The notes below the pieces were generated by a model, which was not told the DNA's origin, searched no databases, and saw only the letters and a list, made by a program, of their open reading frames with translations. From Saccharopolyspora gloriosae (GTDB lineage Bacteria > Actinomycetota > Actinomycetes > Mycobacteriales > Pseudonocardiaceae): a stretch of 64,000 nt of DNA. Location of the stretch: the NCBI RefSeq assembly GCF_014203325.1, contig NZ_JACHIV010000001.1, positions 3,039,501-3,103,500 on the forward strand, given 5' to 3'. Numbering within the stretch: the stretch's first letter is position 1; the number at the start of each line of letters is the position of its first letter. This document shows, piece after piece, positions 1 through 64,000 of the stretch. The position numbers and the translations under genes are program-made.

Positions 1-227
1 CGTCGGACGACGGGTATGCCTCCGTGATCGAGTGCAGGCCGTCGGTACCGCCGGTGAACACGACACCGCTGCGCAGCTCGCGCGAGGCGATGAGGTCCCA
101 GACCGGCACCGGCGTGTTGACCGGAACCCCGCGGAAGAGGGGCAGCGCGGTCAGGAAGCGACCGTTCGCGCTGAACGCGGGCGGCCGGTACTCGGTTCCG
201 GGGTCGAGCAGGACCGGCCGGAAATCA
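1..227 (-). pseudogene. WD40 tail of the trypsin-nSTAND1 gene, out of frame and cut by window edge
   Basis: Read on the minus strand in the frame one base off the upstream gene, this stretch encodes DFRPVLLDPGTEYRPPAFS, then a canonical WD-repeat ending PVPVWDLIASRE, and stays open to base 1. It is the direct continuation of the WD40 domain that stops at 225. Removing one G from the run at 228-232 would join the frames as ..WDLATPDFRP... Either the gene is broken here, or the run is variable or misread. The C-terminus lies outside the window. Confidence 0.75.
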
Positions 228-2441
228 GGGGGTGGCGAGGTCCCATACCCGCAAGCCCGCTTCCTCGCCCACCGCCGCGAGCCATTTGCCGTCCGGGCTG
301 ATCGTGATCGCTCCCGCCACGTCCTCGTCGATCGTTCGGCTCGTCGGGTGGGGTGTGAGCAGTCCCCACCACACCACGACGCCCTTGCCCGGTTTGATGA
401 GTGCGAGGACGTTCCCGTCGGCGCTGGCCACGATGCCGTCGACTTCATCGACCAGTTGCGGTGGCAGCACGCGCTCGGCGCCGCGCCAGGTGGCCAGCTG
501 GGTCAGCAGCGCTCCGCGCGCGTCCGAACTGCCGGGGTCCTCCCGCCACGAGGCGAGCGCCAATTGGAGCGCGGTACCCGCGTCGGCGTCGGTGGCGAGG
601 TTCGCTTGCTGCGCGATCAGAGCGGAGTTCGTGGCCCGCAGCGTTCGGTCGAGTTCGGCGGAGTTGCTGATCGCCACGGCCGTCAGCGCCGCCGACACCA
701 GCGCGAGCGTGGTCGAGATCGCGGTGATGGTGATCCACCGGCGTCGACTCCGGCTCTCTGCGGTGAGGCTGCGCCGGATGAAGGACGCCGATCGCTGCGA
801 GAGGTCCTGTTCGCGCCGGCCGAGCCATCGGGTCGCTTCGTCGAGAGCCGCGCCGCGCAGCAGCACACCGGAACGTTCCAGATCGTCGACTTTCGCCTGC
901 CACACCAGGAAATCGGCATCTTCGGCCAGCCAGGCGCGCAGTTGCGGCCAATGGTCGATGAGAGCTTGGTGGGCGAGGTTGACGCGTGTGTCCTCGATGA
1001 CCAGCAGCCGCTCCGCCGCCAGCTCACGCGCGATCTCCTGCAGGTCCTCGCCCAGTTCCGCGAGCTGCCCGCTGCGGCGGGCGTGGCCGCCTTCGCCGTC
1101 GGGGCGGGTGAGGCCGACGAGCAGGTGCCGGATCTTGGTGCGGCGTTGCCGCTTGTGCTCGGCTTGGCGTGGGGTGTCGTGCTCGTCGGGTTCGGGCAGG
1201 GCGCTGTCGGCGTGGCGGCTGAGTGCACCGGGGACGCGGCCGAGGTGTTCGTAGGCGTCGTGGGTGAGCCAGGCTCCGTGGCGGTGCTCCCACAGCTGTT
1301 CCAGCACGAGCGACACCAGCGGCAGGGTGCCGTCACCGGCGTCGTCGAGGATGCGCTGCACGAGTCCGGCTTCGAAGGCGAGTCCGCCGATGGCGGCGGC
1401 GGGTTCTTCGACGGCGGCGGCCAGCTGGTCCCGCGACATCGGTTCGAGGAACCACACCGCGCGGTTGAGGTCGTCGGCGGTGTCGTTGCTGATCAGCTCG
1501 TCGAGCGATCGGGAGCGCAGGGTCAGCACGGCTCGCAGCGACGGGCGACGTCGCAGTGCCGCCGCGAGGTCGGCGAGGCGCTGCCGGGCGGCGGCCGGGT
1601 CGGCGACGACGGCTTCTTCGAACTGGTCGAGGACCAGCAGCCCGTCGGTGCCGGGGAGGTCGTCGTGCGGGCCGAGTTCGACGACGGGCGTTCCCGCTTG
1701 CTTGAACTTCGGTACCAGCCCGGCTCGCACGAGGGAGGATTTGCCGCTGCCGGAGGGCCCGGCGACCGCGACGAGCCGCCGTTCGGCCACCAGCCCTGCC
1801 AACCGCTCGATGTCGTCGTCGCGCCCGCGGAACAGCTCGGCGTCTTCCTGCCGGAACGACCGCAGCCCCCGGTACGGGTTGCGGCTCGGCGTGGTCCACG
1901 CGTCGCCGAGCGCCGTGGTGGGCACGAGGTGCGCGGTGGCGGCGTTGCGGGCGGTGGTCGTCACGACCATGCCGACGACTCCGGCGAGCTCGTCGTCCCA
2001 CACCGGCGCTCCGCTGAAGCCGGGTTCGATGTGCCAATGTCCGGTGTCCTGCGCCATCTGGATGCGTCCGGCGCCTTGAGCGCCGACGAGCCGTCCGGTG
2101 ACCCACATGCCGTCGTCGTGCCCGGTGGGGAAGCCGATGGTGCGGAACCGGTGGTCGCGGACCTCGCCGCTGACCCGCGCCGGCACGGGCAGCGCCCCGG
2201 CCGGTGGGGCTGTGACTCGCAGGATCGCCACGTCGCGTTCGTCGTCGCGTTCCAGCACTTCGACGCCGTGCCCGTCGCTCCCCAGCAACGGGAAGTCCGC
2301 GGTCGGCGCCGCGTCACCGATCACGTGCGCGCAGGTCGCGGCGATGCCGGGGGCGATGAGGAACCCCGCGCCGAGCACGCGCCGCCCGTCGCGCAGCCGT
2401 ACGAGCGCGGAGTCCAGCGGATCGACCGCCAACCCGTTCAT
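225..2441 (-). CDS. Trypsin-like protease / nSTAND1 NTPase / WD40 protein (truncated by frameshift)
   Basis: A 738-residue protein from the ATG at 2441; upstream codons in the same frame only translate the palindromic repeats, so the longer ORF was rejected. Domains in order: trypsin-like serine protease (about 1-180) with an intact triad H39, D70, S143 (GFSGAP); an nSTAND1 NTPase beginning with the family signature NPYRGLRSF near 188, Walker A GPSGSGKS at 228-235 and Walker B LLVLDQFEE; one hydrophobic membrane-spanning stretch after a basic RRRW; then the first WD40 repeats, ending at a premature stop. STAND proteins are signal-sensing ATP-driven switches, and trypsin/nSTAND/WD40 fusions in actinobacteria are linked to conflict or stress sensing. 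The target is unknown. Frame and motifs are certain; a role in immunity is inference. Confidence 0.85.
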   Translation of the reverse strand: MNGLAVDPLDSALVRLRDGRRVLGAGFLIAPGIAATCAHVIGDAAPTADFPLLGSDGHGVEVLERDDERDVAILRVTAPPAGALPVPARVSGEVRDHRFRTIGFPTGHDDGMWVTGRLVGAQGAGRIQMAQDTGHWHIEPGFSGAPVWDDELAGVVGMVVTTTARNAATAHLVPTTALGDAWTTPSRNPYRGLRSFRQEDAELFRGRDDDIERLAGLVAERRLVAVAGPSGSGKSSLVRAGLVPKFKQAGTPVVELGPHDDLPGTDGLLVLDQFEEAVVADPAAARQRLADLAAALRRRPSLRAVLTLRSRSLDELISNDTADDLNRAVWFLEPMSRDQLAAAVEEPAAAIGGLAFEAGLVQRILDDAGDGTLPLVSLVLEQLWEHRHGAWLTHDAYEHLGRVPGALSRHADSALPEPDEHDTPRQAEHKRQRRTKIRHLLVGLTRPDGEGGHARRSGQLAELGEDLQEIARELAAERLLVIEDTRVNLAHQALIDHWPQLRAWLAEDADFLVWQAKVDDLERSGVLLRGAALDEATRWLGRREQDLSQRSASFIRRSLTAESRSRRRWITITAISTTLALVSAALTAVAISNSAELDRTLRATNSALIAQQANLATDADAGTALQLALASWREDPGSSDARGALLTQLATWRGAERVLPPQLVDEVDGIVASADGNVLALIKPGKGVVVWWGLLTPHPTSRTIDEDVAGAITISPDGKWLAAVGEEAGLRVWDLATP

Positions 2442-2564
2442 CTCGCGAACCCCCGAACTCGCGCCTGCCGGTGTGATCAAAGCTAGCCCGAACTCCGCGG
2501 CACCGGGGTGAGTTCCGGACTTTTCGCCGGGGCAACGCCGGTCAGGACCGCGCTCGGAGCCATC

Positions 2565-2619
2565 GGGAGTGAACGGACCGTTCGTCCAAACCCATTGGGC
2601 AGACGGTCCGTTCACTCCC
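2565..2619. repeat. Composite palindromic intergenic repeat, copy 1
   Basis: Two 25-base arms in inverted orientation around ACCCA. Each arm contains its own palindrome, GAACGGACCGTTC on the left and ACGGTCCGT on the right. The left arm ends GTCCAA and the right begins TTGGGC. Arms match at about 22 of 25 positions and end in GGGAGTGAAC / GTTCACTCCC. It lies between the divergent trypsin-nSTAND1 and XRE genes. The same design recurs at 2672-2723 and 7736-7784, so it is a dispersed element rather than a local operator. Confidence 0.85.
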
Positions 2620-2671
2620 GTCGCGTCCTCCGCCAACGACGAGTCAGCGGCGCGGGAGGCGCACGCGGGTG

Positions 2672-2723
2672 GAGTGAACGGACCGTTCGTCCAAGGAGAT
2701 TGGGTGAACGGTCCGTTCACCTC
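2672..2723. repeat. Composite palindromic intergenic repeat, copy 2
   Basis: Second copy, 53 bp beyond copy 1 in the same intergenic region. Left arm GAGTGAACGGACCGTTCG followed by TCCAA; right arm TTGGGTGAACGG then TCCGTTCACCTC; short centre GGAGA. Both halves are again internally palindromic around GAACGG(A/T)CCGTTC. The centres of the copies differ while the arms are conserved, as expected if selection or copying acts on the stem. Confidence 0.85.
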
Positions 2724-2804
2724 TTCACGTCGTCGAGAACGATCGTCAGCTGCGATCTCCGCGTTGCGCGGCGTACGCGGGCACCGGGCCGTTGTTGCGC
2801 AGGG

Positions 2805-2845
2805 GGCACGGTGTCGGTCTTTGGTGTGGTTGAGCCGGAAACGCC
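2805..2845 (+). promoter_or_regulatory. Conserved upstream block of the first XRE gene
   Basis: Contains CTTTGGTGTGGTTGAGC at 2819-2835, identical at 17 of 17 bases to 6522-6538 upstream of the second XRE gene, preceded in both by GGCACGG(T/C)GTC and followed by GGAAACGCCG or GAAAACGCCG. A second shared stretch, GATCATGGCCGCTT, follows at 2881-2894 (6583-6596 in the other copy), just before the ribosome-binding site. Likely promoter plus autoregulatory operator; the -35/-10 assignment is not clear. Confidence 0.55.
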
Positions 2846-2915
2846 GTCGCTGATGCTGGATCGCGGCGAGTGCGGACGTCGATCATGGCCGCTTCCCCAA
2901 CGAGGAGGTGCGCCC

Positions 2916-3821
2916 GTGTCGGCGAACGCTCTCACCGTCCGAGGCCAGGAGCTCGGTGAGCAACTGCGCGTGCTGCGCGCGGAATCCGGGTTCAACCTGC
3001 AATCCGCGGCCCGCCGCATCGACATGTCCCCGAGCCAGCTCAGCCGCTTGGAGAACGGCCAGCGCAGAGCACCGGCGGAAGTCGTCACGGCCCTGCTGGC
3101 GACCTACGGCGTCACCGGGCAGCGGCGCAGGACCGCGCTCGCGCTCGCTCGCGAGTCCGACGAACACGGCTGGTGGCAACGTGATCGACCGGATTTCCCC
3201 GAACGCCAGCGGACGTTGATGTCCTTGGAGTCGAAAGCTGAGCGCATCATCAACTACGCGGGCTTACTCGTTCCTGGGCTGTTGCAGACGAGCGAATACA
3301 TGCGCGCGACGTTGGAAGAGACATCGATGTTCTCGGCGGACGCCGTCGAGCAGCGGATGGCGACCAGGATGCGGCGTCACGCTGCCGTGTTCGGGAGTCG
3401 TGACTGCTCACTGATCGCGCTCATCGACGAGCTGGTTCTGCACCGCAGGGTCGCCACGCCGGGTGTACTGGTTCGGCAGCTGGAGCAGCTGGTCTACTGG
3501 TCGACGCGTGATCACATCTCGATCCGGGTTCTCCGCAACGATCGACTCCACTCCGGCACGACAGGCCCGTTCCAGCTGATTCGGCAGCGCTGCGGCCACA
3601 CCGTCGTCTTCCTCGAACACCTGGGGTCGAGCTTGTTCGTCGAAGACAAGCAGGACGTCGCGACCTATGGCGAAGCGGTGCGCAAGATGCTGGACCTTGC
3701 ATTGCCTCAGCAGGATTCGGTTCACTTGATCGAGGACATCGCCCGGAACATCCACTCGGAGGCGGGAAATGATGACAGCCGACGATCTCGGACCGCTCAC
3801 CTGGCGCAAGAGCCGTCATAG
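2916..3821 (+). CDS. XRE-family helix-turn-helix regulator with DUF5753 domain (copy A)
   Basis: 301 residues from GTG 2916, chosen because GAGGAGG lies at 2902-2908 and because the protein then begins just before the helix-turn-helix; the open frame upstream is non-conserved. Residues about 11-65 form a lambda-repressor-type HTH (ending SPSQLSRLENGQRRAP); about 95-285 is DUF5753, with the usual LLVPGLLQTSEY motif. This family pairs with a DUF397 partner encoded just downstream, here overlapping by 53 bases in another frame. Such pairs (WhiJ/BldB-like context) act in actinomycete development and stress. It is paralogous to the gene at 6621; the two share upstream DNA and GWWxRDRPDFPERQRTL. 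Confidence 0.9.
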   Translation: MSANALTVRGQELGEQLRVLRAESGFNLQSAARRIDMSPSQLSRLENGQRRAPAEVVTALLATYGVTGQRRRTALALARESDEHGWWQRDRPDFPERQRTLMSLESKAERIINYAGLLVPGLLQTSEYMRATLEETSMFSADAVEQRMATRMRRHAAVFGSRDCSLIALIDELVLHRRVATPGVLVRQLEQLVYWSTRDHISIRVLRNDRLHSGTTGPFQLIRQRCGHTVVFLEHLGSSLFVEDKQDVATYGEAVRKMLDLALPQQDSVHLIEDIARNIHSEAGNDDSRRSRTAHLAQEPS

Positions 3822-3954
3822 CTCGGTAGAGGAATGCGTCGAAGTCGCGGGTTTGCCCGCGCACGTCGCGATGCGGGACTCGAAAGATCCGCACGGCCCG
3901 GCGCTCGTCGTTTCCCGCGCCGCGTTCCGGCGTTTCGTCTCCGGCCTCGGCTGA
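3769..3954 (+). CDS. DUF397 domain protein (partner of XRE copy A)
   Basis: 61 residues; starts at ATG 3769 (or the adjacent ATG 3772) inside the 3' end of the XRE gene, which implies translational coupling. The whole protein is one DUF397 domain: LTWRKSRHSSVEECVEVA, then VAMRDSKDPHGPAL and a final FRRFVSGL. DUF397 proteins are small partners of XRE/DUF5753 regulators; molecular function is not settled. A hairpin terminator follows 2 bases after the stop codon. Confidence 0.92.
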   Translation: MMTADDLGPLTWRKSRHSSVEECVEVAGLPAHVAMRDSKDPHGPALVVSRAAFRRFVSGLG

Positions 3955-3956
3955 GC

Positions 3957-3991
3957 CCCAGTGCCCCACCGGAGTCCGGCGGGGCACTGGG
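3957..3991. terminator. Hairpin terminator between DUF397 and AMP-ligase genes
   Basis: Perfect 11-bp stem CCCAGTGCCCC (3957-3967) / GGGGCACTGGG (3981-3991) with a 13-base loop. It sits between two convergent genes (stops at 3954 and 4004), so it probably serves both. No U-tract, which is common in actinobacteria. Confidence 0.8.
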
Positions 3992-4003
3992 AATGAGCGG
4001 GCG

Positions 4004-5560
4004 TCAGCCGAGCAGCGCGGGTTCCGCGAGGTCGCGCAACGCCTTCTTGTCGACCTTCCCGATCCGGGTCGTCGGCAGGGAGTGCAGCAGCACCGTGTCC
4101 TTCGGCGCGTAGTTCGGCCCGAGTTCCGCGGTGACCACGTCGGCGACCGCGTCGGTGTTGATGCCCTCTCCGACGAGAAAGATCCGCACTCGTTCGCCCA
4201 CGGCTTCGTCCGGGATGCCGACGGCCGCCGCGTGCCGCACTCCGGGCAGCGTGTGCAGCAGGTCTTCCAGCACCTTGCTGTAGACGTTGCCGCTGGCTTC
4301 GCCGGTGACGATGACGTCCTTGGCGCGGTCGACGAGGTACAGGTAGCCGTCGGCGTCGAGGTAGCCGATGTCGCCGGTGCGCAGCCATCCGTCGGGGTCG
4401 ACCGCTTCGGCGGTGCGCTCCGGGTCCTGCCAGTAGCCCAGCATCCGCGCGGGGCTGTGCACGCAGACCTCGCCGGTCTCCCCTTGCGGTACCGGTTCGC
4501 CGTCCTGGTCCCGGATCTCCAGCCGGGTGCCGGGGAACGGGCGTCCGCAGCTGCGCCACAGCGGGGAGTCGAGGTCACCGGCTTCGGGCAGTTCTTGCGC
4601 GGGCAGGAAGGTGATGCCCGCGCACTCGGTCTGCCCGTAGCCCTGGGAGACGATCGGCCCGAACGTGGCGACGGCTTGGCGCAGCCGGTCCGGTGCGATC
4701 GGCGCCGCGCCGAGGCTGATCTGCCGCAGCGCGGGCAGCGCGCCCGGCTCGCAGTCCGGGTGGTCGAGCAGCTGGTAGAGCATCGGCGGCACCGTGAACG
4801 TGGTGGTGATCTCCTCGTCGCGCAGCGCGGTGAACGCGGCGTCGGCGTCCCACTCGGGCAGCACCACCAGCAACGAGCCCGTCATGAGGGCGGCGAGCAT
4901 GGCGAGGTGGCCGCTGGTGTGGGTCAGCAGGGTCACCACGAGGGCCCGGTCGCCGCCTGCCGGTTGCAGCGCGCTGCCCGCGTCGGTCACGGCGGCGACC
5001 ACGTCGTAGGGCAGTCGACCGTGGGCGGCGAGCTTCGGCCGGCCCAGGGTGCCCCCGGTGTAGAAGACGGTGACCACGTCGTCCGGGCCGGGTTCCGGGG
5101 CGGGTTCGGGGCGCTTCGTCGAGCAGTGCTCCGCGAGCGCGAGCACGTCCGCGTCGGCGAACGCGGTCTCGGCTGCGCCTAGGCTCAGCAGCCGCGGGGC
5201 GCGGGTGCAGCGCTCGGCGGCGCGCAGGGTCTGCTGGGCATGGGTGGGGTCGGCGACGACGAGGCGCGCACCGGACTGGTCGATGAGCGCGGCGAGCTCA
5301 CCCGGCCCGGGTTCCGGCGGCAGCATGACCGCCCGGCAGCCGATCATGTGCACGGCCAGCACCAGCAGCGCCGATTCGACGCGGTTGGTCAGCAGCAGCC
5401 CGACGCCCTCGCCCGGTTCGAGTCCTTGCTCGCGCAGCGCGTGCCCGAGCTGGAACAGCCGCCGCCGGGCCTGCTCGCGCGTGAGCCGCACCGGCCCGCA
5501 CACCAGCGCGTCCCGCTCCTCGTCCTGCTCCCACCGGGACAGGATCCGCTCGATATACAT
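4004..5560 (-). CDS. AMP-dependent acyl-CoA synthetase / ligase family protein
   Basis: 518 residues from ATG 5560; a TTG at 5602 would add 14 residues, but neither start has a good ribosome-binding site, and MYIERIL fits the usual family N-terminus. It is an adenylate-forming enzyme that activates a carboxylic acid with ATP for transfer to CoA or a carrier. Core motifs: A3 YTGGTLGRPK (167-176), A5 GYGQTE (307-312), A7/A8 RTGD (394-397) and the A10 lysine at about 502 in TTRIGKVDKK. A3 has G for the usual S (YTSGTTG), and the A8 hinge reads TGEASGNVYS instead of xxGGxNVYP, so it is an outlier. It stands alone between two terminators; the substrate cannot be predicted. Confidence 0.88.
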   Translation of the reverse strand: MYIERILSRWEQDEERDALVCGPVRLTREQARRRLFQLGHALREQGLEPGEGVGLLLTNRVESALLVLAVHMIGCRAVMLPPEPGPGELAALIDQSGARLVVADPTHAQQTLRAAERCTRAPRLLSLGAAETAFADADVLALAEHCSTKRPEPAPEPGPDDVVTVFYTGGTLGRPKLAAHGRLPYDVVAAVTDAGSALQPAGGDRALVVTLLTHTSGHLAMLAALMTGSLLVVLPEWDADAAFTALRDEEITTTFTVPPMLYQLLDHPDCEPGALPALRQISLGAAPIAPDRLRQAVATFGPIVSQGYGQTECAGITFLPAQELPEAGDLDSPLWRSCGRPFPGTRLEIRDQDGEPVPQGETGEVCVHSPARMLGYWQDPERTAEAVDPDGWLRTGDIGYLDADGYLYLVDRAKDVIVTGEASGNVYSKVLEDLLHTLPGVRHAAAVGIPDEAVGERVRIFLVGEGINTDAVADVVTAELGPNYAPKDTVLLHSLPTTRIGKVDKKALRDLAEPALLG

Positions 5561-5602
5561 ACCTGGGGCCGTCGTGGCATCAGAAATCACCGGAGCATGC
5601 AA

Positions 5603-5855
5603 TCACGAGCCCCGGCCGCCCGTTCTCCAGCCCAGCTCAGGGACCGTTTTGTCATGTCTCGTCCCGATTTCGCCGCTCGGGGCGGGCGGCTCACCGGTGT
5701 TGCGGGCCGAGGTTTCGGTGCGGTTGAGCGGTAATGCGTTGGCGATGTGCTCCGGCGGCTCCGCGTCGCGACGTCGTTCACGGGCGTGCCGGTCTCGTGG
5801 CGGATCGCGGTGCGCAACGGCGGCGGTGGCCGAACGCGGCGATCCCTGAGGCCCG
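5603..5855. other. Intergenic DNA with an orphan copy of the XRE upstream block
   Basis: No convincing gene in this stretch. At 5713-5729 it carries TTTCGGTGCGGTTGAGC, a diverged copy of the 17-base block upstream of both XRE genes, again followed by a G/A-rich GGTAATGCG. No XRE gene follows, so it may be a remnant of a third XRE-DUF397 module or a target site of the regulators. The AMP-ligase promoter (minus strand) must also lie here. Confidence 0.4.
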
Positions 5856-5893
5856 CGTGCCGCGCAGCCGGTGCGAACCCGATGCGCGGCACG
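5856..5893 (-). terminator. Hairpin terminator after the SdrD_B-like gene
   Basis: Perfect 11-bp inverted repeat CGTGCCGCGCA (5856-5866) / TGCGCGGCACG (5883-5893), 16-base loop, 11 bases past the stop codon of the minus-strand gene ending at 5905. Confidence 0.75.
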
Positions 5894-5904
5894 TTCCCGA
5901 TGCT

Positions 5905-6282
5905 CTACCGGATGCCGAAGTCGTGGCCGAGGTCCACGCCGCCGTTGCCCAGCGAGCCCCCGATGGCCCACGGCGTGGTGTGGACGTGGCCGGCGCCGTC
6001 GAGCTGCAGCGAGTACTTGCCCTTCGCGGTGATGCCGGTGATCCGGTAGTGCCCGTCGTCGTCGGTGACGACCGTCGCGGCGTCGTCGGGGAAGCTGACC
6101 GGCGAGAAGCTCACCTCGAACCCGGCGGCACCGGCCTCGTCCGCCTGGCGCACGCCGTCCCCGTTGACGTCGAAGAAGACGGACCCGGACAGGGTGCTGG
6201 TCGGCTCCGCAGCGTGGGCGGGAACTCCGGTGACGGCGAGCAGCAGCGGCGCCGCGATGGCAGCGGCCAGAACACTTCGCAC
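5905..6282 (-). CDS. Secreted SdrD_B-like single-domain protein
   Basis: 125 residues from GTG 6282, which has AGGAGG five bases upstream. Residues 1-24 are a Sec signal peptide (MRSVLAAAIAAPLLLAVTG, cleavage after PAHA-A). The rest is one SdrD_B/CNA-B-type beta-sandwich: GSVFFDVNGDGVRQADE gives the calcium-binding-like DxNxDG loop, followed by GFEVSFSP and the GHYRITGI strand. There is no LPXTG anchor or membrane segment, so it should be released. Families with this fold act as stalk or spacer domains in surface proteins; a lone copy has no assignable function. Confidence 0.85.
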   Translation of the reverse strand: MRSVLAAAIAAPLLLAVTGVPAHAAEPTSTLSGSVFFDVNGDGVRQADEAGAAGFEVSFSPVSFPDDAATVVTDDDGHYRITGITAKGKYSLQLDGAGHVHTTPWAIGGSLGNGGVDLGHDFGIR

Positions 6283-6504
6283 AACATCCTCCTGAACACG
6301 CGACGGCGATACCCGCCGTCATTCCAGCGGCCGCCGCGCTGCGGCCGGTTACGTCTCCAAGACGCTCCTGACGCGCAGCGGTTGCCCGGATTCGCCGCGG
6401 CACACCGGGGAAGTGCCGGATTCCCGCCGGAGTTGAGCTGTTCAGCGGCGACCGGATTCGTCGAAATGCTCGCCTCCCCCTGCGCCTGGCCGTGGTTTTG
6501 CGGC

Positions 6505-6548
6505 GTTGGCACGGCGTCCGGCTTTGGTGTGGTTGAGCGGAAAACGCC
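6505..6548 (+). promoter_or_regulatory. Conserved upstream block of the second XRE gene
   Basis: CTTTGGTGTGGTTGAGC at 6522-6538 is identical to 2819-2835. It lies about 83 bases before the start codon, and is followed by GAAAACGCCG and, further on, GATCATGGCCGCTT (6583-6596), also shared. Duplicated regulatory DNA upstream of paralogous XRE regulators suggests common autoregulation or cross-regulation. Confidence 0.55.
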
Positions 6549-6620
6549 GCAGGATGTGCGGACCTGACGGCCCCGGCCCGTTGATCATGGCCGCTTTCCG
6601 GACTTGAGGAGGCGGCGGCA

Positions 6621-7496
6621 ATGGCATCGCAGGAGATCACCGTGCGGGGACAGGAACTGGGCACCTGGTTGCGGGAGTTCCGCGTCGAAGCGGGCCTGGC
6701 ACTCGCCGATGCGGCCACTCGCATCGACCTGTCGGCCGGTCAGCTCAGCAGGGTCGAGCACGGGCGCCGTCGCCCCCGGCTGGAGCTGGTCACCGCACTT
6801 TTGGCGATCTACGGGATCACCGGTGCGCGCCGCAGGAGCACGGTGGCGTTGGCTCGGGAAGAGAGCGGGGACGGGTGGTGGCACCGGGATCGGCCGGATT
6901 TCCCGGAACGCCAGCGCACGCTGATCTCCTTGGAGTCGCGGGCCACGAGCATCGTGGGTTTCGAGGGCGTGCTCGTTCCGGGCCTGTTGCAGACCGGCGA
7001 GTACACCCGCGCGTTGATGTCGGAATCGAGCTTGGTCGCGCCCGACGAGGTGGAGCGGCGGATGGTGACGCGGCTGCACCGGCACCGGGTGCTGCGCCGC
7101 GACGATGCGCCCGCGCTGACCGCGATCATCGACGAGTTGGCGCTGCGGCGGGTGATCGGCGGGGTCGAGGTGCAGCGCCGCCAGCTCGAACACCTGCTGG
7201 AGTTGGCGCAGTGGCCGCGCATCCGGATCCACGTCGTCGCGAACTCGGGCGCGCACGCGGGGGTGAACGGTTCGTTCTCGTTGCTGCGGCAGCCGGAAGG
7301 GCCGGACGTGGTGTTCCTGGAGAACTTGACGTGCAGCTTGTTCATCGAGGATGCGGTGGAGATCGCGACGTACGAGACGGCCGTCCGGGAACTGTTGACC
7401 CAGGCCCTCACTCAGACACAATCGAGTGAGGTGATTGCCAGCCTGGCAACAGCGATGGACGCGGAGGCCGACAGCACGTGGAGCCCACCGATTTAA
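6621..7496 (+). CDS. XRE-family helix-turn-helix regulator with DUF5753 domain (copy B)
   Basis: 291 residues from ATG 6621, with GAGGAGG at 6606-6612. N-terminal XRE HTH (about 11-65, LSAGQLSRVEHGRRRPR) followed by a DUF5753 domain with LVPGLLQTGEYTRAL and a hydrophobic DVVFLENLTCSLFIED core. Same architecture as the protein at 2916, and it shares its upstream DNA, so the two modules arose by duplication. It overlaps the DUF397 gene by 19 bases. Confidence 0.92.
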   Translation: MASQEITVRGQELGTWLREFRVEAGLALADAATRIDLSAGQLSRVEHGRRRPRLELVTALLAIYGITGARRRSTVALAREESGDGWWHRDRPDFPERQRTLISLESRATSIVGFEGVLVPGLLQTGEYTRALMSESSLVAPDEVERRMVTRLHRHRVLRRDDAPALTAIIDELALRRVIGGVEVQRRQLEHLLELAQWPRIRIHVVANSGAHAGVNGSFSLLRQPEGPDVVFLENLTCSLFIEDAVEIATYETAVRELLTQALTQTQSSEVIASLATAMDAEADSTWSPPI

Positions 7497-7687
7497 CGCA
7501 CCTGACCTGGCACAAGAGCAGCCACAGCGGGACGCAGGAGAACTGCGTCGAAGTGGCCCGCACACCGAGCTTTGCGGCGGTGCGCGACTCGAAGGACCCC
7601 ACCGGAACGGTGTTGCGGTTCGCCCCGCACGCGTTCGCGGTGTTCCTCCAAGACCTCCGGATCCGCGACGAGGACACCCGCACCTGA
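7478..7687 (+). CDS. DUF397 domain protein (partner of XRE copy B)
   Basis: 69 residues from GTG 7478, overlapping the XRE gene by 19 bases. Contains the full DUF397 pattern: LTWHKSSHSGTQENCVEVAR, then AAVRDSKDPTGTVLRF and FAVFLQDL. Functions with the XRE/DUF5753 protein just upstream. A 26-bp perfect palindrome follows directly. Confidence 0.93.
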   Translation: MEPTDLTHLTWHKSSHSGTQENCVEVARTPSFAAVRDSKDPTGTVLRFAPHAFAVFLQDLRIRDEDTRT

Positions 7688-7691
7688 TCAC

Positions 7692-7717
7692 CGGGAGCGG
7701 CGTGCACGCCGCTCCCG
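7692..7717 (+). terminator. Palindromic terminator after XRE-DUF397 module B
   Basis: Perfect 26-bp palindrome, half-site CGGGAGCGGCGTG, starting four bases after the DUF397 stop codon. Confidence 0.8.
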
Positions 7718-7735
7718 ATCACGGGCATCGGATGA

Positions 7736-7784
7736 AGTGAACGGACCGTTCGTCCAGTCTCGTTGGGCGAACGGTCCGTTGACT
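7736..7784. repeat. Composite palindromic intergenic repeat, copy 3
   Basis: Third copy of the element seen at 2565 and 2672: left arm AGTGAACGGACCGTTCG then TCCA, right arm TTGGGCGAACGG then TCCGTTGACT. One mismatch (G for C) in the outer right arm. It again borders an XRE-DUF397 module, this time downstream of its terminator. Confidence 0.85.
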
Positions 7785-7898
7785 CGCTCCGGCGGCGCTC
7801 GGGTGGTGCTGTCGTGTCCGGTTCGGTCGAGCAGCGCTGCGATCAACGCAGGCAGGGCGTGTCGCGGGGAATCCTCACGTCGTTCGGCCGCCGTCGGC

Positions 7899-8168
7899 TC
7901 ACTTGGCTGGATCAGTGCTCGGCTTGTGCTGGAGGCGCAGGGCGAGCAGGCCGCCGATGGCGGGGAGGAAGGCGGCGAGCTTCGCTCGGGTGGGGGCTCC
8001 GGCGGCGAAGGTGGCGGCGATGGTGATCAGGTAGGCGCAGCCGTGGAGGGGGCCGGTCGCCGAGGTCACGGCGGGCCAGTGCGCGGTGGCGAGGTTGGCC
8101 AGCAGCACCAGCAGGGACGCGGCTTCGACGTAGGCGGCGGTGCGCAGCAGGCGGAGGTCTCCGCGCAT
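7899..8168 (-). CDS. DUF3817 family small membrane protein
   Basis: 89 residues from ATG 8168, with GGGAGC ten bases upstream. A GTG at 8177 overlaps the preceding stop as GTGA and could start a 92-residue form. Three hydrophobic segments (about 10-28, 44-62 and 66-80) make it an integral membrane protein. The pattern VEAASLLVLLANLA..GPLHGCAYLI is that of DUF3817. Directly downstream of and coupled to another membrane protein gene; function unknown. Confidence 0.8.
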   Translation of the reverse strand: MRGDLRLLRTAAYVEAASLLVLLANLATAHWPAVTSATGPLHGCAYLITIAATFAAGAPTRAKLAAFLPAIGGLLALRLQHKPSTDPAK

Positions 8169-8173
8169 GGTGG

Positions 8174-8632
8174 TCACGCTCCCGTCGTCGAACCGGGTCG
8201 GATGATCATGAGTACGGTCACGGTGGCCCACAGCAGGTTGAAGATTCCGGTGCTCATGCCCAGTTTCGCGGGCAGCCGGGAGGTGCCCAGCTGGTCCGGG
8301 TCGCTGGTGAGGTCGAGGGCGCGGCGTTGCGCGGGCAGGATCGAGGCGGCGAGCACGGCTGCAGCGGCGGCGGTCAGCGCGATGGAGGTGATCAGCCACG
8401 CGTCGCCGAGCGCGCCGAGTTGCAGCGCGGTCGCCAGGCCGAACACGGGCACGGCGATGCCCAGCAGCGCGTAGGCGCGGCACAGCCGGTGCAGGGCGCG
8501 CAGCACGGTGATCGCGCCGGGGTCGGTGGTGGCTTGGCGCAGGTAGCGGGGGAACACGCTGCCGGCGACGGCGACGGGGCCGACGGCGAGGATCGCGGCG
8601 ATCACGTGCACGCTGAGCAGGAACTTCGTCAC
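8174..8632 (-). CDS. Integral membrane protein, DUF2269-like
   Basis: 152 residues from GTG 8632 (GGAAGAAAGAG upstream). Four hydrophobic helices: LLSVHVIAAILAVGPVAVAG at the N-terminus, a second near ALLGIAVPVFGLATAL, a third at LITSIALTAAAAAVLAASI and a fourth at IFNLLWATVTVLMII. The SVHVxAAIxxxGP start resembles DUF2269. Forms a two-gene operon with the DUF3817 gene. No function known. Confidence 0.75.
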   Translation of the reverse strand: MTKFLLSVHVIAAILAVGPVAVAGSVFPRYLRQATTDPGAITVLRALHRLCRAYALLGIAVPVFGLATALQLGALGDAWLITSIALTAAAAAVLAASILPAQRRALDLTSDPDQLGTSRLPAKLGMSTGIFNLLWATVTVLMIIRPGSTTGA

Positions 8633-8793
8633 GGGGGCTCTTTCTTCCGGTGGGGACGGGAAGAAACCTAGCCAGCGCTGTGCCCGCGCGGCAGTGGCGT
8701 GATCGCCAGGAACCACCGGATTCCGGCCAGGGGCGGTTCGCCGCGGTGCCCGTGCCGGCCGGGCACGGGGTGCGCGGCCGACACGGTGCCGTC

Positions 8794-9423
8794 TCAGGGC
8801 AGGCGGCGGACCTTCACGGTGCTGTCGATGCGGGTGGTGTCGGTGCCGTCGGGGCCGGTTTGGGTGCGTTCGTGTTCGGCGCACACCTGCACGTCCCACT
8901 CGCCGTCGGGCAGTCCCAGGGAGTCGAGGACTTCTTGCGGGGTGGGGAAGTGCACGTCGGGGTGCGGGTCGGTCTCCCATGCGGGCACGCCGCAGTGGCT
9001 TTCGACGAGCAGCGTTCCGCCGGGGGCGACGGCGTCGGCGGCTTTGCGCAGGACTTCCTCGCGGGGCAGGTCGCCCCAGGAGTGCAGGAACTGCGCGGAG
9101 ACGAGGTCGTACTCGCCGTCGGGGAAGTCGGTGGCGAGGTCGAGTTCGCGCCACTGGATGCGGTCGTCGAGGCCTGCTTCGGCGCTGCGGGTCCGGGCGC
9201 GTCCGAGGGCGACGGCGGAGAGGTCGACGGCGGTGACCTGCCAGCCGTGGGCGGCGAACCAGAGGGCGTCGCCGCCTTCGCCGCTGCCGAGGTCGAGCAC
9301 TCGGCCCGGGGGCAGGTCGGCGGTTTCGCTGACGAGGGCGGTGTTGGCCTGCCCGCTCCAGCGGTGCTCGTCGCCCGCGTACATCTCGTTCCAGCGCTGC
9401 ACTTCGGCGGTGCGGTCGTTCAT
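8794..9423 (-). CDS. Class I SAM-dependent methyltransferase
   Basis: 209 residues from ATG 9423. Rossmann-type methyltransferase with motif I VLDLGSGEGGDALW, motif II VTAVDLS and the GEYDLVSAQFLHS strand; residues about 35-160 hold the SAM-binding fold. It lies 20 bases downstream of a TrxR-like flavoprotein. In other actinobacteria these two activities are known as one fused bifunctional protein, so the two probably act together. The methyl acceptor is unknown. Confidence 0.87.
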   Translation of the reverse strand: MNDRTAEVQRWNEMYAGDEHRWSGQANTALVSETADLPPGRVLDLGSGEGGDALWFAAHGWQVTAVDLSAVALGRARTRSAEAGLDDRIQWRELDLATDFPDGEYDLVSAQFLHSWGDLPREEVLRKAADAVAPGGTLLVESHCGVPAWETDPHPDVHFPTPQEVLDSLGLPDGEWDVQVCAEHERTQTGPDGTDTTRIDSTVKVRRLP

Positions 9424-9443
9424 GGTCGTCTCCAGTTCGGGGG

Positions 9444-10466
9444 TCAGAGGCCGTGGCGGCGGTCGGCGAGGACGAGGCGGCTGACGTCGCGTTCCTGGGC
9501 GGCGCCGAAGGGTTCGGTGGTGAGGGCGGTTCGGGTGTCGGCCTCGACGAGGTCGGCGTTGATGGCCATGGCGGCGCGCACTCCGGCGGCGGCGGAGCCG
9601 ATGACGGTGTCCATGGGGTCGGTGACGTTGCCCGCCGCCCACACGCCGGGCGCGCGGGTGGCGCCGGTGTGGTCGGTGGGGATGCGGTCGCCGAGCACGA
9701 CGCCGTCGCGTTCGACGGGTTCGGTGCTCAGTCCGAGGGCGGTGAACGGGTCGGCTCGGACGGTGAAGCGGGGGGCGGTGACCACCGCGTCGCAGGCCAG
9801 GGTCTCGCCGTCGACGACGATGCCGCTGAGGTGGTCGTCGGTGGTCACGACGCGCTCGGCCGTTCCGGGGCGGACCGTGATGCCGCGGGCGGTGAGGCGG
9901 GCGTGGTCGTCGGCGGTGAGTTCGGTGGTGTGCAGCAGCGTGATCCGGGTGCTCCACTGCCGCCACAGCAGGGCTTGGTGGGTGGCGAGCGGTCCGGTGC
10001 CGAGCACGATGATGCGCTGGTCGCGGGCTTCCCAGCCGTGGCAGTACGGGCAGTGCAGCGCGTCGCGGCCCCACCGCGCGGCGAGTCCGTCGAAGTCGGG
10101 CAGGTCGTCGACGAGGCCGGTGGTGATCAGCAGCCGTGCCGTGGTGATGGTGGTGGTGTCGTCGAGGGTGACCTGAATGGTCCCGTCGGCGCTGCGGGTG
10201 GTGCTGGTGGCGGTGGCGTCGGTGAATTCGGCGCCGTAGCCGGTGGCTTCGGCGCGGCCGTCGGCGACGAGTTCGCGGGGCGGGGTGCCTTCGCGTCCGA
10301 GGTAGTTGTGGACGTGCCCGGCGGGGGCGTTGCGGGGTGCGCCGGAGTCGATGACGAGCACTCGGCGGCGTGCTCGCGCGAGGGTGAGGGCCGCGCCGGT
10401 GCCGGCGGCGCCACCTCCGATGATCACCGCGTCGTAGCGGCCGGGGCTGGTTGTCTGCTCGCTCAT
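9444..10466 (-). CDS. NAD(P)/FAD-dependent oxidoreductase, thioredoxin-reductase-like
   Basis: 340 residues from ATG 10466, with GAGGAGG seven bases upstream. Two dinucleotide-binding folds: GGGAAGTGAALTLARARR near residue 17 for FAD and IIVLGTGPLATHQALL in the middle for NAD(P)H. Between them is a redox-type HCPYCHG motif, and the FAD-associated GVWAAGNVTDP near the C-terminus. It resembles thioredoxin reductase but has no thioredoxin gene next to it. Operon with the methyltransferase that follows. Confidence 0.88.
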   Translation of the reverse strand: MSEQTTSPGRYDAVIIGGGAAGTGAALTLARARRRVLVIDSGAPRNAPAGHVHNYLGREGTPPRELVADGRAEATGYGAEFTDATATSTTRSADGTIQVTLDDTTTITTARLLITTGLVDDLPDFDGLAARWGRDALHCPYCHGWEARDQRIIVLGTGPLATHQALLWRQWSTRITLLHTTELTADDHARLTARGITVRPGTAERVVTTDDHLSGIVVDGETLACDAVVTAPRFTVRADPFTALGLSTEPVERDGVVLGDRIPTDHTGATRAPGVWAAGNVTDPMDTVIGSAAAGVRAAMAINADLVEADTRTALTTEPFGAAQERDVSRLVLADRRHGL

Positions 10467-10524
10467 GTGTGGTTCCTCCTCTGTCGCCGAATACTCCGCG
10501 CACCACAACACAGTGACAAGTTTT

Positions 10525-10541
10525 CTTGCCGGAACGGCAAG
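10525..10541. promoter_or_regulatory. Inverted repeat in the TrxR-like gene promoter
   Basis: CTTGCCG-GAA-CGGCAAG, a perfect 7-bp inverted repeat about 60 bases upstream of the flavoprotein start codon. An additional ACAAG half-site lies at 10516-10520. Probable operator; the regulator is not identified. Confidence 0.5.
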
Positions 10542-10565
10542 TTCTGGGTCGTCGCGGCGGGCGGG

Positions 10566-11456
10566 TCAGGAGGCGGTGAGGGCGGGCACGAACGTGGTCT
10601 CGACGAAGGTCTCCAGAGACGTGGGGGTGGTGGTGTCCGGGTTGCGCGGCTGGATCGTGCGCAGGTGACCGGTGTTCACGGCGTGCGGGACCTCCGCCAT
10701 CATCGCGGCGACACCGGCCGCCACGCCCGCTTCCCGCAGGCGGTCGTGGAACGCCTCCACGGTGCAGCGTTCGTAGGTGACGGGTTGCTCGATGGCCGTC
10801 GCGATCACCGATGCGACCTCGTTCATGGTGACGTCTCGTGGGCCGTGCAGTTCCCGGATCCGGGTGCCGCTTCGCGGCCGGGTCAGTTCCTCGGCCGCGG
10901 CGATGCCGACATCGGAGGTGGTGATCAGCGGCAACGGCGCGTCGGGATCGAACGGCGCGACGATCCGGCGGTCGGTGCGCACGGAATCGAGGTGGTCGAG
11001 GAGGTTCTCCATGTAGTACCCGGCGCGCAGCCACGTGACGTCCACTCCGGCCACGGCCGAGAGCCGGTTCTCGAAGCGGTGCAGGCCCGCGACGGGGCCG
11101 GTTCCGGCGGGATGCTGCGCGCCCCAGCTGCTCAGCGCCACGACGCGGGGCACTCCGGATCGTGCGACGGCGTCGGTGAGCGCGGCCGCCGCCCGGTCCT
11201 GGAAGGCGGCGAAGTCGGGGTGGTCGGGAATGTAGTTGGGTTGGATGACCAAGTAGGCGGCATCGGCGCCGCGAAGGGCGGTGGTCATCGCGGCCGGGTC
11301 GCCTTGGTCGGCCTGGTGGACCTGGGCGCCGCGTTCAGCGAGGGGCGCGAGCCTGCGCGAATCGCGGCCGACCGCGCGCACGGGGTGGCCGTGGTCGAGC
11401 AGGTGCGATGCGGCGGCGCGGCTCGTGCGGCCGGTGGCGCCGGTGATGACGTGCAT
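10566..11456 (-). CDS. NmrA-family NAD(P)-binding protein
   Basis: 296 residues from ATG 11456. Begins with the atypical-SDR nucleotide motif VITGATGRTSRAAASHLL, then the acidic-to-basic switch AVGRDSRRL, and GYYMENLLDHL as found in NmrA/HSCARG and quinone-reductase-type proteins. No YxxxK catalytic pair is evident, as expected for NmrA-type redox sensors or azoreductase-like enzymes. It sits 48 bases downstream of an HTH regulator on the same strand, which may control it. Confidence 0.85.
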   Translation of the reverse strand: MHVITGATGRTSRAAASHLLDHGHPVRAVGRDSRRLAPLAERGAQVHQADQGDPAAMTTALRGADAAYLVIQPNYIPDHPDFAAFQDRAAAALTDAVARSGVPRVVALSSWGAQHPAGTGPVAGLHRFENRLSAVAGVDVTWLRAGYYMENLLDHLDSVRTDRRIVAPFDPDAPLPLITTSDVGIAAAEELTRPRSGTRIRELHGPRDVTMNEVASVIATAIEQPVTYERCTVEAFHDRLREAGVAAGVAAMMAEVPHAVNTGHLRTIQPRNPDTTTPTSLETFVETTFVPALTAS

Positions 11457-11504
11457 GGTTCGTCCTGTGTCCGTGGTGGTGTCCGGTTGCGGTGATCTCC
11501 GTCG

Positions 11505-12368
11505 TCAGCGGTGGTCTGCGGTGCGAGGGGTGGGTTCGGTGAGGGTGGCCAGCGATCCGAGTCGCAGCAGCGCGGCGTCGGTGGCGGCGTCGGCGGGGTG
11601 GTAGGCCCAGATCCGGTGGCCGTCGCTGTCGGGTAGTTCCAGCACGTGCTGGTCGAACACCAGCGTTCCGGCCAGCGGATGCCGGAACCGCTTGCGGTCG
11701 AGGGCCTTCTCGTACACGTCGTGGTCCGCCCAGGCGGTGCTGAAGACGTCGCTGGCCACTGCGAGCTCGCCGACCAGGCGCGTCGATCGGCCCGAGTTCG
11801 CCTCGGAGGGGGCGCCGGCTCGCAACGTCGCCACCAAGCAGCGGGCCAGATCGGGCCAGTCGACGAAGAACTCCGTCGCACCCGGTGACAGGAACACCAT
11901 CCGCGCGTAGTTGTCCCGATGCTCCAGCCCTTCGTGGAGCACGTCGCCCAGCGCGTTGGCGGCGATCACGTCGAGCCGGCGGTCCACCAGGATCGCGGGG
12001 ACGGTCAGCGCGGCGAGCAACGGCCGCACCGCCGCCAACCTGTCCGGATCGGCACCGTTGTCCGCGTCGGTGCCGTCGTCCGCGGCGAGTTCGCGCAGGT
12101 ATCGGGACGCGGCGCGGTCGAGCAGCAGGGCCGTCGACAGCCCGTCCAGGACGGCGCGCGACGGGTGCCGCTCGCGGCCCTGCTCCAGGCGCACGTAGTA
12201 GTCCGTGCTGATCGCGGCCAGCATCGCGACCTCGTCCCGCCGCAGCCCCGCCACTTGCCGAGGCCCGCCGGGCACCAGGTCCTGCTGGTGCGGGTGCACT
12301 TGCCGTCGCCGCGCCCGCAGGAACCCGCCCAGCGGGCCTTCCAGCGCTTTCGTCTCCTGTGAGCCCAT
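11505..12368 (-). CDS. HTH transcriptional regulator with MmyB-like ligand domain
   Basis: 287 residues from ATG 12368; the reading frame continues upstream but without family similarity. N-terminal XRE-type HTH (GLRRDEVAMLAAISTDYYVRLEQGRE, about 35-65), then an MmyB-like domain (about 105-275) whose members bind fatty-acid-like ligands, with the family's NALGDVLHEG and GTLVFDQHVLELPD. It is first in a same-strand pair with the NmrA-like gene. The regulator/NAD(P)-binding-protein pairing is common in actinobacteria and suggests control of that gene. Confidence 0.88.
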   Translation of the reverse strand: MGSQETKALEGPLGGFLRARRRQVHPHQQDLVPGGPRQVAGLRRDEVAMLAAISTDYYVRLEQGRERHPSRAVLDGLSTALLLDRAASRYLRELAADDGTDADNGADPDRLAAVRPLLAALTVPAILVDRRLDVIAANALGDVLHEGLEHRDNYARMVFLSPGATEFFVDWPDLARCLVATLRAGAPSEANSGRSTRLVGELAVASDVFSTAWADHDVYEKALDRKRFRHPLAGTLVFDQHVLELPDSDGHRIWAYHPADAATDAALLRLGSLATLTEPTPRTADHR

Positions 12369-12524
12369 GAATCCACCGTAGGGCGCTGTTCGGACTCCGG
12401 AGTAGGAGCGGCGCACCCACGCGCGGCAGGGGTCGCGGGCGGGTTGTGAGGTGATCGGAACCGGTGGCGCCGCCGTCGCGTCGTAGTGGCGTAGCGAGCA
12501 GGACATCCGTCATGGGGAGACGTC

Positions 12525-13517
12525 ATGAGGTCCGCAGTCCGCACCACCGTGTCCACCGTCATCGGCAGCGCTCTCGCACTCAGCGGCACCGCCCTCGTCC
12601 CGGCGTGGGCCGCCGCCGCGCCCGCCGCGATCACCTGCGACAGCAGCGGAGGCGGTGATTCCGGGTTCTACGACGGGGATTCCGCGGGCAAGGTCTACAA
12701 CGGCAAGTTCAGCCGAGGCCCCGACATTCCCGGCCTCGGCTCGTACGTGCCGCAAGGGCTCACCACTTGGAACGACTGGGACAGCGACAAAGACCTGTTG
12801 TTGATCACCGAGTACGGCCCGGACGGGAAGCACGCGCGGATCTACGGTGTTGATCCCGCCACCGGTGAGCGGGTCGGTGCGGTGAACATCGCCGAATCGC
12901 ACGTGGGCGGGATCGCGGTGGCGCGGGGCTGGGTGTTCGTGTCGGGGCGTCAGACCGGCGACGGCGGGCACACCATCCGCAAGTACAAGGCCGCCGAGGT
13001 CGCGCGGGCGATGAAGGCCGATGACGGGAAGGTCCTCGCCCAGACCGGCGAGGCCCGCGAGGTCTACGGCGCGTCGTTCCTCGCCGCCGACGGCAACACC
13101 CTGTATTCCGGGAAGTTCAACGACTCCGGTCGCGACAGCATGTACGCCTACGCGGTGGCCGCCGACGGGACGCTCACGACCGGTGCGAAGTACGAGGTGC
13201 CGACCAAGACGCAGGGGCTGTCGGTCGCGGGCGGGCACTTCTTCTACAGCACCTCCTACGGGCGCGACAAGCGCAGCAACGTCTACGTCGTCGACGAGGG
13301 CGCCACCGACATCGACAAGGCGTCGACGAAGTGCTTCCGGGCGCCGAGCCTCGCCGAAGGCATCACCGACCACGACGGCACCACGTACCTGCTGTTCGAG
13401 TCCGGTGCCGACGAGTACGCCGACACCGCGTGCAGCGGCGGCGCCCCCGACCCGTGCACCCGCAACGTCATCGCGAACCTGCACACGGCGAAGACCTCGG
13501 CGCTGCCGGAGTTCTGA
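12525..13517 (+). CDS. Secreted beta-propeller-like protein
   Basis: 330 residues from ATG 12525 (GGGGAGA upstream). Signal peptide to about residue 32 (VIGSALALSGTALVPAWAAAAPA). The mature part is built of repeated four-strand units such as LLLITEYGPDGKHARIYGVDPATGE and YVPQGLTTWND, suggesting a propeller fold. Four cysteines (ITCDSS, TKCFR, TACSG, DPCTR) could form disulfides. Enzymatic role not recognised. Divergent from the HTH gene. Confidence 0.75.
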   Translation: MRSAVRTTVSTVIGSALALSGTALVPAWAAAAPAAITCDSSGGGDSGFYDGDSAGKVYNGKFSRGPDIPGLGSYVPQGLTTWNDWDSDKDLLLITEYGPDGKHARIYGVDPATGERVGAVNIAESHVGGIAVARGWVFVSGRQTGDGGHTIRKYKAAEVARAMKADDGKVLAQTGEAREVYGASFLAADGNTLYSGKFNDSGRDSMYAYAVAADGTLTTGAKYEVPTKTQGLSVAGGHFFYSTSYGRDKRSNVYVVDEGATDIDKASTKCFRAPSLAEGITDHDGTTYLLFESGADEYADTACSGGAPDPCTRNVIANLHTAKTSALPEF

Positions 13518-13533
13518 GCCGCCGGCGGGGTGA

Positions 13534-14484
13534 TCACAGGACGTGGATGAGCTTGCCGCCGGGCCTGCGGGATCGGCTGAGTTCGGCCGCTTGCTGGATC
13601 TGGTCGAGCGCGTAGGTGCGGGCGACGGGGACGACCAGGATGCCGTCACCGGCGAGCCGGGCGAACTCGTCCATCCGGTCGTAGCGGATGTCGGTGGTGA
13701 TCCGGACGCCCAGTTCGGCTGCGGCGGCGAAGTCCGAGACGGTGAGGACGCGGTCGGGGTCGCCGGTCAGTTCGATCAGGGTCGGTAGTGAGCCGCCTGC
13801 GGGGCTGGGCTGGTCGGCGCGGTCGATCCGGCCCCCGGTGGGCGCGGTGTCCAGGGCGCGGTCCACGGGTCCTGGGGTCAGTGCGCTGACGCGTTCGGCC
13901 ATGCCCTCGCCGTAGGCGGTGACCTGGGCGCCGATCTCTTCCAGGGCGGCGGCCCGGGTCGGTCCGGCGGTGGCGATCACCCGGACTCCCCGGTGCAGCG
14001 CGAAGCGCACCGCCGCCTCGCCCACGGTGGTACCCGCGCCGTGGACGAGCAGCAGCTCGCCCGGTTGGACGCCGAGGTCGTCGAGCGCGCGCCACGCCGT
14101 TTCGGCCGCCATCGGCAGCGCGGCGGCCTGCTCGGCGGTGACGTTCTCGGGGATGCGTGCCCAGGCCGGCATCAGCGCGTACTCGGCGGCGCCGGCCGTC
14201 GGGCCGTCGAAGGTGGCCGGGCCGAACACGCGGTCGCCGATCCGGACGCCGGTGACGTCGTCGCCGAGCGCCTCGACGGTGCCCGCGACCTCGAGGCCGA
14301 GTCCGCGCGGCAGCGGCGGCAGATGGTCGGCGAGGAGACCGTCGACGACGTGCCAGTCGGCCGGTGTCAGCCCGCACGCCCGCACGGCGATCCGGATCTG
14401 GCCGGGTCCGGGCTCCGGCTGCGGGACGTCGCGGAGCACGATCACGTCCGGGGAACCGAAACGGTCGAACTGCAGAGCCTTCAC
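13534..14484 (-). CDS. NADP-dependent medium-chain oxidoreductase (quinone oxidoreductase-like)
   Basis: 316 residues from ATG 14484. N-terminal GroES-like half (MKALQFDRFG..CGLTPADWHVVDG) lacks the zinc-ligand cysteines of alcohol dehydrogenases, so it is a zinc-independent member. A nucleotide-binding segment with LLLVHGAGTTVGEAAVRFAL lies near 147-166. Such enzymes reduce quinones or enones. The gene is divergent from a TetR regulator across two matching operators and is the evident target of that repressor. Confidence 0.88.
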   Translation of the reverse strand: MKALQFDRFGSPDVIVLRDVPQPEPGPGQIRIAVRACGLTPADWHVVDGLLADHLPPLPRGLGLEVAGTVEALGDDVTGVRIGDRVFGPATFDGPTAGAAEYALMPAWARIPENVTAEQAAALPMAAETAWRALDDLGVQPGELLLVHGAGTTVGEAAVRFALHRGVRVIATAGPTRAAALEEIGAQVTAYGEGMAERVSALTPGPVDRALDTAPTGGRIDRADQPSPAGGSLPTLIELTGDPDRVLTVSDFAAAAELGVRITTDIRYDRMDEFARLAGDGILVVPVARTYALDQIQQAAELSRSRRPGGKLIHVL

Positions 14485-14497
14485 GACGCTCTCCTCT

Positions 14498-14553
14498 GAT
14501 GACAGCCTCTGTTGTCATCGACCGTAGCAGCTGACGACAGCTTCTGTTGTCGT
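14498..14553. promoter_or_regulatory. Tandem TetR operators in a divergent promoter
   Basis: Two near-identical 20-22 bp palindromes. The first (14498-14519) is GATGACA ... TGTCATC, the second (14534-14553) ACGACA ... TGTCGT, each with CAGC(C/T)TCTGTTG across the centre. Start-to-start spacing is about 35 bp, between the oxidoreductase (-) and TetR (+) start codons, so binding would repress both genes. Confidence 0.8.
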
Positions 14554-14565
14554 ACTCTGGTGGGC

Positions 14566-15138
14566 ATGCCGCGATGGGAATCCGACGCACAGGGCCGGCT
14601 CGAACGCGCGGCGCTGGAGCTGTTCGAGACGCAGGGGTTCGACCGCACCTCGGTCGCGCAGATCGCAGGCGCCGCCGGGCTGAAGGAGCGTTCCTTCTAC
14701 CGCTACTTCCCCGACAAGCGGGAAGTTCTCTTCGCCGGTGACGAACTCGAGGCTCACCTCGTCGCCCAGGTCGAGGCGGCCGACCCGGGGCTCACTGCGA
14801 TCGAGGCGCTGCTGACCGCGCTGGGAACCGCCGAGGGGATCTTCCGGCCGCGCGAGTTCCTGCTGCGCCGGGGAAGGGTGATCGCCGCCAATCCGGCGCT
14901 GGCCGAGCGCGATCTGATCAAGCTCGCCGACATCGCCGACGCGCTGGCACCGGCGCTCGAGCGCCGCGGCGTCGAACCCGGTAGAGCACGCTTCATCATC
15001 GACGTGGCGCTGGCGATCCACCGGCGTGCCCTGCCGCGCTGGCTGGCCGAGCCGGACACCACCCTCGCTCAGCTCATGGACGAGGCGGCCGCCGAGCTGC
15101 GCGAAGCGGTCGCACAGCCGGTTCCGCCAGGCCGCTGA
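14566..15138 (+). CDS. TetR-family transcriptional repressor
   Basis: 190 residues from ATG 14566; an in-frame ATG upstream lies inside the operator and was rejected. N-terminal TetR HTH (about 10-55): ALELFETQGFDRTSVAQIA then GLKERSFYRYFPDKREVLF. The C-terminal ligand domain includes the RRGRVIAANPALAERDL helix typical of MftR-like actinobacterial TetRs. Divergent from and most probably controlling the quinone oxidoreductase-like gene; the inducer is likely an electrophile or small drug (inference). Confidence 0.9.
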   Translation: MPRWESDAQGRLERAALELFETQGFDRTSVAQIAGAAGLKERSFYRYFPDKREVLFAGDELEAHLVAQVEAADPGLTAIEALLTALGTAEGIFRPREFLLRRGRVIAANPALAERDLIKLADIADALAPALERRGVEPGRARFIIDVALAIHRRALPRWLAEPDTTLAQLMDEAAAELREAVAQPVPPGR

Positions 15139-15274
15139 GTCGGCTTTTGCCTGCGGGGCTGGTTCTTCGCGCCCGGGTGATGTTTCAGGCGGCCGGCACC
15201 TAGGCGAATGTGATCATGACCGCGGGCCGGGTGGTGCGCCGTTCCAGTACGGGGGCGGGCACGGCCTTGCAACG

Positions 15275-15317
15275 ACGGCAGGGGCCCTACCGGAATCCCC
15301 GGTAAGGCCCCTGCCGT
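15275..15317 (-). terminator. Strong hairpin terminator after mdh
   Basis: 12-bp perfect outer stem ACGGCAGGGGCC (15275-15286) / GGCCCCTGCCGT (15306-15317) with an inner TACCGG/CCGGTA helix, 11 bases past the mdh stop codon. Confidence 0.85.
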
Positions 15318-15327
15318 GTGCGACTGC

Positions 15328-16314
15328 TCAGACGAGGCCGAGGCCGCGCACCGCGTCGCGCTCTTCGACGAGCTCGTTGACGGAAGCGTCGATGCGCTGC
15401 CGGGAGAACTCGTCGATGTCGAGGCCCTGGACGATCTCGAAGCGGCCGTCCTTGGCGGTGACCGGGAACGAGGAGATGATGCCCTCGGGCACGCCGTAGG
15501 AGCCGTCGGAGACGACACCGGCGGAGGTCCAGTCCCCTTCGGGGGTGCCGTTGACCCAGGTGTGGACGTGGTCGATGGCGGCGTTGGCGGCCGAGGCCGC
15601 CGACGAGGCGCCGCGGGCCTCGATGATCGCCGCGCCGCGCTTGGCGACGGTGGGGATGAACTCGTCGGCCAGCCAGGACCGCTCGACCTGCTCGGCGGCG
15701 ATCTTGCCGTCGACCTCGGCGTGGAAGAGGTCGGGGTACTGGGTGGCGGAGTGGTTGCCCCAGATCGTGAGCTTCTTGATCTCGGTGACCGTGGTGCCCA
15801 GCTTCTGCGCCAGCTGCGTCAGCGCCCGGTTGTGGTCCAGGCGGGTCATCGCGGTGAACCGCTCCGCGGGAACGTCGGGGGCGTGGGACTGGGCGATCAG
15901 CGCGTTGGTGTTCGCCGGGTTCCCGACGACCAGCACCTTCACGTCGTCGGCCGCACCGGCGTTGATCGCTTCGCCCTGGGGCTTGAAGATGCCGCCGTTG
16001 GCCTCGAGCAGGTCGCCGCGCTCCATGCCCTTCGTGCGCGGCCGCGCACCGACCAGCAGCGCCACGTTGGTGCCGTCGAACGCGGCGCGCGCGTCGTCGA
16101 ACACGTCAACACTGCTCAGCAGGGGGAACGCGCAGTCGTCGAGCTCCATCGCGGTGCCCTGCGCGGCCTTGACGGCCTGCGGGATCTCCAGCAAGCGGAG
16201 CTTGATCGGGGTGTCGGCCCCGATGAGCTGTCCGGAAGCGATCCGGAACAGCAGCGCGTAGCCGATCTGGCCAGCGCCACCGGTGACGGTGACGGTGACG
16301 GGCGCTTTGGTCAT
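15328..16314 (-). CDS. mdh: Malate dehydrogenase
   Basis: 328 residues, the usual length for the cytosolic-type enzyme. It oxidises malate to oxaloacetate with NAD in the TCA cycle. N-terminal [19 protein letters not shown] binds [13 protein letters not shown] and the substrate/catalytic segments [13 protein letters not shown] and [16 protein letters not shown] (catalytic His) are intact. Own promoter (AGGAAAG before the start) and a strong terminator, so it is monocistronic. Its neighbours are unrelated. Confidence 0.97.
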
Positions 16315-16448
16315 AGGAGTGTCTTTCCTGCTCGCCGGACGGTTACCGACCGCGATGCTATCCCGCAGCGGCGCGCCCGCACGCGCGCCCGCAACGGATC
16401 ACAACGCGTGCGAGCCCGAACCGATTCAGCCCACCGGGTGAATGCGGC

Positions 16449-17663
16449 TCAGGTGAGCACGAAGTCGCTGGGGCGCGTCGCCGGGACCTGCAGGAGGGCG
16501 TCGAACGCGGCGGACACGGGTGTCGCCACGAACGTCTCGGCGTGGCGGATCAGGTTCGGGCCGCCGGTGGTCGCGCGCAGGTCGACTCCGATGGGTGCGG
16601 TGTCGGCGAGCGCCGCTTCGATGCTGCCGTCGGCGGCCGGGGGCAGTGGCGCTTCGTGCAGGCGCATGCCGCCGGGGGCGTCGGCGTCGATGGTCATGCC
16701 GGTGGTGGTGCCCGCGGTGCCGGTGATCGCGATCGGCCGGTAGTGCTCGCCGAGTTCGGCGGCCAGGTGCGCGCCCATCGGCACCAGGGGGTGGGTCATG
16801 CCGTCGAAGGTGACGGGGGTGCGTTGGATGTGGCCGTTGTGGGCGAGCACGACGATCCGCGCGCGGGGGCCGTGGTGGGTCTGCAGCCACCGCACCGTGT
16901 CGGCCATGTGCGCGTCGCGGGAGGCGAGTCGTCCGTGGCCGGCGGCGACGGCGAGCAGTTCGCGCATGAACGCGTCGAGCCGCCAGGCGCCGCGCACGGC
17001 GTGGGCGGCCACCGCGTACCGGTAGCGGGCGGCGGCGGGCACGATCGGGGCGAGGTCGTCGATTCGGGTGAGCAGTTCGGTGACGGCGGCGGTGGCCGCG
17101 TCGCGTTCGGGGCGTTCGAGGACGGCGTAGCGGCCCATGGCCAGGCCGCTGTGCACGGCGGTGTAACGCGCCGTGGTTCGGCGCGCGTCGTCGAGCAGCG
17201 GCAGTGCGTCCGGGTCGAGTTCCCGCAGGGCGTCTTCGGCCAGTGCCCAGGCATGGTCGGCGTTGCCCGCGGATCCGGGGACGTCGAGCCCGGCGAAGGT
17301 GACGTCGCCGCGGGAACGCAGCCAGCTCAGCAGGTCTTGGACTTCGCGGGCCTCGCCGAAGCGGTAGCCGAGGCCGCGGGTGGCGACGTCGGCGACGGCG
17401 CCGGGCCCGCCGTGCACCCACGTGTCGAGTGCGCGGGCGTCGGCGAATCCGGATTCGATCGCGACCACGTCGAATCCGGCGCGTTCCACCAGCAGCCGGG
17501 CCACGCGGTGGCGCAGCAGGCCGAACTCGCGCACGTCGTGGTTGCTCTCGCCGACGGCGACGACGCGCGCGTCGCCGACGATGTCCAGCAGCGGTGCGAG
17601 GTCGTCGAGCGGCGCCGCCGGATCCAGCGACTCCCACGCGAACCGATCACCCGTCGAACTCAT
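16449..17663 (-). CDS. Erythromycin esterase family protein
   Basis: 404 residues from ATG 17663 (GGTGGGG upstream). Family motifs are in place: VAVGESNHDVREF near the N-terminus, VVAIESGFADA, and the conserved histidine in VVLAHNGHIQR. Ere-type enzymes hydrolyse the macrolactone of 14-membered macrolides, but most chromosomal relatives have unknown, non-resistance roles, and nothing nearby suggests macrolide biosynthesis. No regulator is adjacent. Confidence 0.85.
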   Translation of the reverse strand: MSSTGDRFAWESLDPAAPLDDLAPLLDIVGDARVVAVGESNHDVREFGLLRHRVARLLVERAGFDVVAIESGFADARALDTWVHGGPGAVADVATRGLGYRFGEAREVQDLLSWLRSRGDVTFAGLDVPGSAGNADHAWALAEDALRELDPDALPLLDDARRTTARYTAVHSGLAMGRYAVLERPERDAATAAVTELLTRIDDLAPIVPAAARYRYAVAAHAVRGAWRLDAFMRELLAVAAGHGRLASRDAHMADTVRWLQTHHGPRARIVVLAHNGHIQRTPVTFDGMTHPLVPMGAHLAAELGEHYRPIAITGTAGTTTGMTIDADAPGGMRLHEAPLPPAADGSIEAALADTAPIGVDLRATTGGPNLIRHAETFVATPVSAAFDALLQVPATRPSDFVLT

Positions 17664-17747
17664 CCCCACCAGCTTCCCGCCACCGCGCACGGCGACCTGA
17701 CCACGAACACCCCTGGACCAGCCCGTTCAAACCTTGCTCACCCGCAT

Positions 17748-17863
17748 GCGATTTCGCGAGGAATTGCAGCGCCCGCACCGCCGTGCCGCGTCACATCAGT
17801 GCAGGTGAACTGGCGCGCGGGTTGAGGGCGGGCGGGGGCGCGTTCGATTCCTCGCGAAATCGC
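17748..17863. repeat. MITE-like element with 17-bp perfect terminal inverted repeats
   Basis: The ends are GCGATTTCGCGAGGAAT (17748-17764) and its exact reverse complement ATTCCTCGCGAAATCGC (17847-17863), separated by 82 GC-rich bases with no gene. The size, perfect terminal repeats and intergenic location fit a miniature inverted-repeat element or a long-loop regulatory hairpin. No clear target-site duplication is visible. Confidence 0.6.
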
Positions 17864-17980
17864 GGAGACCTCCGCAGGCGGTGCGGGCCGGCTTTCCGGC
17901 AGGGACCGGGGCGGAGGGTGGAGATCGGTTCAGGTCGTCATGGGGTGGTACTCAAGCGTGCCGGGCGGCGCGGGTGCAAC

Positions 17981-18256
17981 TCATTTGTCGCGGCCCGCCA
18001 GGTAGGCGGCGCCGCGTTCGGAGAGCCAGTAGGCCTGTCCGTCGCGCACCAGCAGGTCCAGTTCCGCCAGCGACCACGCCTGCGATTTCAACCGGGACAC
18101 CGGGCGGTCGAGCTCCGCGGCCAGTTCGGCGGCCCGCACGCCGGGGCGGTCGCGCACCGATTCGAGGAACCACCGGGTCCACGGGCCGCGCGCCGAGGAC
18201 ACGTCCCAGCCGGCCAGTCGCCGGTCGATCGCCATCCGCTCGCGCGGACCCAACAT
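17981..18256 (-). CDS. Small winged-helix-like hypothetical protein
   Basis: 91 residues from ATG 18256 (a GTG at 18262 is also possible). The sequence FLESVRDRPGVRAAELAAELDRPVSRLKSQAWSLAELDLLVRDGQAYWLSERGAAYL reads as a winged helix: a recognition-helix-like turn followed by a beta hairpin. No second domain is present. Possibly a DNA-binding or marR-like fragment; no family recognised. Confidence 0.55.
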   Translation of the reverse strand: MLGPRERMAIDRRLAGWDVSSARGPWTRWFLESVRDRPGVRAAELAAELDRPVSRLKSQAWSLAELDLLVRDGQAYWLSERGAAYLAGRDK

Positions 18257-18568
18257 CACCACACCACCACGCTAACGAGTGCGCGCACGGCGGGTTACGC
18301 GGCGGGGTGGTGGAACTTCGACGCCCGGTGCCGGTCGCTGGTCAGCGTCCGAGCCGTCGAGGGGACAGCGATCGGCAACGCTGCTCATCTGGAACGACAA
18401 GATCAAAGACGAGTTCCGCGGTCGCACCCGTGCTCGCCGCTGCCGGGCCGTGGTCTCCGGTTCGGTGGGGGCCGGTTGCTTCGGGAACTGATCACGACAT
18501 GCCACCAGCACGGCAACGACCCAGCGCACCGAATACCCCACCCCGCCGAAACCCGACACAATCGGCGC
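18257..18568. other. Intergenic region without recognisable gene
   Basis: About 310 bases between the divergent small hypothetical gene and the BKACE gene. Short open frames here are low-complexity and unconvincing. A slightly A-rich patch (18388-18414) is the only compositional feature. Promoters of both flanking genes must lie here, but no clear boxes are seen. Confidence 0.4.
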
Positions 18569-19285
18569 ATGCTGCAGGCCTGCCTCAACGGCGCCCGATC
18601 TCCGCGCGAGCACCACCACCTGCCCGTGCACCCCGAACAGCTCGCCGCCGCGGCGGCGTCCTGCGTCGCGGCCGGGGCCACCGAGCTGCACCTGCACCCG
18701 AAGCATCCCGACGGCACCGACAGCGTCGATCCGCACGTGCTGGCCGCGGCCTTGCTCGCGGTGCGCGCGGCCGCGCCGGGCGTGGCCGTAGGGGTCACCA
18801 CCGGCGCGTGGACGGCCCCGGATCCCCGCGATCGGGTCGCGGCGATCCGCGGGTGGACGGTGCTGCCCGACCGCGCTTCGGTGAACTGGCACGAGCCGGG
18901 CGCCGACGACATCGCCCGCGCACTGCTGGAACGCGGTATCGCGGTGGAGGCGGGTCTGCGTTCGGGCACCGACGGTCCCGCGCACTTCCGGGACTCCCCG
19001 GCGCGCGGGGAGGTGCTGCGGATCCTCGCCGAGGTCACCGACCCCACCGCGCGCGGCGCCGCGACCTCCGCGCGGGCGCACCTCGACCAGATCGGCCCCA
19101 CCAGCACACCGGTGCTGCTCCACGGCGAAGCCGCCGGAGCGTGGCCGGTGCTGGCGTTGGCCGTGCGGGAGGGCCACGAAGTGCGCATCGGCCTGCAGGA
19201 CACGCTGCAGCTGCCCGACGGTGACATCACCCCGGACAACGCGGCACTGGTCACGGCGGCACTGGCGCTGATCGCGCAGCGCTGA
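18569..19285 (+). CDS. BKACE-family beta-keto acid cleavage enzyme (DUF849)
   Basis: 238 residues from ATG 18569. The family condenses a beta-keto acid with acetyl-CoA to give acetoacetate plus a new CoA ester; the founder is 3-keto-5-aminohexanoate cleavage enzyme. Zinc-ligand and substrate motifs visible: ACLNGARSPREHHHLPV at the start, ELHLHPKHPDGTDS (HxH), SVNWHEPGA, and HEVRIGLQDTLQLPDG near the C-terminus. It is shorter than the typical 270-310 residues. No neighbours of lysine fermentation, so the substrate is open. Confidence 0.8.
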   Translation: MLQACLNGARSPREHHHLPVHPEQLAAAAASCVAAGATELHLHPKHPDGTDSVDPHVLAAALLAVRAAAPGVAVGVTTGAWTAPDPRDRVAAIRGWTVLPDRASVNWHEPGADDIARALLERGIAVEAGLRSGTDGPAHFRDSPARGEVLRILAEVTDPTARGAATSARAHLDQIGPTSTPVLLHGEAAGAWPVLALAVREGHEVRIGLQDTLQLPDGDITPDNAALVTAALALIAQR

Positions 19286-19297
19286 ACCCCGGCCGGC

Positions 19298-19696
19298 TCA
19301 CGGCTCGGCTCGCGGCGAGACCGGAACCTCCAACCCGGCCAGCACCCGCTCGTGCAGCAGCGCGTACTGCTCGTGCATCCGCGACAGCGGTCCCCGCACG
19401 ATCACCACGCCCGCGCCGACGATCTCGTCGGCGGCGAACTGCTCGCGGGTCAGGTCCACTTCGACGCCGCCGCCGAGCAGGTTCCACCAGTGGTAGTCGA
19501 CCTGTTCGCCGCCCACCCGCACTTCGCCGCGCAGCAGGTCACCGCCGAGCAGGTCGTGCAGTACCAGCGCGGTCACCCCGCACTGGCCGCGGGCGGGGTT
19601 GCGCGTCGACCACTTCGGCAGGTCCTCCGGTGCGCAGGTGTCCGCGCCCCAGCCCGCCCGCACCGCCCGTTCGACATCGCTCAAGGTCCACACCAT
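19298..19696 (-). CDS. YunG-family protein
   Basis: 132 residues from ATG 19696. The whole protein follows the YunG pattern: TRNPARGQCGVTALVLHDLLGGDLLRGEV, then YHWWNLLGGGVEVDLTREQF. The Cys/His/Asp arrangement in GQC...HWWN...DLT suggests a papain-like or transglutaminase-like fold, but activity has not been shown for the family. Convergent with the BKACE gene (12-base gap). Confidence 0.75.
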   Translation of the reverse strand: MVWTLSDVERAVRAGWGADTCAPEDLPKWSTRNPARGQCGVTALVLHDLLGGDLLRGEVRVGGEQVDYHWWNLLGGGVEVDLTREQFAADEIVGAGVVIVRGPLSRMHEQYALLHERVLAGLEVPVSPRAEP

Positions 19697-19733
19697 GCGA
19701 CCGTCCTAGCAGCGCACCCCGACACCGCGCGGC

Positions 19734-20384
19734 TCACCGCGGGGGTCGTGCCACGCCCGCGGTGAAGTTCCCGCACACCGGCCGCACCCGAGCCGACCAG
19801 CCCCAGCCGGTGAGCAGGCCGGTGAGGGCGTCAGCGTCGTGGAACACCTTCACCACGCGGTGCTCACCGCCGTCGGCCAGCCGCCGCCGCACCATGGGCA
19901 CGTCCCCGTCGAGGACGTCCTCGGACGCGGCCTCCGCGGGCCCGTCATCGACGAAGATCGCCGCGCCGCCGGGCGCGAGCATCGACGCGACCCGCTCCCA
20001 CCAGCCAGCCAGCCGCGCCGGCGGCACGTGGGAGAGCCAGAACCCGAAGAAGACCACGTCGTAGCGCCGCGGCGGCGACCACTCGAACAGGTCGGCCTGC
20101 ACGAACCGCACGTTCGGCGAAGCGCAGCGGGCGCGCGCCACAGCCAGCGGTTCGGGTGCCGCGTCGAGGGCGGTCACCGACCGCGCCCGCGCCGCCAGCC
20201 GCCCGGTCCACTGGCCCGTTCCGCACGCCGCTTCGAGCACGTCACCGGTGACCGGGAGGTCGTCGAGCACGTCCAGCAGCGCGCGCAGGTCCCCGCGTTC
20301 GCGGTAGGGGCGGTCGTATTCGGCGGCTGCGGCCCGGTAGTAGGCGAGCTGCTCGGCCAGCAGAGCGTCGTCGTCGCTGCCCAT
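19734..20384 (-). CDS. Class I SAM-dependent methyltransferase
   Basis: 216 residues from ATG 20384. Motif I VLEAACGTGQWTGRLA, motif II VTALDAAPEPLAVAR, FVQADLFEWSPP, and the post-core YDVVFFGFWLSHVPPARL loop are typical of small-molecule methyltransferases. C-terminal GWSARVRPVCGNFTAGVA closes the Rossmann sheet. Stands alone; substrate unknown. Confidence 0.88.
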   Translation of the reverse strand: MGSDDDALLAEQLAYYRAAAAEYDRPYRERGDLRALLDVLDDLPVTGDVLEAACGTGQWTGRLAARARSVTALDAAPEPLAVARARCASPNVRFVQADLFEWSPPRRYDVVFFGFWLSHVPPARLAGWWERVASMLAPGGAAIFVDDGPAEAASEDVLDGDVPMVRRRLADGGEHRVVKVFHDADALTGLLTGWGWSARVRPVCGNFTAGVARPPR

Positions 20385-20651
20385 CGCAGGATCGTAGGGC
20401 CCGTGCCACGCCGCGCGTTGCGCCGATCGGCGCCTGCCGGGAGCACCCGGATGCCCGCGGGCGCGAAAGTCCGGGGAAACACCTCTGGTTCCGCGGCGGT
20501 GTTGCGCCTACCGTGCCCCGTCATGCGCATCGTCTCGCCGCGCCGGTGGGACCCGGCGAACCGGCTGCCCGCCGCTCACGCGCCGCCACCGGCCCGCACC
20601 TGATCGCCACCACGTCCCACGCCCACCAGGGCGTTCCCGGCAGGAGCCCGC

Positions 20652-22067
20652 ATGTCCCACGACACCTCGCCCGCCACCGGTGGTGCGCTCACCACCGGCC
20701 TCAAGGGCCGCCAGATCACGATGCTCTCGATCGGAGGTGTGATCGGTGCGGGCCTGTTCGTCGGCTCCTCGGCGGCGATCGCCGAAGCCGGCCCGGGAGT
20801 GCTGGTGTCCTTCCTCATCGCCGCGACCCTGGTGGTGCTGGTGATGAAGATGCTGGGGGAGATGGCGATCGCCAACCCCGACACCGGTTCGTTCTCCACC
20901 TACGCCGACCGCGCGCTGGGCCGGTGGGCGGGGTTCTCCATCGGCTGGTTGTACTGGTGGTTCTACGTGCTGGTGATCCCGATCGAGGCGATCGCGGCCG
21001 GCGACATCATCGGGGCGTCGCTGGCGATCCCGACGTGGATCCCGGCGTTCGTCGTGATCGCCGTGCTGGCGGGCACGAACCTGATGTCGGTGCGCAACTA
21101 CGGCGAGATCGAGTACTGGTTCGCGCTGCTGAAGGTGCTGGCGATCGTCGGGTTCATCGTGCTGGGCCTGACCGCGATCTTCGGGTTGCTGCCGAGCTCG
21201 GAGGTCTCCGGCCCGGCGAACCTGTGGGCCAACGGCGGGTTCCTGCCCAACGGGGGCATCGCGGTGCTCGCGGGCCTGCTCACAGCGATGTTCGCGTTCC
21301 AGGGCAGTGAAATCGTCACCATCGCCGCCGCCGAATCCGCCGAACCCGAGCGCAACATCCGCAAGGCCATCAACGCCGTGGTGTGGCGGCTGGCGCTGTT
21401 CTACATCGGCTCGGTGTTCGTGGTGGTGCTGCTGGTGCCGTGGAACGCGCCCGGCTTGGAAGCGGGCGGCTCCTACCAGGCCGCGCTGGAGACGATGAAC
21501 ATCCCCGGCGCGGCGCTGATCATGGACGTGGTCGTGCTCGTGGCCGTGTGCAGCTGCCTGAACTCGGCGGTCTACACCGGTTCCCGCATGCTGTTCTCCC
21601 TCGCCCGGCGCGGCGACGCGCCGCGGTTCGCGGGCACCACCGGACCCAACGGCACCCCGCGCGCGGCGGTGCTGGCCTCCACGGTGATCGGCGCGGTCGC
21701 GGTCGTCGTCAACTACGCGGTGCCGGAACTGTTCGGCTACCTGCTGGCCTCCAGCGGCGCCATCGTGCTGATGATGTACCTCGTCATCGCCGTCACCCAG
21801 TTCGCGACACGACGGGCGATGCGGGCGCGGGGCATCGAGTCGCGCCTCGAATCGCCGATGTGGGCGTTCCCGTACCTGACGGTGCTCACCATCGCCGGGA
21901 TCTCGGGAATCCTGCTGGCGATGGCGATCCTGCCCGGCAAGCGCCTGGAGCTGTGGTTGTCGATCGGCCTGGCGGTCGTGCTGGTCGTGTGGGGCGTGGT
22001 GCTGCAGCGCCGCGGGCAGCGCCCCACCCCGCAACCGGCCGCCATCACAGCGGACCGCACCGCCTGA
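20652..22067 (+). CDS. Amino-acid permease, APC superfamily (GABA-permease-like)
   Basis: 471 residues from ATG 20652 (GGCAGGAG upstream). Twelve predicted membrane helices, with the APC signature ITMLSIGGVIGAGLFVGSS in helix 1 and FQGSEIVTIAAAESAEPERNI in the middle loop region. Proton-coupled uptake of amino acids or amines in the plasma membrane; closest in pattern to the GABA/aromatic amino-acid branch. It is convergent with the LysR gene of the next catabolic unit and may supply its substrate, or serve the gabT/gabD pair elsewhere. Confidence 0.93.
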   Translation: MSHDTSPATGGALTTGLKGRQITMLSIGGVIGAGLFVGSSAAIAEAGPGVLVSFLIAATLVVLVMKMLGEMAIANPDTGSFSTYADRALGRWAGFSIGWLYWWFYVLVIPIEAIAAGDIIGASLAIPTWIPAFVVIAVLAGTNLMSVRNYGEIEYWFALLKVLAIVGFIVLGLTAIFGLLPSSEVSGPANLWANGGFLPNGGIAVLAGLLTAMFAFQGSEIVTIAAAESAEPERNIRKAINAVVWRLALFYIGSVFVVVLLVPWNAPGLEAGGSYQAALETMNIPGAALIMDVVVLVAVCSCLNSAVYTGSRMLFSLARRGDAPRFAGTTGPNGTPRAAVLASTVIGAVAVVVNYAVPELFGYLLASSGAIVLMMYLVIAVTQFATRRAMRARGIESRLESPMWAFPYLTVLTIAGISGILLAMAILPGKRLELWLSIGLAVVLVVWGVVLQRRGQRPTPQPAAITADRTA

Positions 22068-22136
22068 CCCGGAACCCGGGACCGTGCCGCGCTGCCGACC
22101 CGGCGACGTTCGGACCGGCCACGTCCTCGGCGGGAC

Positions 22137-23042
22137 TCACCGGTCGCCGTCACCGCGCAGGATCATGCGCTCGGCGAGGCGGGCCAACTCCCGCGTCGCG
22201 GGCGAGAGCGCCGTGGACTGCCTGCGCACCAGGGCGATCGTGTCGTGCACCGGCTCCCGGAACCCCACGGTGTGCAGGTTCGGCGGGCACGCCGCGCTCT
22301 GCGCGACCGCCCGCGCCACCACGGTGTCCCCGACACCGCGCTGCGCCAGCGACAACGCCGACTCGACGTGCTCGACCTCGATCCACGGCTCCAACTTGAG
22401 CCCGGCGAGCTGCGCGCGGTCGGCGAACTGGCGCCGCGTCGGATCAGACCAGCCGTAGTGCGCGTCGTAGAGGATCAACCGGCTCGCCGCGAGATCCGCG
22501 ATGCCCAACGGCTCCCGGGCACGGGCCGCATCGGCGGTGGCGAAGTACACCTCGTCGCGCAGCAGCGGAGTGACCTCCAGCCCCTCGTCGTCGATGGGCA
22601 GCACCACCAGCCCCGCCTCCACCGTGCCCGCCGCGACCGCCGCGGCGACCTCCACCGAGTTCAACCCGATCAACCGGATCCGCACGTCCGGGTAGCGGTC
22701 GTGGAACCGCTGCGCCAGATCCGACAGCAGGTAGTACCCGGCGTTGCGCAGCAACCCGAACGTCGCGACACCCCCGTGCAGCGACCGCACCGACCGCAGC
22801 GCCTGCGCACCCTCGTCGGCGGCGGCCACGGCCTGCTCCGCGTGCCCCAGCAGAGCCTCACCCGCCGCGGTCAGCACCAGCCGCCGCGCACCCCGGGTGA
22901 ACAACCGGGTCGCGTGCTCGTCCTCGAGCTTGCGGATCAACTCCGACACCGACGCCTGCGCGATGCCCATGGCGGCCGCGGCCGTGGTGAACGACCCGGT
23001 CCGCGCGGCGAGCACGAACGCCCGCAACTGCTTCAACGTCAC
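22137..23042 (-). CDS. LysR-family transcriptional regulator
   Basis: 301 residues from ATG 23042. Classic LysR layout: HTH at 1-60 (LKQLRAFVLAARTGSFTTAAAAMGIAQASVSELIRKLE) and a periplasmic-binding-protein-like effector domain from about 90 (ATFGLLRNAG...VRIRLIGLN). Divergent from the HisD-family/NTF2/hydrolase operon across a 72-bp region with an inverted repeat, so it is the likely activator of that operon. Confidence 0.93.
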   Translation of the reverse strand: MTLKQLRAFVLAARTGSFTTAAAAMGIAQASVSELIRKLEDEHATRLFTRGARRLVLTAAGEALLGHAEQAVAAADEGAQALRSVRSLHGGVATFGLLRNAGYYLLSDLAQRFHDRYPDVRIRLIGLNSVEVAAAVAAGTVEAGLVVLPIDDEGLEVTPLLRDEVYFATADAARAREPLGIADLAASRLILYDAHYGWSDPTRRQFADRAQLAGLKLEPWIEVEHVESALSLAQRGVGDTVVARAVAQSAACPPNLHTVGFREPVHDTIALVRRQSTALSPATRELARLAERMILRGDGDR

Positions 23043-23049
23043 AGGAAAA

Positions 23050-23094
23050 CCCTATGGCACGTGCAGGAACTTCTCATCTTGTCCTGTGCCAGGG
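23050..23094. promoter_or_regulatory. Putative LysR operator between divergent genes
   Basis: Nested inverted repeats: CCCTaTGGCAC (23050-23060) with GTGCCAGGG (23086-23094), and CAGGA with TCCTG inside, around an A/T-rich centre CTTCTCATCTTG that contains a T-N11-A LysR-type box. It fills most of the 72-bp gap between the LysR and HisD-family start codons. Confidence 0.6.
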
Positions 23095-23114
23095 TGGTTC
23101 GTAGTGTTCGCGCC

Positions 23115-24449
23115 ATGCGCTTCGCCCCCTCCCTGCTCAGCGAACTCGGCGGCTCCCACCGCATCCTCAAAGCACCCGCCCACGACGGCCCCGCCGCCCA
23201 ACGCGAACCGGCCGTGGTGCAACGGGTCTCCGACATGCTCACCACCATCGAACGCGACGGCATGGACGCAGTGCTGCGCTACGCCCGCGAACTCGACGGC
23301 TGGACCGACCCCACCGTCGAACTCGACGCCGCCACCATCCGCCACAGCGGCGACCGCCTCACCCCGGCCCACCGCGAAGCGCTCGAACTCGGCGCCCAAC
23401 GCACCAGCGCCTTCGCCCGCGCCCAACGCGCCCACCTGCAGGACTTCGAAACCGAACTCGCCCCCGGCCTGATCACCGGCCACCGCTACGTGCCCGTGCA
23501 ACGCGTCGGCGCCTACCTGCCCGCCGGACGATTCCCCCTGACCGCCGGCGCGTTCATGACCGTCGGCGTGCCCAAGGTCGCCGGAGTCGACACCGTCCTG
23601 GCCTGCCTGCCACCCGGCCGCGACGGCACCCCCGACCCCGCCGTGCTCTACTCCGCGCACCTCGCCGGCGCCGACCACGTCTACGTCCTCGGCGGCGTGC
23701 AAGCACTCGCGGCGATGGCGTTCGGGCTCCTCGGCGAACGCCCCGTCGACGTCCTCGTCGGCGCCGGCAACGCGTTCGTCGCCGAAGCCAAGCGCCAACT
23801 GTTCGGCACCGTCGGCATCGACCTGCTCGCCGGGCCCTCCGAAGTGGCCGTGCTCGCCGACGACACCGCCGACCCGGAACTCGTCGCCGCCGACCTGCTC
23901 GGCCAGGCCGAACACGGCGTGAACTCCCCGGCAGCGCTGATCACCACCTCCGAAACCCTCGGCAACGCCGTGATCACCGAAGTCGAACGCCAACTCGAAA
24001 CACTGTCCACCGCCGAGATCGCCGGGCCCGCCTGGCGCGACCACGGCTCGGTCACCTGGGCCGCCGACACCGACACCGCCATCGCCCTGATGGACGACCT
24101 CGCCCCCGAACACCTCGAAGTCATCACCGCCGACGACGAGCACTACCACCGGGCGCTGCGCAACTACGGCTCCATCTTCCTCGGCCCCTGGTCCACCGTC
24201 GCCTACTCCGACAAGGGCATGGCAGGCACCAACCACGTCCTGCCCACCGCGGGCGGCGCCAAGCACAGCGCAGGCCTGTCGGTGTCGCGGTTCCTCAAAC
24301 CGCTGACCTACCAGCGCGTCGCCGAACACGCCACACCCCGGCTCGCCGACGCCGTCGAGGTCATCTCCGACTACGAGCAGATGGCCGCCCACCGCGCCAC
24401 CGCCACGATCCGCACCGCACGCCACCAGAAGGGAAAAGCCCAGAAATGA
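23115..24449 (+). CDS. HisD-family zinc-dependent NAD dehydrogenase (copy 1), catabolic context
   Basis: 444 residues from ATG 23115. Full histidinol-dehydrogenase fold with all catalytic and zinc residues by alignment to known HisD: Q264 and H267 (GQAEH), E332-H333 (APEHLEV), D366 (SDKGMAGTNHVLP) and H426. HisD-type enzymes oxidise an alcohol to an acid with two NAD. No other his genes are here, and it is transcribed with an NTF2-like protein and a C-N hydrolase under a divergent LysR, so a catabolic relative such as the HpsN group is more likely than histidine synthesis. Substrate unknown. Only one of two such genes in 6 kb. Confidence 0.88.
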   Translation: MRFAPSLLSELGGSHRILKAPAHDGPAAQREPAVVQRVSDMLTTIERDGMDAVLRYARELDGWTDPTVELDAATIRHSGDRLTPAHREALELGAQRTSAFARAQRAHLQDFETELAPGLITGHRYVPVQRVGAYLPAGRFPLTAGAFMTVGVPKVAGVDTVLACLPPGRDGTPDPAVLYSAHLAGADHVYVLGGVQALAAMAFGLLGERPVDVLVGAGNAFVAEAKRQLFGTVGIDLLAGPSEVAVLADDTADPELVAADLLGQAEHGVNSPAALITTSETLGNAVITEVERQLETLSTAEIAGPAWRDHGSVTWAADTDTAIALMDDLAPEHLEVITADDEHYHRALRNYGSIFLGPWSTVAYSDKGMAGTNHVLPTAGGAKHSAGLSVSRFLKPLTYQRVAEHATPRLADAVEVISDYEQMAAHRATATIRTARHQKGKAQK

Positions 24450-25645
24450 GCGGCAAGTCCGACGAGCACACCACCGACACCGCCGCCCAGGTGGCCGCCG
24501 CGCCCCGCGCCACCGGCCGCGGCGCACCCGAAGGCACCATGCACGCGCCCGCGCGCACCATGCCCACCGACCACGCCATCCGCGTCGACTCCGGCCACGG
24601 CGCCGACGAACCGGCACGCGTGGCGGGGGAGCGCAGGCAACCCATGCGCGGCTTCGAAGACACCTACACCGACATCGTCGACTACATCGTGCGGATCACC
24701 CACCGCATCTGGGAAGACCAGGACGTCGGCTACATCTACGACACCTACAGCCCCGGCTGCCGCCTGCACGGCGACAACGGCTACTCCTACGGCGTCGAGC
24801 AACTCGTCGACGGCACCATGCAGTCCATCAACGCCTTCCCCGACTGCCGCCACTACGCCGACGACGTCATCTGGGCCGGCGACCAGGACCAGGGGTTCGT
24901 CACCTCTCACCGCGCCATCAACATCGGCCACCACACCGGCCCCTGGCGCTGGGGACCCCCCACCGGCCGCAAGCTCGACACCTGGGTCATGGCCAATTGC
25001 GTCGTGCGCGACAACGAGATCTACGAGGAGTGGGTCCTCTACAACACCGCCGCCAAGCTCCAGCAGCTCGGCGTCAACGTCGTCGACGCCGCCCGCACCT
25101 ACGGCAACGAAGGCGGCATCGCCCCGCTGACCGCCCGCCAGTTCAGCGAACCACTGCGCCTCACCGGCGGCCGCAAACCCGAAACGATGCCGCTGCCCAC
25201 CGGCGCGTTCGACGTGGAGCAGACCGTGCGCGCCCTGTTCCACAACGTCTACAACCGCCGCGACCTGAGCATGTTCGACCGCGTCTACGCCGACGCGGTG
25301 CGCTGGCACGGCACCACCAACCGCACCGGCCGCAACCGCTCCGACGTGCGCGGGATGGCCCGCTCCCTGCTCGCCACCTTCCCCGACCTCGGCGTCGCCG
25401 TCGACGAGGTGTACTGGATGGGCAACGACACCGACGGCTACAGCGTCTCGGTGCGCTGGTCGGGCACCGGCACCCACCGCGGCTACGGCCTCTACGGCAC
25501 CCCCACCGGGCGCCGCGCCCACCTGTGGGGCATGTCCCAGCTGTACTTCTCCGGCGGACGCATCGTCGAAGAATGGTCGCTGTTCAACGAATTCGACGTC
25601 CTCGCCCAACTGCTCGCCGACGAACCCCCGGCGCAACTCGGATGA
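24446..25645 (+). CDS. Double NTF2-like (SnoaL) domain protein
   Basis: 399 residues; the start overlaps the preceding stop as ATGA, so it is translationally coupled. About 65 low-complexity N-terminal residues are followed by two NTF2-like folds, about 67-205 (FEDTYTDIVDYIVRITHRIW...YSPGCRLHG) and 252-395 (VEQTVRALFHNVYNRRDLSMFDRVYADAVRWHG). Each ends in a xxEEWxLYN/xxEEWSLFN motif. Members are isomerases, cyclases or hydratase-like enzymes. Tandem NTF2 domains next to a HisD-type dehydrogenase suggest an enzyme of the same pathway; reaction unknown. Confidence 0.8.
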   Translation: MSGKSDEHTTDTAAQVAAAPRATGRGAPEGTMHAPARTMPTDHAIRVDSGHGADEPARVAGERRQPMRGFEDTYTDIVDYIVRITHRIWEDQDVGYIYDTYSPGCRLHGDNGYSYGVEQLVDGTMQSINAFPDCRHYADDVIWAGDQDQGFVTSHRAINIGHHTGPWRWGPPTGRKLDTWVMANCVVRDNEIYEEWVLYNTAAKLQQLGVNVVDAARTYGNEGGIAPLTARQFSEPLRLTGGRKPETMPLPTGAFDVEQTVRALFHNVYNRRDLSMFDRVYADAVRWHGTTNRTGRNRSDVRGMARSLLATFPDLGVAVDEVYWMGNDTDGYSVSVRWSGTGTHRGYGLYGTPTGRRAHLWGMSQLYFSGGRIVEEWSLFNEFDVLAQLLADEPPAQLG

Positions 25646-25667
25646 ACCCACGACACCCGGAGCGACC

Positions 25668-26462
25668 ATGACCCGGGTGCACTGCGCCCAACTGGCCCCG
25701 CGCGTGGCCGACCTGCCGCACAACCGCGAGTTGTCGGCAACGGCCGTGCGCGGGGCCGCCGCGCGCGGCGCCGACGTCATCGTCCTGCCCGAACTCGTCA
25801 CCTCCGGCTACCGGCTCAACTCGACCGCCGAAGCCCGCTCGGTCGCCATCGACCCCGACGACCCACTGCTGACCGAATGGGGCCGCGCCGCCCCGCACTC
25901 CGTGGTCGTCGGCGGATTCTGCGAACGCGGACCCGACGGACACCTCTACAACAGCGCCGCCGTCCTCGACCACGGCGAACTCATCGCCGTCTACCGCAAA
26001 ACCCACCTGTGGGACGAGGAAAAACTCCTGTTCACCCCAGGCGACACCCCACCACCCGTGCTGAAGACCTCACACGGCCGCATCGGCGTGCTCATCTGCT
26101 ACGACCTCGAATTCCCCGAACTCACCCGGAAACTCGCCCTCCACGGCGCCGACCTGCTCGCCGTACCCACCAACTGGCCACTGCTGCCACGACCCGCCGG
26201 CGAACGCGCCCCCGAAGTCGTCATCGCCATGGCCGCCGCCCGCGTCAACCACCTCGCCATCGCCTGCTGCGACCGCACCGGAACCGAACGCGGCACCCAC
26301 TGGACCGAAGGCACCGCCATCATCGACCAGCAAGGCCGCGTCAGCGCCGAAACCGACACCACCGACACCGCCTGCACCGACCTCGACCTGCACGCCTCCC
26401 GCGACAAACGCCTCACCCCCCACGCCGACCTGTTCGCCGACAGACGGCCCGAGCTCTACTGA
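25668..26462 (+). CDS. Carbon-nitrogen hydrolase (nitrilase superfamily amidase)
   Basis: 264 residues from ATG 25668, with GGAGCG just upstream. The Glu-Lys-Cys triad is complete: E42 in VLPELVTSGY, K111 in YRKTHLW and C144 in LICYDLEFPE. The length and LICYDLEFPE box fit amidase branches (omega-amidase or N-carbamoylase type) rather than true nitrilases. Third gene of the LysR-linked operon, so the pathway probably removes an amide nitrogen. A shared terminator follows. Confidence 0.92.
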   Translation: MTRVHCAQLAPRVADLPHNRELSATAVRGAAARGADVIVLPELVTSGYRLNSTAEARSVAIDPDDPLLTEWGRAAPHSVVVGGFCERGPDGHLYNSAAVLDHGELIAVYRKTHLWDEEKLLFTPGDTPPPVLKTSHGRIGVLICYDLEFPELTRKLALHGADLLAVPTNWPLLPRPAGERAPEVVIAMAAARVNHLAIACCDRTGTERGTHWTEGTAIIDQQGRVSAETDTTDTACTDLDLHASRDKRLTPHADLFADRRPELY

Positions 26463-26477
26463 CCCGCACACAACGAA

Positions 26478-26520
26478 AAACGGCCCACCGGAACGCTCCC
26501 CGCGATCCGATGGGCCGTTT
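26478..26520. terminator. Bidirectional terminator between two convergent operons
   Basis: AAACGGCCCA (26478-26487) pairs with TGGGCCGTTT (26511-26520), flanked by A-rich GAAAAA and TTTCCC on the two sides. It separates the C-N hydrolase operon (+) from the aldolase end (-) of the LacI-linked operon. Confidence 0.85.
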
Positions 26521-26531
26521 CCCATGCCACC

Positions 26532-27269
26532 TCAACCCGGCTCAGAACCCGCCCGCAACGACCGGAACACGTCCAACAAGATGTGCGCCACGTTGTAGAC
26601 CACAAAATCCGCGTCCTCAACCGCACCCGCCCGCGCGCTCGACACGATGCTCATCACCGCCGCACCCGCCTCCCGCGCCCGCGAGTGCACCTGCTCCTTC
26701 GCCCGAGACACCGCCGCATCACCCGGCGGCACCCCCAGCGACACCGCGAGATCGGCCGGACCGACCCACACCGCATCCACCCCGTCCACCGCCACGATCT
26801 CCGCCGCGTTCTCCACACCCGCCGCGGTCTCCACCATCGCGATCACCAGCACGTCCCGCGCCGCATCCAAGTGCTCCGCCGCCGACACCGCCCCGAAACG
26901 ACCGGCCCTGCTGTAAGTCGCGAAACCCCGCTCACCACGCGGCGGATAGTGCGCCGAACGCACCACCTCCCGCGCCTCCGACGCCGACTCCACGTGCGGC
27001 ACCACGACGCCCTCCGCACCCAGATCCAGCACCCGCAGCACCTGATTGGCATCCCCGCGCCCCACCCGCACCAGCACCGGCACACCATGCGCCTGCGCCA
27101 ACGCGATGTGCTGCTGCAACACCACCAGATCAGCCGGACCGTGCTCGCAATCCACCAGCACGTAATCCAGCTCCGCGACCCCGGACAACTCCACCAGCAT
27201 CTCCGCTGGCAACCGCAGGATCCCCCCGCGCAACCGGGCACCCGAACGCAACTTCGCCTTCAACCTCAT
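26532..27269 (-). CDS. HpcH/HpaI-family aldolase (2-keto-3-deoxy acid type)
   Basis: 245 residues from ATG 27269, which overlaps the SDR stop as ATGA. Metal-dependent class II pyruvate aldolase fold: YVLVDCEHGP, GAEGVVVPHVESA, the metal ligands in IAMVETAAG (Glu) and AVWVGPADLAVSLG (Asp). These enzymes cleave 2-keto-4-hydroxy acids to pyruvate plus an aldehyde. Last gene of the five-gene LacI-linked operon, a fitting final cleavage step. Confidence 0.92.
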   Translation of the reverse strand: MRLKAKLRSGARLRGGILRLPAEMLVELSGVAELDYVLVDCEHGPADLVVLQQHIALAQAHGVPVLVRVGRGDANQVLRVLDLGAEGVVVPHVESASEAREVVRSAHYPPRGERGFATYSRAGRFGAVSAAEHLDAARDVLVIAMVETAAGVENAAEIVAVDGVDAVWVGPADLAVSLGVPPGDAAVSRAKEQVHSRAREAGAAVMSIVSSARAGAVEDADFVVYNVAHILLDVFRSLRAGSEPG

Positions 27270-28033
27270 CGCGCCACCATCCCCGCCGACAGATCCACAT
27301 CCGCCGCGCACAACCCCGGCATCCGCAACATCGCCACCAACGCCGCACCCACCTCGTCCTCGGTGACCATCCGGCCCAACGCCGCACGCGACACGAACGC
27401 CGCCTCCGCATCCGCCACCGACGTCCCCGTCCGCTCCGCCTCCAACCGGAAATTCCGCTCCATCCGCGGCCCCTCCACCGGACCCGGCGACAACGAATTC
27501 ACCGCAACCCCCAACGGCCCCACCTCCGCCGCCAACGTCGTGGTCAACCCCAGCACCGCCATCTTCGACGCGCAGTACGGAGTGCGACGCGCCAACGGCC
27601 GCTTACCCGACACCGACGCCACGTTCACCACATCACCCGCACCACGCGCCGTCATCGCAGGCAGAAAAGCCCGGCACATCAGGAAAGTGCCGCGCACGTT
27701 CGCCGCGAACACCGCATCCCACTCCGCGGGCTCCACCTCCGTCAACGGAGCCACCGGCCCGGCGACACCGGCGTTGTTCACCAACACCGACACCTCCTCA
27801 CCGGCCAACCGCCCCGCCAACTCCGCCACCGAATCCGGATCAGCGACATCACAGGTCACCGCCAACCCCGCACCAGGCAACCCCGCGACCGTCTCCTCCA
27901 ACGACCCGCGCGTACGCCCCACCGCGATCACCCGCACACCCTCGGCCGACAACGCCCGGCACATCGCCCGACCGAGCCCGTTACCGCCCCCGGTCACCAA
28001 CGCCGTGCGCCCCGCCAGCTCAGCCGCGGACAT
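27266..28033 (-). CDS. Short-chain dehydrogenase/reductase
   Basis: 255 residues from ATG 28033, overlapping the HisD-family stop by 14 bases. Classical SDR: TGGGNGLG cofactor motif near 14-21, NNAG, and the catalytic YCASK with upstream Ser. An acidic residue does not follow the second strand, where AVGRTRGSL (basic) suggests NADP. Oxidises or reduces a secondary alcohol in the pathway with the second HisD-type enzyme. Substrate unknown. Confidence 0.92.
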   Translation of the reverse strand: MSAAELAGRTALVTGGGNGLGRAMCRALSAEGVRVIAVGRTRGSLEETVAGLPGAGLAVTCDVADPDSVAELAGRLAGEEVSVLVNNAGVAGPVAPLTEVEPAEWDAVFAANVRGTFLMCRAFLPAMTARGAGDVVNVASVSGKRPLARRTPYCASKMAVLGLTTTLAAEVGPLGVAVNSLSPGPVEGPRMERNFRLEAERTGTSVADAEAAFVSRAALGRMVTEDEVGAALVAMLRMPGLCAADVDLSAGMVAR

Positions 28034-29327
28034 GATCGGCCCACTCCAACGCCGCGTCACCGAACTTCGCCGCCCGCACATCACCGGACCGCGCATGCCC
28101 CTCGAACAACTCCACCCGAGCCGCCCGACCGCACACCGCACCGAGCTGTGCGCTCGCCACCGGATCCGTCACCTCCTGGTACGTCACCGTCTTCAAGTAC
28201 TTCCCGACCCACAACCCGCCGGTGTAGCGCGCCGCGCCCTTCGTCGGCAGCACGTGATTCGTCCCGATCACCTTGTCCCCGTAGGACACGCACGTGCCCT
28301 CACCCAAGAACAACGCCCCGTAGTCGCGCATCCGCTCCAACGCCAACCGCGGCTGCTCGGTCAGCACCTGCACGTGCTCACTCGCGTACGAATCGGCCAC
28401 CTCGAACGCCTCGTCGACCGACTCCACCAGCACCACCTCACCGTGATCACGCCACGCCGGACCCGCGAAGTCCACCGTCGGCATCCCCGGCAGCAACTTC
28501 TCCACGTGCTCGATCACCGCCTCCGCCACCGACCGCGACGTCGTCACCAGCACCGCAGGGGAGTCCGGCCCGTGCTCGGCCTGCGACAGCAGATCCACCG
28601 CCACCACGAACGGATCCGCGTGCTCATCGGCGATCACCAAGATCTCCGTCGGACCCGCGAACAAGTCGATCCCGACCTCACCGAACAACTGCCGCTTCGC
28701 CTCCGCGACATACGCGTTGCCCGGCCCCGCCAGCAGATCCACCGAACCCACCGACTCCGTGCCCACCGCCATCGCCGCGACCGCCTGCACACCACCGAGC
28801 AGGTGGATCTCATCCGCCCCCGCCAAGTGCATCGCCGCCACCGTCGCCGCCGGCACCTCACCGCGGATCGGCGGCGTCGCCGCCACCACCCGCGGCACAC
28901 CCGCGACCTTCGCCGTCACGATCGTCATGTGCGCCGACGCCGTCAGCGGATACCGCCCACCCGGCACGTACGCACCCACCGCACCGACCGGAACGTGCCG
29001 ATGCCCCAACCGCACCCCCGGCAACGTCTCCACCTCGACATCGCGCAACGACTCCCGCTGGTGCGCGGCGAAACCCCGCACCTGCTCCTGCACGAACCGG
29101 ATGTCGTCGAGCACCTGCTGCGGCACCGTCGCCACGATCCGCTCGACCTCCTCCGCCGAGAGCCGGAACGACTCCGGGCTCCACCCGTCGAACCGCTCCG
29201 AGTACTCCCGCACCGCCACGTCACCGCGGTCCCGGATGTCATCGATGATCCCGCGAACCCGATCGCGCAACGCGGAATCCTCCGTCGCGGTCGGCTTCGC
29301 CACCGCACCCTTGATCACTTCGGACAA
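28020..29327 (-). CDS. HisD-family zinc-dependent NAD dehydrogenase (copy 2), HpsN-like
   Basis: 435 residues. Start set at TTG 29327 because GAGGAGG lies six bases upstream (a GTG at 29318 is the alternative). All HisD active-site residues are present: Q249, H252 (SQAEHG), E317-H318 (ASEHV), D351 (GDKVIGTNHVLP) and H411 (GHARSGD). It differs from copy 1 over most of its length, so it is not a recent duplicate. The HisD-like HpsN enzyme oxidises 2,3-dihydroxypropanesulfonate; this one, paired with an SDR and an aldolase, is a similar catabolic alcohol-to-acid dehydrogenase by inference. Confidence 0.88.
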   Translation of the reverse strand: MSEVIKGAVAKPTATEDSALRDRVRGIIDDIRDRGDVAVREYSERFDGWSPESFRLSAEEVERIVATVPQQVLDDIRFVQEQVRGFAAHQRESLRDVEVETLPGVRLGHRHVPVGAVGAYVPGGRYPLTASAHMTIVTAKVAGVPRVVAATPPIRGEVPAATVAAMHLAGADEIHLLGGVQAVAAMAVGTESVGSVDLLAGPGNAYVAEAKRQLFGEVGIDLFAGPTEILVIADEHADPFVVAVDLLSQAEHGPDSPAVLVTTSRSVAEAVIEHVEKLLPGMPTVDFAGPAWRDHGEVVLVESVDEAFEVADSYASEHVQVLTEQPRLALERMRDYGALFLGEGTCVSYGDKVIGTNHVLPTKGAARYTGGLWVGKYLKTVTYQEVTDPVASAQLGAVCGRAARVELFEGHARSGDVRAAKFGDAALEWADHVRG

Positions 29328-29338
29328 CGTCGTCCTCC

Positions 29339-30058
29339 TCAATTCGCGGCCGAACCCCGAGCCGCCGCAGGGGGAGCGCACCGGCGCACCCACCCGGCCA
29401 GCAACCCGGCGATGACCTCAGGAACTTCCAACGGCAGCAGGTGCCCCGCACCCGCCACCAACTCCAGCTCGCAACCGGGCAACCGCGCCGCGATGTCGCG
29501 GTGGAACTCCGGCGGGCACAACGCGTCCTCGACACCGCCCACCACCAACGACGGCACCCGGACCGACCCCAGCGCCCCGCGCGCGTCGACCCGAGTGCCC
29601 TGCGCGGCCAGCTGGTCCAGGAACCGCCGCGGACCGATCCGCTCGGCCATCCCGCGGAACTCCCGCGCCGCCGCCTCCGACGGCCGCGAGTACATGCTCG
29701 GCAGGACCTCCTCGACGACACCGGCGAAATCACCCGCCCGCGTCCGCCGAGCCATCCGCGACCACCCCTGGTGCTGCGCCGGCAGGGGAGCGGCGGCGTT
29801 GGTGGCCAACGCCGCGAAACCCGCCACCCGATGCGGAGCCAGCCGCGCGACCTCGAACCCGACGATCGCGCCCAAGCTCAACCCGGCCACCAGCAGCGGA
29901 CCGTCCACGGCCGCCAGCACCTGCTCGGCCATGCCGGTGATGCTCGGCGCGTCGATCCGCGCGTGCACCACCGGCAACCCCAGCGCGCCCTCGACCGGCG
30001 CCCACAGCGCCGCGTCGCAGAGCATGCCGGGCACCAGCACCACCGTCGGATCAGCCAC
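29339..30058 (-). CDS. Alpha/beta hydrolase
   Basis: 239 residues from GTG 30058, which overlaps the end of the bicupin gene by 8 bases. Nucleophile elbow GLSLG (about residue 60), acid in GVEDALCPP and catalytic His in AGAGHLLPLE are all present. Likely hydrolyses an ester or lactone intermediate; the length suits a small lactonase/esterase. Second gene of the LacI-linked operon. Confidence 0.9.
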   Translation of the reverse strand: MADPTVVLVPGMLCDAALWAPVEGALGLPVVHARIDAPSITGMAEQVLAAVDGPLLVAGLSLGAIVGFEVARLAPHRVAGFAALATNAAAPLPAQHQGWSRMARRTRAGDFAGVVEEVLPSMYSRPSEAAAREFRGMAERIGPRRFLDQLAAQGTRVDARGALGSVRVPSLVVGGVEDALCPPEFHRDIAARLPGCELELVAGAGHLLPLEVPEVIAGLLAGWVRRCAPPAAARGSAAN

Positions 30059-31190
30059 GAGCGCGCGGCACCAGCGCGTACGGCGCCACGTAACCGTTGT
30101 GATCGATCGAGTACCCGGCGTCCGCGGCGGCCTTGACGACCTCCTCGTCCCAGTCGACGCGCACCCGCCCGTCCCCGGAGTTGATCACCACGAGCTTGCC
30201 GGTGCCCTCACCGACGTTGCGGATGCTGCGCCACGCGCCCGGCGGCACCGAGAGCATGTCCCACTCGCCGAGCTCCACCGTGACCGGCTCGTGGTCGTTG
30301 AGCGTGACCTCCCAGCGCCCGTCCTTGACCATGAGCACCTGCGTCTGCTCCACGCGGTGCCCGAGCATCCCCGCGCCCGGCTCGGCGCGCAGCCACGCGA
30401 TGTTGTGCCCGTGCGGGTTGAAGATCCGCGGCTCCTGGTCGAGGTCCTCGGTCATGCCGAACCCGACGACCAGCGCCAGCTCCGCGCCGCCCCCGGTGAC
30501 CACCGAGTCCAGGAACGGCTGCGAGCACCACTCCAGGTCGTCCTGGGTCACCACGCGCCGCCGCATCTTCTCCGCGGAGAACGACCGCAACCGCGCCAGG
30601 TCCGGCTCCGCCATCGGGCGCACCAGCTCCACGTCCTCCGGCGGCTCGTCCCCGGCGACCGTGTCGATGAGCCGCCCGTCCTCGGTCAGGTGCAGCCCGT
30701 ACCCGGCGGCGTCGCGCAGCACCGTGGGGCCCCAGATGATGCCGCCGGTGTCGTCGTGGCCGAGCGAGGTGAACAGCCACCCGTCGTCCGGGCCGATGTT
30801 GGTGAACCCGCGGAAGATCCACGTCGGGATCGAGGCGATGTCGCCCTCCCGCAGCACCAGTTCGCCCTCGTTGCCGTCTGAACCCCACCGCAGCAGGAAC
30901 TCGCCGCGGAAGCACAGGAACACCTCGGCGGTGAAGTGCAGGTGCAGGTTGTTCACCACACCGTTGGGCATCGCGGCCGCGCCGATGTTGTAGCCGTGCG
31001 GCTCGCGGAGGTTGATGACCTGCTTGGAGTTCTGCGACACCCCCGGCCCGATCATCGCGTAGTTCTCCTTGCGCTCCGAGCCCGGCGTGCGGCAGTCGAT
31101 GAACGCCTGGTCGCAGGACACGAAATCGCTGCGCCGGATCGTCCTGCGCGCGATCTCGTCCTCGTTGACCCGTACCGGTCCCTGCTGCAT
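30051..31190 (-). CDS. Bicupin protein, first gene of LacI-linked operon
   Basis: 379 residues from ATG 31190 with GGAGGTG six bases upstream; earlier codons in frame read into the promoter. Two cupin barrels. Barrel 1 has H83-x-H85 and E89 (NLHLHFTAEVF), but the third metal histidine is replaced by R127 (IPTWIFRGFTN). Barrel 2 (about 275-360) keeps the G-rich strands but no HxH. This suggests a metal site with altered ligands or a non-metal role. The closest-looking families are ring-cleaving dioxygenases and sugar/acid isomerases, and the reaction is not predictable. Confidence 0.8.
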   Translation of the reverse strand: MQQGPVRVNEDEIARRTIRRSDFVSCDQAFIDCRTPGSERKENYAMIGPGVSQNSKQVINLREPHGYNIGAAAMPNGVVNNLHLHFTAEVFLCFRGEFLLRWGSDGNEGELVLREGDIASIPTWIFRGFTNIGPDDGWLFTSLGHDDTGGIIWGPTVLRDAAGYGLHLTEDGRLIDTVAGDEPPEDVELVRPMAEPDLARLRSFSAEKMRRRVVTQDDLEWCSQPFLDSVVTGGGAELALVVGFGMTEDLDQEPRIFNPHGHNIAWLRAEPGAGMLGHRVEQTQVLMVKDGRWEVTLNDHEPVTVELGEWDMLSVPPGAWRSIRNVGEGTGKLVVINSGDGRVRVDWDEEVVKAAADAGYSIDHNGYVAPYALVPRARG

Positions 31191-31210
31191 CCGTGCACCT
31201 CCGCATTTGA

Positions 31211-31224
31211 TGACTACGTATGCA
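31211..31224. promoter_or_regulatory. LacI-type operator O1 (bicupin / lacI intergenic)
   Basis: TGACTACGTATGCA: half-sites TGACTAC and TGCATAC around a central CG, the usual symmetry of LacI-family operators. Identical 14-mer at 35764-35777 and close match at 33886-33899. It lies between the divergent bicupin and LacI genes, so it could repress the operon and autoregulate the repressor. Confidence 0.78.
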
Positions 31225-31336
31225 TTACAGCATCGGGCCCGTTGCCGGTCAATGAGCCCCGCAGGTGAAAGCACTCCCCGAACCGTCCAGATCATCCCGC
31301 GCGCACCCGACTAGAATCCGTATACCGGGAGGTCGA

Positions 31337-32356
31337 ATGTCGATCACGAGTCATGATGTCGCCAGGTTCGCCGGGGTATCGCAAGCCACGGTCTCGCGCG
31401 CCCTGCGCGGAGACCCGCGAGTGTCCGAGGCGACGCAACAACGCGTCCGCAACGCCGCCGACGCGCTCAACTACGTGCCCAGCGAAGCAGGCCGCAGCCT
31501 CTCCACCCGCTCCACGCGCCGAATCGGCGTGCTGGTCAGCGACCTGGCCAACCCGTTCTACCCCTACCTCGTCGGCCCGCTGCACGACGAACTCGAACAA
31601 CGCGGCTACCGCATGATGCTGCTGACCGAACGCTCCGACGACGCCCTCGCCACCGAACGGCTGCTCGACCACTCCATCGACGGCGCAGTGCTCACCACCG
31701 CCACCACCGGCTCCGCACTGCCCGACGCCCTGCGGCGCAAACAAGTCCCCTTCGTGTTCCTCAACCGCATCGACGGACGCGACGGCGCCGACTCCGCCGT
31801 CGTCGACAACGAACGCGGCGGCCGCATCGTCGCCGCCGAACTCGCCGAACTGGGACACCGCACCGTCGCCCTGCTAGGCGGCTCCACCGACACCAGCTCC
31901 GGACGCGACCGCGAACACGGCTTCGTCAGCGGACTCGCCGACGCCGGCATCACCCTGCCCGCCGCCCGCATCCGCCGCGGACCCTACGACTTCGACACCG
32001 GCTACCGAGGACTCACCGAACTCCTCGACGCCGACCCCGACCTCACCGCCGTGTTCTGCGGCAACGACGTCGTCGCCATCGGCGCCTACAACGCCGCGCT
32101 GCGCGAAGGACTCCGCATCCCCGACGACCTCACCTTGATCGGCTTCGACGACCTGCCGATGGCCTCCTGGGAAGCGTTCTCGCTCACCACGATCCGCTAC
32201 GACCTCCCCGAAATGGCCAGAGCCGCCGCCCGCCTGCTCGTCGAGCGGCTCACCGGCGAGACCGACCGATCCGCCCGCCAAGTCGCCTTCACCCCGGAAC
32301 TCGTGCGCCGCGGCACCCACGCACCACCCACCCTGCGCCGAGCCTGGCGGGTCTGA
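31337..32356 (+). CDS. LacI-family transcriptional repressor
   Basis: 339 residues from ATG 31337 (GGGAGG at 31327-31332). N-terminal LacI HTH ITSHDVARFAGVSQATVSRALRG with the hinge LNYVPSEAGRSLSTR, then the two-lobe periplasmic-binding effector domain (about 62-330). Divergent from the bicupin operon, and located between the three promoters that carry the TACGTA operator, so it very likely controls all three. The effector is probably a sugar or sugar-like compound, since the family usually senses these (inference). Confidence 0.94.
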   Translation: MSITSHDVARFAGVSQATVSRALRGDPRVSEATQQRVRNAADALNYVPSEAGRSLSTRSTRRIGVLVSDLANPFYPYLVGPLHDELEQRGYRMMLLTERSDDALATERLLDHSIDGAVLTTATTGSALPDALRRKQVPFVFLNRIDGRDGADSAVVDNERGGRIVAAELAELGHRTVALLGGSTDTSSGRDREHGFVSGLADAGITLPAARIRRGPYDFDTGYRGLTELLDADPDLTAVFCGNDVVAIGAYNAALREGLRIPDDLTLIGFDDLPMASWEAFSLTTIRYDLPEMARAAARLLVERLTGETDRSARQVAFTPELVRRGTHAPPTLRRAWRV

Positions 32357-32474
32357 CCGCACCACCCACCCCGGACAGCACTCGGCGGCCCCCTCGCCAG
32401 GGCCCTCCCGCCTGCGGCACAGCCACAACCAAGCACGACCCCGCGGCGAGGAAGCCGCCGAACGCACACCCGGC

Positions 32475-33848
32475 CTACCGGCCGGACCCGACCAGCTCCT
32501 CCTTGGCGAACTTGTCCGCACCGAGATCGCTGCGGTAGGTCTCCTTCATGAACACCGTGATCACCACCAGCGCCAGCACCGCCGCCACCGCCAAGTACGC
32601 CCACACCGCGTAGATCGTGCCGAACGTGCTCACCAGCAACGCCGCGACGAACGGCGTCACCCCCATGAACACCGAGAAAGAACTGTTGTACGCGATGGCG
32701 CTCGCGCTGAACCGCGTCCGCGTCGCGAACAGCTCCGCCGAACACGTCGTCACGATCCCGGTCAGGAAGAACTCCGGAATGATGTAGACCAGCTGACTCC
32801 ACACCGCCGACGCGAAACTGCCCTGCTCACCGATCGCGAACGCCACCGGCACCAGCACGATGCACGCGAGGGCACCGGTGATCAGCATCGGCTTGCGCCC
32901 GATCCGGTCCGAGAGCCTGCCCGCCAACGGCAGCAGCGGCATCAGCACCGCCACCGAGATCAAGTTCGACAGCAACGCCTGCGACCTCGTCAGTCCGAGC
33001 TCGCTGACCAGGTACTCCGGGTAGTACGTCACCCAGGTGTAGGACAAGATCGCCAACATGATCGACGCACCGCAGAACACCAGGATCGGCCGCCACTGCT
33101 CCCGCAGCGCCTCCCGCACCGGCGCCTTCACGATCTTCGTGCCGCCCTCGGTCTCCCGCATGAACTCCGGGGTCTCCTCGATCCGGCTGCGCAGCCACAA
33201 CCCGACCGCCGACAGCGGCAGCACCGCCAAGAACGGAATCCGCCAACCCCACGACTCCAACTGCGCCGGGTCGAACACCGCACTCGTCAACGCCGCCACA
33301 CCCGCACCGCACAAGATGCCCAGGAAGCAGCTGTTCGACGCGTACGACGTGTAGTAAGCGCGCTGGTTCGGCCGCGCCCACTCCACGATGAACGCGACCG
33401 CACCCACGTACTCGCCACCCGAGATCATCCCCTGGAACGTCCGGATCACCACGAGCAGCAGCGGAGCCAAGAACCCGACCTGCTGGTACGTCGGCAGCGC
33501 ACCGATCAGGGCCGTCGACACGCCCATCATGATGATGGTCCACAGCAAGGCCTTCTTGCGCCCCACCCGGTCACCCCACCGCCCGACGAGCGTGCCTCCC
33601 AACGGGCGGAACACGCACGCCACGGCCAGCACCGCATACGTGCTCATCACCGCCGCCGCGCTGTTGCCGCCCGGGAAGAACGACGAAGCCAGCATCGGCG
33701 CCATGTAGCCGTAGAGGCCGTAGTCGAACTGCTCGACGAAGTTCCCGACACCGCCGGCGTAGACCGCCCGGCGGATCTTCTTCTTCGTCGTCTGCTCCGG
33801 TTCCGCCGCAGCGGCAGGAGCGGGTGATCCCGGTACTCCGATGGACAT
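32475..33848 (-). CDS. MFS metabolite:proton symporter (MHS family)
   Basis: 457 residues from ATG 33848, with GGAG six bases upstream; an ATG at 33854 adds two residues. Twelve membrane segments and the MHS hallmarks FVEQFDYGLYGYMAP, GDRVGRKKALL and GEYVGAVAFIVEWARPNQRAYYTS. Relatives (ShiA, KgtP, ProP) import organic acids, shikimate or betaine with protons. A LacI-type operator sits in its promoter, so it is probably the importer for the adjacent pathway. Confidence 0.92.
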   Translation of the reverse strand: MSIGVPGSPAPAAAAEPEQTTKKKIRRAVYAGGVGNFVEQFDYGLYGYMAPMLASSFFPGGNSAAAVMSTYAVLAVACVFRPLGGTLVGRWGDRVGRKKALLWTIIMMGVSTALIGALPTYQQVGFLAPLLLVVIRTFQGMISGGEYVGAVAFIVEWARPNQRAYYTSYASNSCFLGILCGAGVAALTSAVFDPAQLESWGWRIPFLAVLPLSAVGLWLRSRIEETPEFMRETEGGTKIVKAPVREALREQWRPILVFCGASIMLAILSYTWVTYYPEYLVSELGLTRSQALLSNLISVAVLMPLLPLAGRLSDRIGRKPMLITGALACIVLVPVAFAIGEQGSFASAVWSQLVYIIPEFFLTGIVTTCSAELFATRTRFSASAIAYNSSFSVFMGVTPFVAALLVSTFGTIYAVWAYLAVAAVLALVVITVFMKETYRSDLGADKFAKEELVGSGR

Positions 33849-33885
33849 GGGCATCTCCAGTGGTCGCGGCCCCAGTGCACGCTTA

Positions 33886-33899
33886 TGCATACGTATGAA
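33886..33899. promoter_or_regulatory. LacI-type operator O2 (symporter promoter)
   Basis: TGCATACGTATGAA, containing the perfect 10-bp palindrome CATACGTATG. It lies 38 bases upstream of the symporter start codon, positioned to block transcription. Matches O1 and O3 around TGCATACGTA. Confidence 0.78.
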
Positions 33900-34081
33900 G
33901 GTTGTCGGAGGCTAGCTTCCGCCACCAAGGGCGTCAAGAAGCACCGACCACCGACCGACCCACCACGCCACGACACCGAGCACGCGGAAAAGCGCAGCCT
34001 GCGTCCACCGTGCGCACCAGCGCAAGGCCCGAAACCCACCAAGCCGTGGGCGACCCGCGACACGGGCCGCCCACGCACCGC

Positions 34082-35737
34082 TCAGCCCTGCAAGTCCAAG
34101 ATCGCGTAACCGAACCCCGGCACCGTGATCACCTCACCCTCCACCCGCACACCGCTGTCCTCGACCGGACGAGCCCCGGCCAACCGCTCATCGGCCACCG
34201 TCACCGCCGCCTCCTCCCGCCGCGGATTCGCGGTGACCAGGAAACGACCACCGCGCAGGTACGTCAGCGGATAACCGTCGGAGAACACCTCCACACCGGC
34301 CTGCGTGCCGAGCTCCGGATGCTGCTTGCGCAACGCCAGCAGCCGCCGCACGAAGTGCAGCAACGAACCAGGATCGTCCCGCTGCGCCTGCACGTTCGGC
34401 CGATCCTCGGACGGATCGATCGGGATGTAGAGGTCCTCGGCCGCAGCGCTGGAGAACCCGGCGTTCGGACCGTCGTTCCACTGCATCGGCGTGCGGTTGC
34501 GCTGACGACCCGCACTGCCCTCGACCTCCGGGAGGTCCTCGATCATCCGCATCCCGATCTCCTCGCCGTAGTACAGCGAAGGCACCGTCGGCCAGGTCAG
34601 CAGGAACGCGAACGCGACGGGCAGCTCCTCCGGCGTGCGCACCCCGTCGTTGAGCCGGTTCGCGCTGTCGTGGTTGGCCGTCGGCAGCATGATGCGCCCC
34701 GGCCCGATCTTCTCCGTCGCCGTCGTGAAGGCGTCCACGAAGATCTTCGCCGTCCCGGTGCCCTCAGCACCGAAGAACGGGTTCTCGTGCCACAACGACT
34801 TCCACGGCGCCCCATCACCAGGACCGTTGACCGGCAGGTAGAAGTCCGCGTCGAAACCGGCCGGCACCGACGTCTCCGGGTCGCCCCACTCGGAGATGAG
34901 CACCGCCTCCGGGTGGCTCTGCGCGACCCGCTCGCGCAGCTCGCCCCACAACCTGCTCGTCTCCACCCAGCCCGGGTCGTCCTTGACCAGCGTGGCCGCC
35001 AGATCGCACCGGAACCCCGAGATGCCCAGCCGCAGCCAGTGGTCCATCACCTGGAAGATCGCCTCGCGGTTGCGCCGCGGCCCCTCGTCGTCGACGCCCT
35101 GGCGCCACGGCTCCGCCGGATCCATCCGCGCGTAGCCGTAGTTGATCGCCGGCTGGGTGTCGTAGTAGTTCTTGCGGAACGCGCCCTGGCGCGGACCGGG
35201 GGAGGCCACGAACTCCTCCGGCAGCGAACCGTCCTCCGGCAGCTGCTCCGGCGTCGCCCAGATGTAGTTGTGGTCCTGGTCGTTCTGCAACGAATCCAAG
35301 AACCACGGGTGCTGGTCGGAGGTGTGGCCCGCGACCAGGTCGAACAGCACCCGCATGCCGCGCCGGCCCGCCTGCTCCACCAGCTCCGCCACGTCCTGCT
35401 CGTCGCCGTAGCGCGGGTGCACGCCCGTGTAGTCGGAGATGTCGTAGCCCGCATCGGTCAGCGGCGACGGGAACACCGGGTTCACCCAGATCGCGCCGAC
35501 ACCCAGCCACTGCAGGTGGTCCAGGTGCTCGATGATGCCGCGCAGGTCGCCGATGCCGTTGCCGTCGGTGTCGGCGAAGCTCTGCGGGTAGAGCTGGTAG
35601 AGCACCGAGTCGGCCAGCCACGAGGGCGTGCCCCCGGCCGCGGACGCTCCCGGCGCGCCGAGCACGGAGGGCGCGAACGCCACCCCCGTCAGCGCCGCAC
35701 CCGTCCCGAGCATGAACGATCGCCTGGACACCACCAT
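34082..35737 (-). CDS. Tat-exported GH13 alpha-glucosidase-like hydrolase
   Basis: 551 residues from ATG 35737. Residues 1-35 are a Tat signal peptide with VVSRRSFMLG. The mature protein is a GH13 (alpha/beta)8 barrel: region I DLVAGHTSDQHPWF (G where the family usually has N), region II nucleophile Asp in GFRCDLAA, region III acid Glu in LISEWGDP, and region IV TANHDSAN. The pattern is of the oligoglucosidase/trehalose-synthase branch, but it is folded before export and acts outside the membrane. Promoter carries the same operator as the bicupin operon and the symporter. Confidence 0.9.
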   Translation of the reverse strand: MVVSRRSFMLGTGAALTGVAFAPSVLGAPGASAAGGTPSWLADSVLYQLYPQSFADTDGNGIGDLRGIIEHLDHLQWLGVGAIWVNPVFPSPLTDAGYDISDYTGVHPRYGDEQDVAELVEQAGRRGMRVLFDLVAGHTSDQHPWFLDSLQNDQDHNYIWATPEQLPEDGSLPEEFVASPGPRQGAFRKNYYDTQPAINYGYARMDPAEPWRQGVDDEGPRRNREAIFQVMDHWLRLGISGFRCDLAATLVKDDPGWVETSRLWGELRERVAQSHPEAVLISEWGDPETSVPAGFDADFYLPVNGPGDGAPWKSLWHENPFFGAEGTGTAKIFVDAFTTATEKIGPGRIMLPTANHDSANRLNDGVRTPEELPVAFAFLLTWPTVPSLYYGEEIGMRMIEDLPEVEGSAGRQRNRTPMQWNDGPNAGFSSAAAEDLYIPIDPSEDRPNVQAQRDDPGSLLHFVRRLLALRKQHPELGTQAGVEVFSDGYPLTYLRGGRFLVTANPRREEAAVTVADERLAGARPVEDSGVRVEGEVITVPGFGYAILDLQG

Positions 35738-35763
35738 GTGACCCACTCCCGCCGATCAGCAGT

Positions 35764-35777
35764 TGACTACGTATGCA
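35764..35777. promoter_or_regulatory. LacI-type operator O3 (glycosidase promoter)
   Basis: TGACTACGTATGCA, identical to O1 over 14 of 14 bases, 26 bases upstream of the GH13 start codon. A weaker palindromic AATGTACGCATT follows at 35788-35799 and might be a second half-strength site. Confidence 0.78.
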
Positions 35778-35950
35778 GAGTGGATCAATGTACGCATTCC
35801 GCGGCCGGAGCGGAACACGCGGCGCGAAGTCCGTCCCACCGATCCGCACCGGCTCCGCCGCGCGGAGCAACGCCGCTGGGGGAGCAGGACCATGCTTCCC
35901 CACGCGGACCACCCCGGAAGGGGCTTGTCCGGAACTCGAAACGGCCCGGC

Positions 35951-36268
35951 TCAGTCCTGGGCGAGAACGGCGGCCAGCAGCCCGGGGAAGCGCTGCTCGA
36001 ACTCCGGGCGCAGCGAATGCCAGCAGCGGGTGCCTTCCGGCCGGATGAAAACCACGCCGGCGCCGCGCAGCGTCGTGAAGTGGTGGCTCAACGTCGACTG
36101 CGAGACCTGCACCTCGAACTGCGCTCCCTGGTGCTCCTCGCCGTCGCTGAGCCCGCGCACGATCGCGAGCCGGACGGGATCGCCCAGCGCGGACAGGGCC
36201 TTGGCCAGCGGGACGTCGTCGAGTTTCGGGTGGTCGAGTCGGCGCACGCCGAGAAGTGTAGCGTTCAT
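35951..36268 (-). CDS. ArsR/SmtB-family transcriptional regulator
   Basis: 105 residues from ATG 36268. Winged-helix repressor: KALSALGDPVRLAIVRGL, recognition helix FEVQVSQSTLSHHFTTLRGAGVV. It lacks the CxC metal box on the recognition helix, so it need not sense metal. Divergent from an NmrA-family gene across a perfect palindrome, the pattern of a small redox-responsive pair. Confidence 0.92.
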   Translation of the reverse strand: MNATLLGVRRLDHPKLDDVPLAKALSALGDPVRLAIVRGLSDGEEHQGAQFEVQVSQSTLSHHFTTLRGAGVVFIRPEGTRCWHSLRPEFEQRFPGLLAAVLAQD

Positions 36269-36280
36269 CTATGTTCGACG

Positions 36281-36292
36281 TTCATCGATGAA
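36281..36292. promoter_or_regulatory. ArsR operator palindrome
   Basis: TTCATCGATGAA, a perfect 12-bp palindrome, with an extra TTCATC half-site at 36265-36270. Lies between the ArsR (-) and NmrA (+) starts and therefore can control both. Confidence 0.7.
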
Positions 36293-36304
36293 AGTAGGCC
36301 GTTG

Positions 36305-37170
36305 ATGCTCTTGCTCACGGGAGCCACCGGAACCATCGGCGGAGCCCTCGCCCGCCTGCTCGCCGACCACGACGTGCCGTTCCGCGCCCTGGTGCGCCGC
36401 GAAGGCGTCACCATCCCCGGAGCCGACGTCGTCCTCGGCGACCTCGACGACCCCGCGACCCTGCCCGCGGCGTTCGACGGCGTCGACCAGCTCTTCCTCA
36501 ACACCGCCGGGCCCTACCCGGAGGAGGAGCCGGTCATCGCCCAGCAGCGCGCCGCGATCGACGCCGCCGCGGCCGCCGGGGTCGAACACGTCGTGAAGAT
36601 CTCCGCGGTGGGCACGCGGACCGGCGGCCCCATGCCGTTCGGCACCCACGCCACGATCGAAGCCCACCTCGCGAACTCCGGGCTCGCCGCGACAGTGCTG
36701 CGGCCCAACACCGTCATGCAGAACCTCGTGCGCGGGATCTCGAGCGTCACCCCCGAAGGCCGGTTCTTCGAACCCTTCGGCGGGAAGATCGCTCACGTCG
36801 ACGCCCGCGACGTCGCCGACAGCGCCTTCGCGGTGCTCACCGGCGCGGCGCCCAGGGGAGGGGCGCACGACCTCACCGGCCCTGAGGCGCTGACCGCGCC
36901 GGAACTGGCCGCCGTGCTCTCGACGACCCTGGACCGCGAGATCGAGCTCGTGCAGCCCGGACTCGACGAGCTCGCGCCGATCATGATCGGCCGGAGTCGT
37001 ACGTGCGGCACTTCGTCGAGCTCGCGGGACTCGTGACCGAGGGCGCGCTCGCTCAGGTCACCACCTCGGTCGCCGACCTCACCGGGAAACCGCCGCGGTC
37101 GATCGAGGCGTTCCTCGCCGAGCACCGCGAGCAGCTGCTGGCCCCGGTGAAGTCGTACTTCGAGGTGTAG
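36305..37170 (+). pseudogene. NmrA-family NAD(P)-binding protein, frameshifted near the C-terminus
   Basis: The intact part starts at ATG 36305 with LLLTGATGTIGGALARLL and NTAGPYPEEEPV and runs in frame to a premature stop at 37036. From about 36991 the -1 frame continues the same protein: PESYVRHFVELAGLVTEGAL, TGKPPRSIEAFL, to a stop at 37170. One base appears to be missing near 36985-36993 (GATCGGCCGGAG), so the 36305-37036 product carries a foreign tail. The gene is divergent from ArsR, and its product would be a quinone- or redox-type oxidoreductase. Sequencing error or recent mutation cannot be separated. Confidence 0.8.
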
Positions 37171-37204
37171 GCGCGGGGAGGGGAAGCGCGGCCTGATCTC
37201 CATT

Positions 37205-37232
37205 ACTTGACATAATGTAGATTATCGGCACT
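37205..37232 (-). other. dif: XerCD recombination site dif
   Basis: On the minus strand this 28-bp site reads XerC arm AGTGCCGATAA, 6-base spacer TCTACA, XerD arm TTATGTCAAGT. The E. coli site has arms GGTGCGCATAA and TTATGTTAAAT around TGTATA, so 9 of 11 bases match in each arm, with the same spacing. It lies in intergenic DNA next to a change in G/C strand bias. XerC/XerD resolve chromosome dimers here at the terminus. Confidence 0.88.
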
Positions 37233-38121
37233 TCGTCGACCTGGGGTCATCGGGGCGAGAGGGGCTGAAATCCGCCTGTCGGCCGCACCGGACGACCGTT
37301 CCGACGACGGCCGTCCGGCAGGGCTCGGGCGACCGTCGAGGCGCCGGCGCCGGCTCGGCTGCGGCGTGCCGTTCGTCCGCGACGGCGGGCGCCGCGGCGG
37401 ACGTCGTGCGAGCCGGACCGCCATGGCGCCGGACTGTGAGCGTCGCCGTGAGCGCCCAAGTGCGCCGTCGTGCCGCTCCGGCCCGGATACCCCACTTGAC
37501 CTGCGCGTCCCCTTGCCCTTCCTATTTCCGTCACAGTGACGTTTCTCTACGTTCGCAGGGGCTGTGGAGCACTGGCGGGCAAGGCGTTCCGGCGCCGCTG
37601 AAGATCCACAAGGACGTCGTGGATCAAGGACCGGCGGCGCCGACGAGCCGTCCAAGTGAGCAATCCGGCACCACGGCGTGATCGCGATGCCGAGGCGCGA
37701 ACGTCGAAGCGCGAAACAGGTGCCGTGGCGATGGAGTACCGGCAGCGGCGAACAGGTCCCCCGGGCGGGAGCCCCTCATCCCCTTCTCCATTTGATGGAT
37801 AATCAACGTTATCCACCAATCCACATTGATCAACTTTGAGAGGTGTCCGCGCTCGCCGCCCAGGTCGACCACGCCGGGCTCCCCGATCTCCGGCAGCCGG
37901 CGAGGCCGCCATCGCCAGCACTCCTCGCCCGCCCAGACCGCCTTTCCCAGCCCCGACGGTCGCCCTGACAGCTCTTCGCCGCCTCCGCTCCCCTCTCCCC
38001 GACCTCCGCCCGGCTCTCGCCGGTGTCCCCTGTTCGGGGGTTGGCGTTCCTCGCGCAGGGGGTGTAGCGATCTCGTGGCTCCGGGTACTCCCTCACCAGT
38101 CCACTGCAGGGAGGTCGAGGG
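37233..38121. other. Terminus-proximal noncoding region with palindromes
   Basis: Nearly 900 bases with no convincing gene: open frames are Arg/Pro-rich and one only translates the dif site. Notable sequences are CGTCAC-A-GTGACG at 37529-37541, preceded by TTGACC at 37496-37501, and an A/T-rich 37790-37833 patch holding TGGATAA-TCAACG-TTATCCA (37796-37815) and TTGATCAA. Low gene density around dif is common. Confidence 0.55.
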
Positions 38122-38382
38122 ATGCTGCCCAGGCACGAACGTCGCCGTATCGCGGAGATCGAGAAGGGCCTGAGCTTGCAGGACCCTGATTTCGCCCATC
38201 GCCTGCGGGAAGCGGAGCTGCCGGAGAGGTCCCGGCCGGGCGTGCGGGTGGTGCTGGGCATCGTGGCGGTGGTGGTCGCGGTGCTGTGCATGCTGCTCGG
38301 CGAGGTCGCCGGGTTCCTGCTCACGGGCCTGCTGGCGACGCTGCTGCTGGCGGGCGGCGGCTGGCGGTTGTTGACCGCCTGA
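38122..38382 (+). CDS. DUF3040 family membrane protein
   Basis: 86 residues from ATG 38122, with GGGAGG upstream. N-terminal RRIAEIEKGLSLQDPDFAHRLRE matches the DUF3040 start, followed by two close hydrophobic helices (VVLGIVAVVVAVLCMLLG and VAGFLLTGLLATLLLAGG). Actinobacteria-specific membrane protein of unknown function. Confidence 0.87.
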   Translation: MLPRHERRRIAEIEKGLSLQDPDFAHRLREAELPERSRPGVRVVLGIVAVVVAVLCMLLGEVAGFLLTGLLATLLLAGGGWRLLTA

Positions 38383-38393
38383 CCCCGCGCCGT

Positions 38394-38702
38394 TCAGGGG
38401 CGCCAGCGCGCGCGGTAGCCGGGCCGGTCGGAGTAGGGCAGGCCGAGCAGGGCGCGGGTGGTGCAGCCGCGCTCGTCCTCCGGCGGGTAGGTCTGGCCGA
38501 GCTCGTCGCAGGGGCCGTTGCCTGCGCCGCAGTGCTGGTGCAGCCGCAGCAGGCGGGTCTTGAGCTCGCATTCGCGGAACCCGCGGAACACGCTGCCGCC
38601 GCAGCGGGCGGTGGTGCCCGCCTCCATGTCCTCGCGTGCCCAGCGCAGCAGTTCCAGGTCGATGTCGATCTGGCGCCGCAGGAACTCGGCGAAGCGGTTC
38701 AT
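38394..38702 (-). CDS. DUF6221 family protein
   Basis: 102 residues from ATG 38702 (a GTG at 38705 adds one), with GGGGGACA upstream. Fits DUF6221: an N-terminal helix MNRFAEFLRRQIDIDLELLRW, then Cys/His-rich ECELKTRLLRLHQHC and ending with TTRALLGLPYSDRPGYRARWRP. Found mostly in actinomycetes and their phages; function unknown. The several cysteines might bind a metal. Confidence 0.8.
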   Translation of the reverse strand: MNRFAEFLRRQIDIDLELLRWAREDMEAGTTARCGGSVFRGFRECELKTRLLRLHQHCGAGNGPCDELGQTYPPEDERGCTTRALLGLPYSDRPGYRARWRP

Positions 38703-38811
38703 CACTGTCCCCCACCGCTGGTGCGCGGCGTCGCCCGCCGTGCGGGGCCGGGTATCGGCCCGCTCCGAGGGGGACGCGGTGGGCGGTGCGGCGTGACGTG
38801 AGGCGGGGCGT

Positions 38812-39627
38812 TCATGTTGCGGTGTGGGCCCATCCGAGCAGTCGGCGGGCTTTGGCGCAGTCGTAGAAGCCGCGGTTGCCGGGGAGGTCGCCGCGCAGTT
38901 CGACGTCGGGCCAGTGGTGCCGGGCGAGGTCGAGCGACGGCTGGTCGCTGATGGTGTCGGGGGCGACGATGTTGATCGCCTCGTGTCCCTGCCAGGTGGC
39001 GTGCAGGACGGCTTCGAAGGCGCGGCCGACCTCGTCGGCGCGCACGTATCCCCACAGGTGGTTGATGGCCATGGTGGAGTCGGCGGGGCCGAGCCGGGTG
39101 CGGGCGGTGTCGCGGGATTCGGTGACGCCGTGCAGGCGCAGGCTGGCGATGGTCATGCGGGGGTGGCGGCGGGCGACGCTGTCGGCTTGGGCTTCGGCGA
39201 TCCACTTCGAGAGGCTGTAGGGGTCTTCGTTGTAGGTGGGGTGCTGTTCGTCGACGGGGAATCGGTCGTAGCGGGCTCGTCGGCTGAAGGCTCCGCCGAG
39301 GGCGTTGATGCTGGATGCGAGCGCGACGGTGGTGATGCCGCATTCGACGGCGGCGTGCAGCGCGTTGTAGCCGGCGACGACGTTGGTGTTGTGCACGGTG
39401 GGTGCGTCGGCGGCGTGCGGGTTGGGGATGCCCGCGAGGTGGATGAGGGCGTCGGTGCCGTCGAGGGCGTCGCGTAGTCGCGGGTAGTCGCAGGCGTCGG
39501 CGATGACCACGTCGGGGTCGGTCGTGGCGATGCGGTCGATGGGGCGGGTCCGGTGCCCGGCGTGGGCCAGGGCTGCGACGACCGCGCGTCCGACGACGCC
39601 TTGCGCGCCGGTGACTGCCACGAACAC
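38812..39627 (-). CDS. NAD-dependent epimerase/dehydratase
   Basis: 271 residues from GTG 39627 (GGAGGTAA upstream). Extended-SDR protein: FVAVTGAQGVVGRAVVAAL binds NAD, and the catalytic pair is in YNEDPYSLSKWIAE (YxxxK) with VALASSINALG. Acts on a nucleotide sugar or uronate. The divergent promoter region contains a TCACCCCAC/GTGGGTGA inverted repeat. Substrate unknown. Confidence 0.87.
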   Translation of the reverse strand: MFVAVTGAQGVVGRAVVAALAHAGHRTRPIDRIATTDPDVVIADACDYPRLRDALDGTDALIHLAGIPNPHAADAPTVHNTNVVAGYNALHAAVECGITTVALASSINALGGAFSRRARYDRFPVDEQHPTYNEDPYSLSKWIAEAQADSVARRHPRMTIASLRLHGVTESRDTARTRLGPADSTMAINHLWGYVRADEVGRAFEAVLHATWQGHEAINIVAPDTISDQPSLDLARHHWPDVELRGDLPGNRGFYDCAKARRLLGWAHTAT

Positions 39628-39824
39628 GGGTTACCTCCGCGGGTTCTGGGGTGACCGTCCGACGGTACCCATCGGCGGGTGTGAAGATCACCCCACAACA
39701 TCACGGTGGGTGAGCAACGGTTGATGGCGGGTTTTAGCCAGGAATTCACATCGTGTGGGTGCTGCGGGCACGCTGCGGTTCTTAGGTTCACCAGCACGAT
39801 CGAGAACCGCACTGGGAGGAATTC

Positions 39825-40940
39825 ATGTCGCGTCATCCTGAACTGGCCCGCCGCGCGCTGTTGAGCGCCGGGCTCGCCGTGACCGCTGCGGGGGCGCTGG
39901 GGGCGCCCGCGGTCGCGGCGGGTTCGCGTTCCGCGCGCGGGTTCGCGGCGCCGTCGATCTCGGGTACGGGGGCGTGGGACGCCCGCAGTGCCAACGGGAG
40001 CATCGATGTTCTCGATTCGAAGCCCAGCAAGATCATCGTGCATCACACGGCGACGGGGAACAGTTCCGACACGTCGCAGTCGCACGCGTTCGCGTTGTCC
40101 CGGCAGATCCAGGACTTCCACATGGACTCCAACGGCTGGATCGACACGGGGCAGAACTTCACCAACAGCCGGGGCGGGCATCTGACCGAGGGCAGGCACA
40201 AGAGCCTCGCGGCGTTGCAGGGCGGTTCGCAGCACGTGCTGGGTGCGCATGCGGGTGAGCAGAACGACGTGGCGCTGGGGATCGAGAACGAGGGCACCTA
40301 CACGGATGCGTCGGTTCCGGGCGCGTTGTGGGAGTCGTTGGTGGAGTTGTGCTCGTACATGGTGTCGCAGTACGGCATCGAGGCGGGCGCGATCTACGGG
40401 CATCGGGATTTCATGTCGACGGCGTGCCCTGGTGATGTGCTCTACGCGCGGTTGCCGGATCTGCGGTCGGCGGTGGGTTCGGCGACGGGCGGTGCGGTGG
40501 TGCAGCCCGTGGTGTGGCCGTTGCTGCGTCCGGGGGCGGCGGGTCCGGTGGTGTCGGCGTTGCAGTTGTTGCTGCGTGCGCGGGGTGCGGGTGAGGTGGT
40601 GGTCAACGGGGTGTTCGATGCGGTGACCGGGGATGCGGTGGCGCGGTTCCGGCGTGAGCGGGGTGTCGCGGGGCCGTCGTGCTATGCGTCGCGGGTGGCT
40701 GAGCCGGATGTGTTCGGCGGGTCGGATTGGGCGCGGTTGGTGCCGGTGCTGGGGGTGGATGCGTCGGGTGATGCGGTGCGGGCGGTGCAGGTGTTGTTGA
40801 CGGCGCGGGGTGCGCATTCCGGTGAGCGGGATCGGTTCGGGTTGCGCACTGCGGGGTCGGTGCGGGAGTTCCAGGCGTCTCGGGGGTTGCGGGTGAGCGG
40901 GGTGTGCGATCGCGAGACGTGGTTGCGGTTGTTGGGGTGA
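39825..40940 (+). CDS. Secreted N-acetylmuramoyl-L-alanine amidase with two peptidoglycan-binding domains
   Basis: 371 residues from ATG 39825 (GGGAGGAA upstream). Tat-like signal to about residue 32 (RRALLSAGLAVTAAGALG). Amidase_2/PGRP domain (about 55-215) keeps its zinc ligands in KIIVHHTATGN, GHRDFMSTACPGD and the LGAHAGEQND strand. Two PG_binding_1 repeats follow (about 230-280 and 300-370: GPVVSALQLLLRARG and GDAVRAVQVLLTARG). Cuts peptidoglycan stem peptides outside the cell. A strong terminator follows. Confidence 0.93.
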   Translation: MSRHPELARRALLSAGLAVTAAGALGAPAVAAGSRSARGFAAPSISGTGAWDARSANGSIDVLDSKPSKIIVHHTATGNSSDTSQSHAFALSRQIQDFHMDSNGWIDTGQNFTNSRGGHLTEGRHKSLAALQGGSQHVLGAHAGEQNDVALGIENEGTYTDASVPGALWESLVELCSYMVSQYGIEAGAIYGHRDFMSTACPGDVLYARLPDLRSAVGSATGGAVVQPVVWPLLRPGAAGPVVSALQLLLRARGAGEVVVNGVFDAVTGDAVARFRRERGVAGPSCYASRVAEPDVFGGSDWARLVPVLGVDASGDAVRAVQVLLTARGAHSGERDRFGLRTAGSVREFQASRGLRVSGVCDRETWLRLLG

Positions 40941-40948
40941 TGTGGGGC

Positions 40949-40994
40949 GGGGATCGTCCGAGCCGATGTGGCGGCTCGGACGATCCCCGTTTTT
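40949..40994 (+). terminator. Intrinsic terminator after the amidase
   Basis: 17-bp perfect stem GGGGATCGTCCGAGCCG (40949-40965) / CGGCTCGGACGATCCCC (40972-40988) with a 6-base loop, followed by GTTTTTT. The clearest rho-independent terminator in the window. Confidence 0.95.
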
Positions 40995-41377
40995 TCTTTC
41001 GCGCCGTCGGTGCGGGACCGGCGGCACCGGTGCGCTGGTGTCGGCCCGCCGGGGCGGGTCGGGTGCGCACCGGCAATCATGCGCACTTCGGTGTTGCGGG
41101 GCGCGGCGGCGATCAGAGGAGCGGGCGGTGTTTCACCCGGCTGTGCCGGGTTGTGCCGTGGGGTGTTACCGGGCCGGGGGACGTGGTGTCGTGTCCTGGT
41201 CCGGTGGGTGGCGGGTGTCTCCGGTGCTGGGGAATCTTTCATCGCGGGGTCGGTTTCGGCAATGGTCCGTTCGGTCGAGGAATGGTGTGGTTGGTCTTTT
41301 CCGGGTGGCGTTCGGTTGATTTCGCTGGTTCGGGGCAACCGTCGGCCGGGTCGGGTGCGGGTGGTGGAAATGCGGGA
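40995..41377. other. Intergenic DNA between amidase and mannosidase
   Basis: About 380 G/T-rich bases with no supported gene. It holds nothing recognisable other than the second terminator hairpin that follows it. A short noncoding RNA ending at that hairpin cannot be excluded. Confidence 0.35.
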
Positions 41378-41419
41378 GTCCGCATTCGCGTGGTGCGGCG
41401 AATGCGGACGCCTCTTTTT
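41378..41419 (+). terminator. Hairpin with U-tract ahead of the mannosidase stop
   Basis: GTCCGCATTCGC (41378-41389) / GCGAATGCGGAC (41398-41409) is a perfect 12-bp stem, followed on the + strand by GCCTCTTTTT. The U-tract orientation says it ends a + strand transcript, although it may also end the mannosidase mRNA. Confidence 0.75.
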
Positions 41420-41423
41420 CGGG

Positions 41424-44423
41424 TCAGGTTCGGGTGAAGCGGATGGTGACGATTTCGAAGGGGCGCAGTCGCAGTGGCCGGGGTTCGTGCCAGGTCTCCC
41501 CCGTCGGCCGTTCGAGCAGGTCGGTGCGGGTTGCGGCGGTGGTGTCGAAGTGGGGGGTGAGGGTGGTGGTGGCTCGTCCGCCGCGGGATTCGTAGAGGCG
41601 GACGATGACGTCGCCGGAGCGGTCTTCGGCGAGTTTGACGGATTCGATGATCACGGCGTCGGAGTCGAGGGTGACCAGGGGTGTGATGTGGGCGGAGCCG
41701 GGGATTTCGCGTGGGGGCAGGTTGATGCGGTAGCCCTCGCGGACGGCGTCGCCGATGTCGGCGCCGACGACCAGGGCGTAGCGCAGGTGGTGGCGGCCGT
41801 GGTCGGTGTCGGGGTCGGGGAATCGGGGTGCGCGCAGCAGGGAGAGGCGGACGGTGGTGGTGGTTGCTCCGTCGGGGCGGGTGTCGCGGGTGACGTCGTG
41901 GCCGTAGGTGGAGTCGTTGACGAGGGCGTGGCCGTAGCCGTGTTCGCCGACGTGCAGCCAGCGGTGGGCGCAGATCTCGAACTTGGCGGCGTCCCAGGAG
42001 GTGTTGGTGTGGGTGGCGCGGTGGACGTGGCCGAATTGGGTTTCGGCGGCGGAGCGGTCGGCGTGGACGTCGAGGGGGAAGGCGACTTTGAGGATTTTTT
42101 CGGTTTCGTGCCAGTCGATGTCGGCGTGGAATTCGATGTTGCGGCCGTGGAGGGTGATGCGTTGTTCGATGGTGGAGTCGCCGAAGGTGCGGTGGATGAC
42201 GGCGGTGGTGCCGTCGAGGGTGAGGTGGTCGGTGGTGGTGAGGTCGTGGCTGTGGTGGCGGTAGAACTCGTCGAGGTCCCAGGCGTCCCAGGCGTTGGGG
42301 TGGTCTGGGTGCAGTTGCAGGAGGTTGGCGGGGTGGCCGGGTGGGAGTGCTTCGCGGCCGGTGGTGAGGTCGGTGATGGTGGTGAGCAGTCCGCGGTGGT
42401 CGAGGGTGGCGCGGATGAGTCCGTTGTCGAGTACGAGGGTGTCGTCGGGGTTTTCGGTGGCGGTGGTGGCTGCTGCGGGGGTGGGGGTGCCGGCGCCGAG
42501 GGCGGGGATGTCGTCGCGGGTGTGGGGTGTGGCGTTGAAGGTGATGGGGTCGGTGCCGGGTCCGGCTAGGGCGCGTTGGGCTTGGTCGATGAGTTCGTGG
42601 AGTTCGGCGGCGACGCGTTGGTAGGTCTGTTCGGCTTCGCGGTGGACCCAGGCGATGGAGGATCCGGGCAGGATGTCGTGGAATTGGTGGAGCAGGACGG
42701 TTTTCCAGAGCGCGTCGAGTTGTTCGTGGGGGTAGTCGCGGCCGAGGGCGACGGTGGCGGTGGTGCTCCAGAGTTCGGCTTCGCGCAGGAGGTGTTCGCT
42801 GCGGCGGTTGCCTTGTTTGGTGCGGGCTTGGGAGGTGTAGGTGCCGCGGTGGAATTCGAGGTAGAGCTCGCCGGACCAGACGGCGGGGTCGCGGTGGTCG
42901 GTTTCGGCGGCGGCGAAGAATTCGGCGGGTGAGTCGAGCTGGACGGTGGGTGATCCTTCGAGGTCGGCGAGGCGCCGGGCGCGGGCGAGCATGTCGCGGG
43001 TGGGTCCGCCGCCGCCGTCGCCGTACCCGAAGGGGACGAGGGATCGGGTGGCGTGGCCGTGTTCGGCGAAGTTGCGGGAGGCGTGGGCGAGTTCGGCTCC
43101 GGACAGTTCGGAGTTGTAGGTGTCGATGGGTGGGAAGTGGGTGAACACGCGGGTGCCGTCGATGCCTTCCCATTGGAAGGTGTGGTGCGGGAATTTGTTG
43201 GTCTGGTTCCAGGAGATCTTCTGGGTGAGGAACCAGCGGGATCCGGAGAGCCGGACGAGTTGTGGGAGTGCGCCGCTGTAGCCGAAGGAGTCGGGTAGCC
43301 ACACTTCTGGGGTGTCGATGCCGAATTCGTCGAGGTAGAAGCGTTTTCCGTGGAGGAATTGGCGGGCCATGGCTTCGGCGCCGGGCATGTTGGTGTCGGA
43401 TTCGACCCACATGCCGCCGACGGGGATGAATTGGCCGGTGCGGACGTGGTGGCGGACTCGGTCGAACAGTTCTGGTTGGTGTTCTTTGAGCCAGGCGAGT
43501 TGTTGGGCTTGTGACATGGCGAACCTGAAGTCGGGGTGTTCGTCCATGAGTGCGGTGACGTTGGCGACGGTGCGGGCGACTTTGCGGATGGTTTCTCGCA
43601 GTGGCCACAGCCAGGCGGAGTCGATGTGGGCGTGGCCGACGGCGCTGAGGCGGTGGGCGCTGGTGTGGGCGGGTGCGGCGAGGGCGGTGGTGAGTTCGGC
43701 GCGGGCGGCGGGTGCGGTGGTGTGCACGTCGTGGAGGTCGAGTCGGTCGAGCATGCGTTCGAGGGCGCGGAGGATGTCGTGGCGGCGTGGTGAGTCGGTG
43801 GGTAGTTCGCGCATGAGTTGGGCGAGGACTTCGGTGTCGTGGACGAGGTTCCAGGTGTGGAGGTCGCGCAGGGCGAGGTCGGCGCGGGTGAGCTGGTAGA
43901 GGGGTTGTCCGGTGGTGGGGCGTCCGTCGAGCCATGGGGGTGGGTCGCCGAGTGCGGTGGGCCGGTAGCCGTCGTCGCCGAGGATCAGGGGGTTGGCGGC
44001 GGCTTCGACGTACCAGAGGAGTTGTTGTCCTGGTTCGGCGTCGACGGGGATGTGGGTGTTGCGGGGGTTGAGGCCTTTGAGGGGGGTGCCGTCGGCGGTG
44101 TGGACGAGGCCTTCGCAGTGGAATCCGGGGCGGTCGAGGTCGAAGCCGAGGTCGATGACGGCTTCGAGGGGGTGTCCTGCCCAGTCGTGGGGGATGGTGC
44201 CGGAGATGCGGAACCAGGTGGTGCCCCAGGGTGGTCCCCAGGGTTGGCCGGGTTGGACCGGGTTGTAGGTGGCGTGGAGGGCGTGGGTGGCGGGGACGGG
44301 TTCTCCGGGGACGTGCCATGCGGCGATGTCGAGGGGGTGGGTCCGTGCGTGCACGGCGGGGTGCAGGCGTTCGGTGAGGACTCGGTCGAGTCGTTTTTCC
44401 ACTACGGCGCGATCGTCGTGCAT
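41424..44423 (-). CDS. GH38 alpha-mannosidase
   Basis: 999 residues from ATG 44423 (GGGGAG upstream); earlier frame is noncoding. GH38 catalytic domain with the zinc/nucleophile motifs GHAHIDSAWLWP and WLPDSFGYSGALPQ, and EFHRGTYTSQA typical of class II enzymes, then the mid-helical and all-beta C-terminal domains ending in LRPFEIVTIRF. Cytosolic (no signal). Removes alpha-mannose from intracellular oligosaccharides. Stands alone; G-rich + strand shows its coding strand is C-rich. Confidence 0.95.
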   Translation of the reverse strand: MHDDRAVVEKRLDRVLTERLHPAVHARTHPLDIAAWHVPGEPVPATHALHATYNPVQPGQPWGPPWGTTWFRISGTIPHDWAGHPLEAVIDLGFDLDRPGFHCEGLVHTADGTPLKGLNPRNTHIPVDAEPGQQLLWYVEAAANPLILGDDGYRPTALGDPPPWLDGRPTTGQPLYQLTRADLALRDLHTWNLVHDTEVLAQLMRELPTDSPRRHDILRALERMLDRLDLHDVHTTAPAARAELTTALAAPAHTSAHRLSAVGHAHIDSAWLWPLRETIRKVARTVANVTALMDEHPDFRFAMSQAQQLAWLKEHQPELFDRVRHHVRTGQFIPVGGMWVESDTNMPGAEAMARQFLHGKRFYLDEFGIDTPEVWLPDSFGYSGALPQLVRLSGSRWFLTQKISWNQTNKFPHHTFQWEGIDGTRVFTHFPPIDTYNSELSGAELAHASRNFAEHGHATRSLVPFGYGDGGGGPTRDMLARARRLADLEGSPTVQLDSPAEFFAAAETDHRDPAVWSGELYLEFHRGTYTSQARTKQGNRRSEHLLREAELWSTTATVALGRDYPHEQLDALWKTVLLHQFHDILPGSSIAWVHREAEQTYQRVAAELHELIDQAQRALAGPGTDPITFNATPHTRDDIPALGAGTPTPAAATTATENPDDTLVLDNGLIRATLDHRGLLTTITDLTTGREALPPGHPANLLQLHPDHPNAWDAWDLDEFYRHHSHDLTTTDHLTLDGTTAVIHRTFGDSTIEQRITLHGRNIEFHADIDWHETEKILKVAFPLDVHADRSAAETQFGHVHRATHTNTSWDAAKFEICAHRWLHVGEHGYGHALVNDSTYGHDVTRDTRPDGATTTTVRLSLLRAPRFPDPDTDHGRHHLRYALVVGADIGDAVREGYRINLPPREIPGSAHITPLVTLDSDAVIIESVKLAEDRSGDVIVRLYESRGGRATTTLTPHFDTTAATRTDLLERPTGETWHEPRPLRLRPFEIVTIRFTRT

Positions 44424-44637
44424 GTGTTCTCCCCTGGAAGCCGACCGGTTGGTGCAGACCACTTCGGAAGCGTCGATCATCGTGGCACAGCGGTGTGGCG
44501 GCGGGCAGCCCCCAACCGAGCAGGGCGGGGTATCGCTGCAGGTCATGGGTGGCTGGTGCGGTTGCCGGGGGGTGCGGGTCGCCGCATGCTGGGGCCTTCG
44601 TTGAAAGTCATTTCCCCTGTGTGTGCGGAGGCGTGTC

Positions 44638-44898
44638 ATGGCGACCTGTGAAGTGTGCGGCAACGAGTACTGGATGAGTTTCGAGGTGCACACGACCGGC
44701 GGGAACGTGCACACCTTCGATTCGTTCGAGTGCGCGGCGCAGCGGTTGGCTCCGCAGTGCGAGCACTGCGGGTGTCGCATCTTGGGTCATGGTGTGGAGG
44801 TCAGTGGCCGGTTCTTCTGTTGTGCGCATTGCGCGCGGGAGTCGGGGATGTCGATGGTCTCGGAGATCCGCGATGCGGTGGGCAGTCACCCGGTGTGA
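44638..44898 (+). CDS. Cysteine-rich zinc-ribbon / metallothionein-like protein
   Basis: 86 residues from ATG 44638 (GGAGGCG upstream). Eight-plus cysteines in pairs: CEVCGNEY, SFECAAQRLAPQCEHCGCRI, and FFCCAHCAR, the pattern of a small treble-clef or metallothionein-like metal binder annotated in many mycobacteria and relatives. Probably binds zinc. Divergent from the mannosidase. Confidence 0.8.
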   Translation: MATCEVCGNEYWMSFEVHTTGGNVHTFDSFECAAQRLAPQCEHCGCRILGHGVEVSGRFFCCAHCARESGMSMVSEIRDAVGSHPV

Positions 44899-44923
44899 TC
44901 GTGTGGGTGCTGCGCGCGGTTGG

Positions 44924-44935
44924 TGAAACGTTTCA
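44924..44935. promoter_or_regulatory. LacI-type palindrome TGAAACGTTTCA
   Basis: Perfect 12-bp palindrome with the central CG typical of LacI-family operators, in the gap between the Cys-rich gene and the small ORF at 45125. It differs in sequence from the TACGTA operators, so it belongs to a different regulator. The controlled gene is uncertain. Confidence 0.45.
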
Positions 44936-45124
44936 TCCGGTCTTCGGGCGGGTAAACCCACCTTCCGGATCGGTCGTTATGCGTTCGTGACCTCATGGGT
45001 GAAACACGGCGCTCACCAGTGACGACTACGGGGATGGCACCGCACGTTCACCCGGGGGCACACCAGTCCGCGAACCCTGAACGGGCGGTGGCGGCTGGAC
45101 CACTACGTGTGAAGGGACGCCGAA

Positions 45125-45244
45125 ATGGCAGGTCTGGTTCGTTGGCTGGGTGACATGGCACGAGAGATGGGCCGGGCTCGCACCGTGATGCGACACCCCC
45201 ACTCGCATGCCTTGAGCTCAGCCGCCCGTCGCGGTCAGAGCTGA
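45125..45244 (+). CDS. Possible 39-residue small protein
   Basis: ATG 45125 with AAGGGA upstream opens 39 codons: MAGLVRWLGDMAREMGRART then a His/Ser/Ala/Arg-rich end and a TGA at 45242. The first half could form an amphipathic helix. A LacI-type palindrome lies upstream and a strong terminator downstream. It is too short to recognise and could be fortuitous. Confidence 0.35.
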   Translation: MAGLVRWLGDMAREMGRARTVMRHPHSHALSSAARRGQS

Positions 45245-45402
45245 GTCGTCGCTCTGTTCGTCAGCCCTAGGGACAACGGCTGAACGTGGCGCCCACACCG
45301 GGTCGCGGACCGGGTCACCACCGCTTCGGCGGTGTCTCACCGGCGAGCACGGTCAACGCCACATCAAGTGAGACCTGGCGACCCATGCAGGCTTGCTGAA
45401 CG

Positions 45403-45444
45403 GTGCCGTGGTCCCACTCCTCACGAGGGGTGGGACCACGGCAC
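45403..45444. terminator. Strong hairpin terminator
   Basis: GTGCCGTGGTCCCACTCC (45403-45420) pairs with GGGGTGGGACCACGGCAC (45427-45444) with one mismatch. It lies between the small + strand ORF and the carbonic-anhydrase-like gene on the minus strand (stop at 45502). Confidence 0.88.
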
Positions 45445-45501
45445 TTCGCTATTTCCGGGCTTTCCGGGCTCCTCGGGCTGGGTCTCCCCTCCCCTGCCGG
45501 G

Positions 45502-46050
45502 TCAGCCGCTGAGGGCGTCGCGGTGGCGGGCGGCGTTGGCGACGTAGGTTTGCGCGGAGATGCGCAGCGCGGCCTGCTCGTCGTCGGTCAGTTCGCGGCG
45601 GACCTTGCCGGGGGTGCCGGCGACCATGGATCCCGGTGGGACCTCGGTGCCTTCGAGCACGACGGCGCCCGCGGCGACCAGGGAGCCCGCTCCGATCACG
45701 GCGCCGTTGAGCACGACCGCGCCCATGCCGATCAGGCTGTCGTCGCCGACGGTGCAGCCGTGCAGCACCGCCCGGTGCCCGACGGTGACCCCTGCCCCGA
45801 CGGTCGCGGGGAATCCGGGGTCGGCGTGGATGACGCAGCCGTCCTGGACGTTGCTGCCGCGCCCGACGGTGATGTGCTCGGTGTCGCCGCGCAGCACCGA
45901 CCCGTACCAGACGTTCGCGTCGGCCTGCAGGTGCACTCTGCCGATCAGCGTGGCGCCCGGGGCGGCCCATGCTCCCTCGTCCAGGTTCGGCCGGTGGTCG
46001 TCGATGACGACGGTGCGGACCTCACCTGCGGTGTTGTGTGGGGCGTTCAC
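45502..46050 (-). CDS. Gamma carbonic anhydrase family protein
   Basis: 182 residues from GTG 46050 (GGGAGGATCA upstream), overlapping the GntR stop as GTGA. Left-handed beta-helix hexapeptide repeats throughout, with the gamma-CA metal ligands in CVIHADP and TVGHRAVLHGC. Interconverts CO2 and bicarbonate or binds acyl groups; many family members have no CA activity. Two-gene unit with the GntR regulator. Confidence 0.92.
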   Translation of the reverse strand: MNAPHNTAGEVRTVVIDDHRPNLDEGAWAAPGATLIGRVHLQADANVWYGSVLRGDTEHITVGRGSNVQDGCVIHADPGFPATVGAGVTVGHRAVLHGCTVGDDSLIGMGAVVLNGAVIGAGSLVAAGAVVLEGTEVPPGSMVAGTPGKVRRELTDDEQAALRISAQTYVANAARHRDALSG

Positions 46051-46805
46051 TGATCCTCCCGATTCGCGCGTTCCCGGCGCAGCCATTGCACCGCCTCCTC
46101 GGAATGGCCGCCGACGGTCGATTCGAGGCCGTCGAACATGCTCGGATCGGTGCAGCGGGCCAGTTCCGCGAGCACCGTATCCGCATCGCCGCTTTCGATC
46201 ACCGCCACCAGGCGTCGTTGCCTGCTGAGGTCGGTTTCCAGCAGTGCCCGGTCGGGTGCGCGGTGGTTGAGGGTCATCGCCAACATCAGCTGCAGTCCCA
46301 GGGAGCGGCAGCCGTCTTCGAGGCGCCGGTTTCCGGCGAGTCCGACCACGGCCAGGCGCAGCCGCAGGGTGCGTTCGGCGAACAGGGCGGCATCGCCGTC
46401 TTCGGCGGCTTCGGTCAGCAGTGCGAGTGCCGTGCGGCAGCGCTGCAGCCGCGCCGGGTCGCGGACCGGCATTCCCAGGCGCACGGCGAGGCGTTCCAGT
46501 TCGCGGCGCAGCGTGACGATCTCGTAGACGTCGTGCAGCGTCAGCGGGGTGACGATGACGCCTTTGCGGGGCAGTTGGCGCACCAGGCCTTCGCGTTCCA
46601 GCACGCGCAGCGCTTCGCGCAGCGGTGGGCGGCTGATGCCGAGTTCTTGGGTGAGGCGGTTTTCGATGATCCGTTCCCCGCAGCGCAGGCCACCGCTGAC
46701 GATCATGCGGCGCACGGTGCTGGCCGCGAGCTCCACCAGGCTCGGCGGGTCGGTGATGCTGGGGGCTCGGGACGCGACGGGCCGCTGTTCCACTGATCCG
46801 GTCAC
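46047..46805 (-). CDS. GntR-family regulator, FCD domain
   Basis: 252 residues from GTG 46805. Winged HTH (about 25-85): LVELAASTVRRMIVSGGL, ENRLTQELGISRPPLREALRVLEREGLV; then an all-helical FCD-type domain (about 100-230). Coupled to the gamma-CA gene by a 4-base overlap. FCD repressors usually bind ATTGT..ACAAT-type palindromes; one such is in the gabT/gabD promoter in this window, but a link is unproven. Confidence 0.9.
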   Translation of the reverse strand: MTGSVEQRPVASRAPSITDPPSLVELAASTVRRMIVSGGLRCGERIIENRLTQELGISRPPLREALRVLEREGLVRQLPRKGVIVTPLTLHDVYEIVTLRRELERLAVRLGMPVRDPARLQRCRTALALLTEAAEDGDAALFAERTLRLRLAVVGLAGNRRLEDGCRSLGLQLMLAMTLNHRAPDRALLETDLSRQRRLVAVIESGDADTVLAELARCTDPSMFDGLESTVGGHSEEAVQWLRRERANREDQ

Positions 46806-46922
46806 GGGGTCAGTCTGCCCTGCGCAGGCGCTCGGCGGTGCGGGTTCGATCGTCATGCCGACGAAGGCCACACCGCGGCGGCGAATTCGGTTGCCGTGGT
46901 TCTCGCGCGTCGGGAAGGCTGC

Positions 46923-47429
46923 GTGCTCGTGCGGATCCGGGATGCCCGTGGTGGTGAGGTGGCGTTGCTGCCCGAGGTCGAGCGCGCCTCGGGGGTGTGG
47001 TTCCGCGAGGTGGGGATGGATCACGTCGCCGACGATCCGCCGCTGCCGGTGCCGGTGTTGCACGGTTACCGCGACGCCGGGGGCTTGTGGGTGGCGGTGG
47101 AGGCGGTGGGCCCGGTGGCGTTCGCGGCCGCCGAGGATCTCGACGGTGCGGTGCACGTGGCGCAGTTGAGCGTGCATCCGGGGTGGGCGCGGCGCCGCAT
47201 CGGGGCGGCGCTGCTGGAGCACGCCGCGGGGTGCGCGGCGGGGCGCGGGGCGGGTGCGTTGACGTTGACGACGTTTCGCGACGTGGCGTGGAACGCCCCG
47301 TACTACGCGCGGCTGGGTTTCCGCGCACTCGGGGCCGCTGAGCTCACGCCGGGGCTCGTGGCCTGTCTGGAGGCGGAGGCCGAGGTGGTGGCGGGTGCGG
47401 CGCGGGTGGCGATGCGCCGCGACCTGTAG
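46923..47429 (+). CDS. GNAT-family N-acetyltransferase
   Basis: 168 residues from GTG 46923 (GGGAAGG four bases upstream; GTG 46929 is possible). Acetyl-CoA binding motif A reads VAQLSVHPGWARRRIGAALLEHAAG, then LTTFRDVAWNAPYYARLGF in the core. Acetylates a small amine, substrate unknown. Divergent from the GntR/gamma-CA pair. Confidence 0.9.
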   Translation: MLVRIRDARGGEVALLPEVERASGVWFREVGMDHVADDPPLPVPVLHGYRDAGGLWVAVEAVGPVAFAAAEDLDGAVHVAQLSVHPGWARRRIGAALLEHAAGCAAGRGAGALTLTTFRDVAWNAPYYARLGFRALGAAELTPGLVACLEAEAEVVAGAARVAMRRDL

Positions 47430-47441
47430 CGCCGGGGTGTC

Positions 47442-47936
47442 TCAGCCGTGGTGGTGGCGGATGGCGGCGACGGCTTCGGTGGCGGTGTCGCGGCTGGTGA
47501 AGCGGTCGGTGAGTCCGGTGAGCCGGATCAACCGGTGCACCGCTCCGGTGCCGAACACGACGTAGAGGGGTGTGCGGCGGCCTTCGGCGCGGCGTTGGGC
47601 GTGCAGGAGCAGTTCGAGCCCGGCGGAGCCGAAGAAGGTCACTTCGGAGAGGTCGAGCACGACGGCGCGCAGCGTGGCGGCGGTGAGGCGTTGCCGTACG
47701 AGTTCGGCCAGGCGGGGCGCGGAGGACAGGTCGATTTCGCCGCCGACGCGGACCACGACGACGCCCGGGTCGGGGCGTTGCACCGACAGGCGCAGCGACC
47801 TGGTGTGGGCGGGGGTGCCGGTGATGGGTTCTCCCGCGTCGCGTGGCGGTGCGATCGTGCGGTGCCGTGGCGGGCCGGCCGGGTGGCGCCGGTGTTGCGC
47901 CGTGCGGTCGCTGTTGCCGGTGTTCGCGAGAATCAC
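47442..47936 (-). CDS. STAS-domain anti-sigma factor antagonist
   Basis: 164 residues from GTG 47936 (GGGGGAGG upstream). C-terminal STAS domain (about 75-160): VVVVRVGGEIDLSSAPRLAEL and LRAVVLDLSEVTFFGSAGLELLL, where the Ser in GSAG is the expected phosphorylation site. N-terminal 60 residues are basic and low-complexity. The neighbours include no kinase or sigma gene, so its partner is elsewhere. Confidence 0.88.
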   Translation of the reverse strand: MILANTGNSDRTAQHRRHPAGPPRHRTIAPPRDAGEPITGTPAHTRSLRLSVQRPDPGVVVVRVGGEIDLSSAPRLAELVRQRLTAATLRAVVLDLSEVTFFGSAGLELLLHAQRRAEGRRTPLYVVFGTGAVHRLIRLTGLTDRFTSRDTATEAVAAIRHHHG

Positions 47937-48177
47937 ACTGCCTCCCCCTGATCGACTGGTGCTCGCGGTCGCGGGCCGTGGCCGGTCGCCGTCGGTGCGC
48001 GGCGCGCGTCGGGAGGCGTCGGCGATCACGCCGAGTGACACCGGGTGGTGCGGGGTCTCCCGCGACGCCGCGGATCGAGGGCGGCCGGTGTTGTCGTGGC
48101 CTGGTGCTCAACCGCGTTTTCCCACCGTAGGAGCGCTAGTCCAACCGAAACAAGGGTCGCCACCATCGTGTGAAGAC

Positions 48178-50121
48178 TTACGGGGAGGCCGCCAACAGCG
48201 GGATGAGTCCGCCCGCGAGGACCGCCTGCACTTGTCGCTCGGACAGGTGGTGAGTGGCGGTGAAGGTGTCACTTTGCGTGGTGTTGCGGACGGTGATGTC
48301 GCCGCCTCCGGTGATGGCGTCGCGGGCGTCGTCGATGCGCAGCACGTCGCCGGTGGTGATGCGGTCGTGATCGGCGGGGTCGGTGAAGCGCAGCGGCAGG
48401 ATGCCGAAGTTGACCAGGTTCTGCCAGTGGATGCGGGCGAACGACTTCGCCAGCACCACCTGCACGCCGAGGTAGCGGGGTGTGATCGCGGCGTGTTCCC
48501 GCGACGAGCCCTGCCCGTAGTTGTCGCCGCCGACGATGAGGTGCGCACCGGTGCGTTCGGCGCGGTCGGGGTAGTCGGGGTCGAGGCGGGTGAAGGTGAA
48601 CCGGGCCAGTTCGGGGATGTTCGAGCGCAGCGGCAGCGCGTGGGCGCCCGCCGGGGAGATCTCGTCGGTGGACACGTCGTCGCCGGTGATCAGCAGCACC
48701 GGTGCTTCGATGTTCTCGGGCAGCGCGGTGAACTCCGGTAGCGCGGAGATGTTGGGGCCTTTCACCGGCCGGACCTGCACGGCTTCGTCTGGGGGTGGTG
48801 GGGCCACGAGCATGCCGGTGTTGACCGAGGCCCGTTCGGGCAGCGCGACCTCGTGGGTCAGGCCGAGCCGGTCGGCGAGGTCGCGGGGGTCGGTGATGCG
48901 GCCGGTCAACGCGGCGGCGGTGGCGGTCTCCGGGGAGCACAGCCACACCGAGTCCTGCGGGGTGCCGGAGCGCCCTGGGAAGTTGCGGGGGAAGGTCCGC
49001 AGCGAGTTCTGCCCGGTGGCGGGTGCTTGGCCCATGCCGATGCAGCCCAGGCAGCCCGCTTGGTGCAGGCGGGCACCTGCGGTGATCAGGTCGCCGACGG
49101 CGCCGATGCGGGCGAGGTCGGTGAGGATCTCCCGCGAGGTGGGGTTGACGTCGAAGCTGACCTGGGCGGCGGTGCGGTGGCCGCGGACCATGGCCGCGGC
49201 GATCGCGAAGTCCCGCAGTCCGGGGTTCGCCGAGGAGCCGATGACGACTTGGCCGACGTCGGTGCCGGCGACCTCGCGCACCGCGACCACGTCGCCCGGT
49301 GAGCAGGGGCGGGCGATCAGCGGTTCGAGGCGGGACAGGTCGAGGTCGTCGGTGAGGTCGTAGGTGGCGTCGTCGTCGGCGGCCCACTCGGTGAAGTCGG
49401 TGTCGCGGTCTTCGGCGCGCAGGAAGTCCCGCACGGCGTCGTCTGCGGGGAACACGCTGGTCGTCGCACCCAGTTCGGCGCCCATGTTCGCGATGACGTG
49501 GCGGTCCATCGCCGACAGCGACGCCAGGCCCGGCCCGTGGTATTCGATGATGCGGCCCGTCGCGCCGGACACGCCGTGGCGGCGCAGCATCTCCAGGACG
49601 ACGTCCTTGGCCGACACCCACGGTGGTGGTGCGCCGGTGAGCCGCACGCCCCAGATCCGCGGCATCCGCAGCCGCAGCGGCTGCCCGGTGATGGCCAGTG
49701 CCACTTCCAGGCCGCCGACGCCGATCGCGAGCATCCCGAGGGATCCGGCGGCGCAGGTGTGGGAGTCGGATCCGGCGAGGGTCTTGCCGGGGGCGCCGAA
49801 GCGCTGCATGTGGGTCGGGTGGGACACGCCGTTGCCGGGGCGGGAGTACCACAGGCCGTAGCGGGCGCAGGCGGTGCGCAGGTAGGTGTGGTCTTCGGCG
49901 TTCTTCTCGTCGGCCTGCAGCAGGTTGTGGTCGACGTACTGGGCGCTGAGCTCGGTGCGGGCCCGGTCCAGGCCGAACGCTTCCAGTTCCTGCATGACCA
50001 GGGTGCCGGTGGCGTCCTGGGTGAGGGTCTGGTCGACGCGCAGCGCGATCTCCGCGCCGGGCGTGGCCTCGCCGTCGACGAGGTGCGCGTCGATGAGCTT
50101 GTGCGCCAGTGTCCGCGGCAT
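48178..50121 (-). CDS. Aconitate hydratase, short form
   Basis: 647 residues, far shorter than the usual ~900 of AcnA. Interconverts citrate and isocitrate in the TCA cycle. Family landmarks are present: GSDSHTCAAGSLGML, the FeS pair GCLGCIGMGQAP (C-x2-C), the SSREHAAI active loop (SREHAA) and SFARIHWQNLVN. The third iron-sulphur cysteine, normally in GSCTN, is replaced in VVIGSSANPGL, so cluster binding may differ; the same variation is expected across this short family. GGGGAGAGG precedes the ATG. Ends 96 bases beyond the unfoldase gene. Confidence 0.9.
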   Translation of the reverse strand: MPRTLAHKLIDAHLVDGEATPGAEIALRVDQTLTQDATGTLVMQELEAFGLDRARTELSAQYVDHNLLQADEKNAEDHTYLRTACARYGLWYSRPGNGVSHPTHMQRFGAPGKTLAGSDSHTCAAGSLGMLAIGVGGLEVALAITGQPLRLRMPRIWGVRLTGAPPPWVSAKDVVLEMLRRHGVSGATGRIIEYHGPGLASLSAMDRHVIANMGAELGATTSVFPADDAVRDFLRAEDRDTDFTEWAADDDATYDLTDDLDLSRLEPLIARPCSPGDVVAVREVAGTDVGQVVIGSSANPGLRDFAIAAAMVRGHRTAAQVSFDVNPTSREILTDLARIGAVGDLITAGARLHQAGCLGCIGMGQAPATGQNSLRTFPRNFPGRSGTPQDSVWLCSPETATAAALTGRITDPRDLADRLGLTHEVALPERASVNTGMLVAPPPPDEAVQVRPVKGPNISALPEFTALPENIEAPVLLITGDDVSTDEISPAGAHALPLRSNIPELARFTFTRLDPDYPDRAERTGAHLIVGGDNYGQGSSREHAAITPRYLGVQVVLAKSFARIHWQNLVNFGILPLRFTDPADHDRITTGDVLRIDDARDAITGGGDITVRNTTQSDTFTATHHLSERQVQAVLAGGLIPLLAASP

Positions 50122-50217
50122 CGGCCTCTCCCCTGCCCTGACCGTGGTCGATCACGGTCGGTCTGCGGACTACCCGCTCGGTGGCGCGGCGAAACGATCT
50201 ACCGGGTTCGGCGGGTC

Positions 50218-52599
50218 TCAGGCGGGGGCGCCGGTGCGGCGGTGCGCGGGTGCGGCGTGGCGGCCTCCGGCGGCGCCGTGGCGGGCGGCGGAGACGTGCA
50301 GGGACAGTTCGCCGCCGAGGACTTCGACGAGGACTTCGCTGCCGTCGGTCAGGGACCCGTCGAGCAGCAGCGACGCCAGGCGGGTGTCGAGTTCCCGCTG
50401 GATCACCCGCCGCAGCGGCCGCGCGCCGTATTCGCCGCCGGCGCCGCGTTCGGTCAGCCACTCCACCGCGGCCGTGGACACCTCCAGGCGCACCCCTTTG
50501 TCGTGCAGTTGCGCGGCGGTGCGTTCCAGCAGCAGCGCGGTGATCTCGCCGAGTTCCCGGTCGCCGAGGGCGCGGAAGACGGTGACCTCGTCGATGCGGT
50601 TGAGGAATTCGGGGCGGAAGAAGCCGCGCAGGTCCTCCAGCAGCAGGGTGGCGAGTTCGTCGGCGGGCGCGGTGGAGTCGAGGATGCGGTCGGAGCCGAT
50701 GTTGGAGGTCATGATGATCACGGTGTTGCGGAAGTCGACCGCGCGGCCCTGGGAGTCGGTCAGCCGCCCGGCGTCGAGGACCTGCAGCAGCGTGTTGAAC
50801 ACGTCGGGGTGGGCCTTTTCGACTTCGTCGAGCAGCACCACCGAGTACGGCTGCCTGCGGACCCGTTCGGTGAGCTGTCCCGCTTCGCCGTAGCCGACGT
50901 AGCCGGGTGGGGCGCCGATGAGGCGGGACACGGTGTGCTTGTCCTGGAATTCGCCCATGTCGAAGCGGGCCATGCGTTCGGCGTCGCCGAACAGCACCCG
51001 CGACAGGGCGCGGGCCAGTTCGGTTTTGCCGACCCCGGTGGGGCCGAGGAACAGGAAGCTGCCGATGGGGCGTTCCGGGTCGGCCAGGCCTGCGCGGGCG
51101 CGGCGCACCGCCTCGGCGACCGAGCGCACCGCGACGTCCTGGCCCACGACCCGTTCGGTGAGTCGTTTTTCCAGGTCCAGCAGTCGCCGCCGGTCTTGCG
51201 CGGACACTTCGTCGACGGGGATGCCGGTGCGTCGGGCCACCACGTCGGCGACGTCGGCGGCGTCGACGAGCGGTTCGGGTCCCCAGGAGGCTCCGCCGCG
51301 GCGCATCCGGACCCGCGAGCAGGCCTGGTCGAGCAGGTCGACGGCCTTGTCGGGCAGGAACCGGTCGGTGAGGTAGCGGTCGGACAGGCGCGCGGCGGCG
51401 TCGAGGGCTTCCGCGGAGATCCGCACCCGGTGGTGGGTGCGGTACTTCTCGGCGACGCCTTCGAGCACGCGCACCGTGTCGGGCACGGACGGTTCGGGCA
51501 CGTTGATCGGCTGGAACCGGCGTTCCAGCGCCGGGTCCTTCTCGACGTGCTTGCGGTACTCCTCGACGGTGGTGGCGCCGATGAGGTGCAGTTCGCCGCG
51601 GGCCAGGGCCGGTTTGAGCATGGTGCCGGCGTCCATGGAGCCCTCTCCGGCGCCCGCTCCGACGATGGCGTGCATTTCGTCGATGAACACGACGACCTCG
51701 TCGCGGTGCGAGCGCAGTTCGGTGAGCACGTCGCGGAAGCGCTGCTCGAACTCGCCGCGGAACTTCGCGCCCGCGACCATGCCCGCCAGGTCCAGCGACA
51801 CGAGGCGTTTGCCGGCCAGCGGCCACGGCACTTCCCGGTCGACGATGCGCTGCGCGAGGCCTTCGACGAGCGCGGTCTTGCCCACTCCGGGGTCGCCGAT
51901 GAACACCGGGTTGTTCTTGGAGCGCCGCCCCAGCACTTCCACGGCCTGGTCGATCTCCTCGTCGCGCCCGATGACCGGGTCGAGGCGGCCGGCGCGGGCC
52001 AGTTCGGTCATGTCCAGGCCGAACTCGTCGAGGCGCGGTGTGGTGCTGAGCGCGGAGTTCGACGTGCGGGAGCCGCGTGCCCGGTCGCCGCCGCCTTCCA
52101 TGGCGCGCGCCAGGGCGCGGCCGGCGACGGATTCGGGGTCGGTGGCCAGGCCCAGCAGCACGTGGCGGGCCCCGACGACTTCGGCGCCCTCCCCCAGCGC
52201 CTGCTGGTGGGCGCCGAGCAGGGCGCGGCGCGCTGAGGACGACAGGACGGGGGCGCGGCGGGCGCCTCCGGACACGGCGTCGACGGTGCCGGCCACGGTG
52301 CGCACTCCGGCGGCGAGGTCGGTGACGCGCACCCCGGAGTCCGAGAGCATCTGGGAGGTCGACTCGACCTGGGTGACGGCCCACAGCAGGTGGGTGCTGT
52401 CGAGTTCGCGGCTGCCCCAGTCGACGGTGGCGCGGATCGCTTTGGACACCACGTCGTGGGCTTCGGGGTCGAGCAGGTTCGCCAAGCCGAGCCCGCCGGG
52501 GCCCGCGTCGGCGCGCCGCTGCTCACCGCCGCCTTCGACGAGGCTGTTGAGCAGCGAATCGAATGCGGCCGACGCATCGCCTGCACTGCCCCGATCCAC
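50218..52599 (-). CDS. Clp-type AAA+ unfoldase (ClpB/ClpC-like) without middle domain
   Basis: 793 residues from GTG 52599 (GGAGG upstream). Clp N-domain (about 40-150), AAA module D1 with [11 protein letters not shown] module D2 with GPTGVGKT and TSNIGSD. The usual coiled-coil middle domain (ClpB) or UVR insert (ClpC) is missing: only about 50 residues separate D1 and D2. No (I/L/V)GF/L ClpP loop is visible in D2 between TSNIGS and [10 protein letters not shown]. So it may be a stand-alone disaggregase-like unfoldase. Located next to aconitase and an exporter. Confidence 0.9.
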
Positions 52600-52656
52600 C
52601 GGTACACCTCCACATCGGCGGGCGCCGTCCGCGCCCGCCGCACGCCACCCTAGTGA

Positions 52657-54081
52657 TCAACTGTGCGCGGTCGGGGACCGCCGTCCGCCGCGGCGGTGAC
52701 CGAGCACCTGTTCCAGCAGCGCACCGGCCAGCAGTGCCGCGCTGATCACGGCGACGACGGTACCGAGCCGGTGCAGCCCGGCATCGGCGGCGGGACCGGC
52801 GAAGCCGAGTTCGATCACGGCCGCCGCGATGTTGGCACCAACATACTGCGAGGTCCGGTACAGCCCGGAGGCCATCCCGGCGTCGGCGGCGTCGGCTTGG
52901 CGGTACATCGCGGCCTGGTTGCCGATGTTGTTGAACCCGTTGGGCACGCCGAGCACCGCGGCCACCAGCAGCAGCCACACCAGGGGGCTGGCCGAGTGCA
53001 GCCAGGTCAGCCCGAGGCCGCCGGCCAGCAGCGCCACGGATCCGGCGACGAGCACCGGGTGGTGGCCGGATCGGCGCATCACCGGGCCGGCCGCGGCGAC
53101 CGCCACCATCGCCAGCAGCGCGATCGGCAGCACCACCAGGCCCGCGGCGTCGGGGCTGAGGCCGCGGGCGTTCTGCAGCCACATCGGGTAGCCGTAGAAC
53201 ACGGTGTAGAACGCCACGTAGGTCAACGCGGTGCGCAGGTAGGTGACGGCGAGCGCCCGGTTGCGGGCGAGCATGCGCACGTCGGCGAACGGGTCGGGCA
53301 CGCGTGCTTCGAACGCGGCGAACGCGGCCACGAGCACGACCAGTGCGGCGGCGAGCCACCAGTTCGGGGTGGTCGCCAGCGACAGCAGGAACAGCATCAG
53401 CACGGCGGCGGCCGCGGTGAACAGGGCCGCGCCGGGCAGGTCGAGGGCGCGCAGCACCGCGGTGGTGGAGGTGCGTTCGCGGGGTGGGTCGGCGGGCAGG
53501 TGCTTCCAGGCGAGCGCGGTGACCGCGAGGGCCAGCGGCACGTTGATCAGGAAGATCGCTTGCCAGCCCTGCCAGGTCACCAGCACTCCGCCGAGCACGG
53601 GGCCGAACGCGACCATGACCTGCCCCGCGATGGCCAGCAGGCTCAGCGCTCCCGCGGGCAGCGCCATGCCGCGCCGGTCCGATTCGGCGCGCAGCATCGC
53701 GACTCCGGCGGGGAACGCCGCGCAGGTGCCCAGGCCGAGCAGGATGCGCAGCGCGATCAGCCAGCCCAGGTCCGGTGCCAGCGGCGCGAGCAGTGAGCTC
53801 AGCGCGGTCAGCGCCAGCGACACCAGGAACACGCGGCGGGCTCCGACTCGGTCGGCGAGCCTGCCCGCGGTGGGTGAGCCGACGGCGGTGGCCAGGTACA
53901 GCCCGGAGATCAGCCAGGACGCGGCGGCGCCCGCGTCGAACGCGTCCCGGATGTCGATCAGCGCGACGGTCATGGTGGAGGCGTTGAGCGCTTGGAGCAC
54001 GGAGCCCGCGGCGATGGTCGCCACGAATCCCCGGGGCAGGCGCGGTCCGCCGTCGCGGGTGTCTGCGGGTGGGGCGGTCAC
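52657..54081 (-). CDS. MFS transporter, DHA2-like exporter
   Basis: 474 residues from GTG 54081. Fourteen-helix drug:H+ antiporter pattern: start [16 protein letters not shown], the signature [20 protein letters not shown], and [23 protein letters not shown] in helix 5. An IdeR-like TTAG...CCTAA motif lies in its promoter, which may hint at siderophore or metal-linked export. Substrate unknown. Confidence 0.9.
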
Positions 54082-54100
54082 GTCACGCCAGCCTAGTTCT

Positions 54101-54119
54101 TTAGTTTGCCTAACTTCAA
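54101..54119. promoter_or_regulatory. Possible iron-box (IdeR/DtxR-like) motif
   Basis: TTAGTTTGCCTAACTTCAA resembles the consensus TTAGGTTAGSCTAACCTAA at 15 positions only if one gap is allowed. It lies 20 bases upstream of the exporter start codon. Weak evidence. Confidence 0.3.
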
Positions 54120-54214
54120 AGGTTCGGGGTGCGGATCACCGCGTCGCCGGGTGGTTGTGGCGCGCCCGCGGCGGGTACGCGGGGCGCGGAACCGACGCGA
54201 GGACGGTGAGCACG

Positions 54215-54397
54215 ATGCAACGCGGCAGCGACAAGCACGGCCCGGCGCAGGACGATGCGCTGGAAGCCGACGTGCGCGGCATGCTCCAGGGCAACCACCC
54301 CACGCGGGCGCAGGAGGAGCTCGACGCCGAACCGCCCGCCGACGACGATCCCGCGGTGCTGCAATCCCCGGCCCCGGAGGACGACGAGAACGCTTGA
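54215..54397 (+). CDS. Small acidic hypothetical protein
   Basis: 60 residues from ATG 54215 (GTG 54206 is possible; GGTGAG upstream). Highly acidic and proline-rich C-terminus (DAEPPADDDPAVLQSPAPEDDENA), probably disordered. No family recognised. Convergent with the gene at 54408. Confidence 0.5.
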   Translation: MQRGSDKHGPAQDDALEADVRGMLQGNHPTRAQEELDAEPPADDDPAVLQSPAPEDDENA

Positions 54398-54407
54398 GGG
54401 CCGCGGT

Positions 54408-54800
54408 TCAGGCCGGGTGTTCGGCGGCGTCGACGGCGTCGGCCAGCCGCGCGAGTTCCCGGCTGATGTGGCTGAGCCGTTCGGACATGACGCTGGCGTG
54501 CCCGGACAGGGCTCCGGCGTGACCGGCGGCGCGCAGCCATTCGGTGATGCCGGCGACTCCGGCGGACATGCCTTCGACGGTGGTGGCGAATCCGCGGGTG
54601 ACGTGCTCGAGGTCCTCGATGCTGTGCGGCATCGCGGGGTCTTGGAGGCGTTCGCCGAGGACGTGGGCGGCTTCGCCGATCTGGGCGGCGACCTCGGCGG
54701 TGTAGCGGCCGTCGTCGTCCCCGGTGCGCGTGACGCCGCGGCGAGCGGCGGGCCGCTGCGTCGGGGCCGGCGGGTGTTGGGAATGTCCGGGGAGGGTCAT
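54408..54800 (-). CDS. Helical hypothetical protein
   Basis: 130 residues from ATG 54800. After a 35-residue basic, proline-rich N-terminus there are three to four amphipathic helices (AEVAAQIGEAAHVLGERLQ; IEDLEHVTRGFATTVEGM; SHISRELARLADAVDAAE). Might form a helical bundle; no conserved domain recognised. Promoter not identified. Confidence 0.6.
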   Translation of the reverse strand: MTLPGHSQHPPAPTQRPAARRGVTRTGDDDGRYTAEVAAQIGEAAHVLGERLQDPAMPHSIEDLEHVTRGFATTVEGMSAGVAGITEWLRAAGHAGALSGHASVMSERLSHISRELARLADAVDAAEHPA

Positions 54801-55168
54801 AAGGGTTCAGCCAACCCCACTCGGGCGGTCGAGACCACACCTTCGGGTCGAAAGATCCCGAATCCACCCGTTTCCCGCACAACCTCCCCAGCCTGTTGCG
54901 CATCGAGCAACACGAGGTGGTTTTGTCGTGATCGGAGGTCCGAATGGTGGAACCGCAGCGGCTTCCCCAGTGCCGCGGCACCCGACTTTTCCGGTGGCTG
55001 CCGTGCGGCCCACGACATCGCCGGGATCGCGGTCGAGGAGCCGGTGATCGGCCTGCTCGACGTCACCGCTCACCGGGTTCACCACCGCCAAGACCGCCGA
55101 TCGAGAACGAGCTGCGCGGACCGAGGTGTCCCATGAAGGCACCAGCCGGCGCGGACCGCGGGGTGGGG
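54801..55168. other. Intergenic DNA, no supported gene
   Basis: About 370 bases between the helical protein and the phosphoribosyltransferase gene. Frames on both strands are Arg/Pro/Ser-rich shadows; a + strand ATG at 54944 with GGAGG upstream opens such a frame but lacks any family signal. No structure seen. Confidence 0.4.
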
Positions 55169-55834
55169 TCAGTCCTGCCCGCCGGTGCCGGAGTCCGCGA
55201 GCAACCGCAGGATCTCCTCGTCGGTGGTCTCCCGGAAACCGCCGTACCACTGCCCCACCGCGCTGAAGTCCACCGGCCGCAGCACGCACAGCACCTCGTC
55301 GGCCTCTCCTTCGAGCGCGGCCACCGCGTCCGGGGCGCCGACCGGCACGGCCAGCACGATCGAGCGCGGCTCGGACTCGCGCAGCATCCGGATCGCCGCG
55401 CGCGCGGTGGCACCGGTGGCCAGGCCGTCGTCGACCAGCAGCACGTCGCGCCCCGCCGGGCTCGGGCCGTGGGACCGGCCGAACCGGGCCTCCCTGCTGC
55501 GGGCCTCGGCGCGTTCCCGCTCGCACTCCTGCTCCAGCGCGGCCGCATCGAGGTGGAAGGCCCGCAGCAGCCGCTGGTCGTAGGTCGGCGGGCCGTGGGC
55601 GGTGACCGCGCCCAGCGCGAGCTCCGCCCGGCCGGGGGCGCCGATCTTGCGGGCCACCGCCACCCGCAGCGGCGCGCCCAGCGCGGCGGCGACCTCGGCG
55701 GCGACCGGCACGCCCCCGCGCGCCAACCCCAGCACCAGGGGGCGGTGCCAGTCGCGGCCGGTGAGGTGGCGGGCCAGGACCTGACCCGCGTGGCGGCGGT
55801 CCCGGTAACGACCGGCCGCGCCGATGCCCGCCAT
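55169..55834 (-). CDS. Phosphoribosyltransferase-fold protein
   Basis: 221 residues from ATG 55834 (GGAGGGAGG upstream). The PRPP-binding signature DVLLVDDGLATGATA at about residues 125-139 is intact, preceded by VLGLARGGVPVAAEVAAALG and followed by ESEPRSIVLAVPVGAPD. This branch (DUF-type, often fused to dienelactone hydrolase in other species) is not tied to a known nucleobase. Genes on both sides are unrelated. Confidence 0.9.
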   Translation of the reverse strand: MAGIGAAGRYRDRRHAGQVLARHLTGRDWHRPLVLGLARGGVPVAAEVAAALGAPLRVAVARKIGAPGRAELALGAVTAHGPPTYDQRLLRAFHLDAAALEQECERERAEARSREARFGRSHGPSPAGRDVLLVDDGLATGATARAAIRMLRESEPRSIVLAVPVGAPDAVAALEGEADEVLCVLRPVDFSAVGQWYGGFRETTDEEILRLLADSGTGGQD

Positions 55835-55913
55835 CACGCGCCTCCCTCCGACCCCGAGGTGACCTGCTGCCACCCCCGAAGGTGCCCGCCGTGGCCGTAG
55901 CGGGAAACGTGGC

Positions 55914-57689
55914 TCAGTCGCGGAACGCCGAGACCCGCAGCAGCCGCAGCCGGTTGAGCGCCGCTGCCAGCTCGAACCGGCGCGGCACCGCGAAGTCGCC
56001 CACGTAGCGGGCGTCGACGGCCGCGACGCCGCGTTCGGCGACCTCGGCGCCGTAGCCGTCGAGGACCTCGGCCACGGTGCGGGTGCCGTCGAGCAGGCCC
56101 GAACGCGCGCACGTCACCAGCGCCAACCCGATCCCGGTGACCTGGGACGGGTCGACGATCTGCTCAACGGCGCGCAGTTCCACCGTCGACTCCCCCAGCG
56201 TCAGCGCGTCGGTGCCCCGCGCCCGCACCTTCGGGCGTTCGGTGGGGATCGACCGCGGGTCCGGCACCCGCCTGCGCACCGGGGGGAACTCGTCGGCCTC
56301 CCGGTTGCGGCCGGTGGGGGTCGCCGCGAGCGCCCGCGCCCGCTCGGTGACCTCCTTGGCCTGGTAGGAGTCCATCATCAGCACCCGGTCGGCGACGTCC
56401 ATGTAGTCCCCGGATCCGCCCATCACCAGCACCGTGGAGACCCCGCGGGACCGCGACAGGGGGCGGATCAGGTCGAGGAACGGGGTCAGCGGTTCGGATT
56501 CCTTCGCCACCAGCGCCTGCATGCGGGCGTCGCGGATCATCAGGTTCGTCGCGGCGGTGTCCTCGTCGACCAGCAGCACTCCCGCGCCGGCCTCGACGGA
56601 TTCGACGATGGAAGCGGCCTGCGAGGTGGAGCCGGAGGCGTTGTCGGTGGAGAAGTCCGCGGTGTCCGCGCCGGTGGGCAGGTGGCTCACGAACGGGCTC
56701 ACGTCGACCCGGTGCACGCGGCGCCCGTCCTCGGCGCGGACCTTCACGGTGTCCTCGCGGGCCACGACCAGTTCGCGTCCGTCACCGGGCACGTGGTCGT
56801 AGACGCCGTTCTCCAACGCCCGCAGCAGCGTGGACTTGCCGTGGAAGCCGCCGCCGACGATGAGGGTGATGCCCTCGCCGATGCCCATGCCGGTGATCTC
56901 GCCCCGGTTGGGCAGGGTGACGCGCACCCGCATCGACTCCGGTGAGGAGAACGGCACCGCGTCGGGCAGGGGGCGTTCGTCGACTCCGCTGGCCCGGGGC
57001 AGCACGGCCCCGTCGGCGACGAACGCCACCAGGTCGCGGGCGGCCAGTTCCTCTCGCAGCGCGTCGGTGTCCTCCACCGATTCCACGAACTCCCGCATCC
57101 GCTCCTGTTCGGCGGTGTCGTGGCGCAGTGCGGCCTCGACCATGTCGGGCAGCCGGTCGCACAGGGCGCGTTCGGCGGCGCGCCCGTCGATGCTGCGGCC
57201 CCGGCCGGGCAGGTCGATGCCCAGCCGCAACCGCACCCCACCATCGGGCAGCAGCTGGCAGGAACTGCGGTCGAGGACCTGCTGGCGCCCGGCGTCGACG
57301 CGCAGGTCGCTGCCGCGCAGCCGGTGCTCGGCGGCGCGCACCAGGAACCCGGCCAGCCCGCGCGCCCGCACCGGCGTGGACCACAGCTGTGGTGGTAGTG
57401 CGGCGGTGTCGGGGTGCACCCGCACTTCGCAGCGGCTCGCGGGCGCGTACGGGTCGGGCTGGACGCGCTGGACCTCCAGGTCGAACCCGTCGAACGACCA
57501 GGTGCCGGTGAGGGATTTGTAGCGGCCGTAGCCGGCGCCGTGCAGGTCGCGCAGGGCTGCGCGCAGTCCGTCGGCGTCGCGGGCACCGGTGTGGGCGGCC
57601 GCGCCGCCGCGGCCGGTGGTGGTGCGGTGTTCGTGGCGGGGGCGCCCGTCGCGCCGGGGGCCGCCGGGGCCGCTGGATCGTTGTGCCAT
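55914..57689 (-). CDS. ABC-class ATPase (PF09818-like)
   Basis: 591 residues from ATG 57689; weak ribosome-binding site. The P-loop ATPase core carries a Walker A GGGFHGKSTLL at about 310, ABC-type signature near NASGSTSQAA, and Walker B GVLLVDEDTAATN. The N-terminal half (about 40-200) holds the family's RNA- or DNA-binding-like region. It is cytosolic with no membrane domain. Biochemical role in bacteria is unknown. Divergent from the lysozyme gene. Confidence 0.85.
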   Translation of the reverse strand: MAQRSSGPGGPRRDGRPRHEHRTTTGRGGAAAHTGARDADGLRAALRDLHGAGYGRYKSLTGTWSFDGFDLEVQRVQPDPYAPASRCEVRVHPDTAALPPQLWSTPVRARGLAGFLVRAAEHRLRGSDLRVDAGRQQVLDRSSCQLLPDGGVRLRLGIDLPGRGRSIDGRAAERALCDRLPDMVEAALRHDTAEQERMREFVESVEDTDALREELAARDLVAFVADGAVLPRASGVDERPLPDAVPFSSPESMRVRVTLPNRGEITGMGIGEGITLIVGGGFHGKSTLLRALENGVYDHVPGDGRELVVAREDTVKVRAEDGRRVHRVDVSPFVSHLPTGADTADFSTDNASGSTSQAASIVESVEAGAGVLLVDEDTAATNLMIRDARMQALVAKESEPLTPFLDLIRPLSRSRGVSTVLVMGGSGDYMDVADRVLMMDSYQAKEVTERARALAATPTGRNREADEFPPVRRRVPDPRSIPTERPKVRARGTDALTLGESTVELRAVEQIVDPSQVTGIGLALVTCARSGLLDGTRTVAEVLDGYGAEVAERGVAAVDARYVGDFAVPRRFELAAALNRLRLLRVSAFRD

Positions 57690-57889
57690 GGCACCGAGAC
57701 GTACCGGACGTGCCGGTGATTATCCAATCGGGGGTGGCCAGATCACGGTTCGGCCACTGCGACCCGGCGAGAACGCGATCAAGCGGTTATCGTCGCTGCC
57801 CGCACGATCTTCGACGCTCCGTGATCTTGGTGATCGATCGGCGTGGGCGTCTGCCGCCCGGACGTCCCCCACCTAGGAGGCGAACCGCC

Positions 57890-58738
57890 GTGACCGTTCC
57901 CCGCACCCCGCTCCGATCCCGGCGCCGATCCCTGCTGTGCCGCGCGGTGGCGACCGCGCTGGGTGGTGCGCTGCTGGCCGGCTTCCCGCTGCCGGGTGCC
58001 GCCTCGCCCGGCGCGCCGCCCTCGCTCGACCGCGCCGACCCCGACGGGGCGTGGGCGGGCTACAGCGTGGGGCGCTCCTCGACCGCTGACACCGACCGCG
58101 CCGGGACGCGCGGCGCCGGGGTGGCCGGGATGGACGTCAGCGGACACCAGGGGGCGGTGGACTGGCCGCGCGCCTACGCCGACGGGGCCCGGTTCACCTA
58201 CGTCAAGGCCACCGAGGGCATCGGGTTCACCAGCGACAGCTTCCTGCAGCAGTACGAGGGGTCGCACGCGGTGGGCATGACCCGCGGCGCCTACCACTTC
58301 GGGTTGCCCGACAGCTCCACCGGAGCCGAGCAGGCGCACTACTTCGTCGACCACGGCGGCGGCTGGATCCCGGACGGGCGCACGTTGCCGGGGGCCCTCG
58401 ACATCGAATCCAACCCCTACGGCGAGATGTGCTACGGCCAGTCCCCGGAGCAGATCTCCGCGTGGATCGCCGATTTCAGCAACACCTACCTGTCGCGCAC
58501 CGGCCGGTTCCCCGCGATCTACACCACGACGCGCTGGTGGGACCAGTGCACCGGCGCGAATCCGGACTTCGCGGTGAACAACCCGCTGTGGCTGGCGCGG
58601 TTCGCCCCGGACATGGGCCCGCTACCGGCGGGCTGGGCGTACCAGGCGATCTGGCAGTTCTCCAACGCCGGGGTGTTCCCCGGTGACCAGAACACCTTCA
58701 ACGGCGACCCCGCCCAGCTGGAGCGTTTCGTCCTGTAA
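57890..58738 (+). CDS. Secreted GH25 lysozyme (muramidase)
   Basis: 282 residues from GTG 57890, with TAGGAGG at 57874-57880. Signal peptide to about residue 40 (SLLCRAVATALGGALLAG). GH25 barrel from about 75: GMDVSGHQGAVDW (first Asp), FTYVKATEG, and the catalytic pair in LPGALDIESNPYG (D, E), then AIYTTTRWWDQC. Hydrolyses peptidoglycan glycan strands. Lacks extra cell-wall-binding repeats. Confidence 0.95.
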   Translation: MTVPRTPLRSRRRSLLCRAVATALGGALLAGFPLPGAASPGAPPSLDRADPDGAWAGYSVGRSSTADTDRAGTRGAGVAGMDVSGHQGAVDWPRAYADGARFTYVKATEGIGFTSDSFLQQYEGSHAVGMTRGAYHFGLPDSSTGAEQAHYFVDHGGGWIPDGRTLPGALDIESNPYGEMCYGQSPEQISAWIADFSNTYLSRTGRFPAIYTTTRWWDQCTGANPDFAVNNPLWLARFAPDMGPLPAGWAYQAIWQFSNAGVFPGDQNTFNGDPAQLERFVL

Positions 58739-58754
58739 CCCGGCACGCACGAGA

Positions 58755-58788
58755 AGAGGGGCGCGACGAGTACTCGTCGCGCCCCTCT
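58755..58788. terminator. Palindromic terminator between lysozyme and LCP genes
   Basis: A 34-bp perfect palindrome, half-site AGAGGGGCGCGACGAGT, between stops at 58738 and 58816 of convergent genes. Confidence 0.9.
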
Positions 58789-58815
58789 CGCCGTCTTCCC
58801 GGCCTTCCCCCGTGG

Positions 58816-59931
58816 TCAGGGGCCGACGAGGTCTTCGGGGATGGGTTCGCTGTTGGCGATGGCGTCGAACATGCGCACCGCGTCCTGCTTGTCCCACACG
58901 ATGACCGACTGGCCGCTGTCGGTCTCACCGAAGTCACCGAAGGGCACGGTGGTGGTGACACCGTTGCCGCCGCTGACGTCACCGAGCGCCTTGGCCAGCC
59001 AGAACAGGTGCCAGATGTGGTCGGAGTCGTTGAGCAGGAACGTGGTGCCCGCCGCGTTGGCCAGCGGCACCAGCCGGAACGGGTTGAACAGCGTCGCCGG
59101 GCTCATCGCCCGGTCCATCAGGGCCCCGAGCAGCTTGCGCTGGTTCTCGGCGCGCCCGAGGTCGCCACCGGCCACCGAGTAGCGGGCGCGCACGAAGCCC
59201 AGCGCCTGGGGCCCGTCGAGCTCTTGGCACCCGGCGGGCAGGTGCGCGTTGGCCATGTCGTCGTCCATCGGCTCGTCGAGGCAGATGTCGACGCCGCCTA
59301 CGGCGTCGACCAGCGAGGAGAAGCCGCCGAGGCCGATTTCGGCGTAGTGGTCGATGTGTACGTCGGTGACCGTTTCCACGGTCTCGGCCAGCAGTTGCGG
59401 TCCACCGATGGCGAACGCCGAGTTGAGCTTGTCCCGGCCGTGGCCGGGGATCGGCACGTAGGAGTCGCGGGGCAGGCTGATCAGCGCCGGTTTCCCGCCA
59501 CCGGTGGGGATGTGCACCAGCATCATGGTGTCGGTGCGGCGCCCGGCGGCGTCTCCGGCGGACAGTTCCTCGCGCTGGGACTCGTCGAGGCCTTCGCGGC
59601 TGTCGGAGCCCACCAGCAGCCAGTTCGTGCCGGGCGTGTCGGCGATGCGGCCCTCGTACTCCAGCGCGGGGGTGCGCTGCAGGAGGCTGTCGGTGTAGAT
59701 GCCGAAGCCGACGACGACCAGCAGCAGCACCAGCAGCACGATGCCGATGCGCTTGGCCCAGTTCGGGCGCTTGCGCCTGGGTGGCGGCGGGGGCGGCGAG
59801 GCTCGCCGCGTGGGCGGTGGCTGCGGTGGTTGCGGCGGTGCGCCGCCGCCGTTGCGGCCGCGGGCGTAGTAGTCGTAACCGCCCTGCTGCGGCCGTCGGC
59901 CCCTCGGCGGATTCGCCGACCAATCACTCAT
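58816..59931 (-). CDS. LCP-family (LytR-CpsA-Psr) cell-wall ligase
   Basis: 371 residues from ATG 59931. Basic proline-rich cytoplasmic N-terminus (to about 55), single membrane helix (RIGIVLLVLLLVVVGFGIYT), then the LCP catalytic domain with RTDTMMLVHIP, SLPRDSYVPIP and GGVDICLDEP. These enzymes attach arabinogalactan-type or teichoic-like polymers to peptidoglycan. Convergent with the lysozyme across a terminator. Confidence 0.94.
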   Translation of the reverse strand: MSDWSANPPRGRRPQQGGYDYYARGRNGGGAPPQPPQPPPTRRASPPPPPPRRKRPNWAKRIGIVLLVLLLVVVGFGIYTDSLLQRTPALEYEGRIADTPGTNWLLVGSDSREGLDESQREELSAGDAAGRRTDTMMLVHIPTGGGKPALISLPRDSYVPIPGHGRDKLNSAFAIGGPQLLAETVETVTDVHIDHYAEIGLGGFSSLVDAVGGVDICLDEPMDDDMANAHLPAGCQELDGPQALGFVRARYSVAGGDLGRAENQRKLLGALMDRAMSPATLFNPFRLVPLANAAGTTFLLNDSDHIWHLFWLAKALGDVSGGNGVTTTVPFGDFGETDSGQSVIVWDKQDAVRMFDAIANSEPIPEDLVGP

Positions 59932-60126
59932 GACCTTCACACCTGCGGAGTCGACTCACCGGCACGCTCCGTGCCGACCTGTGCGGTGCAGCATCCCAGA
60001 AGGTCTCCCGCCGGTGGCACACCGCTACCGCAACGGTATGGAAACCACCCGTCCGGCGCCTTCACCCGCCCCGGCCCGGGGCGCATCGGCAGGGAGATCC
60101 CGCACGTGGCGGATCCGGACAGCGAA

Positions 60127-60158
60127 AACGGGGTGCGGCGCGTGCGCCGCACCCCGTT
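60127..60158 (-). terminator. Hairpin terminator after gabT
   Basis: 15-bp perfect stem AACGGGGTGCGGCGC (60127-60141) / GCGCCGCACCCCGTT (60144-60158) with a 2-base loop, 27 bases past the gabT stop. Confidence 0.85.
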
Positions 60159-60184
60159 CGCGGTCTCCGATCGCGGCCGGTCCG

Positions 60185-61441
60185 CTAGCCCGCGACGGCG
60201 GCGGCCACCGCCTCCGACCACAGGCCCACGGCGTCGTCGACCTGCTGGGAGTCGACGATCAGCGGCGGGATCATCCGCACCACGTTGCCCGCCGGGCCGC
60301 AGGTCAACAGCAGCAGGCCGCGTTCGGCGGCGGCGGCGTGCGCGCGGGCGGCGGTCGCGCCGTCCGGGGTGCCTTCGGGGGTGGTGAACTCGTTGCCGAC
60401 CATGAGGCCCCGGCCGCGCACTTCACCGATCACGGGGTGTTCGGCGGCGACCTTGCGCAACCCTTCCTGCAGCCGCGCGCCCTGCTCGGCGGCGTTGTCG
60501 ACGAGGTTCTCGTCGCGCACCACGTCGAGGGTGGCCAGTGCCGCGGCGGCGGCCACGGCGTTGCCGCCGTAGGTGCCGCCCTGCGATCCGGGCCAGGCCT
60601 TGCTCATCAGCGCGCTGGAGGCGGCGATGCCGGAGATCGGGAAACCGCTGGCGAGCCCCTTGGCGGTGATGAGGATGTCGGGTGTGATGGCGGAGTGCTG
60701 GTGTCCCCAGAACTTCCCGGTGCGCCCCACCCCGGTCTGCACCTCGTCGGCGATGAGCAGGATGCCGTGGCGGTCGGCGCGTTCGCGCAGCCCTTCCAGG
60801 AACGCGGCGGGCGCGGGGATGTAGCCGCCCTCGCCGAGCACGGGTTCGACGATGAACGCGGCGGTGTCCTTCGGGGACGTGACCGTCAGCAGCAGCTGGT
60901 CCAGCTCGGCCAGCGCGAAGCGCACCGCTTCGGCTTCCGACCAGCCGTGGCGGTAGGTCTCGGGGAACGGGGTGAACGCCACGCCCGGCATCATCGGCCC
61001 GATCCCGGCGCGCACCTTCACACCCGAGGTCGTCAGGGCCCCGGCGCCCATGGTGCGGCCGTGGAAGCCGCCTTGGAAGGCGACGATGGTCTGGCGCCCG
61101 GTGGCCTGGCGCGCCAGCCGCACCGACGCCTCCACCGCTTCGCTGCCGGAGTTGACGTAGAACATGCGGTCCAGGCCCGCGGGCAGGACGTCGCCGAGCC
61201 GTTCGGTGAGCTGGAGTAGCGGCCGGTGCATGACTGTCGTGTACTGGCCGTGGATCAGGGTCCCCACCTGGCGCTGCGCGGCTTCCACCACGCGCGGGTG
61301 GCAGTGTCCGGTGCTGGTCACCCCGATGCCGGCGGTGAAGTCGAGGTAGCGGCGTTCGTCCTCGTCGTAGAGGTAGACGCCCTGTCCGCGGGCGGCCAGC
61401 ACAGGTGTCGCCTGCTGCAACACCGGCGAGAGCTCAGCCAT
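60185..61441 (-). CDS. gabT: 4-aminobutyrate aminotransferase (class III)
   Basis: 418 residues from ATG 61441 (GGAG six bases upstream). PLP class III aminotransferase: YVNSGSEAVEASVRLAR, GGFHGRTMGAGALT, the D in ADEVQTGVGRTGKF, and the Schiff-base lysine in ILITAKGLASGFPI. Converts GABA plus 2-oxoglutarate to succinate semialdehyde plus glutamate. Divergently paired with the succinate semialdehyde dehydrogenase, which supports GABA rather than ornithine or acetylornithine as substrate. Confidence 0.87.
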   Translation of the reverse strand: MAELSPVLQQATPVLAARGQGVYLYDEDERRYLDFTAGIGVTSTGHCHPRVVEAAQRQVGTLIHGQYTTVMHRPLLQLTERLGDVLPAGLDRMFYVNSGSEAVEASVRLARQATGRQTIVAFQGGFHGRTMGAGALTTSGVKVRAGIGPMMPGVAFTPFPETYRHGWSEAEAVRFALAELDQLLLTVTSPKDTAAFIVEPVLGEGGYIPAPAAFLEGLRERADRHGILLIADEVQTGVGRTGKFWGHQHSAITPDILITAKGLASGFPISGIAASSALMSKAWPGSQGGTYGGNAVAAAAALATLDVVRDENLVDNAAEQGARLQEGLRKVAAEHPVIGEVRGRGLMVGNEFTTPEGTPDGATAARAHAAAAERGLLLLTCGPAGNVVRMIPPLIVDSQQVDDAVGLWSEAVAAAVAG

Positions 61442-61474
61442 GTTCGACTCCAAGCTGTCGTGTCCCGAATGTAG

Positions 61475-61488
61475 GATTGTTGACAATC
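61475..61488. promoter_or_regulatory. GntR/FCD-type palindrome in the gabT/gabD promoter
   Basis: GATTGT-TG-ACAATC, a perfect 6-bp inverted repeat with a 2-base spacer, of the TTGT-NN-ACAA type bound by FCD-type GntR regulators. It lies 34 bases from the gabT and about 70 from the gabD start. Confidence 0.65.
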
Positions 61489-61555
61489 GCGTGTGACATG
61501 CAACCATCACGACTGCGTCCTGTCCACCCGCCGACACGGAAGGCCCGCTGAACCG

Positions 61556-63049
61556 ATGAGCACCACGAGCAGCTCCCCCGCAGGCACCGAGTCCGAAGAG
61601 GCCCGCGTCGTCGACGCAGCCCCCAAGCAGCTGCTCATCGGCGGCAAGTGGCGACCGGCCACCGGTGACCGCACCTACGAGGTCGAAGACCCCTCCACCG
61701 GTCGCGCGTTGTGCTCGGTCGCCGACGCCACCCCCTCCGACGGGCTCGCCGCGCTCGCCGCCGCCCACGAAGCCCAGGCGTCCTGGGCCAAGCACCCGCC
61801 GCGCGAACGCGGGGAGATCCTGCGCCGCGCCTACGAGCTGATCCAGCAGCGCCACGAGGACCTGGCGCTGCTGATGACGTTGGAGATGGGCAAGCCGCTG
61901 CCGGAGGCGCGCGGCGAGGTCACCTACGCCTCGGAGTTCTTCCGCTGGTTCGCCGAAGAGGCCGTGCGCATCGGCGGCGACTACGCCGTGGCGCCCAGCG
62001 GTTCCGGCCGGTTCCTGGTCACCCAGCAGCCGGTGGGCCCCACGCTGCTGATCACGCCGTGGAACTTCCCGATGGCGATGGGCACCCGCAAGATCGGCCC
62101 GGCCATCGCCGCGGGCTGCACGTCGGTGATCAAACCCGCCCACCAGACGCCGTTGTCGATGCTGGCGCTGGCGGAGATCCTGCAGGAAGCGGGCCTGCCC
62201 GACGGGGTCCTCAACGTGGTCACCGCGGTCGGTGCGGGCTCGGTGATGGAACCGATGATCCGCGACGGGCGGGCCCGCAAGCTGTCGTTCACCGGTTCCA
62301 CGTCGGTGGGCCGCAAACTCATCGAGCAGTCCGCCGAGCAGGTCCTCAACGTGTCGATGGAACTCGGCGGCAACGCCCCGTTCCTGGTGTTCGCCGACGC
62401 CGACCTCGACGTGGCCGTGGACGGCGCGATGCAGGCGAAGATGCGCAACATCGGTGAGGCCTGCACCGCGGCCAACCGGTTCTACGTGCACGAAGACGTC
62501 GCCGAGGAGTTCTCCCGCAAGCTCGCCGACCGCATGGGGTCGCTGCGCATCGGCCGCGGCGTGCGCGACGACGTCGAGGTCGGGCCGCTGATCGACGCCA
62601 CCCAGCTGGGCAAGGTCGACGAACTCGTCAACGACGCCGTGGGCCGCGGCGCGGAAGTCGTCGTCGGCGGCTCGGTCCACGGCGGCGAGGGCTACTTCTA
62701 CCCGCCGACGGTCCTCAAGAACGTGCCACTGGAATCCCGCATGACCCGCGAGGAGATCTTCGGGCCCGTCGCCCCCATCAGCACCTTCACCGACGAGCAG
62801 ACCGCCATCGACGAGGCCAACAACACCGAGTACGGCCTGGTGGCCTACGTCTACACCCAGGACCTGCACCGGGCGCTGCGCGTGTCCGAGGCGCTGGAGA
62901 GCGGCATGATCGGCCTCAACCAGGGCGTCGTGAGCAACCCGGCCGCCCCGTTCGGCGGGGTGAAGGCCTCCGGCCTGGGCCGGGAAGGCGGCAAGGTCGG
63001 CATCGACGAGTTCCTGGAGACCAAGTACATCGCCATCGGCGGCCTGTGA
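61556..63049 (+). CDS. gabD: Succinate-semialdehyde dehydrogenase
   Basis: 497 residues from ATG 61556; upstream frame lacks similarity. NAD(P)-aldehyde dehydrogenase fold with TPWNFPMAMGTRKIGPA, the catalytic Glu in SMELGGNAPFLVF and the catalytic Cys in NIGEACTAANRF, a spelling typical of SSADH. Oxidises succinate semialdehyde to succinate, completing the GABA shunt with the divergent gabT product. Confidence 0.92.
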   Translation: MSTTSSSPAGTESEEARVVDAAPKQLLIGGKWRPATGDRTYEVEDPSTGRALCSVADATPSDGLAALAAAHEAQASWAKHPPRERGEILRRAYELIQQRHEDLALLMTLEMGKPLPEARGEVTYASEFFRWFAEEAVRIGGDYAVAPSGSGRFLVTQQPVGPTLLITPWNFPMAMGTRKIGPAIAAGCTSVIKPAHQTPLSMLALAEILQEAGLPDGVLNVVTAVGAGSVMEPMIRDGRARKLSFTGSTSVGRKLIEQSAEQVLNVSMELGGNAPFLVFADADLDVAVDGAMQAKMRNIGEACTAANRFYVHEDVAEEFSRKLADRMGSLRIGRGVRDDVEVGPLIDATQLGKVDELVNDAVGRGAEVVVGGSVHGGEGYFYPPTVLKNVPLESRMTREEIFGPVAPISTFTDEQTAIDEANNTEYGLVAYVYTQDLHRALRVSEALESGMIGLNQGVVSNPAAPFGGVKASGLGREGGKVGIDEFLETKYIAIGGL

Positions 63050-63065
63050 TCGCCTGAACCCACCG

Positions 63066-63103
63066 GCAGTGCCCCGCGCGTCCCTGCGAGCGCGGGGCAC
63101 TGC
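63066..63103 (+). terminator. Hairpin terminator after gabD
   Basis: 14-bp perfect stem GCAGTGCCCCGCGC (63066-63079) / GCGCGGGGCACTGC (63090-63103) with a 10-base loop, 16 bases past the gabD stop. Confidence 0.85.
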
Positions 63104-63172
63104 GCCGTCCGGGCCCCGGCCGGTCTCGGGCGTGTGCGGGCGTGTGCGGGCGCGGCTACGGTGCGGGTCGCC

Positions 63173-63928
63173 ATGGATCACGACACCGCCTCGCGCCACT
63201 ACCGGGCGCTCATCGACGACCACCTGCGCGCGCCCGCGCCGGAGTCGGCCGCGTCGCTGTTCATCGAGCCCTTCCGTACGGCGCTGGTCGTCGAGGGCGC
63301 CGAGGACTCCGCGATCGAGGGAATGTTGTGGGCCGCGTGGGGGCCGGTGGTGCAGGCGGCCCGCCGCTCGCGGGCCGCGCAGCGCGATCTTCTCGACCTG
63401 CTCGACGCGATCCGGCGCCGCGCGCCCCTGACCCGCGACGACGGCGACCGGTGCGTCATCTGGGGTGACCAGGTGGTGTTGACCGACCTGCCGTGCTTCG
63501 GCGCGCAGCTGCGCGAAACCTGGGACCTCGACGAGACGGGCTCCGAGCAGCAGGTGAACCTCAACGCCTTCGCCGCGCGGCTGACCGCGGCCGGCATCGA
63601 CTTCTCCCGCTACGCGATCTGGACGCTGCGCGAGCACCTCGAGGACACCACCCCCGCTGCGGATCTGGGCGCGGTGCTGGCGTGGCTCGGCCACTGCGGG
63701 CCGACGCTGGCCCAGTTGAGCCTGCGACCGGACCCGCCACCGGACCGGGGTCCGGCGCGGGTGGGGCCGCTGGGCAGGGCCGCGGGCGTCGACGCAGGAG
63801 GGTTCAGCCGGACGCGGTGGGCGTTCTGGCGCGGCAGGCTCACCGAACTGGCCCGCGGTGACGGCGCGGTCGCCGAGCAGGCGCGCACGGCCCTGCGCCA
63901 CATGCCCCCGCTGGAGACCACCACCTGA
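63173..63928 (+). CDS. Hypothetical protein
   Basis: 251 residues from ATG 63173. Mostly helical, with IEGMLWAAWGPVVQAARRSRAAQRDLLDLLDAIRR and RYAIWTLREHLEDTTPAADLGAVLAWLGHCGP. No signal, membrane segment or catalytic motif is seen, and no family was recognised. Follows the gabD terminator, so it has its own promoter. Confidence 0.65.
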   Translation: MDHDTASRHYRALIDDHLRAPAPESAASLFIEPFRTALVVEGAEDSAIEGMLWAAWGPVVQAARRSRAAQRDLLDLLDAIRRRAPLTRDDGDRCVIWGDQVVLTDLPCFGAQLRETWDLDETGSEQQVNLNAFAARLTAAGIDFSRYAIWTLREHLEDTTPAADLGAVLAWLGHCGPTLAQLSLRPDPPPDRGPARVGPLGRAAGVDAGGFSRTRWAFWRGRLTELARGDGAVAEQARTALRHMPPLETTT

Positions 63929-64000
63929 CCGTGACCGCTGACCGGTTCCTCGCCCTCTGACCGTCGCGATCAGGCCGGTGAGCCGGGGTTGTCGGCGAGC

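Follow-up and report, generated by a model that had tools for sequence, protein, structure and literature searches.

The dif site of Saccharopolyspora gloriosae and an adjacent palindrome associated with a third Xer-type recombinase

Known Systems for Dimer Resolution

The dif site and the XerCD recombinases are usually regarded as the sole dimer-resolution system of the chromosome. For actinobacteria, a dif of 28 bp, in which two 11-bp arms flank a 6-bp spacer (11-6-11), was proposed in Frankia alni, with one site per chromosome at the terminus and with XerCD and FtsK as its partners (Kono et al. 2011, PMC3025954). XerS/difSL and XerH/difH rely on one Xer-type recombinase and a nearly symmetric site, which the recombinase gene often adjoins; the passages of the review drawn on here describe them as alternatives to XerCD and not as companions (PMC5357621). 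In Corynebacterium, (T/C)GGGGGAG was published as an architecture-imparting sequence (AIMS), with leading-strand polarity and a switch at dif (PMC3022926, PMC3219685, in the parts cited). For the tyrosine recombinases of actinobacterial plasmids, a survey from 2012 stated in the part cited that the families resolving plasmid dimers could not be told (PMC3414803).

The locus compared here with these systems lies in a stretch of 64,000 nucleotides of the S. gloriosae chromosome, called the 64-kb window below. A preliminary description, made from the letters alone, had recognized a dif site in this window; the same gap holds two further elements absent from that description, a palindrome P and a motif M (Table 1). 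The names P and M, and Rec3 for the recombinase associated with P, were coined in this analysis.

Table 1. Positions of dif, its companions and the flanking octamers in the window
Feature	Positions	Strand	Description
Last CGGGGGAG octamer before dif	35197..35204	+	directed at dif
dif	37205..37232	minus	XerC arm 37232-37222, spacer 37221-37216, XerD arm 37215-37205
M	37529..37541		palindrome CGTCACAGTGACG; dif companion
P	37792..37819		11-6-11 palindrome TTGATGGATAA-TCAACG-TTATCCACCAA, 10/11 pairs; candidate Rec3 core site
First CGGGGGAG octamer after dif	41496..41503	-	directed at dif

The Chromosomal dif Site and Its Predicted Recombinases

The 11-6-11 site was found again at the same place, where the minus strand reads AGTGCCGATAA-TCTACA-TTATGTCAAGT over 28 bp. 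Each arm had been said to match the quoted E. coli arm at 9 of 11 bases, which is correct for the right arm, while the left arm matches at 8 of 11. The surrounding gap is gene-poor as described, with an NmrA-like frame ending near 37170 and a DUF3040 gene starting at 38123. At up to three mismatches, the 28-mer has one match in the window (mean 0.00 over 100 shuffles) and no other in the whole genome, a single contig of 6,825,909 bases (6.83 Mb) in which the reversed control gave 0 matches, so that the expectation of one dif per chromosome is borne out. Comparison with a published actinobacterial dif, which had been suggested as a check, gave 23 of 28 bases identical to the site proposed for F. 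alni (PMC3025954, in the passages cited). In a survey of 100 genomes, S. gloriosae included, with the 25-base core as query and up to three mismatches, a dif-type match was found in 93, as a single copy in 90 of these and as two or three copies in 3; 7 genomes had none.

The partners of dif in the actinobacterial system, an XerC-like protein, XerD and an FtsK with alpha and gamma domains, are all encoded in the genome. One tyrosine recombinase lies above the cut-off of the XerD model (330.8 against 329.6 bits), and the frame adjoining its gene resembles parA by eye. Another has the XerC model as its best match, yet stays below the cut-off (306.2 against 335.15 bits); its adjoining frames resemble dprA and whiG by eye. 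Judging by homology, position and polarity, dif would resolve dimers at division through XerC and XerD, delivered and activated by FtsK. For dif itself nothing essential differs from the actinobacterial system, although adjacent elements such as P and M are unmentioned in the passages cited of PMC3025954, and a chromosomal dif is by itself an ordinary finding.

Other features of the region were recorded as well. The NmrA-like gene (36306-37170) shows a frame break near 36990-37036: the NmrA-matching frame ends at 37036 and similar coding seems to continue in another frame to about 37170. An ArsR-type regulator gene (35951-36268) is divergent from it. No Rfam match up to E 1 was obtained in 36900-38500, and the 64-kb window contains no tRNA.

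Position and Polarity of the Terminus

dnaA has one match in the genome, with its start at 6,469,614. The distance from dif is 3,392,909 bp or 49.7% of the genome, and the site is thus roughly opposite dnaA as predicted. In 20-kb samples, GC skew was positive in 8 of 9 before dif and negative in 8 of 9 between dif and dnaA. The octamer CGGGGGAG is the top-ranked dif-directed biased octamer of the genome, in which it occurs 780 times and the reversed octamer 210 times; of the 58 copies found up to 200 kb to either side of dif, 56 are directed at it, and the best interval for the switch of orientation is −2009 to +4290 around dif (−2.0/+4.3 kb). All four copies in the window (4/4) point towards dif, and no enrichment was found there (4 copies against 7.25 in shuffles). 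The same direction was observed within 100 kb of dif in genomes G002 (28/28), G003 (38/38), G017 (17/18) and G071 (22/24), among which the octamer ranks first of the dif-biased octamers in all but G017, where it ranks second. As a strand-biased octamer that switches at dif, CGGGGGAG fits the KOPS/AIMS description and is a candidate for such a role. It is the same octamer as the Corynebacterium AIMS and shares its leading-strand polarity and its switch at dif, but occurs here in Pseudonocardiaceae-like genomes and in G071, which belongs to another family (PMC3022926, PMC3219685, in the parts cited).

A strong local swing of GC skew was seen around dif at 18000-48000 of the window, with a sign opposite to the sampled genome-wide pattern. 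Local skew was rejected as a terminus test, the cumulative skew of the window having its minimum near dif, contrary to the genome-wide sampling; the octamers are the cleaner signal of the terminus. This local reversal is what could be said for the 28-mer being a chance or decayed Xer-like site and not dif, an explanation that is extremely improbable: the 28-mer is unique, lies opposite dnaA at the octamer switch and is matched in 93 of 100 genomes, and no better site was found elsewhere in the genome at up to three mismatches. Its uniqueness, the shuffle mean of 0.00 and the matches in other genomes led to the rejection of this candidate.

One gene is cut at residue 57 by the contig ends, and all 5 of 5 congeners have a full-length match to it in one piece; this split gene shows that the chromosome is circular. 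Neither contig-end overlap nor long terminal inverted repeats were seen in the 20-kb ends. Several good copies, a location near dnaA and a linear chromosome had been named as grounds for doubting the site, and none of these was found. With a single copy opposite dnaA, where the octamer and the sampled GC skew change sign, the 28-mer is almost certainly the dif of the chromosome terminus, as first claimed.

The Palindrome P

P measures 28 bp and lies 559 bp from dif, with a window chance of 0.00. Its ATAA-N6-TTAT core, at 37799 in the middle of P, is the only one in the window besides that of dif, and P is unique in the genome at up to three mismatches to a degenerate pattern. The exact pattern was found in 76 of 150 family genomes and 22 of 46 genera (reversed control 0/150), and its arms covary across relatives as GGATAA/TTATCC or GCATAA/TTATGC. 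When eight genomes are aligned, dif, P and M, along with some shorter conserved blocks, stand out from diverged non-coding DNA. The 74 of 150 family genomes that have no exact P indicate that the P/Rec3 module is dispensable. Two to four copies of P each were seen in G103, G168 and G296 and in the f8 genomes G066, G264 and G294.

Two other identities of P were rejected. As a general operator of a conserved neighbour, P would need a conserved gene beside it, and the largest gene cluster in about 5 kb around dif spans just 6 of 21 genomes as judged by a home-made ORF caller. As a protelomerase-type target, it is contradicted by its spacer, which is non-palindromic by eye.

Rec3, a Third Xer-Type Recombinase

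The third tyrosine recombinase of the genome, Rec3 (2,453,373-2,454,359; 329 aa), falls below both the XerC and the XerD cut-offs and is no equivalog of either, with 28% identity to the XerC and 32% to the XerD of the same genome. Its nearest solved relative by sequence is E. coli XerD, and the catalytic residues R-K-H-R-H-Y are kept in 41 of 41 aligned sequences. A quick tree united the 41 Rec3 rows (SH-aLRT 98) and set them apart from the XerC, the XerD and another recombinase of S. gloriosae, these three rows being the only outgroup and a long-branch warning applying.

Rec3 was detected in 78 of 150 family genomes (E ≤1e-60) and 23 of 46 genera, and all 76 genomes with the exact P encode it (Fisher's p 3e-41, calculated over related genomes that are not independent events). 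The two genomes with Rec3 and no exact P, G016 (74% complete) and G172, carry a P-like palindrome of 8/11 pairs in front of the gene. Genus g23 is variable, G132 having P and Rec3 and G027 and G104 neither. Several named loci also have P in front of a tyrosine recombinase gene related to Rec3.

Placement of P Relative to dif and Rec3

Of 20 relatives compared over 20-kb segments, 15 have the core pattern of P to the XerC side of dif, and in 13 of these P has at least 9/11 pairs. Counting S. gloriosae, 15 of 21 genomes have P on this side no more than 700 bp from dif (G011 has it at 1 kb), as against 0 of 504 control windows. The 100-genome dif set shares 31 P-bearing genomes with the family set, and 29 of these were measured, G006 and G051 being left out; P is on the XerC side in 29/29, at 284-1027 bp in 28 and at 3.3 kb in G022. 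In G006, P is at −648 relative to dif.

A wider distribution emerged at order level, where P with up to two mismatches was found in 39 of 200 genomes (reversed control 0): 18 of the family itself, 16 of 28 of family f15 and 5 of 29 of family f8. In f15, P lies on the XerD side, 359-1004 bp from dif in 16 of 16 loci, and Rec3 is next to it in 15 of 16, the exception, L370, being a short locus; in f8, dif is near P on the XerC side in 2 of the 5 loci and was not found in the sequence examined in 3. A scan of named genomes for P gave at least 119 stretches, and 80 loci among the matches listed were analysed, with dif called at up to four mismatches (shuffled control, dif in 0 of 40 loci). Of the 80, 50 contain dif: P lies 267-778 bp away on the XerC side in 43, and in the remaining 7, all Rhodococcus, on the XerD side. 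The other 30 listed loci belong to mycobacteria, Streptosporangiales, a Nocardiopsis and MAGs of other phyla or groups; dif was not found in the sequence examined there, which speaks against the model proposed below. That P occupies opposite sides of dif in different lineages suggests repeated placement near dif.

The relation of P to the Rec3 gene is looser. Both places are known for 72 genomes. In 44 of them the start of Rec3 is no more than 5 kb from P, which is always upstream, and in 22 of the 72 P is just 86-138 bp ahead of the gene (centre to first matched codon). At such loci P falls in the presumed Rec3 promoter region, so that an operator role is possible, and the symmetric arms would also suit a dimeric repressor. 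It is nevertheless unlikely that P is only an operator for self-repression of Rec3, with the recombinase acting at another, undetected site or helping at dif. In 28 of the 72 genomes the gene is elsewhere, on another contig in 14 and at 7.8 kb to megabases in 14, yet P remains by dif in these lineages; in S. gloriosae, Rec3 is 623 kb away, and no P-like palindrome was found at the gene itself. Neither does an operator account for P standing beside dif on opposite sides in different lineages. A recombination site is favoured over an operator because of the 11-6-11 geometry, the covarying arms, the co-occurrence with a catalytically intact Rec3 and the location of P at dif despite a distant gene.

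The distant gene also counts against the best explanation set out below, since the P-associated gene of the lineage of S. gloriosae belongs to a separate Rec3 group and is not adjacent to P. This separate branch of the tree comprises Rec3 of the same genus and of g6, g13, g26, g35, g36 and g39, and every measured member is distant from P.

Relatives on Plasmids and Phages

Relatives of Rec3 (E ≤1e-30) were found on 60 plasmid records, with 34-39% identity among the matches listed, and the hosts are Mycobacterium, Mycolicibacterium, Rhodococcus, Prescottella, Corynebacterium and Dietzia only. Ten plasmids were examined, 9 of them circular, and in 8 the recombinase gene has a P-like palindrome (at least 9/11 pairs with an ATAA-N6-TTAT core) no more than 1.3 kb away; that of the M. 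chubuense plasmid reaches 8/11 pairs only, and none was found near the gene of the M. vanbaalenii plasmid. Rec3 relatives on large plasmids resemble the recombinases surveyed in 2012, but a chromosomal, dif-linked form is unmentioned in the passages cited of that survey (PMC3414803). In the phage collection, 5 distant matches to Rec3 were obtained, in Listeria and Enterococcus phages.

The plasmid records, the several copies of P in some genomes and the patchy presence between genera could be taken to mean that P and Rec3 form a mobile or plasmid-derived module for which the dif region is a safe landing place, with no role for the host. We judge this quite improbable, given that the measured family genomes hold P as one copy, in one place and on one side of dif, that P stays at dif when the gene is distant, and that neither cargo nor flanking repeats were seen in a non-systematic look.

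The Motif M

M reads CGTCACNGTGACG and has a window chance of 0.02. To the XerC side, no more than 700 bp from dif, it was found in 12 of 21 family genomes and in 11 of 30 at order level; 0 of these 51 had it on the opposite side, and its 11-base core occurred in 0 of 504 control windows. Of the 50 listed named loci that contain dif, 42 carry the core on the XerC side and 2 on the XerD side. M occurs without P in G018, G019 and several order-level loci, and is therefore not simply part of the Rec3 module. The S. gloriosae genome has the core in 12 places, most of them in a G+C-rich context, with A+T-rich ones occurring at dif, at 3.02 Mb (two of them) and about 8 kb from dnaA.

The two A+T-flanked cores at 3.02 Mb (G000:C1:3019715 and 3024884, L070) are 52-57 kb from dif. 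Near them lies a gene for a tyrosine recombinase (410-aa frame), whose conserved counterparts in G003 and G017 likewise have an M core in their vicinity. The spacing of P and M is often about 72-77 bp (L214, L222, L258, L259 and family loci such as G032) and 117 in L213, and close spacing was also seen in mycobacterial loci where dif was not found in the sequence examined. Compared as a motif, M appears to fit none of ARG box, matS and CRP site, and a full-text literature search for its letters returned, among the matches listed, nearly all eukaryotic work.

A Model for P and Rec3 at the Terminus

The best reading of these data, drawn from sequence and from analogy, is that P and Rec3 form a single-recombinase module of the XerS/difSL kind held in the dif zone. 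It is fairly probable that the locus is a composite one, in which the 28-mer is dif and P is the core recombination site of Rec3 kept in the dif zone. Among systems of demonstrated function, XerS/difSL and XerH/difH come closest: each has one Xer-type recombinase with a nearly symmetric site and a gene that often adjoins it. The centre of difSL has 11 bp and that of P 6 bp (PMC5357621, in the passages cited). Whereas the XerS and XerH systems replace XerCD, the S. gloriosae genome carries an XerC-like gene, XerD and dif, and Rec3-P coexists with dif/XerCD within about 1 kb, with its candidate recombinase known from sequence. Among the open-licence papers listed by literature searches, titles and abstract openings named neither a third Xer recombinase nor a second palindrome beside an actinobacterial dif, which is weak evidence of absence.

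In the proposed mechanism, a Rec3 homodimer would bind both 11-bp arms of P and exchange strands across the 6-bp spacer, as XerS does at difSL or XerH at difH. P would be kept in the zone around dif where the octamers converge and would there meet the sister P at the septum, which would provide, next to dif, a second reaction for resolving dimers or unlinking sisters. A role of this kind at the septum is likely for P, given that the converging octamers at 35197 and 41496 enclose dif and M as well as P.

Implications

Conserved beside dif and tied to the gene of a third recombinase, P suggests that two recombination systems may exist side by side where replication ends. A broader proposal, which we rate somewhat below an even chance, is that many actinobacteria resolve dimers by two systems within a single terminus gap. 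One would be XerCD at dif, the other an independent homodimeric Rec3 at P within about 1 kb; the latter would be shared with plasmids, placed on one or the opposite side of dif depending on the lineage, and kept where FtsK pumps DNA, with M as a third, architectural site. For the large plasmids of mycobacteria and rhodococci, Rec3-P is a candidate multimer-resolution system. For the chromosome, a second recombinase and site by dif in several actinobacterial lineages, if true, would imply redundancy or distinct tasks for the two systems, such as dimer resolution for one and sister unlinking for the other, or action at vegetative and at sporulation septa.
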